DNA from: a virus
Direction: 5' to 3' (one strand)
Virus record (IMG/VR): IMGVR_UViG_3300022200_000081
Coordinates: 1-47,050 of that record
DNA length: 47,050 bases
Each line of letters starts with the position of its first letter. Positions within the stretch are counted from its first letter, which is position 1. Shown here one piece after another: positions 1 through 47,050 of the stretch. The translations under genes and the position numbers were made by a program. Under the pieces are notes generated by a model that ran no database searches, was not told where the DNA came from, and saw nothing but the letters and a program-made list of their open reading frames with translations.

Positions 1-1707
1 CTCACGCTCAATTTTTTGCGCAACATTCTCTGCTCTATTTGAAGTTTCTGTACGCAAATAATAGAGCCCTTTGCATCCATAACGCCAAGCATCAAAGTGT
101 ACCTTATGTAGATATGCTTTGGTTGCGCCAGCAGGGAAGAAAATGTTTAGCGACTGCCCCTGACAAATATACTTCTGTCTTTCTCCACCTTGGCGTACAA
201 CCCAATCCTGGTCAATCTCAATTGCAGTCTTAAACACTGCCTTCGATTGATCGTCCAACCAATCAAAGTGTTGAACGGATCCACCGTTGGTGATAATTGA
301 CGACCAAGTCTTGTCGTCATTCCTGCCAAGTTTCTCAAGCAATTTCTCCAGATATCTATTCTTAGTCAAGTGCGAACCAGCACGAGTGCGTGATGTAAAT
401 GCGTTTGCCTTCCATGGTTCAATAGAAGGAGAAGTACCACCGATCAAACTAGAGTTAGCATTTGGCGCAATCGCAATTAGATGTGCGTTGCGCATACCAT
501 AGCCAACTAGATCAGGTGCTTCACCACGCTCTTTCGCCAACTGCATTGATTCAAGAATAGCGTCTTGTTGAATCTGCTTAAAGATACTTTTATTTACAGC
601 AAGTGCCTCTTCAGATTCGAAGGCAATTGAGTGTCGTTGGAGATAGGAGTGGTATCCCATAGCACCGAGTCCGAGAGATCTTTCTCTTTCGGCTGAGAAT
701 CTTGCTCTGCTGATTGTGTCTGGTGCGTTGTCGATGAAGAACTGAAGGACATTGTCCAAAAATCTCGTAAGGTCCCGAACCAGCGATGTGTCTTTCCAGT
801 CATCATATAACTCCAGATTGAGTGAGGACAAACAACAAACGGCAGTACGATCTTCGTTTGTTGCCAAATGAATTTCATTACAAAGATTAGAACCGTGAAT
901 CTTCAAACCAAGTTTCTTTTGCGCTTCAGGCAGTGCACGATTGGCAGCATCAATAAAGTTTAGATACGGTTCACCTGTACGATAACGAGTTTCAAGTAAC
1001 AGTTCCCACAGTTTGCGAGCAGGCATTGTTTCACGAACAGTGCCTTCGTTCGGATCTTTGAGATCCCACATAGCACCATCCATCACTGCCATCATAAAGT
1101 CATCAGTAAGATTAACTGCATGATGTAGATTTAAATTCTTACGATTGACATCGCCAGTAGGAATACGCATGTTGATGAACTCAATAATATCAGGATGCGA
1201 AATATCCATGTAGGCAGCATAGGAACCCTTGCGAGTCTTACCCTGCCTGTATGCAGTCATGTCTGCATCAACAGTATGAAGGAAAGGAATAGGACCAGGG
1301 GCAATGTCACTAATAGAACGAACATCGCTCCAATGCCCACCGACACCGCCACCCTTAACAGAGAGCCAACGCAACTCTGCGGTGTGATCAATGAGTCCTT
1401 CAAGCGAGTCGGGGACATATGCAAGAAAACAAGAGATAGGAAGTGCTTTAGCTTTTTCATTTGGTAATGGTGCGTTAGAAAGAATTGGTGAACTGAACAT
1501 GAACCATCCTTTACTCGCAGCATCATAAATGCGCTGCGCCAACCCCATGTCCCCTGCTGAATATGCTACTGCCGCACGAGCAAATGCTTCTTGCGGTGAC
1601 TTCTCGTCTTTGCGGCAATAGTAATCTGTTAAAAGTTTGAATGCCTGATCTGAGAGGGATTTGTCCCTACGAACATCAATGCTGATGCCCAAGTGTTCTC
1701 TTGCCAT
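1..1707 (-). CDS. nrdA: Ribonucleotide reductase class I alpha subunit (partial, C-terminus off the window)
   Basis: Reduces ribonucleoside diphosphates to deoxyribonucleotides for phage DNA synthesis. The first 569 codons are visible and the frame is still open at base 1. Visible signatures are the redox-cysteine region around L-P-I-S-C-F-L, the glycine-rich K-G-G-G-V-G-G-H segment, the active-site N-L-C-N-E-I (Asn, thiyl Cys and Glu), a following C-C-L-S-S-L-N-L, the P-N-A-N-S-S-L-I-G-G loop and the C-terminal Y-Y-L-R-T. The N-terminus starts close to the catalytic body, so I see no ATP-cone allosteric domain. The ATG at 1707 has an AAGGAAAG ribosome site. It lies 15 bases after thyX, so both dNTP enzymes are probably on one transcript. 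nrdB would be expected just left of the window. Confidence 0.96.
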   Translation of the reverse strand, partial: MAREHLGISIDVRRDKSLSDQAFKLLTDYYCRKDEKSPQEAFARAAVAYSAGDMGLAQRIYDAASKGWFMFSSPILSNAPLPNEKAKALPISCFLAYVPDSLEGLIDHTAELRWLSVKGGGVGGHWSDVRSISDIAPGPIPFLHTVDADMTAYRQGKTRKGSYAAYMDISHPDIIEFINMRIPTGDVNRKNLNLHHAVNLTDDFMMAVMDGAMWDLKDPNEGTVRETMPARKLWELLLETRYRTGEPYLNFIDAANRALPEAQKKLGLKIHGSNLCNEIHLATNEDRTAVCCLSSLNLELYDDWKDTSLVRDLTRFLDNVLQFFIDNAPDTISRARFSAERERSLGLGAMGYHSYLQRHSIAFESEEALAVNKSIFKQIQQDAILESMQLAKERGEAPDLVGYGMRNAHLIAIAPNANSSLIGGTSPSIEPWKANAFTSRTRAGSHLTKNRYLEKLLEKLGRNDDKTWSSIITNGGSVQHFDWLDDQSKAVFKTAIEIDQDWVVRQGGERQKYICQGQSLNIFFPAGATKAYLHKVHFDAWRYGCKGLYYLRTETSNRAENVAQKIERE

Positions 1708-1722
1708 ATTCTTTCCTTGTTA

Positions 1723-2403
1723 TTATTCTACAAACGAAGTCGTCATAGGAAAGATCTCTGCGATTACCTTAGCACAGGCACGAGCAACTTCCATATGTTC
1801 TTTTTGTGTTCCGTTTGCGCTTCTTAACTCAATATAATGAATCCATGAGCGGAGAGTACCGTTCATGTACATGCGTGACATCGTCAATCCTTCAGGCAAA
1901 ACTGCACGTGCCTGTTCTTTTGCGATGCCGTGATCAATTGCCCAAGAGTATGCTTCTTGTGCTGCTTTGATCAAATTCTTTTGATGTTGTTCCCACTGAT
2001 ATTGAAGACGACGATTATCGTCATTCTCCATGTCCAGTTCTACGCTGTTCTGTCGATTGACGGTATCTTGTAGTCTTGCTTCTCTAACCACAAAAGACAA
2101 GTCCTGAGTTGGGTCGGCATACCTTTGTGAGAATTCTTGAAATGAGAATGAACGATGTCGTAAGATCTGTCTCGCAATGTCTCGAGTAGTTTCAATCTCA
2201 AGGCAGGCGGATACTGTTTCCAGTGGTGACCAATGTTTGTGCTTAACCAGATATCTAATGAGTCGTTCGGAAGTTTCTGTGTTAAATTGATTGCTTGGAT
2301 TGCTAACTCTAGCGCAGTAGGCGATAAGATCTTGTACATTCTCTAATCCTTCGTGAGACATTTCCTCACTTGGCTTGCTATAACTAATCAACTTTACATT
2401 CAT
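1723..2403 (-). CDS. thyX: Flavin-dependent thymidylate synthase
   Basis: Makes dTMP from dUMP with FAD, NADPH and methylenetetrahydrofolate. The ThyX signature R-H-R-x7-S is present as R-H-R-S-F-S-F-Q-E-F-S-Q-R-Y, and the C-terminal region has R-S-W-I-H-Y-I-E-L-R, another typical ThyX block. The length of 226 aa is normal for the family. I start it at 2403 rather than at the upstream in-frame ATG at 2418. The 2403 ATG overlaps the stop of the previous gene as ATGA and has GGGGGAG about 6 bases upstream, whereas the 2418 start would place that ribosome site inside the coding region. It sits directly upstream of nrdA, in a dNTP supply pair. Confidence 0.96.
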   Translation of the reverse strand: MNVKLISYSKPSEEMSHEGLENVQDLIAYCARVSNPSNQFNTETSERLIRYLVKHKHWSPLETVSACLEIETTRDIARQILRHRSFSFQEFSQRYADPTQDLSFVVREARLQDTVNRQNSVELDMENDDNRRLQYQWEQHQKNLIKAAQEAYSWAIDHGIAKEQARAVLPEGLTMSRMYMNGTLRSWIHYIELRSANGTQKEHMEVARACAKVIAEIFPMTTSFVE

Positions 2404-2609
2404 GCAAAACTCCCCCACTTATTCACCCAGTTTTCTGCTGCGTCATAGGCATACTGTTCGCTATGCCCTTTACACTCAATTAATCTTACGAAATGTGCAC
2501 CATCATAACAGTCAACACACCAAACATCTTCACCTAAACTTTTATCAACAAAGACCACTGCTTTGCGGTCATTATCTTCATTATATAACTCACATGTTCT
2601 TACTGTCAT
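2400..2609 (-). CDS. Small conserved phage protein, unknown function
   Basis: A 69-residue acidic protein. I do not recognise a domain. It is rich in aromatic and Cys residues in the middle (V-W-C-V-D-C-Y-D-G) and ends in an A-A-E-N-W-V-N-K-W segment that I associate with small unknown proteins of marine T4-like phages. The start at 2609 is chosen because GGAG lies 6 bases upstream; the longer reading frame to 2642 begins at a non-ATG codon without such a site. It overlaps the end of the oxygenase gene by 20 bases and hands over to thyX through an ATGA overlap. This makes it a coupled member of the primase-oxygenase-thyX-nrdA operon. Confidence 0.75.
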   Translation of the reverse strand: MTVRTCELYNEDNDRKAVVFVDKSLGEDVWCVDCYDGAHFVRLIECKGHSEQYAYDAAENWVNKWGSFA

Positions 2610-3198
2610 CACCATCTCCAAACTTTGAAATATTACCAGCAATTGTTATTCTTTCTTCTTCTACATTATTCGGCGTCACCATATGCTGAAGCGATGATGG
2701 GAACAATACAAGCGAGCCTTCTTTAACTTTAGGAACAAAATTATTTTGATTATCTTGCTGTCCAATATAATTTATTGCTGAGTTTCTATTTAAAAATACA
2801 AAATTGCCACTATCTGGCGGTAATCTATGCATATATGCATACGAAAATATATTGTCACCATTTATATGATCGTGCGGTTCTTGGTAATCGTGTTTCCTGT
2901 ATATATTAACCCAAGGAATATTTGCCAAATATTTACATTTTTCTAAATTAATTTCTTGAATATATTTTTCAACATAAGGAATAATGGTTGACAGAAATAA
3001 TTTAACCCATGGCGTATCAAGAGTCAAAAAATCTTCATTATGTCCAGTAAGAACATCGCAAACCCAATCACGATTAGCTGAGTTTTCGTTTTTTGTTTCT
3101 ATGACAAAATCGTGAAGATTTATATTTTTCAATGCAGAATTAATAATTTCTGCTTCATTAACTTCAGCAATATAAATTGGGGTTGAAAAAAATATCAA
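2590..3198 (-). CDS. 2OG-Fe(II) oxygenase-like protein
   Basis: A predicted 2-oxoglutarate/Fe(II) dioxygenase of the 2OG-FeII_Oxy_5 type, with unknown substrate. The 202 aa show the metal site E-P-H-D-H (His109 and His111, with Asp110 between), a distal His172 in L-V-L-F-P-S-S-L-Q-H and a 2OG-binding Arg183 in E-E-R-I-T-I-A-G-N. Proteins of this family are common in T4-like phages of aquatic bacteria, and none has a role I can name with certainty. The only plausible start is TTG at 3198. It follows the primase stop by one codon in the same frame, so a TGA readthrough product would be a primase-oxygenase fusion. GGAG lies 13 bases upstream, which is further than usual. Confidence 0.8.
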   Translation of the reverse strand: MIFFSTPIYIAEVNEAEIINSALKNINLHDFVIETKNENSANRDWVCDVLTGHNEDFLTLDTPWVKLFLSTIIPYVEKYIQEINLEKCKYLANIPWVNIYRKHDYQEPHDHINGDNIFSYAYMHRLPPDSGNFVFLNRNSAINYIGQQDNQNNFVPKVKEGSLVLFPSSLQHMVTPNNVEEERITIAGNISKFGDGDDSKNM

Positions 3199-3201
3199 AC
3201 T

Positions 3202-4224
3202 TCACACTTTTCTCCATTCACTCAACTTAGCTTTGGCTTTCAATCCTTGATAGGTGTTATTACTTATAATTGCTTGAACTTCTTCTGCATCCCTGCCAGC
3301 TAACACCATATCGTTGATGTCTTTTTCTTTTACATAGTCAGGGAACAAAGCAATACTATAACCTAGATCGGCAACTTTTTCAATACGCTTGAGAATTTCT
3401 TTATTTCGTGGCTCATTATCAAATACAAATACGATGTCAGTTGTACCAAGAGCATTAAGTGCTTCGGCAGAAAGATCTGACCCAGCCATTGCAACTGCGT
3501 TATCAAGAAACATTGAATCAATTGGTCCTTCTACTATGTAAACTGTCTTTGATCGATCAACAGTATCAAGACCAAAGATTTTCGGTGCTTCTTCATCTAT
3601 CTTCACAGTTATATAGCGTAGACCATTCTTGCTAAACGATCTGCCTTGGAATCCCACCAATTGTTTATTCCTATCAATAAAGGGGATTATTAGGCGTGGT
3701 TCGTCTTTGTCAATGTCAGTAAATTTTGATGGTGCAAACTGTCTAGCAAATTCATAGAACTTCGGTGCATAGAACAGTTTGTAGTGTACACGCTTAGGAA
3801 TACCACGCTTGGTAACATACTGACGCACTGGATGCTCAGGATCCAGTTGAGATACCTTTTTGAGTTTACCAAGCGGTGTTTTTAGATACTCAGGACGCTT
3901 CTGAAAGCGCAGGGATGGTTTTGACGCAGGAGATATAGGTTTGCGTCTTTCTTGAGTGCCGAATCGCTCTAGAGCGTACTCTTTGTGTAGAGAGGGATTG
4001 ACATGTTTAATTAAATTAGATAGAGTAGCACCATGACCACAGTTGTGACACTTGTAGATTGGTTTGTTTTCTTTGTCGAAAATGTAGCCACGTGCCTTAG
4101 ACTTATTGGTCTGTGAGTCTCCACAGAAAGGGCAGCGCATGTTATATACGCCATTGCCCTTGTTCTTAAAGTTTTCTAAAGAAGCAGAAACAAGTTGAAT
4201 GTACTTTGTATCAATATAATCCAT
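3202..4224 (-). CDS. 61: T4 gp61-like DNA primase
   Basis: Synthesises RNA primers for lagging-strand replication with the gp41 helicase. The N-terminus has a zinc ribbon, C-P-F-C (Cys31, Cys34) and C-H-N-C (Cys59, Cys62), preceded by the K-x-R-G type context of T4 gp61. The middle has the TOPRIM glutamate in V-E-G-P-I-D-S and an acidic D-N-E-P block. The length of 340 aa matches T4 gp61. The ATG at 4224 lies only 6 bases after a TATAAT box and has no Shine-Dalgarno sequence, so the transcript may be leaderless. The gene heads the primase-oxygenase-thyX-nrdA operon. Confidence 0.93.
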   Translation of the reverse strand: MDYIDTKYIQLVSASLENFKNKGNGVYNMRCPFCGDSQTNKSKARGYIFDKENKPIYKCHNCGHGATLSNLIKHVNPSLHKEYALERFGTQERRKPISPASKPSLRFQKRPEYLKTPLGKLKKVSQLDPEHPVRQYVTKRGIPKRVHYKLFYAPKFYEFARQFAPSKFTDIDKDEPRLIIPFIDRNKQLVGFQGRSFSKNGLRYITVKIDEEAPKIFGLDTVDRSKTVYIVEGPIDSMFLDNAVAMAGSDLSAEALNALGTTDIVFVFDNEPRNKEILKRIEKVADLGYSIALFPDYVKEKDINDMVLAGRDAEEVQAIISNNTYQGLKAKAKLSEWRKV

Positions 4225-4230
4225 TCAGTG

Positions 4231-4259
4231 ATTATACACTGAAAGGCAACCAAAAGCAA
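4231..4259 (-). promoter_or_regulatory. Sigma70-like promoter for the primase operon
   Basis: Reading leftward: TTGCTT (4259-4254), 17 bases, TATAAT (4236-4231). The -10 box is perfect and the -35 is moderate. The expected start point falls at or next to the primase ATG at 4224. Confidence 0.65.
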
Positions 4260-4262
4260 TAA

Positions 4263-4628
4263 TTATGACAAGAAGATTTTAATGGCGTCTAATCCACCTA
4301 GCAATAGCCAGCCAAGAACAATTGCTCCGCCAAGAAACAACCATCTGGTTTGCTCAAGATCAATCAATCGTTTATCGAGTTTTTGAAGAACTTCTGATTC
4401 TTCTTTAGCATGCTTGCGTTGATCTTCTTTCATCTCACGAATTTCTTTCATAATCTCTTTATGAGAGTCAGATATTTCTTCGTAGAGTTCGTCTTTCAAA
4501 GCATTGATCCTTATGTGTAGGTTTTCGATGTGTCTTTCGGTCTCCACACGACGATCCTCCATAAGTTGAAAGTAGTCTATCTCACCAGAGTCGTAGACAT
4601 AATTTGCGGGTACTTTGCGAGCAGTCAT
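4263..4628 (-). CDS. Coiled-coil protein with a C-terminal membrane anchor
   Basis: A 121-residue protein. Residues from about 30 to 92 are a highly charged heptad-like helix (E-I-x-x-I-R-E-M-K-E-D and similar), followed by L-D-K-R-L-I-D-L-E-Q-T-R-W and then one strongly hydrophobic segment of about 20 residues to the C-terminus. This layout resembles XhlA-type holin-associated proteins, which have a coiled coil, a short R-W junction and a C-terminal transmembrane helix. It could equally be a virion or membrane-remodelling protein. It is the last gene of the late structural block and lies just after the primase promoter region. I am confident of the topology and not of the function. Confidence 0.7.
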   Translation of the reverse strand: MTARKVPANYVYDSGEIDYFQLMEDRRVETERHIENLHIRINALKDELYEEISDSHKEIMKEIREMKEDQRKHAKEESEVLQKLDKRLIDLEQTRWLFLGGAIVLGWLLLGGLDAIKIFLS

Positions 4629-4644
4629 TAGTCAGCCAACCATT

Positions 4645-5991
4645 TCATCGGCTAATTTCCTCCCAATCGAGTGAAGCAAAAACATCAGCACCAGCAGAAT
4701 TAGTAGCACATACAAGTGTTAATTCATAAGGAGTTCCAGTCAGTCCATTTCGTTCTAACTGGAACTTAAAGAGTGCTTCTTTGAGAATATCTACTGATGC
4801 TGTAGATTGATTTGAAGCATTAAAAAATCCAGATGCTAGTATTCTCCCACCACTTACACTTGTTCCACCAAGTTTATACTCAACCGCACTATCCACCCCA
4901 GCACTGACCCAAGTTCCTCCAGTTGTAGTTGAGGATGCTCTTACTTGCCAATTATAATCTGGACCATTTCCTGCTCCCATTATTGATAGAGCAGTCATAA
5001 TGACAATCGCATCTAATCTATCTGGAGAAGATTTAAGACGAATAGAAATAACTGGATAGAAAGTGCCAGCAGGAGTGGGCAGATCTACTGGTGCTGTGAT
5101 TGGTGTTTGTACTGCCTGTTGTAATCCACGAAGTTCATAACCACCTTCAGAAATTACAGTAGAACAAATTTGTTTGAGTGTGCTACTACCACTTGTAGCA
5201 CCAGTATTAGTAATCTCATATCTCAAAGGTAATGATGCTGTTGTGATATAAGTTGATTGGATAATATTTGCGTGGTGGAATGTATGGCAAGTAATAAACT
5301 GACCGTTGATGATAAATCCCATTCTCACAGAACCAACACCTAACCATTCAATATCCATCCAAAGAATTTGTGCTTTAGTCATATCTAAAGTCAGACCAGA
5401 AGCACCAGTTCCATTTAACTTATCACCATTCCAAGATGCTTGTGCTATTCTGGTTTCTGCTAAAGAACCACCGACCGAAGTTCTTTCCACCAAATTTAGA
5501 GTTGAACCATCAAGCTCCACATACATTCCGTCGGCAGCACCATAGTATCCAACTCTTTGACGAAGACCTGACTTTGCTGGTGACATCACAAAAGTATTCA
5601 TCACCAACAAAGATTTACCAGGCTGATATGAAAATACTTTTGTGGTCTCTCTTACGACTTCAGCGTTGATAGCATTATTGACTGTCAAATCAACTAAACC
5701 TTGAGCAGCATTAAAAGTTGCTGTTGCTGTTCCTGTGGTTGCTGTGCTCCAAAGGTTATTGTCTCTATACCTATGGGAACTATCAAATAGAGTTAGAGGA
5801 TTGGAAACTCTTTGACGACCGAAAGCATCTGTAGATCCTGTTGCTGCTGTAGTTGTAAATGTTCCTGTTACAGGAAATGGATTTGCTTGTGATACCACAT
5901 TGCCTGTTGGACCAGTTCCAACCTGAACCACCTCATAGATGGTCTTGTTGTTGGAAAGCATCTCATTTGTGTCAATGCGGTACTGTGCCAT
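4645..5991 (-). CDS. Virion structural protein (appendage-like)
   Basis: A 448-residue Thr/Ser/Ala/Gly-rich protein with the beta-rich composition of phage structural proteins. It contains a D-A-F-G-R-Q-R-V-S-N-P block followed by L-T-L-F-D-S-S-H-R-Y, a motif I associate with conserved structural proteins of marine T4-like phages. The C-terminal half looks like a carbohydrate-binding or head-fibre beta-sandwich (repeated V-S-G, W-Q-V-R-A-S-S, Y-E-L-T-L-V). No enzymatic residues stand out. It is translationally coupled to the upstream gene at 5991 by a shared base and sits among the late structural genes. Exact location in the particle is unknown. Confidence 0.75.
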   Translation of the reverse strand: MAQYRIDTNEMLSNNKTIYEVVQVGTGPTGNVVSQANPFPVTGTFTTTAATGSTDAFGRQRVSNPLTLFDSSHRYRDNNLWSTATTGTATATFNAAQGLVDLTVNNAINAEVVRETTKVFSYQPGKSLLVMNTFVMSPAKSGLRQRVGYYGAADGMYVELDGSTLNLVERTSVGGSLAETRIAQASWNGDKLNGTGASGLTLDMTKAQILWMDIEWLGVGSVRMGFIINGQFITCHTFHHANIIQSTYITTASLPLRYEITNTGATSGSSTLKQICSTVISEGGYELRGLQQAVQTPITAPVDLPTPAGTFYPVISIRLKSSPDRLDAIVIMTALSIMGAGNGPDYNWQVRASSTTTGGTWVSAGVDSAVEYKLGGTSVSGGRILASGFFNASNQSTASVDILKEALFKFQLERNGLTGTPYELTLVCATNSAGADVFASLDWEEISR

Positions 5992-6548
5992 TAGCTGAGT
6001 CCTAGTTGTTTCATGAAGTCTTTACGCTTCTTGATTGCTTCACGCTTACCTTTTGATTCTATGTAACGGCGAAGAAACATCTTAGTCTTTTTGTTTCTTG
6101 CATCCATTCTCCAGTGTACAGGGTCATCGCCAGTACCAGCAACGGCAGCACCTGTAGCGTTGGCAGGCGCATCTTCTAACAGCTCATTAAGTTTTTTATA
6201 AGATGTTTTCTCAAGCATCTCAATATTCTCCATCAAAGCGTAAGCAAGTTCCTCATCAGTGTAGTGCTCTTTGGGGTTAGCACTTTCTTTGATGAGCAAT
6301 AATGCTGCAGCAAATGAACCAATACGAGAACTACCACCAGGCACCTTGCCCAGTAGACGTTTAAGATTAAAGATCAAACGATCGAAGTATGTCATAGCAT
6401 CTTTTTCTTCTTTCGTTTCTGCTTTTCTCAGCTTCTTACCATCTTTATCAATTAAACCAAGTTTAAATGCATCGGTTTGATCAAAAGGCGTGGTGAGTCT
6501 CTTTATAAACTGATAGATTAAAAAGAGATCCATTACTGGCTGAGCCAT
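5991..6548 (-). CDS. Conserved T4-superfamily protein, probable virion or assembly factor
   Basis: A 185-residue protein of a family conserved in aquatic T4-like phages. The N-terminal block contains L-I-Y-Q-F-I-K-R-L-T-T-P-F and G-L-I-D-K-D-G-K, then T-Y-F-D-R-L-I-F-N-L-K-R-L-L-G-K-V-P-G-G. The C-terminus is very basic, ending R-K-D-F-M-K-Q-L-G-L-S after W-R-M-D-A-R. It contains L-L-E-D-A-P, which is followed by Ala-rich sequence and could mark a flexible or cleaved linker. Its position between structural genes, with one-base overlaps on both sides, suggests a late protein. Function is not established from the sequence. Confidence 0.7.
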   Translation of the reverse strand: MAQPVMDLFLIYQFIKRLTTPFDQTDAFKLGLIDKDGKKLRKAETKEEKDAMTYFDRLIFNLKRLLGKVPGGSSRIGSFAAALLLIKESANPKEHYTDEELAYALMENIEMLEKTSYKKLNELLEDAPANATGAAVAGTGDDPVHWRMDARNKKTKMFLRRYIESKGKREAIKKRKDFMKQLGLS

Positions 6549-6934
6549 TAAATTTTCCTTAATGCGTCAACGACGCCTTGATCTAACGATATGTTACTGT
6601 CTAGTATCTTCTTTCCGTTGACCAATCCAATATCGGTTGGCCAATAGTTTAAAAACACCAAAAAAGGTTTCAGATATGACAAATACTCATCCAATTTCTG
6701 AAACAACATTCTTGTCATTGCTCTGCTTTCAAACATATTGTAGAGTACAACAAGATGATTCAATATCAAACGCTCTTTTAGTTCTCCAGTATCTTTGTAC
6801 TTTTTGAACAAACGCTTTACATATCGAATTCTTCTCAGGTCATCATGAAATTCTAACAGATCCGTACAGTGCGGATTATCATAATATTTCATGGCAAAGA
6901 GTAGGAAGTTGTCTTCCGTCAAATCATCAAACAT
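6548..6934 (-). CDS. Conserved T4-superfamily protein, unknown function
   Basis: A 128-residue, mostly helical protein. The sequence has a dense central block, F-D-D-L-R-R-I-R-Y-V-K-R-L-F-K-K-Y, then L-K-E-R-L-I-L-N-H-L-V-V-L-Y-N-M-F, and ends with D-Q-G-V-V-D-A-L-R-K-I. I recognise this as a protein conserved among cyanophage-like T4 relatives in the same neighbourhood as the 185-residue protein downstream, and I know no function. It is not obviously secreted or membrane-bound. It overlaps the downstream gene by one base and follows the upstream gene after one base, so it belongs to the late structural transcript. Confidence 0.7.
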   Translation of the reverse strand: MFDDLTEDNFLLFAMKYYDNPHCTDLLEFHDDLRRIRYVKRLFKKYKDTGELKERLILNHLVVLYNMFESRAMTRMLFQKLDEYLSYLKPFLVFLNYWPTDIGLVNGKKILDSNISLDQGVVDALRKI

Positions 6935-6935
6935 A

Positions 6936-7490
6936 TTAGAATACGCTTAGTGGCACCCTCTTAATTGTGTTAGCATCAACTGCAATATACAAGTATGTAT
7001 TACTAAATGCCATAGTCCCTGCAGTCCATCCTTCTGTTGTTGGATTATTAGAACTTGGCGCTGAGCCAACTGATACAACTAATCCAGTGTTTGACTGTAC
7101 AGTTACTGTATTTGATGAAACATTAAATTCGTTGTTAATTTCATTTGATTGTGTTACACCAGTCAATGTTGTATAATGAAATAAGCTGGTAACATTCGCT
7201 ACTTGCATACGATCTTGAATCGCAGGCAAAATAGCAGTACTGTTTACTGACAAACCACCAGTAATTGCAAGATTAGCAGTTGCTGTTACGCTATTCGTGG
7301 CAATAATAACATTTGCATTAAATGTTGTTCTTGCTTTATGAGTAGTGCTAACAACTACATTACCAAACAAATTGTTTACAGTAATCTTTCTGCTTGCAGG
7401 TGTACCTGAAGGATCGTTGACGACCAACAAAAGGTCATCACCACTCGCTGTATTGAGTGTTGTTAATTCGGAGACCTTTTTGTCAGCCAT
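6936..7490 (-). CDS. Small structural or fibre-like protein
   Basis: A 184-residue protein with the typical opening of phage fibre or decoration proteins: M-A-D-K-K-V-S-E-L-T-T-L-N, then D-D-L-L-L-V-V-N-D-P-S-G-T-P-A-S-R-K-I-T. The rest is rich in Thr, Val, Asn and Ser with beta-strand periodicity, and the C-terminus has a compact G-W-T-A-G-T-M-A-F-S-N-T-Y-L-Y-I-A-V block ending K-R-V-P-L-S. This closing pattern is common at the end of phage tail-fibre or whisker proteins that trimerise. Late gene by position. Confidence 0.7.
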   Translation of the reverse strand: MADKKVSELTTLNTASGDDLLLVVNDPSGTPASRKITVNNLFGNVVVSTTHKARTTFNANVIIATNSVTATANLAITGGLSVNSTAILPAIQDRMQVANVTSLFHYTTLTGVTQSNEINNEFNVSSNTVTVQSNTGLVVSVGSAPSSNNPTTEGWTAGTMAFSNTYLYIAVDANTIKRVPLSVF

Positions 7491-7501
7491 TCGTCAACTC
7501 C

Positions 7502-8491
7502 TTATTCTGGCAACTTAGAATCGTCTTCAGCGTCACCACCGATGCTAGACATAGCAACCAGTGTTTCATACTGTACACGACCAGCACGACCACCTGTACC
7601 AACAGTGCGGCGAACCCAACCAGCGTGAGCAACATTTGCTCTTTCAGAAGCAACCAGTGCAGCAGTAGCAGTAGCAACAGAAGATGCAGCACCACCAGTG
7701 TTAGCAATCGTTACAGTTGGGCTAACATAGCCAGAACCAGCAGCAGTTATGAGTACAGAAGCCAGACCCATGCTCAGGTCAACCTTCAGACCAGTACCAG
7801 TACCAGTTTCAGCAGTGGTAGCTGCGCCAGTCAATGTAGGCAGTGCACTGTAGAGACCAGCATTAACAACTGCGAGAGATGCAACAGAAGTGTTAGAAGC
7901 ACCAGTTGTAACAGTTGCGTTTGCGGAAGTACCAGTACCACCGTTGACCTTGATTACATCGCCGTTGGCATAGCCAGTACCAGCATCAGAATCAAGAGCA
8001 GAACCAACAGTGAAAGTAATAACCTTCGCTCTTGTGGAAGTGGTTGCGCTTGCGCCGTTCGCATCAGTGATAACTGCGGTTGGCATAACTGTATAACCTG
8101 CACCAGCAGCGGTAACAGTGATCGAACCGATACCACCAGAACCAGACATTTCTCTAGAAGAAACGCCATAAACGGTGTTAGAGTTACCATCAGCAACATT
8201 CTTCGCTTCAGCGAAAGTAGTGAACAGTGGCTTTTCAGAAACTACATAATCACCGTTAGACTGAGCACCCTTTAGTGCTGCACCAGTGTTAGCAGAAACT
8301 ACAGTTGCAACCGTTGCGTTTGCGATAGCAGTGAAAACATACCAGTTCTTACCAACATACAGGTAATCACCAGCCTCAAAATTCGTGCTAAGACTAGCAC
8401 CTGAGCCAATAACGGTGCTGTTAGCAGCAGTTACAGTAACTGTACCTGTACCAGAAGCAGCTTTGGCATCAAATTTTCCCCAAAGTGACAT
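7502..8491 (-). CDS. Repeat-containing virion decoration protein
   Basis: A 329-residue Ala/Gly/Thr/Val-rich protein. The middle carries irregular repeats of a beta-roll unit, roughly I-T-V-x-x-A-G-x-G-Y-x-x-x-P-T, at least three times (A-G-A-G-Y-T-V-M-P-T, N-A-G-L-Y-S-A-L-P-T, A-G-S-G-Y-V-S-P-T). The C-terminal segment, H-A-G-W-V-R-R-T-V-G-T-G-G-R-A-G-R-V-Q-Y-E-T-L-V, is a block I associate with abundant structural proteins of T4-like cyanophages. A GGAG ribosome site precedes the ATG. It is the first gene after a TATAAATA late promoter at 8526-8533, consistent with high late expression. Confidence 0.8.
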   Translation of the reverse strand: MSLWGKFDAKAASGTGTVTVTAANSTVIGSGASLSTNFEAGDYLYVGKNWYVFTAIANATVATVVSANTGAALKGAQSNGDYVVSEKPLFTTFAEAKNVADGNSNTVYGVSSREMSGSGGIGSITVTAAGAGYTVMPTAVITDANGASATTSTRAKVITFTVGSALDSDAGTGYANGDVIKVNGGTGTSANATVTTGASNTSVASLAVVNAGLYSALPTLTGAATTAETGTGTGLKVDLSMGLASVLITAAGSGYVSPTVTIANTGGAASSVATATAALVASERANVAHAGWVRRTVGTGGRAGRVQYETLVAMSSIGGDAEDDSKLPE

Positions 8492-8525
8492 TTGATTTCT
8501 CCTTAATTAATCGGAAATTGTAATC

Positions 8526-8533
8526 TATTTATA
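8526..8533 (-). promoter_or_regulatory. T4-type late promoter (TATAAATA)
   Basis: An exact TATAAATA on the minus strand in the 44-base gap between the polyprotein B stop and the next structural gene. It gives a leader of about 30 bases with a GGAG site before the ATG at 8491. Confidence 0.8.
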
Positions 8534-8535
8534 AT

Positions 8536-11500
8536 TTACTTGTTGCGTTTCTCACGCTCTTTCTTGAGCATGTCCGCAATCTTGCCGAGCTTGCTCTTAT
8601 CAGAACCAGACATGTTCTTTTTCTTTTCAACATCAGCAGTGTCAACTGTTGCTTCCATTACATACACTTCTTTAGAACCGAGTGCTTTCATGGCGTTCTT
8701 AGCAACATCACCCAGCTTACCCCTGCCGCTGAAAGTTTCTTTCGACTTTCTGCCTGGAGCTGCAGTAGTGAACATCCAGTTGCCTTCTCCTGATGCTTTC
8801 TTACCATGAGCATTAATATAGCGATCATGTCTGATTGCTTCATTAATTTCGTTTTCGCTCATAGCGTCAACATCTTCCTTTCTAAAAGGAACAACATTGT
8901 CCTTTGGCACTGGCTTCTGAACATTCTTCAATGGATCCAAGCGAGTGCGAGCATTGCCCAAGTTCTTTGCATAAGTGTCCATAGACTTCTTACCTGGCAA
9001 AGAACCAGAAAGTGCCTGACCAATACGCTTCTGAGCATAGTTGAAAACAGTACCTATTCCCAATTCGTCAATTTGCTCTTCTTCCATTTTAGACTTAGAG
9101 TTTGCCCATGATGGATTGTGACTTGGATCTTTTAGATCCTTTTGTGCCTTATCATTTGCTTTCTTGCGCTTCTTCAACATCATTGCGGCATAGTTCTTAG
9201 GGATCTTATACGCTTCGCCAAGTTCTTCCCACTGCTCATCAGTCAGGTCAAAACCTTCCTTCATAGCCATCTTCGTAGCAGTTGCATACATCACTGCCTT
9301 AGCACGATCACCATAACGCTTCTCGAAGTCGCCCTTCTTGTCCTTCATAGACTTGACGATTTCTTCACGCTTTCTCATTTGCTTATCGGTCATCTCTGCT
9401 TCTTTCATAGTCTTGCAAGATGCTTCATCAAGATCAATCTCTTCTTCTTCGTTGCGCAAAGCACGACCAAGTGCCTTCATTGATTGTTGTCTAGTCGCAT
9501 GACCAGTATCGCCAGGACCAATGTTCAGTTTATTGCGCTTGTTGTACAGATCACCACGAGCGGTATCCATACGATTCTTCTTCGTCTTGTTGCGAGTCTT
9601 CACTTCGCCTGCTTCATCAAGTTCAATTTCTTCATCCATGCTACCCTTGACACGATTTACTTCATACTTGCCGCCAACACGGTCAACCATATTGCCACGC
9701 TTGGCATATGCTTTCGCTGACTTTTCGTCTCTGAAGTTCTTTTCTGCTTTCGCCTTACCATTCTTGTCTTTATAAACAACATGCCAGTAATCTTCTTTTA
9801 TGTTAGGATTGACTTCGATTGGTTCCTGCTTTGCAGTTCCCTTGCCCTTCTTAACATCATCAGCGTCCTTGGCTTTCATGCCCTTTACTTCTTCAGCATC
9901 ATCTTCCTTTTCAACTGCCTTTGTGACAGCCTTACGACGATTATGCAGATACTTGTCAGTCTTATCTACCTTGCCATCATTGTTAATATCTTTGTCCTTG
10001 CGATCAGCAAACTTACCTTTGGCTTGCTTAGGATCAGCAGGATCAAGTGGTTTGGAATCGACATCGCCATCCGCTGCGAGGACACCCTTAACAGCATCCA
10101 ACAACGATTGCGTCAATCCATATTTCTTGGCTTCGTCAACCGTATTAATGGACATGTTAATCTCCTCGTCTAAATCAATTTCTGTTTCTTCGATGATTAC
10201 ACGATTACCCTTGATTGTAATATTCTTACCAAGAACTTTGGCAAGACGGATAAGTTTATCATCGCTGGTCTTGTCAATGTAATCAGACATCATTTGCTTC
10301 AGCGTCTTTGGCATACCTGCCTTCGGAATGTTGAGTGGTGCTTCGTTGATTTCAACTTCTTCATTCAACGCACTCATTACATTCGCAATCTGTCTTGGCG
10401 ACATATTCATTCTATTCATAGCAGCAGTTGCGTCTTTAACAGATACTTCTTTTTTCGTACCTGGCTTCAGATAACCAAGAACCTGAGCAGAAACTCTTGG
10501 GCTAAACTTAGCAGTCACTGCTTTGTTCAGCGCATCAGTTGATACCATTGCTGCTTCATCAAGTTCTACAGACTCTGCTGTAACTCTAATGACATCAGCA
10601 ATCTTTGCTGCAGTAGCAGTTGGGTGTGCTTTGACCGCACGATCAAATTCTTTATCAACCATCTGCTTCACGCTCTTAGGATTGTTGCCATACTTGACTA
10701 GCAACTTGGCTACATTATCCTTAGTGACTCGTGCTTCATCAAGTTCAAACTCTTCGTTTGCCTTGTCAAACTCTTTCTTGGTTGCCTTAACAATACCAGA
10801 GAAACGCTTATCGCCACGCTTGAAGTCGCCTTCCTTGTCTGCCTTACGAGCATCTTCGCCTGCCTTCTTCTTGTAAGAGGCAAGAGTTTCTTTGCTCAGT
10901 TCATCAAGTTCCACTTCTTCACCAAAGAAAGCATCGACTTTCTTTTCGCCATATCTGTCATCAAGGACTTGTCTAATTGCGCCTGCTTTATCATAACCCT
11001 TTAGGTCAACAACACGATGACTGCGTCCAATGATGTTGCGAAGATCAGCAATGGGCTTTTTCTTAAGTGCTTCGTATTCTTTATAGATTGGTGAAGACTT
11101 ATCTAACTTAGCTTCATCAAGTTCAATCTCTTCTTTCATAACAACATAAGAAACAAATTTCTTACCTGAAGTTGGGTGAATAAAGGTTTTCATCTTAACC
11201 TTACCACCATTCTTTTTTGCATGGGCAAAAGCATCAGCCTTCTTCGCAAACTCATTCTGAGGAGGTTTAATCATTGGCGATGCTTCATCAAGTTCAACTT
11301 CTTCATTCATAACACGATCAAGCAGCTTCTTCGCTTCCTTATCGTTGACATTAAATGCCTTCTTGATAGCAGCCAAACCTTCTCTTGCGTTCTTCGTCTT
11401 AGCAAGAACAATATGAATCGCATCGTTGCTAATCTTCTTTGCTTCGCCAAGTACAACCGCACGAACTGCCTCATCGAGTGAGTATTCAACTTCTTCTTTA

Positions 11501-12789
11501 GCAACACCACGACCAGCACCCTGCCAATCTGGTTTAGCCATAGCTGCAGTCTTTGAAGCAACACCCTTTCCTGGACCAGTCCAGTCTGCCTTAGCACCAG
11601 CAAACTTCTTCTTGGTTTCCAAGTCGCTCATACTATTAGATTTGGATGGTGTGGTTGGATCAGGTTTAGCTGGTGCAGCTGGGCGAGGCTTGTTAACATA
11701 TGCCTTCAGTTTATCAAAACCTTTGTTTGCATATGGCTTAACTACATCAACTGCTTTCGAAATCGCATCACCTGCAGCATCAGCTGCACTGCTTGCAAAT
11801 TTGCCAATTGCTTTGACTTGTGATGTGGTCTTCGGTAATGTATCAGAAATGCTCTTATCACCAAGTCCGCCATAGAACTTAGTATAACGATCCTTGATTT
11901 TTGATGCAACATCGCTGACAGCAGAAACTGGTTTGGAATTCGCAATCTTATCGCCGAGTCCGCCATAGAACTTAGTATAACGATCCTTGATGCCCTGCCA
12001 ATCCAATTCATCCAACTGAACACCTTCTTCATTGAGTTCTCCAATAAACTGTTCCCACAGTTCATCGTTGACATCAATCTCGATTTCAAACTCTTCGTTC
12101 ATGTTATGCTTAGTTACATCGCCACCCTTGGTCAAACGATTGTATGCAAGAGAGTGCTGAGCAGCAGTGTCCATATACTGCTTGCGAGCATTATCATTTC
12201 CAGCTGAGTTTGCTGCAACGATGCTCTTTTTGTAGTTTGAAGCATGGTAGTCTAATCTTTCTTTGTCGCTCATACCTTTTGTGTCATCTCTAGACTCTTT
12301 CAGCTTGTCATAGGTCTTAGGAATAGTCTTATCAACATCCCATCTAACATCTTTTGGATTAACTTTCTTACCGCTGCCAACTGGTTCTGGTGGACCAACT
12401 TCAGGAGCCATTTCGCTCATACCCTCAAGCTGACGAGCTGGCACTTGGTAGGTTTTGCCATCTTCGCACTTAACGGTGTAGACCTCATCTTCGCCTTCGC
12501 CTTCAGAAGAAATAACTGAACCCTTCATACCTTTCCAGATTACAGTGTCGCCTTTCTTGAAATGTGACTCATCAAGATCCATTTCTTCTTTGATGCTCTT
12601 GCCAGTCTTTTCTCTATAAAGAGCAGCGTGTTCCTTTGCCGCATCCTTATGATACTTTTCTTTGGTGTCCATATACTTTGCGATATGGTCGTGGTATGCA
12701 TCTTTGTGTTCGTCTGGCGAATAGTTGCTTACATCCGCTTCTTTCAACGGTTGATACATCCCACGGATTGTATTGATCAGATTAGCCAT
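8536..12789 (-). CDS. Polyprotein B: multi-module internal virion protein with an array of prohead-protease sites
   Basis: A 1417-residue, highly charged Lys/Glu/Ala-rich protein made of short modules of about 30-130 residues. Module ends repeat E-E-V-E-L-D-E or close variants, followed by Ala, Leu or Ser. By eye I count about 19 sites of the form (L/I)-x-E before a small or hydrophobic residue, 11 of them L-D-E. This is the T4 gp21 prohead-protease consensus. The first site is L-K-E/A after residue 17, so a leader is predicted to be removed. Modules include an SH3-like G-D-T-V-I-W-K-G piece near residue 80, an EF-hand-like loop (D-I-N-N-D-G-K-V-D), a duplicated K-D-R-Y-T-K-F-Y-G-G-L-G-D segment and K-R-Y-G-D-R-A-K-A-V-M-Y-A-T. 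It is coupled to the Dps gene. Processing is inferred; the function of the pieces is unknown. Confidence 0.85.
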   Translation of the reverse strand: MANLINTIRGMYQPLKEADVSNYSPDEHKDAYHDHIAKYMDTKEKYHKDAAKEHAALYREKTGKSIKEEMDLDESHFKKGDTVIWKGMKGSVISSEGEGEDEVYTVKCEDGKTYQVPARQLEGMSEMAPEVGPPEPVGSGKKVNPKDVRWDVDKTIPKTYDKLKESRDDTKGMSDKERLDYHASNYKKSIVAANSAGNDNARKQYMDTAAQHSLAYNRLTKGGDVTKHNMNEEFEIEIDVNDELWEQFIGELNEEGVQLDELDWQGIKDRYTKFYGGLGDKIANSKPVSAVSDVASKIKDRYTKFYGGLGDKSISDTLPKTTSQVKAIGKFASSAADAAGDAISKAVDVVKPYANKGFDKLKAYVNKPRPAAPAKPDPTTPSKSNSMSDLETKKKFAGAKADWTGPGKGVASKTAAMAKPDWQGAGRGVAKEEVEYSLDEAVRAVVLGEAKKISNDAIHIVLAKTKNAREGLAAIKKAFNVNDKEAKKLLDRVMNEEVELDEASPMIKPPQNEFAKKADAFAHAKKNGGKVKMKTFIHPTSGKKFVSYVVMKEEIELDEAKLDKSSPIYKEYEALKKKPIADLRNIIGRSHRVVDLKGYDKAGAIRQVLDDRYGEKKVDAFFGEEVELDELSKETLASYKKKAGEDARKADKEGDFKRGDKRFSGIVKATKKEFDKANEEFELDEARVTKDNVAKLLVKYGNNPKSVKQMVDKEFDRAVKAHPTATAAKIADVIRVTAESVELDEAAMVSTDALNKAVTAKFSPRVSAQVLGYLKPGTKKEVSVKDATAAMNRMNMSPRQIANVMSALNEEVEINEAPLNIPKAGMPKTLKQMMSDYIDKTSDDKLIRLAKVLGKNITIKGNRVIIEETEIDLDEEINMSINTVDEAKKYGLTQSLLDAVKGVLAADGDVDSKPLDPADPKQAKGKFADRKDKDINNDGKVDKTDKYLHNRRKAVTKAVEKEDDAEEVKGMKAKDADDVKKGKGTAKQEPIEVNPNIKEDYWHVVYKDKNGKAKAEKNFRDEKSAKAYAKRGNMVDRVGGKYEVNRVKGSMDEEIELDEAGEVKTRNKTKKNRMDTARGDLYNKRNKLNIGPGDTGHATRQQSMKALGRALRNEEEEIDLDEASCKTMKEAEMTDKQMRKREEIVKSMKDKKGDFEKRYGDRAKAVMYATATKMAMKEGFDLTDEQWEELGEAYKIPKNYAAMMLKKRKKANDKAQKDLKDPSHNPSWANSKSKMEEEQIDELGIGTVFNYAQKRIGQALSGSLPGKKSMDTYAKNLGNARTRLDPLKNVQKPVPKDNVVPFRKEDVDAMSENEINEAIRHDRYINAHGKKASGEGNWMFTTAAPGRKSKETFSGRGKLGDVAKNAMKALGSKEVYVMEATVDTADVEKKKNMSGSDKSKLGKIADMLKKEREKRNK
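11854..11991 (-). repeat. Pair of near-identical 45-base direct repeats inside polyprotein B
   Basis: Copies at 11854-11898 and 11947-11991 differ at only about two bases. Both encode the same peptide, about 15 residues centred on R-Y-T-K-F-Y-G-G-L-G-D. They fall within one protease-bounded module and look like a recent tandem duplication with a 48-base spacer. Confidence 0.9.
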
Positions 12790-12790
12790 T

Positions 12791-13237
12791 TTATCCTACC
12801 TTCTTTAGATGAGAGTTTAACATCCAACGATGTTTGTTATGTGCGTCAATTCTTGCGGCAAGGTGATCCATCAATCCTTGCAGATTTTCTTTTTCTGCTG
12901 CGGCGAACGCTTCGAGGAACGCAGTCCTAGTCTTTTCGTTATCCGCCAGGAGTATTTGTACCATTGTGAGCGGAGGCAATTCAACTCTGTCTTCACCAGT
13001 GACGGTGCTAAGTTCTTGAAGACGTCCCAGTGAACCAGGAGTATAAGCATCGAGTGTTCTAATCTGCTCCGCTGTGATATCCAAGGAAGCCTGAACCTCT
13101 TCATAAATGTCTCCAAAGAACTCATGGAATTGATAGAACTGTGGTCCTTCTACATTCCAGTGAAAGTTGTGCGCCTTCATATAGAACGCAAAAGACGTTC
13201 CGAAAGCAATCTTCAATTTTTCAATTACTTCATCCAT
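12791..13237 (-). CDS. Dps-like ferritin-fold protein
   Basis: Dps proteins form 12-subunit shells that oxidise and store iron and protect DNA. The 148 aa contain the family core: H26-W27-N-V-x-G, F-H38-E-F-F, then S-L-D53-I-T-A-E57. Spacing matches the E. coli ferroxidase ligands His51, His63, Asp78 and Glu82 (12, 15 and 4 residues). The position equal to Asp67 is Gly42, with Asp43 beside it, so iron binding may be altered. There is no long basic N-terminal tail. The gene lies between the two polyprotein genes: its ATG overlaps the polyprotein A stop as TAATG, and polyprotein B starts one base after its own stop. It could be packaged with them or act in the infected cell. Confidence 0.9.
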   Translation of the reverse strand: MDEVIEKLKIAFGTSFAFYMKAHNFHWNVEGPQFYQFHEFFGDIYEEVQASLDITAEQIRTLDAYTPGSLGRLQELSTVTGEDRVELPPLTMVQILLADNEKTRTAFLEAFAAAEKENLQGLMDHLAARIDAHNKHRWMLNSHLKKVG

Positions 13238-16200
13238 TAGTCTTCCACCTTATGTCCAGCACGCCATTGCCTGCAGCTCCAATATCTTGCTTTCCACTTT
13301 GGTCCAATATCATCATCGCAAGAGTGACGAGAGCGGAATGCTTTTCTGCGCTCAGGATCGTCACGCTTGATCTCCATGTTTGGATCACCAAATGTTACCT
13401 TGACAACATTGCCTTTGTCGTTCTTTACATATACACCAAACTTCTTCTTAGAACCAGCAGGCAAGCGGAACGGATTATTTAGTTCTACCTTCTTGCCTTG
13501 ATACTCAGCTGCTTCGATAACCAAAGATTCAATCAGATCACCAGTTTCTGGGCAGTATCCGTTCATAAGATTGCTTACTGCCTTCAGCGGACGCTCAACT
13601 GCCTGACGAACCGCTGCAGTTGGACCAGTCTTGACCATATCTGGTGTAAATGCTTTCATTGGACGCAAACTAGAAACGCTTGTATCACCTGACTTAAACG
13701 CAGCATCACTGCGAGTCATCTGGCTGATGTCGTCTTTGGCAAGAGTCTTTAGCGATGCTTTATCTTCACCAGGAACTCTTACATTACGTCCTTTGTTCCA
13801 CCAATCAGACTTACCGAGTTTGTTTAATCCTTTAGTTGCCAGAGAAGCAGCACCTCTCGCAGCCAAACCAACCAGTGGACCAATCTCATCTAACTGAGTT
13901 TCTTCAGTCTTTAACTTGGTTGCTTCATCGTGTCTTGGGTGTTGCGGATTATTTAAAATTTCTCTAAACTTCTTACGAGTAACACCCATTTGCGATTGCG
14001 GCGAACTTGATGGAGCAGCAGTTGTACCCTTATGTTCAGGTTTTGCCACGCCCTTCAGCGCATTCATACGCTGACCAGCTTCGCTTGATTTAACAGCACT
14101 ATCATGTGCCATCTTCTTAGCCATGTCCTTGTACATAGGACGAACATCTGGATCAACCTTTGGATTCTTAGAAAGATCAGTTACCTTATCAATCGCACCT
14201 TGTGGATCTTTGTCGAAGTTGAATTGCTTTTTATTGTATGTGTCCAACTTATCAAACGCACCCTGATAACCTTTCGTAGCTTGATTCTTTGCTGCACGCT
14301 CAGCTCTATCAGCTTCAGATGCTTTAAATGCCTGAGATCTTCTTTCTGCATCTTTTGCTGCTTGAGCAACTTCAGGTTTCTTAGCAGCAGCCTTTGCTTG
14401 CTCACGAGCCTTTGCCTTAGCGATAGCGGCAGCATCATCTGCGGTGCTGGTTGCTACCTTGCTAAGAATACCTTTAATGATTGGATTTTCTTGCAGAGTT
14501 TCTTCAGATACAGATTGACCAGGAGTTTGATTTCTGTAATTGTTAGCCAGCTCATCAGTGCCCCATTCGCCAGCACCAGCAGTTGACTTGGCTTCTTTTT
14601 TCTTTGATAGGATAGACTTCAAATTTTTCTTTTGAGCGTCTTCTTTTACATATGAGTTAGTCTGAAAATCAGATACATCACCTTTCTTCAAATTAGATTT
14701 GATCTTAGGATCGATGTTATCATATGCCTTCCAAGCATTAGACCAGTCTTTGTCAGTCATAGACTTAGTTGCTGGAATATAGTTTGGCGCCATCTTCTGA
14801 ATAATAGCACGACCAAACATACCACTGTCAGCAGCACCCATAAATTTTCTGACTTGATCACTGTTCTTGCTTACATAGTCACGAACATAACCCTTCAGCT
14901 GATTATTTGACATACGCTTGAGTGGTTCCATCTGTGGAACATCAGCCCAGCGCAAACGATCAATGGTGCGATCCGCATCTTCAAGCATCTTGCTGAATTC
15001 TTCTGGAATGTAAGAGTTGTTCATTACATTGCGTTCAGCTGGCGTGATGCGTTGGATTGGTTCAAAGTCAGATGCTTTCTCTGGTTTTCTTAGAATGTCT
15101 GCCAACTTCTTTCTTTGGCTCACATCTCTAGCGTTGAATGTATCTGGATTCTTAATCTGTTTGAATCCCATAGCATCCATTCTTCTAGTCAATTCTGCTC
15201 TTTCAGTATCAGAAAAGTCTTGCCACTTGTAACCGTCTTCACCAAGAGGTGTTCTTTCTTTCTTTTCAAAGTCATCAGGTTTCTTAACTGGTTTTGAAGC
15301 GGTGCGACTAGCAACTTCTTTATCCATTGCTCTAGAAATACCAGCCTCACGCTTTTTCGCTCTTTCTATATCACCTGCTTTACTAGCAGCAGCAGAATCA
15401 GATGCTGCCTTAGAAGCATACTTGATCAATGTTTGTGGGCTGAGTTCATTCAGCTTAGGAACATCGCTGGTAGATGTGGCTGTATCTTTAGGTTCAAGTG
15501 CCATCGTACCAACACTACTACGACTTGCTGTACCTTTTCCAATTGCTTTAGCACCAGTCTTAATTGCTTTACCAGCGGTTGAGATAATTCTGGCAGCAGT
15601 AGCAAGTGCTGGTACAATTTCGTCTAGTTGAGTTTCTTCATATGCAACACCAACCTTGGTGTGCTTCTTTTCCAACTCACCATGTTTCTGTAGTGCCATC
15701 TGGACTTTCTTTTGATCCTTTTCTGTACCAGTAACTTCAGGTGGAGCAGATAGTATTCTATCAATGTCATCAACATCGCCGTCGTTATCAACATCAACGC
15801 CGACATCCTTCATAGAATGCTTCAAACTTTTCTTTGGATCCAAAGCATGAGCAATTTTTGCTTCATTCATATGTTTGAAGAACTCAATCTGACGCAAACG
15901 CTTCTTGGCTGCAGCTTCAGTATCGTATGTGCCAAGTTTTTTAGAGCCATCCTTAGAATAGATAACCCACTTTTCACCTTCATGCTTGATGGTTTCGTTG
16001 ATCTCAGCAAATTTACCGATTCCGTTAGACTTCGCCCACTTCAAAAACGCCTTTGGCTCATAATATGTGGTAGAACGACCTCTTACATATGTGGTGATGC
16101 CTGATACTGGTTTAGGCATATCAGGATATTTTTTTGCCAATAGACCAAATTGATTTACTTTAATCCCAACCATATCAGCAATTTCTTTTGCTGTTCTTAG

Positions 16201-17646
16201 AGGAAGTCTAGGAGTTGTGTTTTTTTGAGGAGTATAATCCCATGACTTCTTCACCATTCTTCCAGATTTATTTTTATGTGGATCAACTTCTTCTTTAACA
16301 GGAACGCAGTTTGGAACGGTCTTACCATTCTTTTTCTTAGTGCCAATTGCTTCATAACCCTTCCAACATGCACTCTCAAGACCATTCTTTCTTGCTTCAG
16401 CAACAAAATGATTTACTGCAGCAAAACGCTGTTGTTGCTCAGTTGCGCTCTTAGAAGAATCTATCTCAGCAGCATCATACACTTCAAGAACTGCATCAAT
16501 GCTTACATTAATTGCTTCAGCTTTCTTTTCAAGACTTTCATATGCTTCTTTAGTGATGCCACGATTACGAAGCAGCGTATCCTTTAGTCTTGCTTGATCA
16601 CGCATACGATCATGCTTAACAAAGTCATTACGCTTTTCTCGATTAATGTCGTTTAACGCACGGATTTCGTTTGGTCCTTTGCGTCTTTCCATTAAGTCTT
16701 TAAATGATTTCACTGGAGCAACCTCTTCTCTTAGGTATTCTTCGTTCTTAGGTGCACGAGCAGCTGATACACGAGCAATTTCTGCTTTACGAACTTTCGG
16801 CAACAGTCTTTTTGCAAGACGGTCAATCATTGCTGACTTCTTCTGCACCAATTTGTCGATGGTGATCTTTTCACCTCTACCGAGTTCTCTGTATTCTTTA
16901 CCACGCTCGCCAGCAACACGCTTACGAAGGAACTGAATGGCTTGCTTACGAGAACGCTTCATCAAACGATTAGTATCTGCCATACGCTTGGCACGAATCT
17001 TACGCATACGAGCAACTTTCTTAGCAATGCGCTTCATCATACGAGCACGCTTTAGACGCTGCTGTTGATTCAGTACAGCATACTCGTCAAGCTGTTGTTC
17101 AGTTTCTGGCTGTTCCATAATAGAACGCAGCTGGTCATAAATCTTCTTAGCACTAGATTGAAGATTGCGTGGAAGACCTGTCTTAAATGCTGCAAAGTTT
17201 CCTTCTTTAGCCAGAGCACGCAACTTGCTTGCGCTCATGCCTGATACATCATCAGCATCAGGATCACGCTGACCAGCAGAAACAACTTTAATTGAATCAA
17301 ATGTGTAATCCTTGCCGTTATATTTGTTCAGCAAAGTATCAAAATCTTTTACTCGATCAGAACCAACAACGATTGTAACATCAGTGTACCCTGCTTTTTG
17401 CAGTTCCTGCATTACTTGAATGATTGTTTTAGCGTTGCTCTTAGTTACTGATGGACCAAATGCTTTTTGAGCAAGAGCAATTTTGGTATTGTAATCGAGA
17501 GGATCTTTCTTATTGTTCTGAGAGTGAGAAAGATAGATTCGAGCATCTGCACCTTTCGCTAATGAAGTGATCTTATCAACGAGTTTCTGGTGTCCAGATG
17601 TTGGTGGATTAAGGCGACCAAAGGTTGTGACAACTTTCTTAGACAT
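13237..17646 (-). CDS. Polyprotein A: nucleotidyltransferase head fused to protease-site-bounded modules
   Basis: A 1469-residue protein. Residues 1-178 form a cytidylyltransferase-like (NadR/NMNAT/PPAT-fold) domain with the G-R-L-N-P-P-T-x-G-H motif (Gly18, His19) and S-A-S-K-L-R at 138-143. Then comes the first gp21-type site (L-D-E188/Tyr), an extremely Arg/Lys-rich segment, and further modules bounded by sites such as L-R-E/E, I-N-E/T, L-D-E/I (twice), L-N-E/L and L-G-E/D, about nine in all. Other modules include C-W-K-G-Y-E-A-I-G, an EF-hand-like D-V-D-N-D-G-D-V-D loop and a C-terminal N-P-F-R-L...S-C-R-Q-W-R block seen in other aquatic phage virion proteins. I use the ATG at 17646, which overlaps the upstream stop; an in-frame ATG at 17685 is possible. 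Processing and packaging are inferred. Confidence 0.85.
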   Translation of the reverse strand: MSKKVVTTFGRLNPPTSGHQKLVDKITSLAKGADARIYLSHSQNNKKDPLDYNTKIALAQKAFGPSVTKSNAKTIIQVMQELQKAGYTDVTIVVGSDRVKDFDTLLNKYNGKDYTFDSIKVVSAGQRDPDADDVSGMSASKLRALAKEGNFAAFKTGLPRNLQSSAKKIYDQLRSIMEQPETEQQLDEYAVLNQQQRLKRARMMKRIAKKVARMRKIRAKRMADTNRLMKRSRKQAIQFLRKRVAGERGKEYRELGRGEKITIDKLVQKKSAMIDRLAKRLLPKVRKAEIARVSAARAPKNEEYLREEVAPVKSFKDLMERRKGPNEIRALNDINREKRNDFVKHDRMRDQARLKDTLLRNRGITKEAYESLEKKAEAINVSIDAVLEVYDAAEIDSSKSATEQQQRFAAVNHFVAEARKNGLESACWKGYEAIGTKKKNGKTVPNCVPVKEEVDPHKNKSGRMVKKSWDYTPQKNTTPRLPLRTAKEIADMVGIKVNQFGLLAKKYPDMPKPVSGITTYVRGRSTTYYEPKAFLKWAKSNGIGKFAEINETIKHEGEKWVIYSKDGSKKLGTYDTEAAAKKRLRQIEFFKHMNEAKIAHALDPKKSLKHSMKDVGVDVDNDGDVDDIDRILSAPPEVTGTEKDQKKVQMALQKHGELEKKHTKVGVAYEETQLDEIVPALATAARIISTAGKAIKTGAKAIGKGTASRSSVGTMALEPKDTATSTSDVPKLNELSPQTLIKYASKAASDSAAASKAGDIERAKKREAGISRAMDKEVASRTASKPVKKPDDFEKKERTPLGEDGYKWQDFSDTERAELTRRMDAMGFKQIKNPDTFNARDVSQRKKLADILRKPEKASDFEPIQRITPAERNVMNNSYIPEEFSKMLEDADRTIDRLRWADVPQMEPLKRMSNNQLKGYVRDYVSKNSDQVRKFMGAADSGMFGRAIIQKMAPNYIPATKSMTDKDWSNAWKAYDNIDPKIKSNLKKGDVSDFQTNSYVKEDAQKKNLKSILSKKKEAKSTAGAGEWGTDELANNYRNQTPGQSVSEETLQENPIIKGILSKVATSTADDAAAIAKAKAREQAKAAAKKPEVAQAAKDAERRSQAFKASEADRAERAAKNQATKGYQGAFDKLDTYNKKQFNFDKDPQGAIDKVTDLSKNPKVDPDVRPMYKDMAKKMAHDSAVKSSEAGQRMNALKGVAKPEHKGTTAAPSSSPQSQMGVTRKKFREILNNPQHPRHDEATKLKTEETQLDEIGPLVGLAARGAASLATKGLNKLGKSDWWNKGRNVRVPGEDKASLKTLAKDDISQMTRSDAAFKSGDTSVSSLRPMKAFTPDMVKTGPTAAVRQAVERPLKAVSNLMNGYCPETGDLIESLVIEAAEYQGKKVELNNPFRLPAGSKKKFGVYVKNDKGNVVKVTFGDPNMEIKRDDPERRKAFRSRHSCDDDIGPKWKARYWSCRQWRAGHKVED

Positions 17647-18094
17647 AATCCCATCCCAACTCTCTTGGAGTTTTCCCAATGTCATTAACTGTAAATAATT
17701 TACCTGCCTGTTTTACAGGAGAATCTAATCTTTCGTTAAGTATAGAACGAATTGCTTCAGTTGTTGTATCTAGTGCTTTAGCAGCTTCAACCTTGCTTCT
17801 ATATTCACCATAAGGAGTTTTTATTTTTTTTGCTGCTGCGTTGTTTAAAGAAATAAGTTGTTTAGTCTTTTTGCTGAGAGTAACACCTTTTCTATTACAT
17901 GGGCGTGCTTTTGCAGAAATACTCATTTGAGTTTTACTTTCTTCAGTATGTTTTTGTCCATAAAATGTATTGAGTTCACCAGACATACAAGTTTGGTGCT
18001 CATACCCATCAAGTTTAAGATTTTTTGCTGGGGGAATCCCCAGAATGGCAGAAATGTTTTGATTTAGGCGCAAAAGTTGCGTTTCTTTTTTCAT
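17639..18094 (-). CDS. NUMOD3/HTH protein related to homing endonucleases, nuclease domain absent
   Basis: A 151-residue basic protein. Residues 45-62 show the NUMOD3 pattern (F-Y-G-Q-K-H-T-E-E-S-K-T-Q-M-S), a second similar block follows (R-K-G-V-T-L-S-K-K-T-K-Q-L-I-S), and residues 95-120 form a NUMOD1-like helix-turn-helix (G-E-Y-R-S-K-V-E-A-A-K-A-L-D-T-T). In GIY-YIG and HNH homing enzymes these are the DNA-binding tail. I see neither a GIY-YIG nor an HNH catalytic motif. The ATG at 18094 has a good GAGGAA site, so it looks like a complete short gene rather than a truncated fragment. Its end overlaps polyprotein A by 8 bases. It could be a remnant of a homing element or a repurposed DNA-binding regulator. 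Confidence 0.8.
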   Translation of the reverse strand: MKKETQLLRLNQNISAILGIPPAKNLKLDGYEHQTCMSGELNTFYGQKHTEESKTQMSISAKARPCNRKGVTLSKKTKQLISLNNAAAKKIKTPYGEYRSKVEAAKALDTTTEAIRSILNERLDSPVKQAGKLFTVNDIGKTPRELGWDYV

Positions 18095-18190
18095 ATTTTC
18101 CTCAGGGTTTTGCGTACACTTACCTGATTGGGGTATTGACGAATTGTATGGCAGACAGTATAATTAGATTGTCGCCTTTAAGGTTTGAAT

Positions 18191-18198
18191 TATTTATA
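18191..18198 (-). promoter_or_regulatory. T4-type late promoter (TATAAATA)
   Basis: An exact TATAAATA on the minus strand in the gap between the stop at 18210 and the NUMOD gene at 18094. It most likely drives the NUMOD-polyprotein A-Dps-polyprotein B transcript. Confidence 0.8.
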
Positions 18199-18209
18199 AG
18201 AAATCAATT

Positions 18210-18500
18210 TTACCAGGGCATCATACTACGCATCATTCCCATTGGATTCATTCTACTTCTCATATCACCGACATTCCCGTTGATATTATAGACGCCTTGA
18301 TTCATTACTTTCATGTCTGTTTCAATGCGAGCAACATCCTGTTGCATCTTATGAACAGCATTCGCCATCACTTCCCAAGATTCAACCATACGACTCATGT
18401 GTTGGTTTGCTAGAAACCCAACATACAATACACAAGCTGCTACGGTGAGTTGAGATATTGCGGTTATCCAACCGCAAACCTTACTTGATTCACATTGCAC
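18210..18500 (-). CDS. Small membrane protein with Met-rich C-terminus
   Basis: 96 residues, starting at a GTG that overlaps the previous stop as TAGTG. Residues about 9-30 form one transmembrane helix (W-I-T-A-I-S-Q-L-T-V-A-A-C-V-L-Y-V-G-F-L). A short amphipathic helix follows, then an Asn/Met-rich tail ending M-G-M-M-R-S-M-M-P-W. Similar M-x-x-F-M-P-W tails occur in small unknown proteins of cyanophage-like T4 relatives. It is the last gene of the late operon that starts at 21334. It has no capsid-targeting leader. Function is unknown; possibilities include lysis, membrane attachment during assembly, or DNA entry. Confidence 0.65.
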   Translation of the reverse strand: MQCESSKVCGWITAISQLTVAACVLYVGFLANQHMSRMVESWEVMANAVHKMQQDVARIETDMKVMNQGVYNINGNVGDMRSRMNPMGMMRSMMPW

Positions 18501-19729
18501 TAGCGTTGCCAGCCTTTAATAATATCGGAGGAGAAATTGGCTTTCGAGAACTCCATTCTGTTCACAAGTTTCAAAGCACCACCAGTGTGATCAATACCAA
18601 CATAACCTTCTGGAGCAGTTACTCTGAAACCATCAGTTGTGCGAAGAAAAGTACCAACACTTGATGCTTGATTTAACTTGTGAATGATAATTTCTTTCGC
18701 TTCAATTATATAGTTCATCATCAAAAAGATATTCTCCAGATGCACTCGATTCGCATTACTGAAAAATCGTAGAATCTCAACACGCTTTTCCAATTGAGTT
18801 TGCTTGCCTGCTGGAGTTTTGCGCTTACCTGCTTCTTGCGAATAGTATTGTGAGATGTAGTTGATCAAATCTCTTACATGAGCACGGACATTGGTAATCT
18901 TTTCACCTGCTCGTACTTTGGTATTGTAATGCGTCTTTACTTTCTGCAGCAGTTCAGCATTATCTGAGATACCATTAAGTGTTTTGGCGTCAAGTTTATT
19001 GAAGATTGTACCAGCAGCAGAAAGCAGCTTAGTAATCTCAGCAGTTTCTTTCTTAGTGAAGGTAGCATTACCTGAAACATCATGAAAGGTAGCATCAACT
19101 GACCATACATTCTTAGACTGTCTTAGTTGACTGGCAATTTCTTTACCGAACGATGCCTTCATTGTTTCAAACGAGCCACCAGTGTATGTTGTATGCCATA
19201 CGATACCGATCTTAGATGCAGCAATCTTGCGACCTAGATCTGAACGAACAGGTACAGCATACACGATTGTATTTGGATGGAAGGTAAGCAACTGCTCACC
19301 ATCAATTGTTTCTTTTCTCAGATCAGACTTCGCATAAAGGAAGTCGCCCTGATACACCCCATGCTTGATACCAAGTTCAGGTAGATATTGAAGTGCCAAC
19401 TTTAATTTAGCGGCAAGATCACCAGAGGTATCAGCGTCAACCTCAGCGGCAGTCTTATATACTTTCGGGTTCTTATTGAAGATACCTTTCTTAGCAACAA
19501 AGAACTTGCCATCAGTTGGATCAATACCAGCAAACACTGCTGGTGCACCATCCCACTTTACGGTAACATTGACTGGTTTATCAGCATGACCAGCAAGCAT
19601 ATCTCTAAGACTGCGAAGAAGATTAATTGCATCACGAGTTCCTTTCACGCCACCATTGAGAACAGCATCCTCAAGATGCTCCATGTGGGTGTTCTTTTCT
19701 TCTGCTATGAATGTTGAAAATTTACGCAT
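18500..19729 (-). CDS. Ligase-like nucleotidyltransferase with capsid-targeting leader
   Basis: A 409-residue protein. The start, M-R-K-F-S-T-F-I-A-E, matches the shared leader of this operon, with a predicted gp21-type cut after Glu10. Residues 57-61 read V-K58-W-D-G61, the K-x-D-G motif I of the DNA/RNA ligase superfamily. G-V-Y-Q-G-D-F-L-Y (about 124-132) resembles motif III, P-E-G-Y-V-G-I (about 383-389) motif IV and A-L-K-L-V-N-R motif V. I recognise the family as a conserved unknown protein of T4-like phages (DUF6267-like). The motif set suggests covalent AMP transfer and end joining, and Lys58 would be the nucleotidylated residue. Activity is inferred from motifs only. The gene overlaps the small upstream gene by 8 bases. 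Confidence 0.75.
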   Translation of the reverse strand: MRKFSTFIAEEKNTHMEHLEDAVLNGGVKGTRDAINLLRSLRDMLAGHADKPVNVTVKWDGAPAVFAGIDPTDGKFFVAKKGIFNKNPKVYKTAAEVDADTSGDLAAKLKLALQYLPELGIKHGVYQGDFLYAKSDLRKETIDGEQLLTFHPNTIVYAVPVRSDLGRKIAASKIGIVWHTTYTGGSFETMKASFGKEIASQLRQSKNVWSVDATFHDVSGNATFTKKETAEITKLLSAAGTIFNKLDAKTLNGISDNAELLQKVKTHYNTKVRAGEKITNVRAHVRDLINYISQYYSQEAGKRKTPAGKQTQLEKRVEILRFFSNANRVHLENIFLMMNYIIEAKEIIIHKLNQASSVGTFLRTTDGFRVTAPEGYVGIDHTGGALKLVNRMEFSKANFSSDIIKGWQR

Positions 19730-19985
19730 AAAAATCCCAAGCGTTATCTACTGACCAACCTTGCTTCTTCTCAAATGCCTTCCAAGCAGCAACACCGAAT
19801 TGATCTTTGTACTGTTTAATCATACCATTCATTGCATCAACATTGTTTTGTGCTTGTCTGTTGTTACCAACTGCGCCACGAATACCACGATCTAAATGAT
19901 TGCGAATCGTTTGCGCTTTACGCAGCATTTTCTTTTCCAGCGCAGAGGCATTTGCTTCATTTAGATAAGTTGAAAACGATAACAT
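19722..19985 (-). CDS. Small internal-protein candidate with capsid-targeting leader
   Basis: 87 residues, beginning M-L-S-F-S-T-Y-L-N-E/A-N-A-S, the same leader pattern as its three neighbours. The remainder is a small, basic, mostly helical protein (K-K-M-L-R-K-A-Q-T-I-R-N-H-L-D-R-G) ending in W-S-V-D-N-A-W-D-F-Y-A. I do not recognise the fold. The start at 19985 is preferred over the upstream 20003 codon because it overlaps the preceding stop as TAATG and restores the shared leader. By size and composition it resembles T4 internal proteins IPI-IPIII, some of which counter host nucleases. That analogy is inference. Confidence 0.75.
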   Translation of the reverse strand: MLSFSTYLNEANASALEKKMLRKAQTIRNHLDRGIRGAVGNNRQAQNNVDAMNGMIKQYKDQFGVAAWKAFEKKQGWSVDNAWDFYA

Positions 19986-20473
19986 TACAGATAACCTACC
20001 CATGCTCTTTGTTTATACCCATCAGGAAATGCAATCAAATTTTGAATCGTTCTATGCCAACCTTCTAGAATCTCAAATCCATCTTTGCGTTGTAGAACAA
20101 TAATTGGTTCTGGGCTAACTTTCCCAGTGGATTTAATAATGTTTGATTGAGCAGCGTGTCTTTCTGCGTCTTTCGGAACTCCCCATGGGTTTTTCTTTCC
20201 GCCAGCACGACGCTTTAGATTGTTTGTTGTTTGCTTGTCAAAAGAATCTTTAGTAAGATCAATCGTTTCCAATTTCCATTGCTTTACAGGCATTTCTTTT
20301 GTAAGCATTCGATTGATTTCTCTTTTCAGAGTGCCAAGATCCGCTTCATCTTCTAGTTTACGATAAAGCATATCCTTTACGACATAATCTGGCCAATGTT
20401 TTGGTACAAGATCACGGATTACTTTCCATGATCCTGCTCTTGCTTCGGTTAGATATGAGGTAAACGATTTCAT
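19985..20473 (-). CDS. ParB/sulfiredoxin-like protein with capsid-targeting leader
   Basis: 162 residues. The leader is M-K-S-F-T-S-Y-L-T-E/A-R-A. The C-terminal half (about 115-150) has the ParB/Srx core: P-I-I-V-L-Q-R-K-D-G-F, then E-I-L-E-G-W-H-R-T, equal to the G-x-H-R box of ParB-like nucleases and DndB/DUF262-related folds. The region between is basic and helical (L-K-R-E-I-N-R-M-L-T-K-E, N-L-K-R-R-A-G-G-K-K), plausible for DNA binding. The gene is coupled to the nuclease gene by ATGA and to the next small gene by TAATG. It may bind or cut DNA or act as a CTPase-like switch; I cannot tell which. Confidence 0.75.
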   Translation of the reverse strand: MKSFTSYLTEARAGSWKVIRDLVPKHWPDYVVKDMLYRKLEDEADLGTLKREINRMLTKEMPVKQWKLETIDLTKDSFDKQTTNNLKRRAGGKKNPWGVPKDAERHAAQSNIIKSTGKVSPEPIIVLQRKDGFEILEGWHRTIQNLIAFPDGYKQRAWVGYL

Positions 20474-21303
20474 TTTGCGCCAAACAGTTCTTTCACGTCT
20501 TTCATATTATCCAAACTGTATGGAGACTTGCTCTTGGTAAGCATACGACCGATACATCTTAACTCAGCACGACGTGCTTCAATAACTTTGTTGCTACCTG
20601 CTTTGTTAGAAAACGCTTTACTGGTAGAACCACCAGAGTCACCAGCGTAACCAATACGCACTTCGACTTGAATCTCACCATTAAATTCAGGCACAGGCAA
20701 CTTCAGAGGATTCTTACCCATGTAGAACAAACCAGCACCGCCGATCTGAATGTAATATACATTTTTGCCGTTGTAAAGATTCTTAATGTAGCGTGAGTCT
20801 AGTTTAACATAGTCCTGTACTGCTGCTTGGAGACCTGCTTTCTTAGCGGCATCCCTTGCTGCTGTGCTTGCTACAAAAGGAACACCAACTTTAGCATAAT
20901 CTTTATGCACCTTAGTTGGTTCTTGTTTTGCGATAAAATCTAGATACTTATTGATAGCAGGAAGTTTTGCTTCAACCGCTTTCATCAAAATGGCAATGTC
21001 TTCTTCGTCACCAGAAGCGGCGAGTTTAGGGGAAGGAGTCAATTGTTTGCTCTTACGATCATAGCGCAGACTTCCGCCACCCATCTGGTCTTTCATACCT
21101 GCTTTGATTTCGATATTGAATGCCTTGCCGTTGTAGGCTGCCTCAATATCACCAGAGCCATGACTAGAGAATCCAGCACCTGGTTTGTCACCAGCGTCCA
21201 GCCCTTTGATCTTTGCGCCTGTTAGTGCTCTGTACACCTTCAGTTCATAATCAAGTCCAGCTGTTCCAACGGTTTCTTCTAGATATTCTTTAAACGAGTG
21301 CAT
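20470..21303 (-). CDS. PD-(D/E)XK nuclease-like protein with capsid-targeting leader
   Basis: 277 residues. It starts M-H-S-F-K-E-Y-L-E-E/T, the shared leader. The nuclease core follows directly: Glu20 in L-D-Y-E-L-K-V-Y, then G-S-G-D52-I-E-A-A-Y, then N-I-E65-I-K67-A-G, a textbook E...D...E-x-K arrangement. The C-terminal part has a Gly-rich Q-I-G-G-A-G-L-F-Y-M-G piece and a basic tail. It is the first gene after an exact TATAAATA late promoter, so it is made late and, if the leader works as in T4, packed into the prohead. A nuclease delivered with the genome could attack host DNA or a mobile competitor. A structural role for a dead fold is also possible, although the catalytic residues appear intact. 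Confidence 0.82.
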   Translation of the reverse strand: MHSFKEYLEETVGTAGLDYELKVYRALTGAKIKGLDAGDKPGAGFSSHGSGDIEAAYNGKAFNIEIKAGMKDQMGGGSLRYDRKSKQLTPSPKLAASGDEEDIAILMKAVEAKLPAINKYLDFIAKQEPTKVHKDYAKVGVPFVASTAARDAAKKAGLQAAVQDYVKLDSRYIKNLYNGKNVYYIQIGGAGLFYMGKNPLKLPVPEFNGEIQVEVRIGYAGDSGGSTSKAFSNKAGSNKVIEARRAELRCIGRMLTKSKSPYSLDNMKDVKELFGAK

Positions 21304-21326
21304 GAGTAATTCCTAAATATTTTCAG

Positions 21327-21334
21327 TATTTATA
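21327..21334 (-). promoter_or_regulatory. T4-type late promoter (TATAAATA)
   Basis: An exact TATAAATA on the minus strand, overlapping the last codons of the 22535 gene. It leads into the four-gene leader-bearing operon starting at 21303, with AGGAAT as ribosome site. Confidence 0.85.
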
Positions 21335-22535
21335 CTTGAACGCCCATTCGGTCAGACGCTCTAGTGTAGCCATTCTTGGTTCTAAGATATACTCTACCAT
21401 ATGACTGGATTTCTTTGATGTCATCAGAAGCAATTACACCCCATTTACCAGTTCCGTCTGGTCCAACCTCAAACTTAACATATAAAACTTGTTCTTGAAT
21501 CGCATCAGAAAAAATAGAGTTCATGTCTAGAGTACCATTCTTGGTCTCTTTCATAATCATCTTTTCACATTCATACATTATTTCATTGGCAGTTGGTGTA
21601 ATTCTTTCACTCAGATATTGATTGGTTGCAATAAACTTTTGAAAGCCAGCAACATTATAACTCTGTTTCGTTGCTGTTGCTGCTGCATTCATATCAATCA
21701 AATTGGGATAGATAGAAGCAATCGCCATCATTGGTCCATTCAAAATACTATTTTCAGCAAGCATCTTAAGCAATGCCCATTCTTTTGTGCGCTGCCACTT
21801 TCTAACTTTATTTGGATTGATACTCAACAGATTTAAAATGTCACCTGGTTTGACCACATTGGTTGTGTTACCAGACTTAGCAGAAATAACAAACTGTTTG
21901 TTGCCCTGATACAAACCATAATCCATTAATGGTTCATTCGGACGCTCAGGCATATACACCTTTGCCCCATTACTTAATTCAACACCCTTTGGTCTAAGAA
22001 TATCTTCTACAATGCATGCAGCTGGACCAAGAACTTCACCAAAGTCTTTATTGATATCATTAATAGGAATTTCGTCTTTGACTTTACTGTAGATATCTTT
22101 TAGTTTCGATTTGGTTATTGATCCGCCAGAATAATAATCAAACAATGCAGCCAAATAAGTTTTAACTGGAGCACGAAGGTCTTTGCGCTCCTCAATAGAA
22201 TCTTTGACCAATCTTTTGTATTCGCTCCAACTATACTTGTTATCACGAACGCCAAATGCCTGCGGTTTGAGGGATGCTGCACCAGACGCTTTAACTCCTG
22301 GCTTGGCTAAACTATCAAAAGGAACACGGACTAGATCTTTTCCCCATTTAACAAGTGCACGCTGCTCATATTTTGCAGCCTTTAGATAAATTACACTCTC
22401 TCCAGCTTTAATGTCGCCAATCTTTTTGCTTGGATTATCAGCTGCATATGTCCCTGCGTCCTTCTTCATTGTTGTGAGAAGGTCGCCTTTGCCTTGAAAG
22501 TATTTTCCCCATGCGGTTGCGCCAGAACTTGCCAT
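21330..22535 (-). CDS. Large conserved phage protein with a possible PD-(D/E)XK-like core
   Basis: A 401-residue protein I cannot name. The centre has E167 in F-G-E-V-L-G-P-A, then L-M-D195-Y-G-L and V-I-S-A-K210-S-G, an E...D...(S)-x-K spacing reminiscent of restriction-enzyme folds in which the second acidic residue is replaced. The N-terminal 70 residues look like a small beta domain (S-V-I-Y-L-K...A-L-V-K-W-G-K-D-L-V-R-V-P), as does the C-terminus (G-K-W-G-V-I-A-S-D-D). Unlike its downstream neighbours it lacks the capsid-targeting leader. The ATG at 22535 has no ribosome site and lies 5 bases after a late-promoter-like box, so it may be leaderless. The nuclease idea is weak. Confidence 0.7.
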   Translation of the reverse strand: MASSGATAWGKYFQGKGDLLTTMKKDAGTYAADNPSKKIGDIKAGESVIYLKAAKYEQRALVKWGKDLVRVPFDSLAKPGVKASGAASLKPQAFGVRDNKYSWSEYKRLVKDSIEERKDLRAPVKTYLAALFDYYSGGSITKSKLKDIYSKVKDEIPINDINKDFGEVLGPAACIVEDILRPKGVELSNGAKVYMPERPNEPLMDYGLYQGNKQFVISAKSGNTTNVVKPGDILNLLSINPNKVRKWQRTKEWALLKMLAENSILNGPMMAIASIYPNLIDMNAAATATKQSYNVAGFQKFIATNQYLSERITPTANEIMYECEKMIMKETKNGTLDMNSIFSDAIQEQVLYVKFEVGPDGTGKWGVIASDDIKEIQSYGRVYLRTKNGYTRASDRMGVQV

Positions 22536-22540
22536 AGCAC

Positions 22541-22548
22541 TATTTATT
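22541..22548 (-). promoter_or_regulatory. Late-promoter-like box (AATAAATA)
   Basis: Minus-strand AATAAATA, one base off the T4 late consensus, between the terminator at 22554-22578 and the ATG at 22535. The expected start point falls on the ATG itself. Confidence 0.55.
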
Positions 22549-22553
22549 CAGAC

Positions 22554-22578
22554 AAAAAAATGCCGCCCGAAGGCGGCA
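22554..22578 (-). terminator. Rho-independent terminator of the SprT-like gene
   Basis: Minus strand: a 7-bp stem TGCCGCC/GGCGGCA with a TTCG tetraloop followed by seven T. It ends the early transcript from 23292-23320 before the late gene at 22535. Confidence 0.92.
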
Positions 22579-22727
22579 AAAGTTGTGCTATCAAAACACA
22601 AGGAGACATAAGGTGGGGTGACAGTATTGCGCTGCCATTTTTTCACATGGTCGGAGTTGATTTGAGAGAGAGATGACCATGCGCCCCATTTAACTATTAA
22701 ACTATAATTCTTTCGAAAAGTCAATTT
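22579..22727 (-). other. Long 3' untranslated region with a 7-bp hairpin
   Basis: About 150 bases between the SprT stop and its terminator. I see no gene with a ribosome site. It contains a CATGGTC/GACCATG stem (about 22641-22676) enclosing a purine/pyrimidine-skewed loop. It could be a stable 3' end or a small RNA processed from the mRNA. Confidence 0.4.
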
Positions 22728-23264
22728 TTATTTCTTATCCTTCCAATAACCACGTGGGTAGAAATCCTCAAACGCCCATGCGTTTTCTTTAGGATGCTTG
22801 AAGATGTCGTTGGCTTCCGCCCACATTTCAAATAGTCCACGCTCCCATCCGTGTGCTTCTAACTCCCACGGTTGTTCCCAATAATTCATGTGGTCGGCGT
22901 ATAGTTCGCCCTTGTACTTGGTCATCGGAATAAAGCTGGTGCGTCTACTGAGACCTTTCATTTCTTCGGTAGCGTACTGCTTGACGTGTACCATTTCGTG
23001 GGCGACCGTTGTAAGCATGTTACGAAGCGTCATACATGAGTCGACACGGATCTTAAAATGCTTTGGTCGGCGTGCTTCTTCGTCTAGGACTTCCACGTCG
23101 CCGTATGATCCTTCCTTAAGGAAAAGATCTTTGTATAGTGAAATGCTAACTTCTAGTGAATCCGCCATGCGCTTAGACATGAGTTTATGCGCTACCCATC
23201 GTGCGATAGAATTGGTGGCTTTACGCTGGTCGGCGGTTCCGCCTCGTGTAATCGTCTTAATCAT
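22728..23264 (-). CDS. SprT-like zinc metallopeptidase
   Basis: 178 residues. The zinc site is T-V-A-H89-E90-M-V-H93-V-K-Q, a classic HExxH helix, and the downstream E-Q-P-W-E-L-E-A-H-G-W-E provides likely third-ligand candidates. This arrangement fits SprT/WLM-type gluzincin-like proteases; eukaryotic relatives cut DNA-protein crosslinks. It is transcribed alone from a strong sigma70-like promoter and ends at a strong terminator, so it is an early, independently regulated gene. A plausible role is removal of host DNA-bound or defence proteins early in infection; the target is unknown. Confidence 0.85.
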   Translation of the reverse strand: MIKTITRGGTADQRKATNSIARWVAHKLMSKRMADSLEVSISLYKDLFLKEGSYGDVEVLDEEARRPKHFKIRVDSCMTLRNMLTTVAHEMVHVKQYATEEMKGLSRRTSFIPMTKYKGELYADHMNYWEQPWELEAHGWERGLFEMWAEANDIFKHPKENAWAFEDFYPRGYWKDKK

Positions 23265-23291
23265 TATCTGGTCTCCCTCAAATCAGATACT

Positions 23292-23320
23292 ATTATATCT
23301 CAAGCTGGGCTGGAAGTCAA
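23292..23320 (-). promoter_or_regulatory. Sigma70-like early promoter of the SprT-like gene
   Basis: TTGACT (23320-23315), 17 bases, TATAAT (23297-23292). Very close to consensus; the leader is about 25 bases with a GGGAG site. Confidence 0.88.
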
Positions 23321-23342
23321 GTCCCCTGCCCATAAAATTTTT

Positions 23343-23555
23343 TTATGCGGCATTAAATTTCTGGACTGCCAGCACGTGATTTTCCAGAGAGCCTTTTAAT
23401 AATTCAATCTGTTTTTTATTCAGATTAATACTCCAAGCCAAATTCCGAATAAAAGATTCTAGATAACCAGCGGCATATCCATAACCATTATATTCAATCA
23501 ATTCTTTATTTAATTTATCCGTCAAAACGGTAATAATCTCATAATCAGTATTCAT
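23343..23555 (-). CDS. Small acidic protein, unknown function
   Basis: 70 residues, M-N-T-D-Y-E-I-I-T-V onward. Helical and mildly acidic, with Y-N-G-Y-G-Y-A-A-G-Y-L-E in the middle. I do not recognise it. The ATG at 23555 has a strong AGGAGAG site, which rules out the longer reading frame to 23585. It is the last gene of the short early operon started by the ardC-like gene. Small early genes in this position often target host functions, but nothing in the sequence says which. Confidence 0.65.
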   Translation of the reverse strand: MNTDYEIITVLTDKLNKELIEYNGYGYAAGYLESFIRNLAWSINLNKKQIELLKGSLENHVLAVQKFNAA

Positions 23556-23568
23556 AATCTCTCTCCTA

Positions 23569-23736
23569 TTATAATTTTTTAACAATTTCTTTCATACCGA
23601 AATAAAACCAATTTCCAGTAGGATGATGAATATCAATTACACCCATCATCATAGCGGTGCGAGAACTCTTTTTGGTATAATGATTACCATTTACAAAGAA
23701 ATGATCACCAACTGCCAATTCTTTAAACATTTTCAT
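23569..23736 (-). CDS. Small protein, unknown function (55 aa)
   Basis: A short reading frame with a perfect GGAGG site 6 bases before its ATG, overlapping the end of the ardC-like gene. The protein starts M-K-M-F-K-E-L-A-V-G-D-H-F-F-V-N-G and contains R-T-A-M-M-M-G-V-I-D-I-H-H-P, then G-N-W-F-Y-F. The G-D-x-F and G-x-x-Y spacing suggests a small beta-barrel. Function is unknown. Confidence 0.7.
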   Translation of the reverse strand: MKMFKELAVGDHFFVNGNHYTKKSSRTAMMMGVIDIHHPTGNWFYFGMKEIVKKL

Positions 23737-23737
23737 A

Positions 23738-24007
23738 TTATGCCTCCGCCAATTCTTCGGTTTGAGAATAATTAAATACGGTGAAGTATTTTGGGGCAGG
23801 AACCTTCTTTACCTTGCCAGTCAGCTTATCCTTCTTTTCAACCTTCACTACACGCATCAGACCGATGCCCTGCTCACCCTTGCGGACGGTGCGACCGATG
23901 GTACGAGCCTGACGGAAGGTGAGGAAGCGTGGATCGTCAAACCCAGCTGCTTCTAGTACGATAGCGTTGTTGCCAGTATAGGGATTTCCAGTAATAGCAT
24001 TGATCAT
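23738..24007 (-). CDS. ArdC N-terminal-like antirestriction domain protein
   Basis: 89 residues that match the ssDNA-binding N-terminal domain of ArdC antirestriction proteins over nearly their whole length: N-A-I-T-G-N-P-Y-T-G-N-N-A-I-V-L, then D-P-R-F-L-T-F-R-Q-A-R, G-R-T-V-R-K-G-E-Q-G and finally Y-F-T-V-F-N-Y-S-Q. Full ArdC proteins add a C-terminal metallopeptidase domain, which is absent here. ArdC on conjugative plasmids binds incoming single-stranded DNA and blocks restriction. The gene has a strong early promoter and leads an operon with two small unknowns. A protective role against host restriction, or a helper role in ssDNA handling, is likely but inferred. Confidence 0.85.
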   Translation of the reverse strand: MINAITGNPYTGNNAIVLEAAGFDDPRFLTFRQARTIGRTVRKGEQGIGLMRVVKVEKKDKLTGKVKKVPAPKYFTVFNYSQTEELAEA

Positions 24008-24044
24008 AATATAGTCCTCTCTCTTTCACTCAATCAATGCACCT

Positions 24045-24073
24045 ATTATATCCGATCCTGACAGGGGTGTAAA
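24045..24073 (-). promoter_or_regulatory. Sigma70-like early promoter of the ardC-like operon
   Basis: TTTACA (24073-24068), 17 bases, TATAAT (24050-24045). The -10 and the preceding 10 bases (AGGATCGGATATAAT) are identical to the cobS promoter. A TTATG-N4-CATAA palindrome lies 33 bases upstream of the -35. Confidence 0.88.
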
Positions 24074-24105
24074 GTCCCTGGACGAACTTTTTTCCCTGAA
24101 TGTTT

Positions 24106-24119
24106 TTATGAGGGCATAA
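24106..24119 (-). promoter_or_regulatory. TTATG-N4-CATAA palindrome, candidate regulator site
   Basis: Perfect 5-bp half sites with AGGG between them (plus strand). It is the same palindrome as at 39603-39616 and 41951-41964. The offset from the -35 differs from those by 21 bases, about two DNA turns. Confidence 0.55.
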
Positions 24120-24144
24120 AATAGACTTATGCCCCCACCATTAT

Positions 24145-24182
24145 AAATCAATGACTTGCGATCGGTGCTAAGTCATTGATTT
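24145..24182. repeat. 13-bp inverted repeat after the helicase gene
   Basis: Arms AAATCAATGACTT (24145-24157) and AAGTCATTGATTT (24170-24182) around a 12-base loop. It could terminate helicase transcription, although it has no clear T-run. One arm recurs at 43641-43653, and with one change at 41982-41994. Confidence 0.7.
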
Positions 24183-24184
24183 TA

Positions 24185-25570
24185 TTAGACCTTCAAACCA
24201 CCGAATTTAGAGGTCTTGTCAGGACGCTCACGAGTCCCAAATGTATTGATTGGTCCAGCGTCCTCCTCATGGATCAGGTCATCCTGAGCGGACTGCTCAG
24301 CGTCGTACAACCTCATCTTTGGACGGTCTATACCCACTACAAACTTTTTATTGGTATTTGGATCTCCATAACGATTCTTTAATTGTTTTACCAAAACCTG
24401 ATTTAATTGATTTAATTCATCATTAGAAATAATGGCAATCATAAAATCGGCAGTTGCAGGTAATCCAAATGATTCAGAAGTATCTTCCAAACCAATATCA
24501 GAATTGGTATATCCAGAACGAGTAGTCTGAGTCGCTGACCAAATTGGAACATTCTGCTCCACTGCCAATCCTCTTAATTCCTCGGCGATCGCTTTAATGT
24601 AGGAATAAGTATTAACCGATCCACCCATTTTCATTCTACTGGATGCACAAATATTGAGATAATCAATGTAGATAATATCTGGTTTAAATGACTTTTTGAG
24701 TTTAAGTTCATTAATCAAATGTCTAAAATGTCCCACGTTTGCAGCAGCTGTTGGATATTCTTTAACAATTAACTTGCCAGTGGTTTTATTGCGAATCCGA
24801 TCCATCTTTTTATCATAAGATGCTTTCGGCAATTCAGCCAATTCATCCAAACGAACATTCAACATATTGGCGTCAATACGCTCCGCAATCTTTTCTTCTG
24901 CCATTTCCAGAGTAATGTATAATACATTCTTTCCGTCTAGGAGATTTGCCGTTGCCATATGACACATCGCCAAAGATTTACCCACGCCTGTACCAGCAAG
25001 GATAATGTTCAGGGATTTCTTCGGAACCCCACCTTTGGTAATCTTGTTGAGATAATCAAGGTCAAACGGAATACGCTCTTCGACACGGTGGTAAAAATCA
25101 AATCGAGCATCGCTATTATCAAGAAGGTCATGCCCGACATTAGGATCAAAAGAAACAGCAAGGGCATCAGAAAGAAGCTGAGGAATCGCTCCTTTGTCCC
25201 TTTTCCCATCGCCATCGATGATCGAGATAGAGTCCATAATCGCATTGTAGATTGCCTTTTCTTGACAGAACTTTTCAGTTGTACTTACAAGCCAGTCTTT
25301 ATCGTCATGCTCTTCATCGGTCAATGTATTAACATACCGAGCAATGTCTTCAAACTGCTTGTCGTTTAGATTGGAGCGATTGTCAATCTCAATCGTCAAT
25401 GCCTCCCTTGATGGGAGAGCATTAAATTTGCCAATAAACTTGTCGAGTTCTTCGTAGATAACCTTCTCTGTGATGTCAGAGAAGTATTCAGGTTTTAGAT
25501 AAGGGAGTGTACGTCTTGCATAATCCTCAGAGTGCAGGAGATTCTTCAGTATCAGATGTTCCGTTCTCAT
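24185..25570 (-). CDS. 41: T4 gp41-like replicative DNA helicase (DnaB family)
   Basis: 461 residues. It unwinds duplex DNA at the fork and partners with gp61 primase. The DnaB-like N-terminal domain is followed by the RecA-like motor: Walker A A-G-T-G-V-G-K198-S-L, the L-E-M-A-E-E signature, Walker B I-I-Y-I-D-Y-L-N, and the motif-3-like W-S-A-T-Q-T-T-R. Length is close to T4 gp41 (475). The gene overlaps the previous one by 44 bases and lies in the T4-like order polymerase, UvsX, small gene, gp41. The C-terminus shows no extra domain. Confidence 0.96.
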   Translation of the reverse strand: MRTEHLILKNLLHSEDYARRTLPYLKPEYFSDITEKVIYEELDKFIGKFNALPSREALTIEIDNRSNLNDKQFEDIARYVNTLTDEEHDDKDWLVSTTEKFCQEKAIYNAIMDSISIIDGDGKRDKGAIPQLLSDALAVSFDPNVGHDLLDNSDARFDFYHRVEERIPFDLDYLNKITKGGVPKKSLNIILAGTGVGKSLAMCHMATANLLDGKNVLYITLEMAEEKIAERIDANMLNVRLDELAELPKASYDKKMDRIRNKTTGKLIVKEYPTAAANVGHFRHLINELKLKKSFKPDIIYIDYLNICASSRMKMGGSVNTYSYIKAIAEELRGLAVEQNVPIWSATQTTRSGYTNSDIGLEDTSESFGLPATADFMIAIISNDELNQLNQVLVKQLKNRYGDPNTNKKFVVGIDRPKMRLYDAEQSAQDDLIHEEDAGPINTFGTRERPDKTSKFGGLKV

Positions 25571-25847
25571 TCGCTTGTGCTTCCAATTGTTCTTGAATAA
25601 TATTGACTAGAATACCACCTAGGATACCCTTATCATTCTCTTCTGTCAAGTCACAATTATTTGGATTGTCAACAGTAATTGTATTGAATGTTAGCGTTGC
25701 GCTACCATCTTCATCAAGGTCTTCGCCAATCTTAACTACATCATATTGATAAACAAGACCAGCATATTCACCGTCTAGAATTTTAATGCACCAATGATCA
25801 TCGTGAAAACCATTGGGGTGTTCTACAACCTCAAACTTCGGAATCAT
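25527..25847 (-). CDS. Small acidic protein between uvsX and 41
   Basis: 106 residues, M-I-P-K-F-E-V-V-E onward, with F-H-D-D-H-W-C-I-K-I-L, G-L-V-Y-Q-Y-D-V-V-K and T-L-T-F-N-T-I-T-V. I recognise it as a small acidic family conserved beside uvsX in aquatic T4-like phages, with no known activity. A GAGGAGG site 6 bases before 25847 fixes the start. It overlaps both neighbours (17 bases with uvsX, 44 with 41), so it is translated together with recombination and helicase proteins and may assist them. Its Asp/Glu-rich tail (E-N-G-T-S-D-T-E-E-S) is likely disordered. Confidence 0.75.
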   Translation of the reverse strand: MIPKFEVVEHPNGFHDDHWCIKILDGEYAGLVYQYDVVKIGEDLDEDGSATLTFNTITVDNPNNCDLTEENDKGILGGILVNIIQEQLEAQANENGTSDTEESPAL

Positions 25848-26883
25848 CTTCAACCTCCTCTACTGGGCGTTCTTCATGTTGTCCATACTTATATTCCTTT
25901 GCCGCAGCAGCGTCAATTTGCTTTAACAACTCAGGTGTAAAATACTTTTCTGGTTCCTCGTTGATATTCTTACCAAATACCTTCGTACCATCAGGCAACT
26001 CATAACGAGTAGAAACCTTCTTGATAATATCATACTTCTCAGCAAGGTCAAGCAGACCATAGTAACGATCAAGTCCCTTATCATAGGACAACTTAATCTC
26101 AGACTTCTTACCTTCCTTCGTGAAGCGAGACTTATGCATGGTTGCCTTGATGATGTTACCAACAATCTCAGTGCCGTCTTTGTCTTTTTTCTTACCCAGC
26201 ATCACAATAGAGGATGCGGCATACTTCAGACCAGAGCCACCTGAGATTTCTTTGGTGGGGATATATGCTCCAACCACATCATAGACGTGGTTGGTTACGA
26301 GCAGCGGAACATTCGCCTTTGCCAATTTGAGAGACAGAACACGGAACGTGCCACGAAGCAACTGTGCCTTCGTCATATCACGTGCGTTCTTACCTGACTC
26401 GGTGTCCTCTAGTTCTTTTTGTGAGGACAACATACCGAGTGAGTCAAGCACCATCATCATCTTGGGCTTTTCCTTGTCGGTCGTCTCGATGTAGTTGGTA
26501 AGGATACGAGTTGCGCTCGTACGAAACTCTTCAATAGAAGTAGGTTCGGCAATCACCACACGGGATACATCAATCCCACGGTCTGCCATCATGTCTTTAG
26601 TGACTGCTGCTTCGGTGTCGAAGTAAATAACACCAGCATCCTTGTTCTGATCAAGGAACGTCTTCAGTACACTTAGAACAAAGAATGTTTTACCAGTCGC
26701 TGACTCACCAGCAAAAGCAGTAATCTTATTGTTTGGTACACCGCCATAGATGCTACCAGAGATCAACGCATTGAGTGCATAGGATCCAGTATCAATTGTT
26801 CCTGAGAACTCAGAGCTGTTGCCTCCTTCACTGAGGAGATTGGCGTTGTCAATGCCCTTCACCATATCTTTCAAAAAATTCAT
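25831..26883 (-). CDS. uvsX: UvsX recombinase (RecA family)
   Basis: 350 residues. It forms filaments on ssDNA and drives strand exchange and recombination-dependent replication. Walker A is G59-E-S-A-T-G-K65-T, Walker B is K-M-M-M-V-L-D-S-L-G, and the DNA-binding loop region has E-I-S-G-G-S-G-L-K-Y-A-A-S. Length and the acidic C-terminal tail (V-E-E-V-E-D-D-S-E-V) fit T4 UvsX. It is transcribed from its own sigma70-like promoter at 26907-26935 and has a G-G-A-G ribosome site. Confidence 0.97.
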   Translation of the reverse strand: MNFLKDMVKGIDNANLLSEGGNSSEFSGTIDTGSYALNALISGSIYGGVPNNKITAFAGESATGKTFFVLSVLKTFLDQNKDAGVIYFDTEAAVTKDMMADRGIDVSRVVIAEPTSIEEFRTSATRILTNYIETTDKEKPKMMMVLDSLGMLSSQKELEDTESGKNARDMTKAQLLRGTFRVLSLKLAKANVPLLVTNHVYDVVGAYIPTKEISGGSGLKYAASSIVMLGKKKDKDGTEIVGNIIKATMHKSRFTKEGKKSEIKLSYDKGLDRYYGLLDLAEKYDIIKKVSTRYELPDGTKVFGKNINEEPEKYFTPELLKQIDAAAAKEYKYGQHEERPVEEVEDDSEV

Positions 26884-26906
26884 AATTTACTCCATTAGAA
26901 AGCAAT

Positions 26907-26935
26907 ATTATACTAGGATCTATATACTTCGTCAA
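26907..26935 (-). promoter_or_regulatory. Sigma70-like promoter of uvsX
   Basis: TTGACG (26935-26930), 17 bases, TATAAT (26912-26907). It lies within the last codons of the upstream small gene. Confidence 0.85.
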
Positions 26936-27176
26936 GTTTATCGCTAAACAATTCAATTTTATCCATGCGGTTTGGCCAATAGATGTAATCCTTCTCTGGA
27001 TTCAAACGCAGGTTGTTTAACAGCGGTTGAAACATATTGTACAACTTGTCGATCTTATCGTGTAGGTGTTCAACATCAGTTGATGCTGATTCAGCTGCTG
27101 CTTTAGTTTGTCTTACAACTTCCAGCTCGTCTTCAGTGACAGCTGTAAAGCCAAAGTCAAAGTCGAAATCGCTCAT
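26913..27176 (-). CDS. Conserved small protein between DNA polymerase and uvsX
   Basis: 87 residues starting M-S-D-F-D-F-D-F-G-F-T-A-V. A central amphipathic helix (D-K-I-D-K-L-Y-N-M-F-Q-P-L-L-N-N-L) precedes a conserved P-E-K-D-Y-I-Y-W-P-N-R-M-D-K-I-E block. This family is common next to the polymerase or uvsX genes of aquatic T4-like phages; its function is not known to me. The start overlaps the polymerase B stop as ATGA. The Phe/Asp-rich N-terminus may be a docking tail for a replication protein. Confidence 0.78.
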   Translation of the reverse strand: MSDFDFDFGFTAVTEDELEVVRQTKAAAESASTDVEHLHDKIDKLYNMFQPLLNNLRLNPEKDYIYWPNRMDKIELFSDKLDEVYRS

Positions 27177-28291
27177 GAGAAAAATCCTTCTAGTGTGCTT
27201 CGTTTCTCTGGATTCCACCCAACACTGTTAAGAATAATCTTCAGAGGTTCAAGGAATGCCTTGTCAAACTGTAGATCGTAGTCAATGTAACTTTCTAGAC
27301 CGAAGTCTTTCGGCAAGGTAGAAAGAACACTAAGAACATTTTGCCTAACAGGATTTGGAGTCTGTAGATAACAGAATTTAATTTTCTCGCCATCTTTGAT
27401 ACGCTCATATCGCTTCTCCAACTTATGTTGTTTGAGCAGATGATTATAAAGTAATGCACCTCTGACATGAATCGGTGTTCCCTTTGGAATCTCCAACTCT
27501 TTACTGCCAGTGGTATATTTAGCCAGGTCTGAGATAGAGCGTGGGAACGCTACATCTTCAAATGGAAGTGTTCTAAACTTTTCACGGAACTCGGCAATAT
27601 AATCTTGTACTGTCTGCTCGTCTGAATTTACGATAAGTCCAATTGCTTTCTTCAACGCATCACGGCATACCGCTGGTGTTGATGACTTGACTGTTTCAAT
27701 ACCCATCATCTTCAGCTTCGGTTCCGCATAGCGGACACCTTCGTTGTCATATACATTTAGAATATAACGCTTCTTCGCAGTCCAGATGCCCTTGTTAGCG
27801 ATTGCTTCTCGCTTCATAAACATCTTCTGCGCATAGGCATTCATATTCTTAGCAAGGTCTTCATAACTCTGATCAATAAACGGTTCAATTTTCTGTCGAG
27901 CAACTGAGTCCAAGAATGACACGGTCTTAGCAACTTCTTGTACTCCACCTCTTTTTTCAAAAGACTTGTGTACCAACATGTCAAACCTAATGTACAACGA
28001 GTCTGTGTCTGACGCAATGACATAATCTTCTCCATCTGTTTTCAATAGATTATTTAGATATTCGTTCATCCGTCTCTCAATCCATCGAATAGACAGCTGA
28101 CCTGACAATGTAATGGCTTCTGCCTGACGCACATCAAAGAATCGAAAGTATTGATTCCCGAGTGCGCCATAGGCAGAGTTCAACTGAACCTTCTTTGCCA
28201 ACTGAAGGTTCTTGTACTTTGAGATGTCCTTCTGAAGTTGCACCTTTGCTTGTAGCAACTCCTGATGAGACATTTCGCTAACTGCTTTCAT
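27173..28291 (-). CDS. 43B: DNA polymerase gp43, C-terminal half (fingers base, palm, thumb)
   Basis: 372 residues that carry family B polymerase motif B (Q-L-A-K-K-V-Q-L-N-S-A-Y-G) and motif C (A-S-D-T-D-S-L-Y), followed by thumb sequence. The C-terminus K-R-S-T-L-E-G-F-F-S is at the position of the T4/RB69 sliding-clamp-binding tail. The N-terminal half is a separate gene at 29103-30536. I start it at ATG 28291, which overlaps the upstream stop as TGATG; the longer frame would need a TTG. The two halves together are 849 residues, in the range of complete relatives, and no motif is missing, so they probably assemble into one active enzyme. Confidence 0.93.
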   Translation of the reverse strand: MKAVSEMSHQELLQAKVQLQKDISKYKNLQLAKKVQLNSAYGALGNQYFRFFDVRQAEAITLSGQLSIRWIERRMNEYLNNLLKTDGEDYVIASDTDSLYIRFDMLVHKSFEKRGGVQEVAKTVSFLDSVARQKIEPFIDQSYEDLAKNMNAYAQKMFMKREAIANKGIWTAKKRYILNVYDNEGVRYAEPKLKMMGIETVKSSTPAVCRDALKKAIGLIVNSDEQTVQDYIAEFREKFRTLPFEDVAFPRSISDLAKYTTGSKELEIPKGTPIHVRGALLYNHLLKQHKLEKRYERIKDGEKIKFCYLQTPNPVRQNVLSVLSTLPKDFGLESYIDYDLQFDKAFLEPLKIILNSVGWNPEKRSTLEGFFS

Positions 28292-28557
28292 CAGGTAATC
28301 AGTCCGCTGGTTGCCTGACGCCAAGCACTAACGACTTGATCATTGGTTGGAGTGATCAAAACAACACCCATGAATTCAACGATCTTTGGAGCAGACTCAC
28401 CTGTGACACACACGCCATGAGCAAAACCCATTCCCTGTTCATTGTGTACTAGCATACGAGGATCTTCGAGCGTTACTGCATCCCCATCCTTGTGCTTCAA
28501 CTTACCGATAAACTCGCCAGCCACTGTAAGGACTGTCACAATATCACCAATTTCCAT
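28291..28557 (-). CDS. Sm-like small beta-barrel protein inserted in the split polymerase locus
   Basis: 88 residues, M-E-I-G-D-I-V-T-V onward. The pattern G-E-F-I-G-K-L-K...D-A-V-T-L-E-D-P-R-M-L-V resembles the Sm1 motif of LSm/Hfq folds (G-x-x-x-x-G-x-L ... V-x-L-x-x-P). The C-terminal part (I-V-E-F-M-G-V-V-L-I-T-P-T-N) could supply an Sm2-like strand. Related small proteins occur in T4-like phages without a known role. Its ATG lies inside the end of the oxygenase gene, and its stop overlaps the start of polymerase B as TGATG, so ribosomes can pass straight on to the polymerase half. Confidence 0.72.
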   Translation of the reverse strand: MEIGDIVTVLTVAGEFIGKLKHKDGDAVTLEDPRMLVHNEQGMGFAHGVCVTGESAPKIVEFMGVVLITPTNDQVVSAWRQATSGLIT

Positions 28558-29110
28558 GTTTTTCACCTATTTCCTTAGTTGTGTAATTTATATTCATAGC
28601 AATTCTAAAATCACTGTTAGTTGGTGTTGAACTGCTATGTAGAATATCGCCATCAAATAATACAAGACGATTCGGTTTTGGCGCAACAATTTCTTCCTTT
28701 CCATTGAGAAGAAATGTGGTTACACCATCATTTTTACCATCCCCTAAAATATAAAGCAAAGCTGTTTTGTGTGGGAAAACAAAATCAGTATGCATTGAGT
28801 GTTTTGTGTAAATAGGACGTGGGTGAATTAACCCCAATCGCATCCTTACCAAATAATTATAATTTAAATTATCTTCTTCATAATTTTGTAAGATTTGCGA
28901 AAATATTGCAGAACCCTTTGACACATATTCAATAGCAAATTCGCTATTGTATTGTTGCGCAAAATCTTTTGCTGTAAGAGCGTTGTACATAGAATAATAA
29001 TCATTTGTAGTTGTGGTTGTAAAAAACCAAGGAAACACTGGAGAAGTTACAAAATTTCTTAAATCATCAAACAATTCCACTGGTAATGCGTTATCTATTA
29101 CCCTAATCAT
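28544..29110 (-). CDS. 2OG-Fe(II) oxygenase inserted in the split polymerase locus
   Basis: 188 residues of the prolyl-hydroxylase-like 2OG-Fe(II) fold. The metal triad is H107-T-D109 in S-M-H-T-D-F and distal His158 in F-D-G-D-I-L-H; Arg169 in S-D-F-R-I-A-M-N is the likely 2OG anchor. The substrate is unknown. The ATG overlaps the polymerase A stop by 8 bases, so it is translated directly after the polymerase N-terminal half. It is not a homing endonuclease, the usual kind of gene interrupting gp43 in other T4 relatives. Confidence 0.85.
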   Translation of the reverse strand: MIRVIDNALPVELFDDLRNFVTSPVFPWFFTTTTTNDYYSMYNALTAKDFAQQYNSEFAIEYVSKGSAIFSQILQNYEEDNLNYNYLVRMRLGLIHPRPIYTKHSMHTDFVFPHKTALLYILGDGKNDGVTTFLLNGKEEIVAPKPNRLVLFDGDILHSSSTPTNSDFRIAMNINYTTKEIGEKHGNW

Positions 29111-30536
29111 TTTTCAATCTCCTATTAACTTCTTCCAACAATGCTTGCGACTCAAGCATCTTCTTCTTTGCGATCGCTCGATCATTATACATCTTATCCA
29201 TCATCTCAGGCAAGAAACCCTGCTTGTCACGACGGAAGAAATATCCATTCGCAGCCATACACATATTATCCCTAGAAACCTTTTTGCCGTCAAGTATTTC
29301 GTCAACGGTGATGTGTTCATATTCATCTTCAATGAATGTATCTGGGCTGATGTTGTACTGCATAATTAGGTGAGGATACAGACTGTTCAAGTCAAAAGAC
29401 ATAACCCACTCATGCATGCCCACCTGCGGTTCTTTTACATATGCACCAGCATACTGCGTATCTTTGCTCTTGTGTTCTTTTGGTGGCACTGCGATGTTAC
29501 GATCGTACAACCAATTATGTATAAGCACATCCCACATACGCACCTGAGTGAATACATCACCATAGTTGACCTTGGCATCATATGCGATAGCCAAAGCCAT
29601 GTCGATCAACTTCATCTTATCTTCGAGTTTGTTGACCAGATCCACGTCTTTGATGTTATAGTCAATAAACTTCTCATAGTCCAACTTGTACAGCTGGTGT
29701 AGCGTTTCCACTTCAGAGTAATCGAGTTTGTTCTCGCCCAGCTCAACATGAGCGATATGATCTAGTCGATATGATTCTTGCTGAGAGTATGTAAATTTTT
29801 TGTATAGCTCAAGATAGTCCAGCGTTGTCATACCAATCAACTCAATCTCAATCTGCTTACGATTGAATTGTTCATACTCACGCACATTGATCATACCAAC
29901 AGGTGATAGTTTCTTTGCTTCCTTCTCACTCAGAACACGAGTGATGCGATTATAGAGATACGGAATATCGAATCCCTGCACATTCCAGCCAGTGATAATA
30001 TCAGCATCCCAATGACGCCAGTGGCGCAAGAAGTTGATCAACAACTCACGCTCAGAAGTGCATTGAATGTAGGTTACGTCCTCAGACTTAGCAGTGTAGT
30101 CACCAACGCCGAAGGTGTAGAATGCGCCATCAATACTCGCCGTGATAGCAGTAACTGGCTGAGTGGCTTGCTGCGGATCTGGGAACCCATCCTCAGACCC
30201 AACTTCGATGTCAATGTTAACAACTTTAACAAACTCAGTGTCATAGTCCTGAGTGAAGTTCTGATGTACACAAACATAATCATACAGCGTAGAGCCGAAA
30301 ATTTTAAACCCATCAACATCAGAATAGTTGCGCACGAAGTCACGTGCTTCTTTGATCTCGCCAAATTGTAATGGCTCAAGGAACTGACCATCAATAGCTT
30401 GCCAGTCGGTCATTGTTTTGGCAGGAACCCATAGCGTGGGTTTGTATTCGATGCGATCGGTAAATCGTTCGCCATGATTGTAGCCACGCACGATAACATA
30501 GTTACCACGCATGAAGAAAGAGGTATAGAATTTCAC
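29103..30536 (-). CDS. 43A: DNA polymerase gp43, N-terminal half (exonuclease and palm start)
   Basis: 477 residues. It contains the proofreading exonuclease motifs I (V-N-I-D-I-E-V), II (N-V-Q-G-F-D-I-P-Y-L-Y) and III (Y-N-I-K-D-V-D-L) and polymerase motif A (S-F-D-L-N-S-L-Y-P). It ends just after M-M-D-K-M-Y-N-D-R-A-I-A-K-K-K-M, at the tip of the fingers domain, before motif B. I prefer the GTG at 30536 (V-K-F-Y-T-S) because relatives start there; the frame also has a TTG at 30572. The promoter at 30585-30614 serves it. No intein or split-intein residues are visible at the end. Confidence 0.93.
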   Translation of the reverse strand: MKFYTSFFMRGNYVIVRGYNHGERFTDRIEYKPTLWVPAKTMTDWQAIDGQFLEPLQFGEIKEARDFVRNYSDVDGFKIFGSTLYDYVCVHQNFTQDYDTEFVKVVNIDIEVGSEDGFPDPQQATQPVTAITASIDGAFYTFGVGDYTAKSEDVTYIQCTSERELLINFLRHWRHWDADIITGWNVQGFDIPYLYNRITRVLSEKEAKKLSPVGMINVREYEQFNRKQIEIELIGMTTLDYLELYKKFTYSQQESYRLDHIAHVELGENKLDYSEVETLHQLYKLDYEKFIDYNIKDVDLVNKLEDKMKLIDMALAIAYDAKVNYGDVFTQVRMWDVLIHNWLYDRNIAVPPKEHKSKDTQYAGAYVKEPQVGMHEWVMSFDLNSLYPHLIMQYNISPDTFIEDEYEHITVDEILDGKKVSRDNMCMAANGYFFRRDKQGFLPEMMDKMYNDRAIAKKKMLESQALLEEVNRRLKND

Positions 30537-30584
30537 CAGTGCCGCACCGTGTTCGCAATAATGAAGAAGCAAGTAACAAACATT

Positions 30585-30614
30585 ATTATAGTATAGATCG
30601 TCCTAAAAAGGCAA
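30585..30614 (-). promoter_or_regulatory. Sigma70-like promoter of the polymerase operon
   Basis: TTGCCT (30614-30609), 18 bases, TATAAT (30590-30585). The -35 lies in a short AGGCA/TGCCT stem that may also attenuate transcription from the right. Confidence 0.65.
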
Positions 30615-30694
30615 GCATAATCTGCCTCTTTTTTGTTCTCAGATACTTTTGTGCCGAGCGTCCGACACCAGACTTTCCACTTCATACATAATCC

Positions 30695-30720
30695 AAAAGG
30701 GGGACCGAAGTCCCCCTGGT
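30695..30720 (-). terminator. Terminator after hsp20
   Basis: A 7-bp GGGGGAC/GTCCCCC stem with a TTCG loop and four T, beginning four bases after the hsp20 stop. Confidence 0.85.
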
Positions 30721-30723
30721 TTG

Positions 30724-31161
30724 TTAGAGGATCTCAATGAGTTTCGGCTTCATTTCCTCAGGAACATGATGCTCAAGAGTGATCACCAACATACCGTTGA
30801 TAATCGAAGCACCCTTGATCTCTACATGATCCGCTACTGTGAACACACGAGTGAACGGACGCTTTGCGATACCACGATAAACATACTCAGTTACATCATC
30901 ATCAGGTGCGCCAACATCACCTCTTACAGTAATCTTATCGCCATCTTGTTCGATAGTCAACTGTTCACGACTGAATCCTGCAACGGCAATTTCAATCGCA
31001 TAGTGATTATCGCCTTCTTTGACGATGTTGTATGGAGGGTATTTTGTTGAGCGTTCAACTTCTTCAGTTACATTGAAGAGACGATCCATCAATTTGTCGT
31101 GACCGACCATGAAGTTTGAGAGCGGACCGAAGTTGATACCACCAATAAGTTGGTTTGTCAT
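30724..31161 (-). CDS. hsp20: Small heat-shock protein (Hsp20/IbpA family)
   Basis: 145 residues. The alpha-crystallin domain spans about 40-140: Y-P-P-Y-N-I-V at its start, then Y-A-I-E-I-A-V-A-G-F, Y-R-G-I-A-K-R-P-F-T-R-V-F and the closing N-G-M-L-V-I-T-L. The C-terminal K-P-K-L-I-E-I-L carries the I-x-I-type oligomerisation motif. Such genes are common in aquatic T4-like phages, where they are thought to help fold late virion proteins. A good AAGGAG site precedes the ATG and a strong terminator follows. Upstream lie the tRNA and tmRNA genes on the same strand. Confidence 0.96.
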   Translation of the reverse strand: MTNQLIGGINFGPLSNFMVGHDKLMDRLFNVTEEVERSTKYPPYNIVKEGDNHYAIEIAVAGFSREQLTIEQDGDKITVRGDVGAPDDDVTEYVYRGIAKRPFTRVFTVADHVEIKGASIINGMLVITLEHHVPEEMKPKLIEIL

Positions 31162-31216
31162 AAGTTTCTCCTTTTCAGCGAGTTACAATAAAATGCTTCC
31201 TTTCGGCAAGCAAGAG

Positions 31217-31249
31217 TGGTGGTTGTTTTAATACAAGGAACAACCACCA
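31217..31249 (-). other. Stem-loop between the tRNA and hsp20
   Basis: A 10-bp stem, TGGTGGTTGT/ACAACCACCA, with a 13-base loop. There is no T-run on the minus strand. It may be an RNA processing site or a pause/stability element. The rest of the gap 31162-31299 shows no gene. Confidence 0.5.
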
Positions 31250-31299
31250 AATCCTCGTTTTTTGAATGATAACGTCTCCGACCGTCACCATTCTAAAAT

Positions 31300-31373
31300 T
31301 GGCTGCCCAGCTTGGGATCGAACCAAGATTTCCTGACTCGGAATCAGGCGTCCTGCCACTAGACGAATAGGCA
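31300..31373 (-). tRNA. tRNA-Arg (anticodon CCG)
   Basis: A 74-base cloverleaf: acceptor TGCCTAT, D-arm GTCT-AGTGGCA-GGAC, anticodon arm CCTGA-TTCCGAG-TCAGG, T-arm CTTGG-TTCGATC-CCAAG, and encoded GCCA end. The anticodon loop gives CCG, which reads the CGG arginine codon. The first acceptor pair is U-A and the seventh position is a T/C mismatch. It lies between the tmRNA and hsp20 on the same strand and probably matures from the same transcript. CGG is a rare codon in this AT-rich phage. Confidence 0.93.
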
Positions 31374-31474
31374 AAGAACACTAAACAAACTAATGTATGG
31401 TCCTTTGCCGTGTAGTAACTAGCCCAACTGCATCGTTTTGATACACCTGCACTAGCATTGTACACATACATTTT

Positions 31475-31746
31475 TTGTGGTAGTCCTTTGGGTTATAAGG
31501 AAGAACTACCAAAACCCCATCAGGTTTGCTCAATTAAGCAGCAAGTGCCTGAGTGTAGCTGTCATCGTTTGCAGTTACTTTAGTTTTGTTCTGTTTTGCG
31601 TCAGTACTGGACGATTCTCCACGCTTCTACTCAGATGATTGTCGAACCTGTTCATCCCCCCAAAGGATACTATCTGCTAATACCCTTTGGTGGAGATGTC
31701 GGCATCGCAGCCGAGTCCAACCACCGTTTCGTTGCGCTTCAACGAA
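31475..31746 (-). ncRNA. ssrA: Circularly permuted two-piece tmRNA
   Basis: Gene order is acceptor piece (about 31746-31688, ending CATCTCC-A-CCA), a 28-base intervening hairpin (31687-31660), then the coding piece starting GGGGATG at 31659. GGGGATG pairs with CATCTCC to form a 7-bp acceptor stem. CAATCATC in the coding piece pairs with GGTGGTTG in the acceptor piece as helix P2 (8 bp, two G-U). The T-arm is TCGGC/GCCGA with a 6-base loop. The D-arm region reads AACAGGTTCGACA. The tag frame is 31572-31534: ANDDSYTQALAA, then TAA. The 3' end after the last pseudoknot region is approximate. tmRNA rescues stalled ribosomes and tags the peptide; here it may serve phage translation or compete with the host system. 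Confidence 0.9.
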
Positions 31747-32148
31747 TTACTTCTTAGGTGCTGCCTTCTTCTTAGCAGGCGTTACCTTCTTTTTCTTAGG
31801 TGCTGCTGCCTTAGGAGCTGCTGCTGCCTTTGGCGCTTCCTTCTTAGGAGCAACCTTTTTAGCAGGCGTCTTCTTCTTAGCTGCTACTTTCTTAGCTGGC
31901 TTAGCAACTGGTTCGTCAACATCAACTGTTACTTCAGTCGTTTCAGTTACAGTTACTTTGCTAACAACTGATTCTTCTTTCATCTTAGCAGTTGCTTCGT
32001 TTGCCCAATCACGGACTTCCTTAGCAAAGTCTTCTTTCGCCACCTTATCTTCAACAGAAGTGCTACCAATTGTCATATCCTTACGGATTGCCCAAAGGAT
32101 AGCAACAACAGCAACTGCAATAATTGCAATCAAAAGTTCCATACCCAT
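31747..32148 (-). CDS. Membrane-anchored protein with histone-H1-like tail
   Basis: 133 residues. Residues 4-20 form a transmembrane helix (E-L-L-I-A-I-I-A-V-A-V-V-A-I-L-W-A). A short acidic and helical middle follows (W-A-N-E-A-T-A-K-M-K-E-E). The last 50 residues are almost only Lys, Ala and Pro with repeated P-A-K-K-V-A and A-P-K-K-K, like the C-terminal tail of eukaryotic or bacterial H1-like proteins. Such tails bind DNA or RNA. The topology suggests nucleic acid tethered at the membrane; low-complexity sequence prevents a family call. It has its own strong promoter. The tmRNA begins directly at its stop codon, so they share a transcript. Confidence 0.8.
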   Translation of the reverse strand: MGMELLIAIIAVAVVAILWAIRKDMTIGSTSVEDKVAKEDFAKEVRDWANEATAKMKEESVVSKVTVTETTEVTVDVDEPVAKPAKKVAAKKKTPAKKVAPKKEAPKAAAAPKAAAPKKKKVTPAKKKAAPKK

Positions 32149-32181
32149 ATCATTCTCCTAGAGTATATCAATCAAAACAAT

Positions 32182-32210
32182 ATTATAAACCAAGACTTAC
32201 TGTAAGTCAA
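32182..32210 (-). promoter_or_regulatory. Sigma70-like promoter for the H1-tail gene and tmRNA
   Basis: TTGACT (32210-32205), 17 bases, TATAAT (32187-32182). It lies at the very end of the MazG-like gene; AGGAG precedes the ATG at 32148. Confidence 0.87.
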
Positions 32211-32601
32211 GCGATAATTGAGGATTTTCTTCAAAAAGAATTGCCTCGAGATTTGGTTGAAAAAAGTTTGGTCCTTTCAATACCTTTCCATCTTCTCTAT
32301 ATATTGGTTTTCCGTCAGCACCCAACTTACTCATATTTGAACGCTGTACTTCTTCAAAACATTTGTCCAGGTCAATACCATAAGCATGACCAGCACCATA
32401 TACAACATAGAGAAGATCAGTTAGAGCATCAGCAACGCCAATCAAATCGTTTTGACATTGCGCATCCCAAAGTTCTTGTAGTTCTTCCTTGATCAAATCA
32501 TAACGCAACGCTTGCGTATTGATGTCAGGATTCTCTGGTTTAGTCTTTACTTCTTGACCAAACGCCATCATAAACTCACGAACCATATCAAAATTTGTCA
32601 T
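32197..32601 (-). CDS. MazG-like nucleotide pyrophosphohydrolase
   Basis: 134 residues of the all-alpha NTP pyrophosphohydrolase superfamily. The metal-binding helices read L-I-K-E-E-L-Q-E-L-W-D-A and V-A-D-A-L-T-D-L-L-Y-V-V-Y-G, the E-x-x-E ... D-x-x-D type of MazG/PRA-PH-like enzymes. These cut NTPs or dNTPs to monophosphates, for pool cleansing or, in phages, reduction of alarmone-type signals. The tail P-Q-L-S-L-D-L-Q resembles a bacterial beta-clamp binding peptide. It is placed directly after regA in the replication cluster. Confidence 0.85.
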   Translation of the reverse strand: MTNFDMVREFMMAFGQEVKTKPENPDINTQALRYDLIKEELQELWDAQCQNDLIGVADALTDLLYVVYGAGHAYGIDLDKCFEEVQRSNMSKLGADGKPIYREDGKVLKGPNFFQPNLEAILFEENPQLSLDLQ

Positions 32602-32607
32602 AATATA

Positions 32608-33006
32608 TTATCTCTTCTTTCCTAGATTATACTTTGCCACAAGTTCCCATTCATCTTTTTCTTTATAAGGAAGCACCTTTATTTGCGATAGTGGTGCGAC
32701 GGGTTCACTACTTCTTCTAGCGTCAACAAGATCAACAAGACCCCACTCAGCAAGCAGATTGGCAATAGTATTGCGCCTCGCAATATCTTCCTCGGCAAAG
32801 TTAGATGGTTTGCCGTCCAAAGCGAACAGTTCTTTGAAGTGTACAATGTAATATCTCCCTTGTTTATGGAGTATATGACACGACTGATAAATCGTACGAT
32901 TCTTTTTAGACGCTACGCCAATTCTTGTCAATGTCTCACGAATTTTTAGGAAGTCGTCTTCATCACGGAGGACAACCTCAACCATATTTTCTGTCATCTC
33001 TGCCAC
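32608..33006 (-). CDS. regA: RegA translational repressor
   Basis: 132 residues. RegA binds ribosome-binding regions of early mRNAs and shuts off their translation. The sequence follows T4 RegA closely: D-D-F-L-K-I-R-E-T-L-T-R-I-G, Y-Q-S-C-H-I-L-H-K-Q-G-R-Y-Y-I-V-H-F-K-E, A-E-E-D-I-A-R-R-N-T-I-A, and E-W-E-L-V-A-K-Y-N-L-G. It lies in the conserved T4 order 45-44-62-regA and overlaps the end of 62 by 29 bases. Two Met codons near the start (residues 1 and 4) leave the exact N-terminus open. Confidence 0.97.
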   Translation of the reverse strand: MAEMTENMVEVVLRDEDDFLKIRETLTRIGVASKKNRTIYQSCHILHKQGRYYIVHFKELFALDGKPSNFAEEDIARRNTIANLLAEWGLVDLVDARRSSEPVAPLSQIKVLPYKEKDEWELVAKYNLGKKR

Positions 33007-33391
33007 CTTTTTGTAATGTTATTCTAATTGTGGTCAATTGTTCAGGTGTTAGGATGGCGAGTGCTTGGCGTGCCTTAGTATCATTGTAACCAAAGTATTC
33101 TTTAACGATCAACACATCACCATCATTATCTTTCTTCGACCATTTAGCGAATCGCTTCTTAGGTCTCACGATATTTAGTAAAAAATCATACTGTAACAAA
33201 TTGTCCAGATGGTGGCGAGTGTTCATCTCATTGGCAAAGAACACGGTGTCATTATGATACGACAAAGCACGATTAGTTAGGAATGGACTGTATGACTTCT
33301 CTGCAATCTTATCATTGGCAGTACCACGCATCAAATCAGTCTTAGACTGATTGATCGAGTTGGTGAAGTCAAACGGATTCACCTTTGCCAT
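32978..33391 (-). CDS. 62: Clamp loader small subunit gp62
   Basis: 137 residues. With gp44 it loads the gp45 clamp onto DNA. Recognised from context and from conserved blocks: N-P-F-D-F at the N-terminus, F-L-T-N-R-A-L-S-Y-H-N-D-T-V, A-N-E-M-N, Q-Y-D-F-L-L-N-I-V-R-P-K-K-R-F and Y-F-G-Y-N-D-T-K-A. T4 gp62 is longer (187 aa), but relatives in aquatic phages are of this size. Its ATG overlaps the stop of gene 44 by one base, giving translational coupling of the 4:1 loader subunits. Confidence 0.92.
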   Translation of the reverse strand: MAKVNPFDFTNSINQSKTDLMRGTANDKIAEKSYSPFLTNRALSYHNDTVFFANEMNTRHHLDNLLQYDFLLNIVRPKKRFAKWSKKDNDGDVLIVKEYFGYNDTKARQALAILTPEQLTTIRITLQKGGRDDRKYG

Positions 33392-34332
33392 TACTTAAAC
33401 TCCGCATCAACCATCACTTCAGTGAGAAACGCCATTGTGTTGATCTCTTGATCCGCAGCAAACGCAGACTTGTATTGATAGTCTGCCAGCGTAACAACAA
33501 TCTGAGGAATGCTCGCAGGTGTTACAATATCATGCAACGAGTCGTAGAACTTACGAAAGAATGGTGCAACATCACCATCAATGTTCTGACCAACCCATTT
33601 ACGAACGGCAGTAAACTCTTTGTTCTTCATCGCATCAAACAATGTCTTCAGATTTGCGTCTGACTGATTGCTCAGAATACCAGAGTCGATCTTACCAGTG
33701 GCGCTGTAACGCTGCAGTTCGTTCAGGATGCGGCGATTGTCTGGGAAATGTTTAGTGATGACTTCCGCAACAACCTTTGGCTCATACTCAATGTTCTCGA
33801 GTTCTAGAATTTTCTCAACTCGTTTGAAGAACTGTCCAGCCAGCTTTGGCTTGTCGGCGTTTCGCAGTTTAAACTCGACGACTGAGCAACGAGAGTGGAG
33901 CGGAGCAATAATTCTGTTAACAAAATTACAAGTAAGAATGAACCCGCAATTAGCAGAATACTCTTCCATAAAATTTCGAAGAGCAGGTTGAACAGTTTCT
34001 GCATTAAGGTAATCAGCTTCGTCAAGAATAACATACTTTCTTCCCCCAGCCAGTGACATTGAAGATGCAAAGTTTTTGATCTTCGTGCGCAGCGTATCAA
34101 TGAGACGACCTTCATCTGATCCATTGATTACAATATAGTCTGCTCCGATCTGATCCAACATCGCCTTAGCAACAGTTGTCTTACCGATTCCAGCAGAACC
34201 AGTGAGCAGTAGATTAGGGATATTTCCATTGTCAACGAATGTCTGAAATGTTTTCTTTAGATCATCAGGGAGAATGGTATCGTCAATGGTATGTGGACGA
34301 TACTTCTCCACGAACAAAAATTCTTCACGCAT
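33391..34332 (-). CDS. 44: Clamp loader ATPase gp44
   Basis: 313 residues of the AAA+ clamp-loader family. Walker A is G45-S-A-G-I-G-K51-T, Walker B is V-I-L-D-E-A-D-Y-L, and the arginine-finger S-R-C motif is in P-L-H-S-R-C. The N-terminal E-K-Y-R-P is typical. T4 gp44 is 319 aa. It follows a stem-loop terminator and has a GAGG ribosome site. I found no strong promoter directly in front, so expression may depend on leakage through that terminator. Confidence 0.97.
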   Translation of the reverse strand: MREEFLFVEKYRPHTIDDTILPDDLKKTFQTFVDNGNIPNLLLTGSAGIGKTTVAKAMLDQIGADYIVINGSDEGRLIDTLRTKIKNFASSMSLAGGRKYVILDEADYLNAETVQPALRNFMEEYSANCGFILTCNFVNRIIAPLHSRCSVVEFKLRNADKPKLAGQFFKRVEKILELENIEYEPKVVAEVITKHFPDNRRILNELQRYSATGKIDSGILSNQSDANLKTLFDAMKNKEFTAVRKWVGQNIDGDVAPFFRKFYDSLHDIVTPASIPQIVVTLADYQYKSAFAADQEINTMAFLTEVMVDAEFK

Positions 34333-34350
34333 TATATAAACCTCACAAAG

Positions 34351-34376
34351 ATTGGGGGAGCCGTAACTCCCCCAAT
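34351..34376 (-). terminator. Stem-loop terminator between the dsbA-like gene and 44
   Basis: A 10-bp stem ATTGGGGGAG/CTCCCCCAAT with a 6-base loop, followed by a weak CTTTG. It may be an attenuator lowering clamp-loader expression relative to the clamp. Confidence 0.65.
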
Positions 34377-34380
34377 TATA

Positions 34381-34641
34381 CTACGGATTGATTGTTTCGT
34401 AAAGTGCCTCGAGATCTTCATTCTCAGTCTTCACTTGCTGAAGATTCTGCTTATGATAGATTCTTGCCATCTTACTCACATACTTTTTTGGTACATCCGT
34501 TTCATCTTCAACAAGCTGAAGAATATCTTTAATATGATCCTTCTCTGCATCAATACGAGTCATCGAGTCAGAGATTTGATGCAATGCATCACGGATCTTC
34601 TTTTGAGAGTTAGGATCACTTGGAATAATAATATTGCTCAT
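34381..34641 (-). CDS. DsbA-like late transcription coactivator
   Basis: 86 residues resembling T4 DsbA, a small helical dsDNA-binding protein that assists late transcription. Shared features are an I-x-x-A-L-x-x-I-S-D-S helix, the I-D-A-E-K-D-H-I-K-D-I-L block, and K-K-Y-V-S-K-M-A-R-I-Y-H-K before a C-terminal acidic E-D-L-E-A-L-Y-E-T. The position between clamp and clamp-loader genes is unlike T4 but seen in cyanophage-type relatives. It is consistent with late transcription that depends on the gp45 clamp. Confidence 0.75.
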   Translation of the reverse strand: MSNIIIPSDPNSQKKIRDALHQISDSMTRIDAEKDHIKDILQLVEDETDVPKKYVSKMARIYHKQNLQQVKTENEDLEALYETINP

Positions 34642-34657
34642 TATATACTTTTCTCAA

Positions 34658-34867
34658 TTAGTTCACAACTTTGTCAGCCAACGGTGCGCCATCAGTGGCT
34701 TCCTTCGCCTTTGCCTCTTCTTCCAAAGCAGGCTGCGCAGCGGTCAACAGTTCACGGCGAATTTGACCGATAACTTCAAGTTCGCTGCCCTCAAATGCAC
34801 CACGCTTTGCGCATACATCGATCAGATTGGCGATTGCCTTTACAAGATTGAGATTAATTTCTACCAT
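34658..34867 (-). CDS. Small conserved protein, unknown function
   Basis: 69 residues: a helical N-terminal half (N-L-V-K-A-I-A-N-L-I-D-V-C-A-K-R-G-A-F) and a second helix (V-I-G-Q-I-R-R-E-L-L), then a disordered acidic tail rich in Ala, Glu and Lys. A short family of this shape occurs beside the clamp gene in aquatic T4-like phages; its role is unknown to me. AGGAG lies directly before the ATG. It is transcribed with 45 and the dsbA-like gene. Confidence 0.75.
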   Translation of the reverse strand: MVEINLNLVKAIANLIDVCAKRGAFEGSELEVIGQIRRELLTAAQPALEEEAKAKEATDGAPLADKVVN

Positions 34868-34884
34868 GTTTTACTCCTTAAAAT

Positions 34885-35547
34885 TTATGCGGTATATTTA
34901 GAACCAGTTTCAGTTGCAACCCAGTACTCAACGGTGTCGCCCTTGAAGTGAGAGATACCACGCTGAGAGATTGTTACATCATAATCTTCAGCCATAAACT
35001 TCAGATTCTCAACCTTAAACACGAAGTCATAGGTTGATGTTGTGCTAGCACGAAGATCATGAGAGAACTCATTAGAGGTTGGATTCTTAGTATCGGTAGC
35101 GACCAGATGTACATGACCATCCTTACCACGAACCACAACTTCAGGCAGACTCAGCTGATTAGCAGCATTCACTACCTTCTTCAGATCAGCATAGAACAAA
35201 CGGAACAATACTTCCTTGCTCGGCAGTTCCAGATTCTTTTCTGGTGGCTGAGTAACCATTGACGGATCAGTGTAGGTGTAGCGTGAAGAGTTAGTGCCTT
35301 CGCTGATTGTAACAGAAGAAGTACCAAAGTCAAACTCACCATCCTCAAACAGACTCGCAAGACCGAGGAACTGATTCAGTTCATAGATCGCAAAGGTCTG
35401 CGGGAAAGATTCATCAACAACAGCCTGAGCCAGAATATTCTTCTGCTCAGATACAGTGCGCAGTACATTACCTGCCTTCACTGAGATCGACGGATTAATC
35501 GTCGAAAAGTTCTTCAAAATATCAAACGTCTTATCACTGATTTTCAT
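34885..35547 (-). CDS. 45: Sliding clamp gp45
   Basis: 220 residues. It forms a trimeric ring that tethers the polymerase and, in T4, activates late promoters. Matches to T4-like clamps include the N-terminal M-K-I-S-D-K-T-F-D-I-L-K-N-F-S-T-I-N and K-A-G-N-V-L-R-T; also I-Y-E-L-N-Q-F-L, T-Y-T-D-P-S-M-V and the closing S-H-F-K-G-D-T-V-E-Y-W-V-A. The gene overlaps the DUF3310-like gene by 14 bases. It is the probable docking partner for the C-terminal peptides of polymerase B, the TET/JBP-like enzyme and the GT-B glycosyltransferase. Confidence 0.97.
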   Translation of the reverse strand: MKISDKTFDILKNFSTINPSISVKAGNVLRTVSEQKNILAQAVVDESFPQTFAIYELNQFLGLASLFEDGEFDFGTSSVTISEGTNSSRYTYTDPSMVTQPPEKNLELPSKEVLFRLFYADLKKVVNAANQLSLPEVVVRGKDGHVHLVATDTKNPTSNEFSHDLRASTTSTYDFVFKVENLKFMAEDYDVTISQRGISHFKGDTVEYWVATETGSKYTA

Positions 35548-35830
35548 TATCTACTTCCTTCTTGTGTTCAAGATCATGAATATAAAGAGCCATTATACCA
35601 TAGTGGAGAACCTTTGTCAAGTCCTTTCGCCACTCATCAGGCGATCCTTTCTTACCATATCGCTGAGCATACTTTAGAATATTACCAATAGTGAACCCAA
35701 GACCATGTCCAGAATCAATAATAAACTCAGTCGCTTGAAATTGGTTCTGGCTATAATGCTCGCCATAAGTGTCCTCAATATATTCCATCAATTGTTGAAC
35801 CAGAGCTGGTTCGTTGTACTTAAACTGCAT
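35534..35830 (-). CDS. DUF3310-like protein
   Basis: 98 residues. The block G-F-T-I-G-N-I-L-K-Y-A-Q-R-Y-G-K-K-G, then W-R-K-D-L-T-K-V-L-H-Y, is the core of the small phage DUF3310 family (sometimes labelled nucleotide kinase), here with an added N-terminal helix. The family function is not settled. The charged tail K-K-E-V-D-N-E-N-Q overlaps gene 45. A GAGG ribosome site sits before the ATG at 35830. Confidence 0.75.
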   Translation of the reverse strand: MQFKYNEPALVQQLMEYIEDTYGEHYSQNQFQATEFIIDSGHGLGFTIGNILKYAQRYGKKGSPDEWRKDLTKVLHYGIMALYIHDLEHKKEVDNENQ

Positions 35831-35839
35831 AATCTATCC

Positions 35840-36697
35840 TCACTTCTTCATATGCTTAATCAAATCTGGATCGGCAGTAGCGGTAGCACCGAGCGCAGCA
35901 AGATCAGCCAACGAACCACCGAAGGTATATGAGCCAGTATGCAACAGCTTCATCCATGGGCACATCCAAGTTGCTTCACCAGCGTCACGCATCCACTGAC
36001 AGAACATATAGTCTTCAGAAAGATAGCGACGTGAACGCTCATCAATCAATGCCTGGAAATACATAAAGATTTCACGACTACCATCGAAGTGCTTGGTGCG
36101 TACATGGTCAGGCAGATAGGTGTAGTCAGGATATGCCTTTTGGAATTTCTCAAATGCCTTCTTGGTCACCATCATAAAACCAGTGCCGCCTTCAAGAACC
36201 TTTACTGGTTCATCGATGCGTACTGCTGACTGCCCTTCGGCTGGATTAAACACATAGTCGCCAACGAAACGCTCAAGTTCGCCTGGATTCTCATCAGCGA
36301 AACCCTTATCAACTGCTACCTTAATCTTTTCCCAAGCGATAGTTTTTTTAGGATATGGACCACACATAATATGCTTGTCATTTTCAGGATCATCTGGATC
36401 CATCAGAGCAGCAAGTGTCAGTACATCGTTTGGATCAAAGCCAATGTCCGAGTCAATGAACATCAGGTGCGTGTAGTCAGAACGCATAAACTCATCCACG
36501 CAATAGTTGCGAGCACGAGTGATCAGCGACTCATTGAACAGATAAAAGAATTTGATGTCAATGCCGTATGCTTGACCCAGCTTGGCGAGATCAGCAGTGG
36601 ACTTGGTGTACATACCGTGGCAGTTACCACCATACATTGGTGTAGCAACAAAAATCTTACGCTTGCGAAGTTCGCTCAAATCAATCTGAAGTTCCAT
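35840..36697 (-). CDS. GT-A type glycosyltransferase
   Basis: 285 residues with a GT-A Rossmann-like start (K-I-F-V-A-T-P-M-Y-G-G) and a metal-binding D82-S-D84 in M-F-I-D-S-D-I-G-F. Later G-T-G-F-M-M-V-T-K and S-E-D-Y-M-F-C-Q-W provide typical acceptor-side motifs (the E-D pair is the usual catalytic region). Targets of such phage enzymes can be DNA bases or host glycans. It lies in the replication cluster and leads the transcript from 36726-36754 towards the clamp genes, so it is expressed with DNA replication. I cannot decide the acceptor from sequence. Confidence 0.85.
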   Translation of the reverse strand: MELQIDLSELRKRKIFVATPMYGGNCHGMYTKSTADLAKLGQAYGIDIKFFYLFNESLITRARNYCVDEFMRSDYTHLMFIDSDIGFDPNDVLTLAALMDPDDPENDKHIMCGPYPKKTIAWEKIKVAVDKGFADENPGELERFVGDYVFNPAEGQSAVRIDEPVKVLEGGTGFMMVTKKAFEKFQKAYPDYTYLPDHVRTKHFDGSREIFMYFQALIDERSRRYLSEDYMFCQWMRDAGEATWMCPWMKLLHTGSYTFGGSLADLAALGATATADPDLIKHMKK

Positions 36698-36725
36698 AAT
36701 TTCTCCATGTTATAGTTCAAATGTT

Positions 36726-36754
36726 ATTATATAATCAATGCCATATTTAGTCAA
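36726..36754 (-). promoter_or_regulatory. Sigma70-like promoter of the GT-A / clamp operon
   Basis: TTGACT (36754-36749), 17 bases, TATAAT (36731-36726). It serves the GT-A, DUF3310-like and gp45 genes, which follow with overlaps or tiny gaps. Confidence 0.87.
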
Positions 36755-37084
36755 TTATGGAAGAACATTTTTCTCATATTCTTTTGCGATTGTATCACCC
36801 ATCTGCTCTTGCTTGTTCTTAAAGGCATTGTCCCAGGTTTGATATGCATCTGCCATCCACTCATCTGGTTCTGGCATATCATCAGGAACAACACCCAGAC
36901 GCTCACCTGGATTGAAATAATATCCAATTGCTTTCATAAACCCTTCGAATCGCTCAAGCAGTTCTTCTTGGCTGACATCATTACTCATAACCATTTCAAC
37001 CTTGTGCGGATGACTGCTGCCATATTCGTCACCCAAGTATTCGTAGGACAACTTGATTGTCCCATATTTGTATGCATCACTCAT
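36755..37084 (-). CDS. Acidic protein, unknown function
   Basis: 109 residues starting M-S-D-A-Y-K-Y-G-T-I-K-L. Strongly acidic, with E-E-L-L-E-R-F-E-G-F-M-K-A-I-G-Y-Y, followed by P-G-E-R-L-G-V-V-P-D-D-M-P-E-P-D-E-W. No domain recognised. The start at 37084 is chosen because GGAGAAC lies 6 bases upstream and the ATG overlaps the previous stop by 8 bases. Several small unknown genes are coupled here (36755-38386) under the cobS promoter. Confidence 0.72.
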   Translation of the reverse strand: MSDAYKYGTIKLSYEYLGDEYGSSHPHKVEMVMSNDVSQEELLERFEGFMKAIGYYFNPGERLGVVPDDMPEPDEWMADAYQTWDNAFKNKQEQMGDTIAKEYEKNVLP

Positions 37085-37514
37085 GAACAAGTTCTCCATT
37101 CTTTACTTTATACACAAAAACCTTATATGGCAATTCGCCGCCATGACGAACATACGCACGACCACCATCAATAAAATGCATGTCCTTACCAATTCGCAAG
37201 TCATGGCGATGCTGCGAGTAGATCAGATTGCCATACGGATCTTCAATCATCGCAAAGGTCTGACCCTCAATCAAATCAGCATTGGTGATCATCGTCATCG
37301 GTGCATTTTTGCCACTGCGATCGCCCTTTGGGAAGATACCAAAGTAACGATTACCAAACTCAGGATGCGGAGTCTCACGATAGAAGATGTCCATCGCAGA
37401 TGATTCGTATCCAAGAGCAGAGGTGCAGACATACTTGATCTCAACACCGTCTTTCTTTGAGTAGTGATCAATGATTAGATCACGGTCAAAGATTGGATAG
37501 TGTTTAATGTTCAT
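37077..37514 (-). CDS. Conserved protein, unknown function
   Basis: 145 residues, basic and beta-rich. Blocks include Y-F-G-I-F-P-K-G-D-R-S-G-K-N, F-A-M-I-E-D-P-Y-G-N-L-I-Y-S-Q-H-R-H-D-L-R and F-I-D-G-G-R-A-Y-V-R-H-G-G. I do not recognise a fold. The two His/Arg-rich blocks could bind nucleic acid. Its start overlaps the 57-residue gene upstream by 11 bases and its end overlaps the next gene by 8. Confidence 0.72.
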   Translation of the reverse strand: MNIKHYPIFDRDLIIDHYSKKDGVEIKYVCTSALGYESSAMDIFYRETPHPEFGNRYFGIFPKGDRSGKNAPMTMITNADLIEGQTFAMIEDPYGNLIYSQHRHDLRIGKDMHFIDGGRAYVRHGGELPYKVFVYKVKNGELVHE

Positions 37515-37677
37515 TGGATAATTCCTTCATACGATCCAGTAGTTTGTTCATTGGCTCAATCATCATAGCACGAGAGCAGTTGATCGTGATTGGATGAAAC
37601 AATCTACCCTCGTCACTCTCTTCTTGATAATCCAACATATCAAAGAACTCACGGACACATTGCTGTAACTCTGTCAT
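37504..37677 (-). CDS. Small protein, unknown function (57 aa)
   Basis: A short reading frame: M-T-E-L-Q-Q-C-V-R-E-F-F-D-M-L, then a charged turn and P-I-T-I-N-C-S-R-A-M-M-I-E-P-M-N-K-L-L-D-R-M-K. It fills the gap between its two neighbours exactly: its ATG overlaps the upstream stop as ATGA and its stop lies inside the next start region. That packing is the main evidence that it is a gene. Confidence 0.7.
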   Translation of the reverse strand: MTELQQCVREFFDMLDYQEESDEGRLFHPITINCSRAMMIEPMNKLLDRMKELSNEH

Positions 37678-38009
37678 GTGTTCTTGTCCTTCACCTCAGC
37701 AATCTTTACCATCTTGCCATCAGCAAACACTGCTTTGTATTCTGCTTCGCAGTAATACTTGCCTTCAGCGTTTCGTTCATACTTGTAGAATTTGATCACA
37801 CCATCGAAGTCAGATAGAAACTTCCATTCGTGGGATACTTCTTTTAGATAACCACCAAAGATGGAATCTTCTTCTTCAGTCCACTCATACTGAGTATCTT
37901 TGTACCAAAGTTCATCACCACGAATCTCATAATTATCGAGCATTTGCGTTGGAGTATCTTTGGTCTGATACTCTTTGCCGCCATAGGTGATATAATCAAA
38001 CATTCCCAT
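37674..38009 (-). CDS. Conserved small phage protein
   Basis: 111 residues starting M-G-M-F-D-Y-I-T-Y-G-G-K-E-Y-Q-T-K-D-T-P-T-Q. The opening F-D-Y-I-x-Y-G-G-x-x-Y-Q-T-K is a small-protein signature I have seen in several phage families, with no known role. The rest alternates aromatic and acidic residues and probably forms a small beta domain. The start overlaps the upstream stop as TAATG; a start two codons later (M-F-D-Y) is possible. Confidence 0.75.
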   Translation of the reverse strand: MGMFDYITYGGKEYQTKDTPTQMLDNYEIRGDELWYKDTQYEWTEEEDSIFGGYLKEVSHEWKFLSDFDGVIKFYKYERNAEGKYYCEAEYKAVFADGKMVKIAEVKDKNT

Positions 38010-38386
38010 TACACTAAATCCTCGGTGTATTCATGCGCACGAGTAGGATCCATATCAGTCTCCTCAACCCAACGCTCACGATCAAAGATCTTATGCTGAT
38101 GCAGTTCGTGCTCAATCATATTCGCTGTGTCTCGGAGCGCAGATATAATATAACCGATTTCCGCTACAGAGTCAACCTGATATGGCAGGTTGTCGAACTT
38201 GCTCAACCACTTATCCCGACCAACAACCTGATGCGGTTCAAATACACCCTTGATCAACTCAACCCATTCAGCAACAAACTCGATGGTCGGTTCATCGTTA
38301 TCGCCTTCCCACAACACGCAGTTGATTCCTTCTGGTTGGAGAAATGCATCCAACTCAATCTCATAACTCTTTCTTGCCTTTGCCAT
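38009..38386 (-). CDS. Acidic protein, unknown function
   Basis: 125 residues, Glu/Asp-rich. Helices are F-V-A-E-W-V-E-L-I-K-G-V-F and D-S-V-A-E-I-G-Y-I-I-S-A-L-R-D-T-A-N-M-I, ending A-H-E-Y-T-E-D-L-V. No family recognised. Its start overlaps the cobS stop as TAATG, so it is translated directly after the AAA+ ATPase and may be an accessory of it. Confidence 0.72.
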   Translation of the reverse strand: MAKARKSYEIELDAFLQPEGINCVLWEGDNDEPTIEFVAEWVELIKGVFEPHQVVGRDKWLSKFDNLPYQVDSVAEIGYIISALRDTANMIEHELHQHKIFDRERWVEETDMDPTRAHEYTEDLV

Positions 38387-39522
38387 TAGAATGGTACCTC
38401 TGCAGTATCAGATTCAACATTAGGAGTTTCCTCCACCGCTACACCAGCATCAATCTTGGTGTAGAGATCAGCGAAGGACTGCTTGGTATCTTCGTCGAAA
38501 CGATTGGTACACATCGTGATTGCCTGCATGCGATCATTGAAGATTGCATACGCACGAGCGATATGAACCAGTCGGCGAGTTGAGATAATCTCATCAACGC
38601 CACCGTCGAAGAATGTCTTGCGAATAATATCCGCCCAGTCAACCAACTTCTCAACAAACTCATCGTCTTTGACATTGACCGACTCGAACACACGAGCAAG
38701 AATCTTCTTCTCAATCGCCGCAGTAGGATATTCCTGCTCAACGGTAATCGGGAAACGCTCAAGGAACGCTTCGTTGAGGACGTTGGTGCCGATAAAGCGA
38801 CCGTCGTCAGATCCTTTGCCCTTCGTGTTCGCAGTTGCGACCACAGTGAACCCAGCAGCAGGAGCAACGAATTCGCCAGTCTTCTTGATGAAGTATCCTT
38901 TGCCTTCCAAGATGGACTGCAGGCACATGATCTTCGCAGGATTGCCAAGGTCAATTTCGTCGAGGAGCAGAACAGCACCACGCTGCATTGCTTTGATCGC
39001 TGGACCATGGAAGAACTTGGTCTCGCCGTCAACCAAACGGAAGCCACCGATCAGGTCATCCTCGTCGGTCTCGACGGTGAAGTTGACACGGATCACCTCA
39101 CGCTTGGTCTCGGCACAAGCCTGCTCCACGCCGAAGGTCTTGCCGTTACCAGAAAGACCAGTAATAAAGAGCGGATAAAACATATTGCTCTTGAGCACGT
39201 CACGGATCATCTTAGCATTCCCGAAGGGGACGTACAGGGGATCCTTGGACGGAATCAAATTCTCGCTGAAACCAGCTGAGTCCATGACAAAGTCATGCTT
39301 CTGCGCAGGGGCAGGGGACGCTGCAGGACGAGCTGCAGTGATAGGAGTCACCTGAGCATTCAGGCTGTACAGACCACGCTTGATCCGATAGTCGGACTTG
39401 AGCATGAAGTGAGGATACTTGGATCCCATTTCTTCAGCGAGCTGTTCAATTTCCGCTTTGGTAGCGGTATCGCCAAACTTGGCAATTGCTGCGTCACGCA
39501 GCGACTTCTGTTCTTGGTTCAT
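38386..39522 (-). CDS. cobS: CobS-like AAA+ ATPase (MoxR/CobS group)
   Basis: 378 residues. The helical N-terminus ends in a Pro/Ala linker near residue 75. The AAA+ core follows: Walker A G-L-S-G-N-G-K-T, V-E-T-D-E-D-D-L-I-G-G-F-R-L, Walker B L-L-L-D-E-I-D-L-G, sensor T-A-N-T-K-G-K-G-S-D-D-G-R-F-I-G-T-N, and N-E-A-F-L-E-R-F. This is the protein annotated as CobS in T4-like cyanophages, related to the ATPase of cobaltochelatase. It lies next to a CobT-like VWA protein, giving a MoxR/VWA pair. Whether it acts in B12 synthesis or as a remodelling ATPase is open; no chelatase CobN subunit is visible here. Confidence 0.92.
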   Translation of the reverse strand: MNQEQKSLRDAAIAKFGDTATKAEIEQLAEEMGSKYPHFMLKSDYRIKRGLYSLNAQVTPITAARPAASPAPAQKHDFVMDSAGFSENLIPSKDPLYVPFGNAKMIRDVLKSNMFYPLFITGLSGNGKTFGVEQACAETKREVIRVNFTVETDEDDLIGGFRLVDGETKFFHGPAIKAMQRGAVLLLDEIDLGNPAKIMCLQSILEGKGYFIKKTGEFVAPAAGFTVVATANTKGKGSDDGRFIGTNVLNEAFLERFPITVEQEYPTAAIEKKILARVFESVNVKDDEFVEKLVDWADIIRKTFFDGGVDEIISTRRLVHIARAYAIFNDRMQAITMCTNRFDEDTKQSFADLYTKIDAGVAVEETPNVESDTAEVPF

Positions 39523-39562
39523 AATATAGACCTCTCTCGTTATTCACTCAACCAATAGACTA

Positions 39563-39591
39563 ATTATATCCGATCCTGGGGCAATTGTAAA
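39563..39591 (-). promoter_or_regulatory. Sigma70-like promoter of cobS
   Basis: TTTACA (39591-39586), 17 bases, TATAAT (39568-39563). The leader shares GAGTGAATAA and TATATTATG-type sequence with the ardC-like gene. GAGAGG serves as ribosome site. Confidence 0.88.
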
Positions 39592-39602
39592 ATTGGAATT
39601 TT

Positions 39603-39635
39603 TTATGCCCCCATAAACCCCACTTATGGGCATAA
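39603..39635 (-). promoter_or_regulatory. TTATG-N4-CATAA palindrome and nested inverted repeat upstream of cobS
   Basis: TTATG-CCCC-CATAA at 39603-39616 and TTATG-GG-CATAA at 39624-39635; the outer arms TTATGCCC/GGGCATAA also pair. The first palindrome is 12 bases upstream of the -35, exactly as at the cobT-like promoter. It is a candidate activator or repressor site. Confidence 0.6.
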
Positions 39636-39718
39636 ACTGCACCAATGATACTGTTCAAAATAAGTATAAATTGTCAACAATAATAATACTGTCATAATAA
39701 TTAAAATAGATTTAATCA

Positions 39719-41887
39719 TTATGCCACCTCTTTAATAAATTCATTTAACAGAGAGCGAGAAACCAATTTACCTTTATTCGCCTTTTTGAAGGCAGTAAGG
39801 ATTTGACCTTTCTTCGCATCCTGAGAAACTTCAAAATGCCCATTGGAAGTTTCTAAATCTTTTCCGCCTTTGAGAATAAAGAATTTAGAATAACCCACGC
39901 CTGGGATATTAATATATTTTTCTTTCTTTAAATCGTCCCATAATTCATTTGATTTACTCCAATCAAATCCAAAGTTCTCAAAATCACGAACGGCATTAAA
40001 CTTATTGCCAGACATAATACGATAACCAATAACATTAGAACCAGTGCGGAACGCATAATTCTTCAAAAGAACTTTGGTTTTGGTTTCGCCAGTTACACGA
40101 TACTTTTTCTTTGCAACTGTGTCATTGATATTCAAAATCTTTCGAGTTTCGTTTCTCCAATTCCAACCAGTCACGTCGGTGATCTCAGCAAGATACTTGT
40201 GAGAACTTCCGTCGCCATACATACGCTCATTTACAAAAGTCATTGAGTGCGAATCACCGTCGGTCAGGAACACGGTGTTAACAACATCAACCTTGTTGAT
40301 CTTCTGAAACAGATCATACACCTTCGGCGCAATCGCAACCGTGTTGTCCAGCGGAGTGCCGCCAAGACGGAACGGAGTATGCGCACCAGAGATGTGCTTA
40401 CCCAAACCAAGCAATACTTTGGTCATGCGAGCGAACTGCATTTTGTTCATCTTATTGTTGAAGAACTCAAGCAGACGATAGTTTTCTTCAGGAAGCATGT
40501 GACCAGTAGGAGTGCTGTTCAACAGATCAATATATTTGATGCGGTCTTCAATTCCTTCCGTACCAGCCAATTCCCACTTATTGGTAAATGCATACACACG
40601 GAACGGAATGTTGACCTGACGGCAGAAGTACACCAGATTCAGCGTCTGCTCAATCGTGTTGAACATGTCACGGTGCATTGAACCAGACCAGTCCAGATAC
40701 ATGATCATGCCATGGTTCTTGCCGTCTGGTACAATCGTTGCCTTGCGGAAGATGTCATCGTTGTACTTGTATGAATTCATCAGCACAGGATCGATCACGC
40801 CAGTCTTGCTAACAAACGCACGAGCATAGTTGGCGGCAGACTTTTTCATTTCGAATTCCTTGACCAGATAGTTGATGGTCTTTTTGTTGTTTGCCATGAA
40901 CTCGGTGTACAACTTGTCAACTTCCTGTTCGTGCGGCGAAACAGGATTGCCCCAAGGAATGTGGTTGAGCCAAACTTTCGTCAAGTCAGAGGTGCGAGTC
41001 AGAATCTCTTTGTAGTCAACGATATAGTTCTTAACATTGAGCGATTCGTTGAGATAAACATTGGTCAACTCAATAGAAGGATCCATGTCATACTGACTGG
41101 AGATATTGTCACGCAACGCTTCGTCAGTTGCTGAGGATGGTTCGTCCGCTTTGGACTTCGGTTCTTCTCGATCAACTTCCTGTTCGTTCTCAGACTCCTC
41201 GTCCTCTGAACCTTCATTATCGCCATCATCCTCACCTTCCTCGTCAAAGTCACCATCGTCAACGAAGTCGCTGTCTGGATCGATCTCGTCACCTTCCTCG
41301 GCGGCAGCGGCAGCTTGTTCTGCCTGTTCTGCTTGCATCTGCTCTTTAGCAGCACCGTACATACGGTCGGCAATATCAACGACCTGTTCCCAGGTCTGCG
41401 CTGCTTCGATCTCACGAACCCACTTCATTTCGTCAGCGGTCAACTTAACACCTGATGACGCACCACACTTGAAGTACACATTGATGCGGTCGATCAGAGG
41501 ATACTTGTTGATGGCGTCAAGATCGTCACCGAAGAAACCTTCGGCAAGCATTTTCTTGTAGGACTTGACGAACTCACGACGCAGACCAGGATAGCGTGTC
41601 TGAATCATACGCTCGATACGAGCGTCCTCAATTACATTAAGGAAGGACTTGTAGCCAGCACCCTTGGTGCTTACTGATTCGTGCCACCCTTCCATCGGAG
41701 TATAGAGTGCGTGACCAACTTCGTGACCCACAAGATGGTCATAGGTGTAGGACTCCATATCATTCCACTGAGGCAGCGTCAGAATACGATCCTTAACATT
41801 AAAGGATGCGGTGCGCACGTTATCATGTACGACCGTCAGGTTTTCGGTTGCCAACAGGCGAGCCAGAATATCTTTACTTGCAATCAT
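39719..41887 (-). CDS. CobT-like VWA protein with an HExxH metalloprotease-like site
   Basis: 722 residues. The N-terminal third has G-H55-E-V-G-H59-A-L-Y, a zinc HExxH motif, followed by N-V-I-E-D-A-R-I-E with a likely third glutamate ligand. Residues about 199-245 are an acidic linker. The C-terminal half is a VWA domain with a MIDAS motif (L-D399-W-S-G-S403) and T-D-G-D-S-H-S. CobT of cobaltochelatase has the same acidic-linker/VWA arrangement and pairs with CobS, the next gene downstream. The HExxH head suggests a protease activated by the ATPase, or a repurposed fold. I start it at 41887 (GGAGAG upstream) instead of 41899. Confidence 0.88.
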   Translation of the reverse strand: MIASKDILARLLATENLTVVHDNVRTASFNVKDRILTLPQWNDMESYTYDHLVGHEVGHALYTPMEGWHESVSTKGAGYKSFLNVIEDARIERMIQTRYPGLRREFVKSYKKMLAEGFFGDDLDAINKYPLIDRINVYFKCGASSGVKLTADEMKWVREIEAAQTWEQVVDIADRMYGAAKEQMQAEQAEQAAAAAEEGDEIDPDSDFVDDGDFDEEGEDDGDNEGSEDEESENEQEVDREEPKSKADEPSSATDEALRDNISSQYDMDPSIELTNVYLNESLNVKNYIVDYKEILTRTSDLTKVWLNHIPWGNPVSPHEQEVDKLYTEFMANNKKTINYLVKEFEMKKSAANYARAFVSKTGVIDPVLMNSYKYNDDIFRKATIVPDGKNHGMIMYLDWSGSMHRDMFNTIEQTLNLVYFCRQVNIPFRVYAFTNKWELAGTEGIEDRIKYIDLLNSTPTGHMLPEENYRLLEFFNNKMNKMQFARMTKVLLGLGKHISGAHTPFRLGGTPLDNTVAIAPKVYDLFQKINKVDVVNTVFLTDGDSHSMTFVNERMYGDGSSHKYLAEITDVTGWNWRNETRKILNINDTVAKKKYRVTGETKTKVLLKNYAFRTGSNVIGYRIMSGNKFNAVRDFENFGFDWSKSNELWDDLKKEKYINIPGVGYSKFFILKGGKDLETSNGHFEVSQDAKKGQILTAFKKANKGKLVSRSLLNEFIKEVA

Positions 41888-41910
41888 CGTTCTCTCCATT
41901 CAATACACGT

Positions 41911-41939
41911 ATCATATCGCATTGGGAGGCAAAAGTAAA
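41911..41939 (-). promoter_or_regulatory. Sigma70-like promoter of the cobT-like gene
   Basis: TTTACT (41939-41934), 17 bases, TATGAT (41916-41911). Confidence 0.8.
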
Positions 41940-41950
41940 ATTCGGATTCT

Positions 41951-41964
41951 TTATGAGGACATAA
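41951..41964 (-). promoter_or_regulatory. TTATG-N4-CATAA palindrome upstream of the cobT-like promoter
   Basis: TTATG-AGGA-CATAA (plus strand), 12 bases upstream of the -35, the same offset as in front of cobS. A related half site (TTATGACCAG) follows at 41972. Confidence 0.6.
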
Positions 41965-42027
41965 GTGCAGTTTATGACCAGAAATCAATAACTTACGCAA
42001 CATTCTTAAATTTCATTCCCGATCGGT

Positions 42028-42085
42028 AAAAAAATGCCCCTTTCGGGGCATTTTCGTCGGTTTTATTCCCGCACGGGAATCAAAA
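42028..42085 (-). terminator. Tandem terminators after the DUF262-HNH gene
   Basis: The second hairpin is strong: AAAATGCCCC/GGGGCATTTT with a 4-base loop followed by seven T (42054-42028). Just after the stop codon is a first palindrome, ATTCCCG/CGGGAAT with a 2-base loop (42061-42085). Confidence 0.9.
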
Positions 42086-43465
42086 TCAGGCAGCTGCTTC
42101 CTTGCGCATTTGAAGGATGTAGCGGTACTCATCCAGAGTGGTCGTACCCATGTTGACATTATGAGTCTTACGAATAATCGCACCGTCCTCAATCTGCCCA
42201 CCATGCGCCCACGCTGTATCGTGACCGAAGATAGCGTCGTCAATACTGAGCGGTTCACCGTCAATAGCGCAACGGAAACCCTGCTTCGCCAGCATCTCAA
42301 ACTTCTGATCTTTGCTGATTGTGCGACGCTCATCACGATACATCACGCAATCTTCAATGTCCATGTTATTGAGATACAACTTAGCAACCTCATGCTGCTC
42401 TGCTGGATTGGCGAAGTTCTTGATAGCGGTACGAGCGAACTTCTTTACAATCTCGGTCTTGGATTTCAGCGTATTGCGATCACCAGTTGTAAAATGACGA
42501 ACTTCAGTATCATACTTGTTTTTATCCAAACCAGTTAGTTCGGTGTGAGCCATAAAGAACTGCTCAGCGAAGATATCGTGGTCGGTGATAGAAAACACCT
42601 TGTTGCGTTCATACAACTCAAACCAGACTGCTTGAAACGCTGCAAACACATCAGCATTGAGTTTCTTAGTAGAACCCATCGCCTTTACAGTTTCAAGTGC
42701 ATCAGTTAGGAAGTTGTCAACGGTCTTACAAGTTTCCTTGCTGATCTCTGGTTGGTCAGTTTCAACCAGATTCTCAATTGCTTGAAGACCTGCATCTACA
42801 TTACCTTTACCGAGAGTTTTGACGAAGGCGATACCAACATACTCGTCCCACTTGCGACGTGGGTTGATGTCGGTGTTCCAGTGCATTGGCTTCATTGATC
42901 CATCTTTCTTGGTTTGAATCTCAAAGATCGGATGAATGTCATTGTAGTCATACTCTTTGTAAGACTTAACACGCTCACGAATAGCACGTGCAGTCTTAGA
43001 AACATCGTTAGCCATAATCATCTCGATCTGATTCACAGGCGTTACGGTGTTTAGACGACGAAAGATCTCGGTTGCTTGTACATCGTTACAAGTATAGACT
43101 GAGAATGACAACTCAGTTTCTTCAAGTGCAACCTTTTCTTCCTCACTAAGCTGGCGATAGTTCTTGCCGTTGACAGCGAAACGACCAGCCTGGAAGTCAC
43201 GCATTGCACGGATACGATTACCACCATCAAGTACCAACCACTTGACGCCAGGATAGATCTCCTGATTCTTCTCGTCGTTTTCAATGTTACGCACGGTGAT
43301 CGTACCAACAGAGAAACCACGAAGCAGAGAATCAATGATGCCCTGTGCTTTACTTGGACCAGATTGTACAGGAGGACGCTGACCGATAGGATCAGGATTG
43401 ATGACACCTGCGTGGGTGTCCATAACTACATTGCGAACGGATGCGAATTGAATTTCGTAATTCAT
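42086..43465 (-). CDS. DUF262-HNH protein (GmrSD-like)
   Basis: 459 residues. The N-terminal DUF262/ParB-like domain has the L-D80-G-G-N-R84-I-R-A box, preceded by I-D-S-L-L-R-G-F-S-V-G-T-I. The C-terminal 60 residues are HNH-like: F-R-C-A-I-D-G, G-H415-D-T-A-W-A-H421-G-G, and N-V-N438-M-G. DUF262-HNH fusions are known from the type IV restriction enzyme GmrSD, which cuts glucosylated hydroxymethylcytosine DNA. Here it lies in a phage next to predicted base-modifying enzymes. It could remove other modified phages or act on host DNA, or it could be a homing-like nuclease. A strong promoter and a hairpin-rich leader suggest tight control. Confidence 0.85.
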   Translation of the reverse strand: MNYEIQFASVRNVVMDTHAGVINPDPIGQRPPVQSGPSKAQGIIDSLLRGFSVGTITVRNIENDEKNQEIYPGVKWLVLDGGNRIRAMRDFQAGRFAVNGKNYRQLSEEEKVALEETELSFSVYTCNDVQATEIFRRLNTVTPVNQIEMIMANDVSKTARAIRERVKSYKEYDYNDIHPIFEIQTKKDGSMKPMHWNTDINPRRKWDEYVGIAFVKTLGKGNVDAGLQAIENLVETDQPEISKETCKTVDNFLTDALETVKAMGSTKKLNADVFAAFQAVWFELYERNKVFSITDHDIFAEQFFMAHTELTGLDKNKYDTEVRHFTTGDRNTLKSKTEIVKKFARTAIKNFANPAEQHEVAKLYLNNMDIEDCVMYRDERRTISKDQKFEMLAKQGFRCAIDGEPLSIDDAIFGHDTAWAHGGQIEDGAIIRKTHNVNMGTTTLDEYRYILQMRKEAAA

Positions 43466-43492
43466 GATAAACTCCTAGTTTAAAGATTAGGC

Positions 43493-43560
43493 AAGTCGTC
43501 AAACCGACTTTAATTAAAATCAACCAGTCCTCAAGCGGACTGTACCAGTTACCACAACTG
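43493..43560 (-). promoter_or_regulatory. Leader with three hairpins before the DUF262-HNH gene
   Basis: On the minus strand: CAGTT-GTGGT-AACTG (43560-43546), CAGTCC-GCTTGA-GGACTG (43542-43525) and AAGTCG-GTTTGA-CGACTT (43510-43493). The last two share stem length and a G-Y-TTGA loop, which looks like a duplicated protein- or RNA-binding element. The ribosome site CTAGGAG follows. Confidence 0.6.
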
Positions 43561-43568
43561 ATAGGATC

Positions 43569-43597
43569 AGTATAACCGAACCTCGCCCAGTTGTCAA
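43569..43597 (-). promoter_or_regulatory. Sigma70 promoter of the DUF262-HNH gene
   Basis: TTGACA (43597-43592), 17 bases, TATACT (43574-43569): a perfect -35 and near-perfect -10. Confidence 0.9.
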
Positions 43598-43607
43598 GCG
43601 TTTTTTT

Positions 43608-43633
43608 AAAAAATTTTCAACTTTTTTTGAAAA
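43608..43633 (-). terminator. AT-rich terminator after the GT-B gene
   Basis: Stem TTTTCAA/TTGAAAA with a 6-base loop followed by TTTTTT, 18 bases after the stop codon. Confidence 0.6.
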
Positions 43634-43651
43634 CCCTTTAAAATCAATGAC

Positions 43652-44995
43652 TTAGCCGAAAAAATCCTCAAGTGTAGCGACTGGTGGGGGATCAAAATGA
43701 GCCACCCACATCTCTTCTGCCGCTCTTTCAAACGCTGGATCAGCAAAACGTGCCGTCACAGTACCATATACACCAGCGTCTTTGCCCTCTGCCAGATCAA
43801 TATAGTCCTGCGCTACGACCTTGCGATCAAACTTCTTGATCAACTCGAAGTTGTTACGAGCAATCTTCTCATATACTTCCTTCGGAATGTCCAAAAACTT
43901 ATTGATCATGCTGCCGTACTGCTTTGGCGTGTAGTCATACTTCAACATCAGATAGTTTTCGTTTGGTTTAAACAGTGAACCATAACCATCTTCGTTTGGA
44001 GCGATACCAAGATTAACAGCGATTGGCACTGTACCAGTCTTCATCGCATCTACGACTGTACGATTAAAGTGTTCGCCATATGTCTTAGACCATGAAGGAT
44101 CGATCAGGAACAATGACTCACGCAAAATTTCGTCACGCTTGGTTTCTGTAATGAATCCAATGTAATCCATACCAGCATCAGTCGCATTATCCCATATTCT
44201 CTTCCCCAGACGCTCTGTAGACGCATCTGGATCGGTTTCCTTTGTACAGTAATACTCTGGCTTACATTTGTCGACGGAGGTCATGTAGTTCCTCTCAATG
44301 CCGTCTCCAGCGACGATTACTTTACAATCATTGAGATAAGGAACAGCTGCTACCAGATTATCTACACGCTTCCAACGCTTGAAGGTTTGCGGTGATAGGA
44401 TTTGACGCTTGCGATTCTCGAAGTTGATCTCTGGTGCTTCACCGATCTCTTGAGGATTAAGAATCATAGCACGTGGCATATCCATAACTGCTGCTGAGTC
44501 GAACGCACTCACGTGTACGCATGCTACACCTGCGAGTTTATCTTTGAAACGATACACCCATGGATAGAGTTTGCGTAGATTGCCGTCATGCACGATCATG
44601 ACTTGTTTAACAGTCACATCTTCGATCATTGGCAACCAGTCAGTGTTGCTTTCGCTGCTTTTGTTCTTGAAGCCAAAGATAGATTCCCAGATGATCAGAT
44701 CATGATCGTTTGCCATCTTAACAAAGTCAGCGATGCTTTCTTTGTTAAGGAACGAATAATAGTCAGTGATCCAACCCTTGCCCTGATGAACAGGCAATCT
44801 TGTACCAGCACCCAACTCATAACCATCTTCAAGATCCGTAGGAATCTCAACCTTTTTAGGTTTCTGCGCAGTTGGTTTGAGGAAAGCGAATGTCACCTCA
44901 TGACCTAGATCCTTAAGACCTGCGATCAACTGCTCAGTGTGATTAATAATTCCGCCAAAGTTGCTGAACTGGTGTACTGGTACAAGTATCTTCAT
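43652..44995 (-). CDS. GT-B glycosyltransferase with clamp-binding-like tail
   Basis: 447 residues with a GT-B shape. The N-terminal lobe opens M-K-I-L-V-P-V-H-Q-F-S-N-F-G-G-I-I-N-H with the G-G-x-x-x-H start of GT4-like enzymes. The C-terminal lobe has Y-I-G-F-I-T-E-T-K-R-D-E-I-L-R-E-S, then P-S-W-S-K-T-Y-G-E-H-F-N-R-T-V-V-D-A-M-K-T-G, the E-x7-E-like donor site region. The tail V-A-T-L-E-D-F-F-G closely matches the polymerase B tail. The ATG overlaps the TET/JBP-like stop by one base, so the two are made together. A DNA-base acceptor is likely from this context but not proven. Confidence 0.88.
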   Translation of the reverse strand: MKILVPVHQFSNFGGIINHTEQLIAGLKDLGHEVTFAFLKPTAQKPKKVEIPTDLEDGYELGAGTRLPVHQGKGWITDYYSFLNKESIADFVKMANDHDLIIWESIFGFKNKSSESNTDWLPMIEDVTVKQVMIVHDGNLRKLYPWVYRFKDKLAGVACVHVSAFDSAAVMDMPRAMILNPQEIGEAPEINFENRKRQILSPQTFKRWKRVDNLVAAVPYLNDCKVIVAGDGIERNYMTSVDKCKPEYYCTKETDPDASTERLGKRIWDNATDAGMDYIGFITETKRDEILRESLFLIDPSWSKTYGEHFNRTVVDAMKTGTVPIAVNLGIAPNEDGYGSLFKPNENYLMLKYDYTPKQYGSMINKFLDIPKEVYEKIARNNFELIKKFDRKVVAQDYIDLAEGKDAGVYGTVTARFADPAFERAAEEMWVAHFDPPPVATLEDFFG

Positions 44996-46428
44996 TATGA
45001 AAAGAACCCTTCAAGTGTAGATTTAACTTCCAATGCTTCTGGATGGTATTGTCTAAGTGTATCCTCTCCCATCTTAGAAGTCAAGTAGTCATACCATTCT
45101 TGCTCAGACCACATACCAGGGGACACACCATTCCAGTATTCCTTCCACAACGGATGCTCTTTGTTTAGTCGGCGATCATCAACGAACTGACGACGAGTCA
45201 TTTCATAATCCCAAGAACCAAGACCATCCATATCTTCACGGAAGTAATACACCAGTGACATACGAAGCATCTTATCTTCGCCTGAGTCTGGTGGCAGAAT
45301 TGGTGTGTTGCCGTGAATCACTCTCATATTATCAATCAAAAGCAAATCACCAGGACGTACATTCACAGCAACACGAACTTCAGGTGCTACAAGATAACCA
45401 CCCTTCCAATCCATACCATCACGTGTAACAACGGTGAGGTTTGAGAACCCAGCGTTGAGTGAACCAGCATCACGATGGCATGCCATACGAGCATTGCGAT
45501 CTTTCGTGGTTGTGTTCACAGTAATGGTCGTGAAGGTGGTATCTTCACCAATCAAAAACTTATTGTCCAGTCGGTCAGCAAACTGCTGTTGGAATCCATG
45601 ACGCTGCGGGAGCAAACGAGCAAACTCTTTCTCCAACTTACGAGCAAACGGATAGGACTTCTCAAACTTCTCACGGTTGTGATCCACATAAGATGTAGCA
45701 CGACCATAAGGAATACGAGGATAACGACCGTAGAAACCTGCGATACCAGACCAAAGCGGAGAAGCATAAGATGTACCTGAGATAAACTTGGTACGAATCA
45801 TCTTCGCATAGTCTTGCGCTTCATGTACTGGCATACCAAGCATCTTCTCGATAGCGGCAGGCATAAAGTTGGTGTAATAACCAAACTCATCTTCAATCTT
45901 AGAGCGCAACCATACCTCACCACGTGTTTCATACTTGGCAGTTTCGTGCTTCTTCTTAATTGACTCAAGCTGATCACCACCAGTAATATCCTGCGGTTGA
46001 CCTGCTTCAAAGTATTCAAGGATGTCAAGCTGATAAGGTGTTACCCAATCACGCTTGTTGTTTTGTTCGGCACGTGGACCAGCTGCCATACCACGATTGT
46101 TTGATTCAACGGCAGCTTCCCAAAGACCTTCCATAGCACCACGCTGTTCATCTTCAGTGAACACATTCTTACGGAACTTAAACGCTACACGATCTTCGCC
46201 CATGCAAGACAAACACTCATGATCGCAGGTTGCCTGATCTACCATGTCACATACAGGTGGCAAGTACAAATCTGCATCGCCATCAATTAGAATATCATAA
46301 TAAGAGTCATCGACATACTTACCGAGCAGTTCTTCCTGAGGAATTACAAACTCTGCAATATAAACGTCTTGACCTTCATCGCCAACATACTTCTGCCAGC
46401 GATTGCCATTAATTTCAATAATTTCCAT
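44995..46428 (-). CDS. TET/JBP-like 2OG oxygenase, predicted DNA base hydroxylase
   Basis: 477 residues. The 2OG/Fe(II) core near the C-terminus reads C-H318-R-D320-A-G, then W-K-G-G-Y-L-V-A-P, V-N-V-R-P-G-D-L-L-L-I-D, V-I-H372-G-N-T-P and L-R389-M-S-L-V-Y, which I recognise as the TET/JBP type that oxidises 5-methylcytosine or thymine. The N-terminal third has a possible zinc cluster (C60, C68, H70, C72, C75). The last residues are K-S-T-L-E-G-F-F-S, identical to the DNA polymerase B tail. It is coupled to the glycosyltransferase gene, as in base-J-like pathways (hydroxylate, then glycosylate). The ATG at 46428 has GGAG 8 bases upstream; the frame opens earlier at a poorer start. Confidence 0.85.
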   Translation of the reverse strand: MEIIEINGNRWQKYVGDEGQDVYIAEFVIPQEELLGKYVDDSYYDILIDGDADLYLPPVCDMVDQATCDHECLSCMGEDRVAFKFRKNVFTEDEQRGAMEGLWEAAVESNNRGMAAGPRAEQNNKRDWVTPYQLDILEYFEAGQPQDITGGDQLESIKKKHETAKYETRGEVWLRSKIEDEFGYYTNFMPAAIEKMLGMPVHEAQDYAKMIRTKFISGTSYASPLWSGIAGFYGRYPRIPYGRATSYVDHNREKFEKSYPFARKLEKEFARLLPQRHGFQQQFADRLDNKFLIGEDTTFTTITVNTTTKDRNARMACHRDAGSLNAGFSNLTVVTRDGMDWKGGYLVAPEVRVAVNVRPGDLLLIDNMRVIHGNTPILPPDSGEDKMLRMSLVYYFREDMDGLGSWDYEMTRRQFVDDRRLNKEHPLWKEYWNGVSPGMWSEQEWYDYLTSKMGEDTLRQYHPEALEVKSTLEGFFS

Positions 46429-46466
46429 GTTACTGCTCCAATAAAGACACGGAGTATTTAGACAGA

Positions 46467-46655
46467 CTACCAATCACCATTATCAAGTATAATGCGAATG
46501 TTGACAAATAGCAACTGAAAGAACATTTGGTTCATCTTCGGATTAAAGTCATCCTCTCTAATGACTTCCCACGAGAAACGCCAGTGGAAAGGATTTACAA
46601 CTATTGTAACCCAAATCCCTGAATAACGCAACCATTTATAGATCGTTCTGATCAT
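46467..46655 (-). CDS. Small conserved protein, unknown function
   Basis: 62 residues: I-R-T-I-Y-K-W-L-R-Y-S-G-I-W-V-T-I-V-V-N-P-F-H-W-R-F-S-W. Aromatic-rich, ending D-N-G-D-W. It resembles short conserved proteins of cyanophage-like T4 relatives with the same N-P-F-H-W box; the role is unknown to me. The hydrophobic W/I/V segment may associate with membrane. Coupled to the upstream gene by ATGA. The gap 46429-46466 contains CTAAATAC, a possible late-promoter variant for the TET/JBP-like gene. Confidence 0.75.
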   Translation of the reverse strand: MIRTIYKWLRYSGIWVTIVVNPFHWRFSWEVIREDDFNPKMNQMFFQLLFVNIRIILDNGDW

Positions 46656-46927
46656 AAGTGATCTATGATTGGTTCATCACACTTCAAGCATTCGCCGTTG
46701 TGATCGTATTCGTGATCACAATGCTTACCAAGCACTTCTGGACTGTAGTCTAAAGTTTCTTTATCACCATATAGTGTAGCGAAGTCATCCTCAATGGTAA
46801 TCTCTAGATCATCGTGATAGATGTTGTAGTCTTTGAACGACCCATCCTTCTCATACACACGGAAAACATTGTATCCGTTGAATGTGCGAATCAGGAATCC
46901 TCGTGTGCCTTTTGCTGGGTTGTCCAT
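46652..46927 (-). CDS. Small protein with C-terminal zinc-ribbon-like cluster
   Basis: 91 residues. The first 60 look like a small beta domain (F-L-I-R-T-F-N-G-Y-N-V-F-R-V-Y). The end has H-C-D-H-E-Y-D-H-N-G-E-C-L-K-C, a compact Cys/His cluster that could bind zinc. Its leader AAGGAAAGAATATGG is identical to that of nrdA. No family recognised. Confidence 0.75.
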   Translation of the reverse strand: MDNPAKGTRGFLIRTFNGYNVFRVYEKDGSFKDYNIYHDDLEITIEDDFATLYGDKETLDYSPEVLGKHCDHEYDHNGECLKCDEPIIDHL

Positions 46928-47050
46928 ATTCTTTCCTTCACATCAAAGTCACCAGACTTAATCATACACCAATTGTAGAACGGATACAACCAACCAAGAT
47001 CAAACTTGCTCATTGGAAACGAAACCCAATGACCTGTATAGTACAGAAAA
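46891..47050 (-). CDS. C-terminal end of an unknown protein (partial)
   Basis: An open frame enters from the right edge: F-L-Y-Y-T-G-H-W-V-S-F-P-M-S-K-F-D-L-G-W, then Y-P-F-Y-N-W-C-M, ending near A-H-E-D-S. The stop lies 36 bases inside the next gene. The aromatic composition is like that of its small neighbours. Too little is visible for a call. Confidence 0.55.
   Translation of the reverse strand, partial: FLYYTGHWVSFPMSKFDLGWLYPFYNWCMIKSGDFDVKERIWTTQQKAHEDS

Follow-up and report, generated by a model that had tools for sequence, protein, structure and literature searches.

A C-terminal peptide shared by the DNA polymerase and base-modifying enzymes of a T4-like phage suggests clamp-tethered DNA hypermodification

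Introduction

A metagenomic fragment of a T4-like phage, held as an IMG/VR virus record (47,050 bases, analysed whole and hereafter called the window), encodes a DNA polymerase, a TET/JBP-type oxygenase, and a glycosyltransferase whose last eight residues are almost the same, raising the question of what such different enzymes might bind through one peptide. A first-pass annotation had proposed that the tails bind the gp45 sliding clamp, and that hydroxylation and glycosylation of the phage DNA follow the replication fork by this means. In T4, a single hydrophobic patch of gp45 receives the sliding-clamp-binding motifs (SCBMs) of the polymerase, ligase, gp33, and gp55 (PMC7892883), and T4 alpha-glucosyltransferase (alpha-GT) also binds gp45 (Sommer 2004, with pull-down confirmation in PMC13216743).

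Results

Profile searches of the window reveal homologues of UvsX, a DnaB-like helicase, gp43, regA, gp62, gp44, and gp45, with both a gp45-type clamp and its loader encoded (Table 1). By phmmer, the clamp matches gp45 of T4 (1czd, E 2e-17) and RB69 (1b77, E 1e-15). The polymerase, oxygenase, and glycosyltransferase end ...EKRSTLEGFFS, ...EVKSTLEGFFS, and ...PPVATLEDFFG respectively, each in frame, on the minus strand, and at a true stop codon, as the first-pass annotation had read them, and the tail was found on no further plausible gene of the window. The polymerase B ending holds with one correction, the gene being split into two ORFs with two small genes in between and the tail on the C-terminal piece, and lying outside the 43652..46428 interval in which the three tails had been placed. 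All eight residues agree between the tails of the polymerase and the oxygenase, with differing synonymous codons (AGCACACTAGAAGGATTTTTC vs TCTACACTTGAAGGGTTCTTT), so that it is the protein sequence that is common and not the DNA, and a recent duplication of the tail at the DNA level is rejected.

Table 1. Positions of the replication genes, modification genes, and C-terminal tails in the window.
Feature	Position	Strand	Basis or remark
gp43-type DNA polymerase B, C-terminal half	27173..28324	-	phrog_262 positions 491-851, E 4e-153
Polymerase C-terminal tail STLEGFFS	27176..27199	-	Position equivalent to T4 gp43 KASLDFLFG
DNA polymerase B, N-terminal half (exonuclease and start of palm)	29103..30572	-	phrog_262 positions 8-494, E 9e-172
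gp62 clamp loader subunit	32978..33391	-	phrog_225, E 5e-42
gp44 clamp loader subunit	33391..34332	-	phrog_168, E 1e-121
gp45 sliding clamp, predicted tail partner	34885..35547	-	phrog_223, E 3.6e-73
GT-B (GT4-like) glycosyltransferase, 447 aa	43652..44995	-	PF00534, E 3e-8
Glycosyltransferase C-terminal tail ATLEDFFG	43655..43678	-	Kept in 36/37 distinct relatives
TET/JBP-type 2OG-Fe(II) DNA oxygenase, 477 aa from ATG	44995..46428	-	PF12851, E 4.7e-11, above cut-off
Oxygenase C-terminal tail STLEGFFS	44998..45021	-	Kept in 43/48 distinct relatives; low-confidence end of AF2 model

The tails follow the SCBM pattern of gp45 clients, in which [ST]L[DE]x[FL][FY] lies at the C-terminal end, or close to it, behind a flexible linker, with T4 gp43 ending KASLDFLFG (motif SLDFLFG) and T4 gp55 ending SPSLDFLYEAND (motif SLDFLYEAND). 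As the equivalent position of gp43 and gp55 holds a known gp45-binding motif, gp45 is the best candidate partner of the tails. In both AlphaFold models, the tail is a terminal stretch of low confidence on an otherwise confident fold, as expected of a docking peptide, with the AF2 confidence of the last block dropping to 53 in the oxygenase and 61 in the glycosyltransferase.

Profile, active-site residues, and fold all identify the oxygenase as a TET/JBP enzyme. It scores 42.6 bits against PF12851 (gathering score 34.9), residues H318, D320, H372, and R389, which form the HxD...H iron triad and the 2OG arginine, are invariant in 31 sequences, and the top Foldseek matches are NgTET1 (E 3.9e-10), CcTet, TET2, and CMD1, with DNA-bound TET enzymes the closest solved folds. 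An alternative TTG start at 46473 is possible and would give a protein of 492 aa. The glycosyltransferase gene shares 1 nt with the stop codon of the oxygenase gene, and its product is of the GT-B fold, scoring 33.8 bits against the Glycos_transf_1 profile (threshold 26.4), with an AF2 model of pLDDT 88. Foldseek places GT4 enzymes and T4 alpha-GT with DNA (1y6f, TMq 0.59) among its top matches, the best of these being lipid and sugar GT4 enzymes. Assignment to TAGT, the family tied to phage TET enzymes, and to the T4 alpha-GT family was rejected, with a Pfam scan giving no match to PF20691 or PF11440 respectively and the likeness to alpha-GT being one of fold only.

Neither a C5-methyltransferase (PF00145) nor a thymidylate-synthase-type hydroxymethylase (PF00303) was found in 18 large metagenomic records bearing TET, TAGT, or ADDT genes, a result limited by the fragmentary nature of these records and by the existence of other methyltransferase families. 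PF00303 is present in T4 and Vi01, and Cr30 also matches. Given its absence from the large records, the hydroxymethyl group would most simply be made in DNA by the oxygenase, acting on thymine, or on 5mC if this is supplied in some other way. The absence of both families (PF00303 comprising dCMP/dUMP hydroxymethylases), and the lipid and sugar enzymes that lead the glycosyltransferase matches, would also suit an arrangement in which both enzymes are tethered but modify something other than DNA bases, such as a replication protein. We consider this improbable, with the fold and active site of the oxygenase matching those of TET-family DNA dioxygenases, DNA-bound T4 alpha-GT lying among the top fold matches of the glycosyltransferase, and the partner genes being interchangeable with TAGT and ADDT. 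At 85 oxygenase loci the nearby partner is a GT-B enzyme in 57 cases, a TAGT in 9, an ADDT in 5, and none of these in 14, and where the GT-B enzyme is absent a tailed TAGT or ADDT often stands in its place beside the oxygenase. The earlier proposal that the glycosyltransferase acts on DNA is supported by this replacement with tailed TAGT and by the resemblance of its predicted fold to T4 alpha-GT.

Relatives were taken from IMG/VR and each was read through to its stop codon. Those of the oxygenase and glycosyltransferase mostly share 41-100% identity with the window proteins (35% for one glycosyltransferase relative), and nearly all end [ST]xL[ED]x[FLM]F plus zero or one residue, with the residues preceding the tail varying in sequence and, in some relatives, also in length. 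Among distinct C-termini, the tail is found on 43 of 48 oxygenases, 36 of 37 glycosyltransferases, and 66 of 71 polymerases, as against 13 of 1475 other proteins (Fisher test for oxygenases versus other proteins, P about 3e-66). Over the first 182 loci and the window, with 2134 predicted proteins in all, the pattern occurs 259 times at the C-terminus, where its frequency inside proteins would predict about 12, and a chance match of the tails is rejected on both counts. The strict tail is confined to the polymerase, oxygenase, and glycosyltransferase in G019 (197 kb, 243 genes), and to the polymerase, oxygenase, TAGT, and one 88-aa ORF in G004 (151 kb, 195 genes).

Some oxygenases of tail-using phages have lost the tail, with those of L067 and L080 ending ALDI/ATLDI and that of Cr30 ending GATLF; we counted these losses as a point against docking.

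Scanning of the genes neighbouring the oxygenase shows that the tail spans modification enzymes of unrelated folds, the partner enzymes differing and the tail remaining the same. It is present on 69 of 78 closed C-termini of TAGT (PF20691), and in strict form on 33 of 79 amino-acid:DNA transferases (ADDT, PF18724), most of the others having a GLExF[FMI]-like variant. GNAT acetyltransferases end TLEAFF, PSLEEWF, and NTLEGFF, and the Dam-type (D12) adenine methylase of L101 ends NLDLFWD.

No homologue of the GT-B enzyme was found in 50,697 records of sequenced phages, and T4 and ViI-like isolates were therefore used for comparison. The named gp45-bearing phages C48C1, DLP6, and Cr30 have the tail on the oxygenase and/or the TAGT, with Cr30 showing it only on a TAGT-like protein (DLSKLF, beside a polymerase ending DLSSLFD). 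The tail was not found on the TET, TAGT, or ADDT proteins of S-CBWM1, Acadian, Altadena, HTVC112P, P12024L, and Zemanar, in which gp45 was not detected; these six are more distant relatives, and a PolB of this family was not detected in them either. In the actinophages and small marine phages already known to have TET/TAGT systems, the enzymes are without the tail and the phages without gp45. L094 encodes a tail-less GT-B relative, and neither PolB nor gp45 was found in its record, although absence from a metagenomic fragment is weak evidence.

The TAGTs of L287, L290, and L292 have the tail or a near-tail, with gp45 not found in these possibly fragmentary records, and were likewise counted against docking.

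The tail could be supposed to serve each family simply as a structural or stabilising element, its likeness between families being coincidental or reflecting a common degradation signal, as hydrophobic C-terminal peptides can serve as degrons and the ADDT tails are conserved in their GLExF form. However, the homologues in gp45-free phages are without the tail, the tails lie outside the confident fold, and the peptide changes in step with the polymerase tail, making this explanation highly implausible. The tail might instead bind some other shared protein of the replisome, such as SSB or the helicase/primase, since sequence alone cannot name the partner. This appears quite improbable, as motifs of this kind in T4 gp43, gp55, gp33, and ligase bind gp45, and the tails track gp45 in the named phages, though the gp45-free ones are also without PolB.

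The change in step is seen in ViI-like phages, for which hypermodified thymidine is experimentally known (5-NeOmdU in ViI; PMC6449724). All of those compared encode gp45, and their thymidine hypermodification enzymes (ADDT, HMUDK, and HMUD2) carry the polymerase tail of their own phage, as do the enzymes of the window, whereas hydroxymethylation occurs at the nucleotide level (PF00303 in Vi01) and not by an oxygenase. The tail is of a VNLLSMMGKK-like type in the enterobacterial phages and of a KxRKLW type in those of Vibrio. In Vi01, the polymerase ends VNLLSMMGKKG, ADDT ends VNLMSLLKR, and the HMUD2 and HMUDK kinases end VSLLGLMRKA and VNLLDRLKKPE respectively, with similar tails in May, 2050H1, and Ds23CZ and looser ones in Bue1. 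In the Vibrio phages 1.255.O, K444, and D493, the polymerase ends KKARKLW, ADDT ends KTRKLW, and the kinases end KTK[KR]LW and [VS]TKRLW (KTKKLW and VTKRLW in K444). The tails of Pseudomonas phage Cygsa01 are SVMDFFS, NDLMGFFQ, NVFDLF, and SVLDLF. Tails within a genome are more alike than under permutation (P 0.0026 for the T4 type and 0.002 for the ViI type, with phylogeny not removed), and covariation on three representatives only, a sample too small for such a test, gives P 0.17. As the permutation tests ignore phylogeny, the joint switching of four non-homologous proteins is the stronger argument, and we regard the switch of ADDT and the two 5-hmdU DNA kinases along with the polymerase as the strongest evidence, drawn from comparison of the C-termini, suggesting one shared docking partner. 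A check of T4-type TET/ADDT records found no 5-hmdU DNA kinase in them.

The full concerted change was also anticipated for VPALA, in which ADDT and one kinase end STAKRLW but the polymerase ends ETNAKR, a further point against docking.

Discussion

We propose, with a probability of roughly 0.8, that the tailed modification enzymes dock on the sliding clamp. Under this proposal, STLEGFFS/ATLEDFFG would be a C-terminal sliding-clamp-binding peptide through which the polymerase, oxygenase, and glycosyltransferase attach to the gp45 trimer that the phage itself encodes, with the three equivalent sites of the ring allowing the modification enzymes to travel on DNA beside the polymerase or after it. 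We infer gp45 as the partner, the coupling to replication, and the following order of steps: gp45 would first be loaded on phage DNA, the tethered oxygenase would then hydroxylate a 5-methylpyrimidine (thymine, or 5mC if some enzyme supplies it), and the tethered glycosyltransferase would cap the resulting hydroxymethyl group. Tethering of this kind may make the enzymes processive and restrict their chemistry to phage DNA that has just been replicated.

The clamp-riding claim of the first-pass annotation is strongly supported as regards docking, by the position equivalent to the tails of T4 gp43 and gp55, the presence of the tail on non-homologous enzymes, its absence from gp45-free phages, and the concerted change. 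Its moving-fork element is at best moderately favoured over docking on clamps parked on replicated DNA, where the enzymes would scan and mark phage DNA and not follow the fork. Parked clamps, which share the docking step and so overlap in probability with docking itself, are a tentative alternative. They are suggested by the T4 late RNA polymerase, which tracks with gp45 through the tails of gp55 and gp33 (PMC7892883), by the G004 gp55, which ends DSDLTEFLEE, and by the T4 alpha-GT/gp45 interaction, which alone does not set the glucosylation pattern and was judged not to be the main cause of the predominance of alpha-glucosylation (PMC13216743). On the other hand, the modification tails are closest to the polymerase tail, residue for residue in the window oxygenase and the G004 TAGT, as would fit a ring site at the fork.

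That DNA can be glucosylated without tethering is seen in T4, whose alpha-GT binds gp45 without a tail of this kind (it ends FKEQFDIITK) and whose beta-GT does not bind gp45. T4 alpha-GT resembles the window glycosyltransferase in its GT-B fold and as a clamp-binding DNA glycosyltransferase; however, no oxygenase or other pathway enzyme is known to be tethered in that system. The gp45 clients of T4 and RB69 (gp43, gp55, gp33, and ligase) carry, as here, a short hydrophobic-acidic peptide that follows a linker and lies at the very C-terminus or close to it, and gp45 is also encoded in the window. Whilst the clients known so far act in replication, repair, and transcription, those proposed here take in enzymes of base modification with several unrelated folds, and the type of peptide varies by phage lineage. 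Phage TET/JBP and TAGT systems (PF12851, PF20691) similarly place a TET-type oxygenase beside a glycosyltransferase, the latter being a GT-B enzyme in the window and not a TAGT.

Tails that bind the clamp are already known, as is a single DNA glycosyltransferase bound to it, and nothing beyond T4 alpha-GT turned up when the literature was searched for such motifs on the modification enzymes of phages. A putative clamp tail common to the polymerase and non-homologous hypermodification enzymes, and switching between lineages, is new with respect to the literature searched. More broadly, hypermodification in gp45-bearing phages in general is probably, on balance, a clamp-borne assembly line of oxygenases, kinases, amino-acid transferases, glycosyltransferases, and acetyltransferases, in which unrelated enzymes have each gained a polymerase-type tail, the set switches jointly with the clamp and polymerase, and the list of clients is readable from C-termini alone. 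If true, several DNA-modification pathways would be built into the replication machine, explaining quick whole-genome modification limited to the phage's own DNA, base modification would join the jobs done on the replication clamp, and the old T4 alpha-GT/gp45 observation would become part of a general rule. The long-standing question of whether hypermodification is coupled to replication becomes a test of a few C-terminal residues.

The tail also offers a sequence-only route to new modification enzymes, unnamed ones included. In C48C1, an ORF adjoining the polymerase and resembling a D12 adenine methylase in sequence ends STLDAFFG. In K444, [KR]LW ends (0.06 expected among 1480 frames) occur on the polymerase, ADDT, two kinases, a 50-aa ORF, and a small zinc-ribbon-like protein, and nowhere else; the apparent Vi01 relative of this last protein, Vi01_049c (phrog_4789), has a tail of the Vi01 type.

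Additional candidate clamp clients

The polymerase-type tail of the phage itself is also carried by a small zinc-ribbon-like protein in both the enterobacterial Vi01 and the K444 lineages, and we consider these proteins probably to represent an unrecognised clamp client. In VPALA (L380), the amino-acid:DNA transferase (ADDT) and the 5-hmdU DNA kinase HMUDK both end in STAKRLW, with the polymerase ending in ETNAKR and the second kinase, HMUD2, stopping at NPLA; the match to the Vibrio tail type is incomplete. Three further small proteins are listed below. The RSTLDHMFV-ending protein, found in three loci, is a possible clamp-tethered nuclease, and the ITLDKFFE-ending protein has relatives in two more loci, with no family match found.

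Small proteins and neighbouring genes
Protein	Location	C-terminal end	Family matches
Zinc-ribbon-like, Vi01_049c	L411 30355-30567	VNLLSLMRK	phrog_4789 (no function assigned)
Zinc-ribbon-like, K444	frame ending 58528	KTRKLW	phrog_4789 (no function assigned)
189 aa	L022 8717-9286, downstream of TAGT (PF20691 glycosyltransferase)	NSLESML	AID/APOBEC-type deaminase, very weak (E about 0.02)
189 aa	L088 10844-11413	RSTLDHMFV	possible nuclease, judged by eye
103 aa	L153 1095-1406, beside polymerase	ITLDKFFE	
188 aa	window, between polymerase B halves (polymerase region 27173-30572)		phrog_274; 2OG-Fe oxygenase, weak
91 aa	window, between polymerase B halves (polymerase region 27173-30572)		DUF6948-like
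459 aa	window 42086-43465		GmrSD_N/DUF262-type N-terminus, weak, below cut-off; HNH, weak

Genomic context and annotation

At the T4-type ADDT loci (L004-L010, L306, L323, L330, L356, and L357), ADDT genes cluster with genes for a TET oxygenase, a glutamine amidotransferase, an amidoligase-like protein, and a GNAT, with no 5-hmdU DNA kinase (PF18723/PF18747) in the two large records of this type checked (G049 and G050). In public records, the relatives of the TET-type oxygenase in the phages DLP6 (AAY80_030), Cr30 (OZ74_gp129), and S-CBWM1 (HOU61_gp009) bear the label ‘SNF2 DNA repair protein’.

Polymerase B of the window (27173-30572) is split into two ORFs with two others between them, and is likewise split in the related record G001. 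The phrog_274 label of the intervening 188-aa protein is ‘DNA endonuclease V’, in contrast to its weak oxygenase matches.

The gene for the 459-aa protein adjoins the modification genes, with the surrounding gene order repeated in L003. Its role is curious, as GmrSD-type enzymes cleave glucosylated DNA, and the phage itself carries such modification enzymes.
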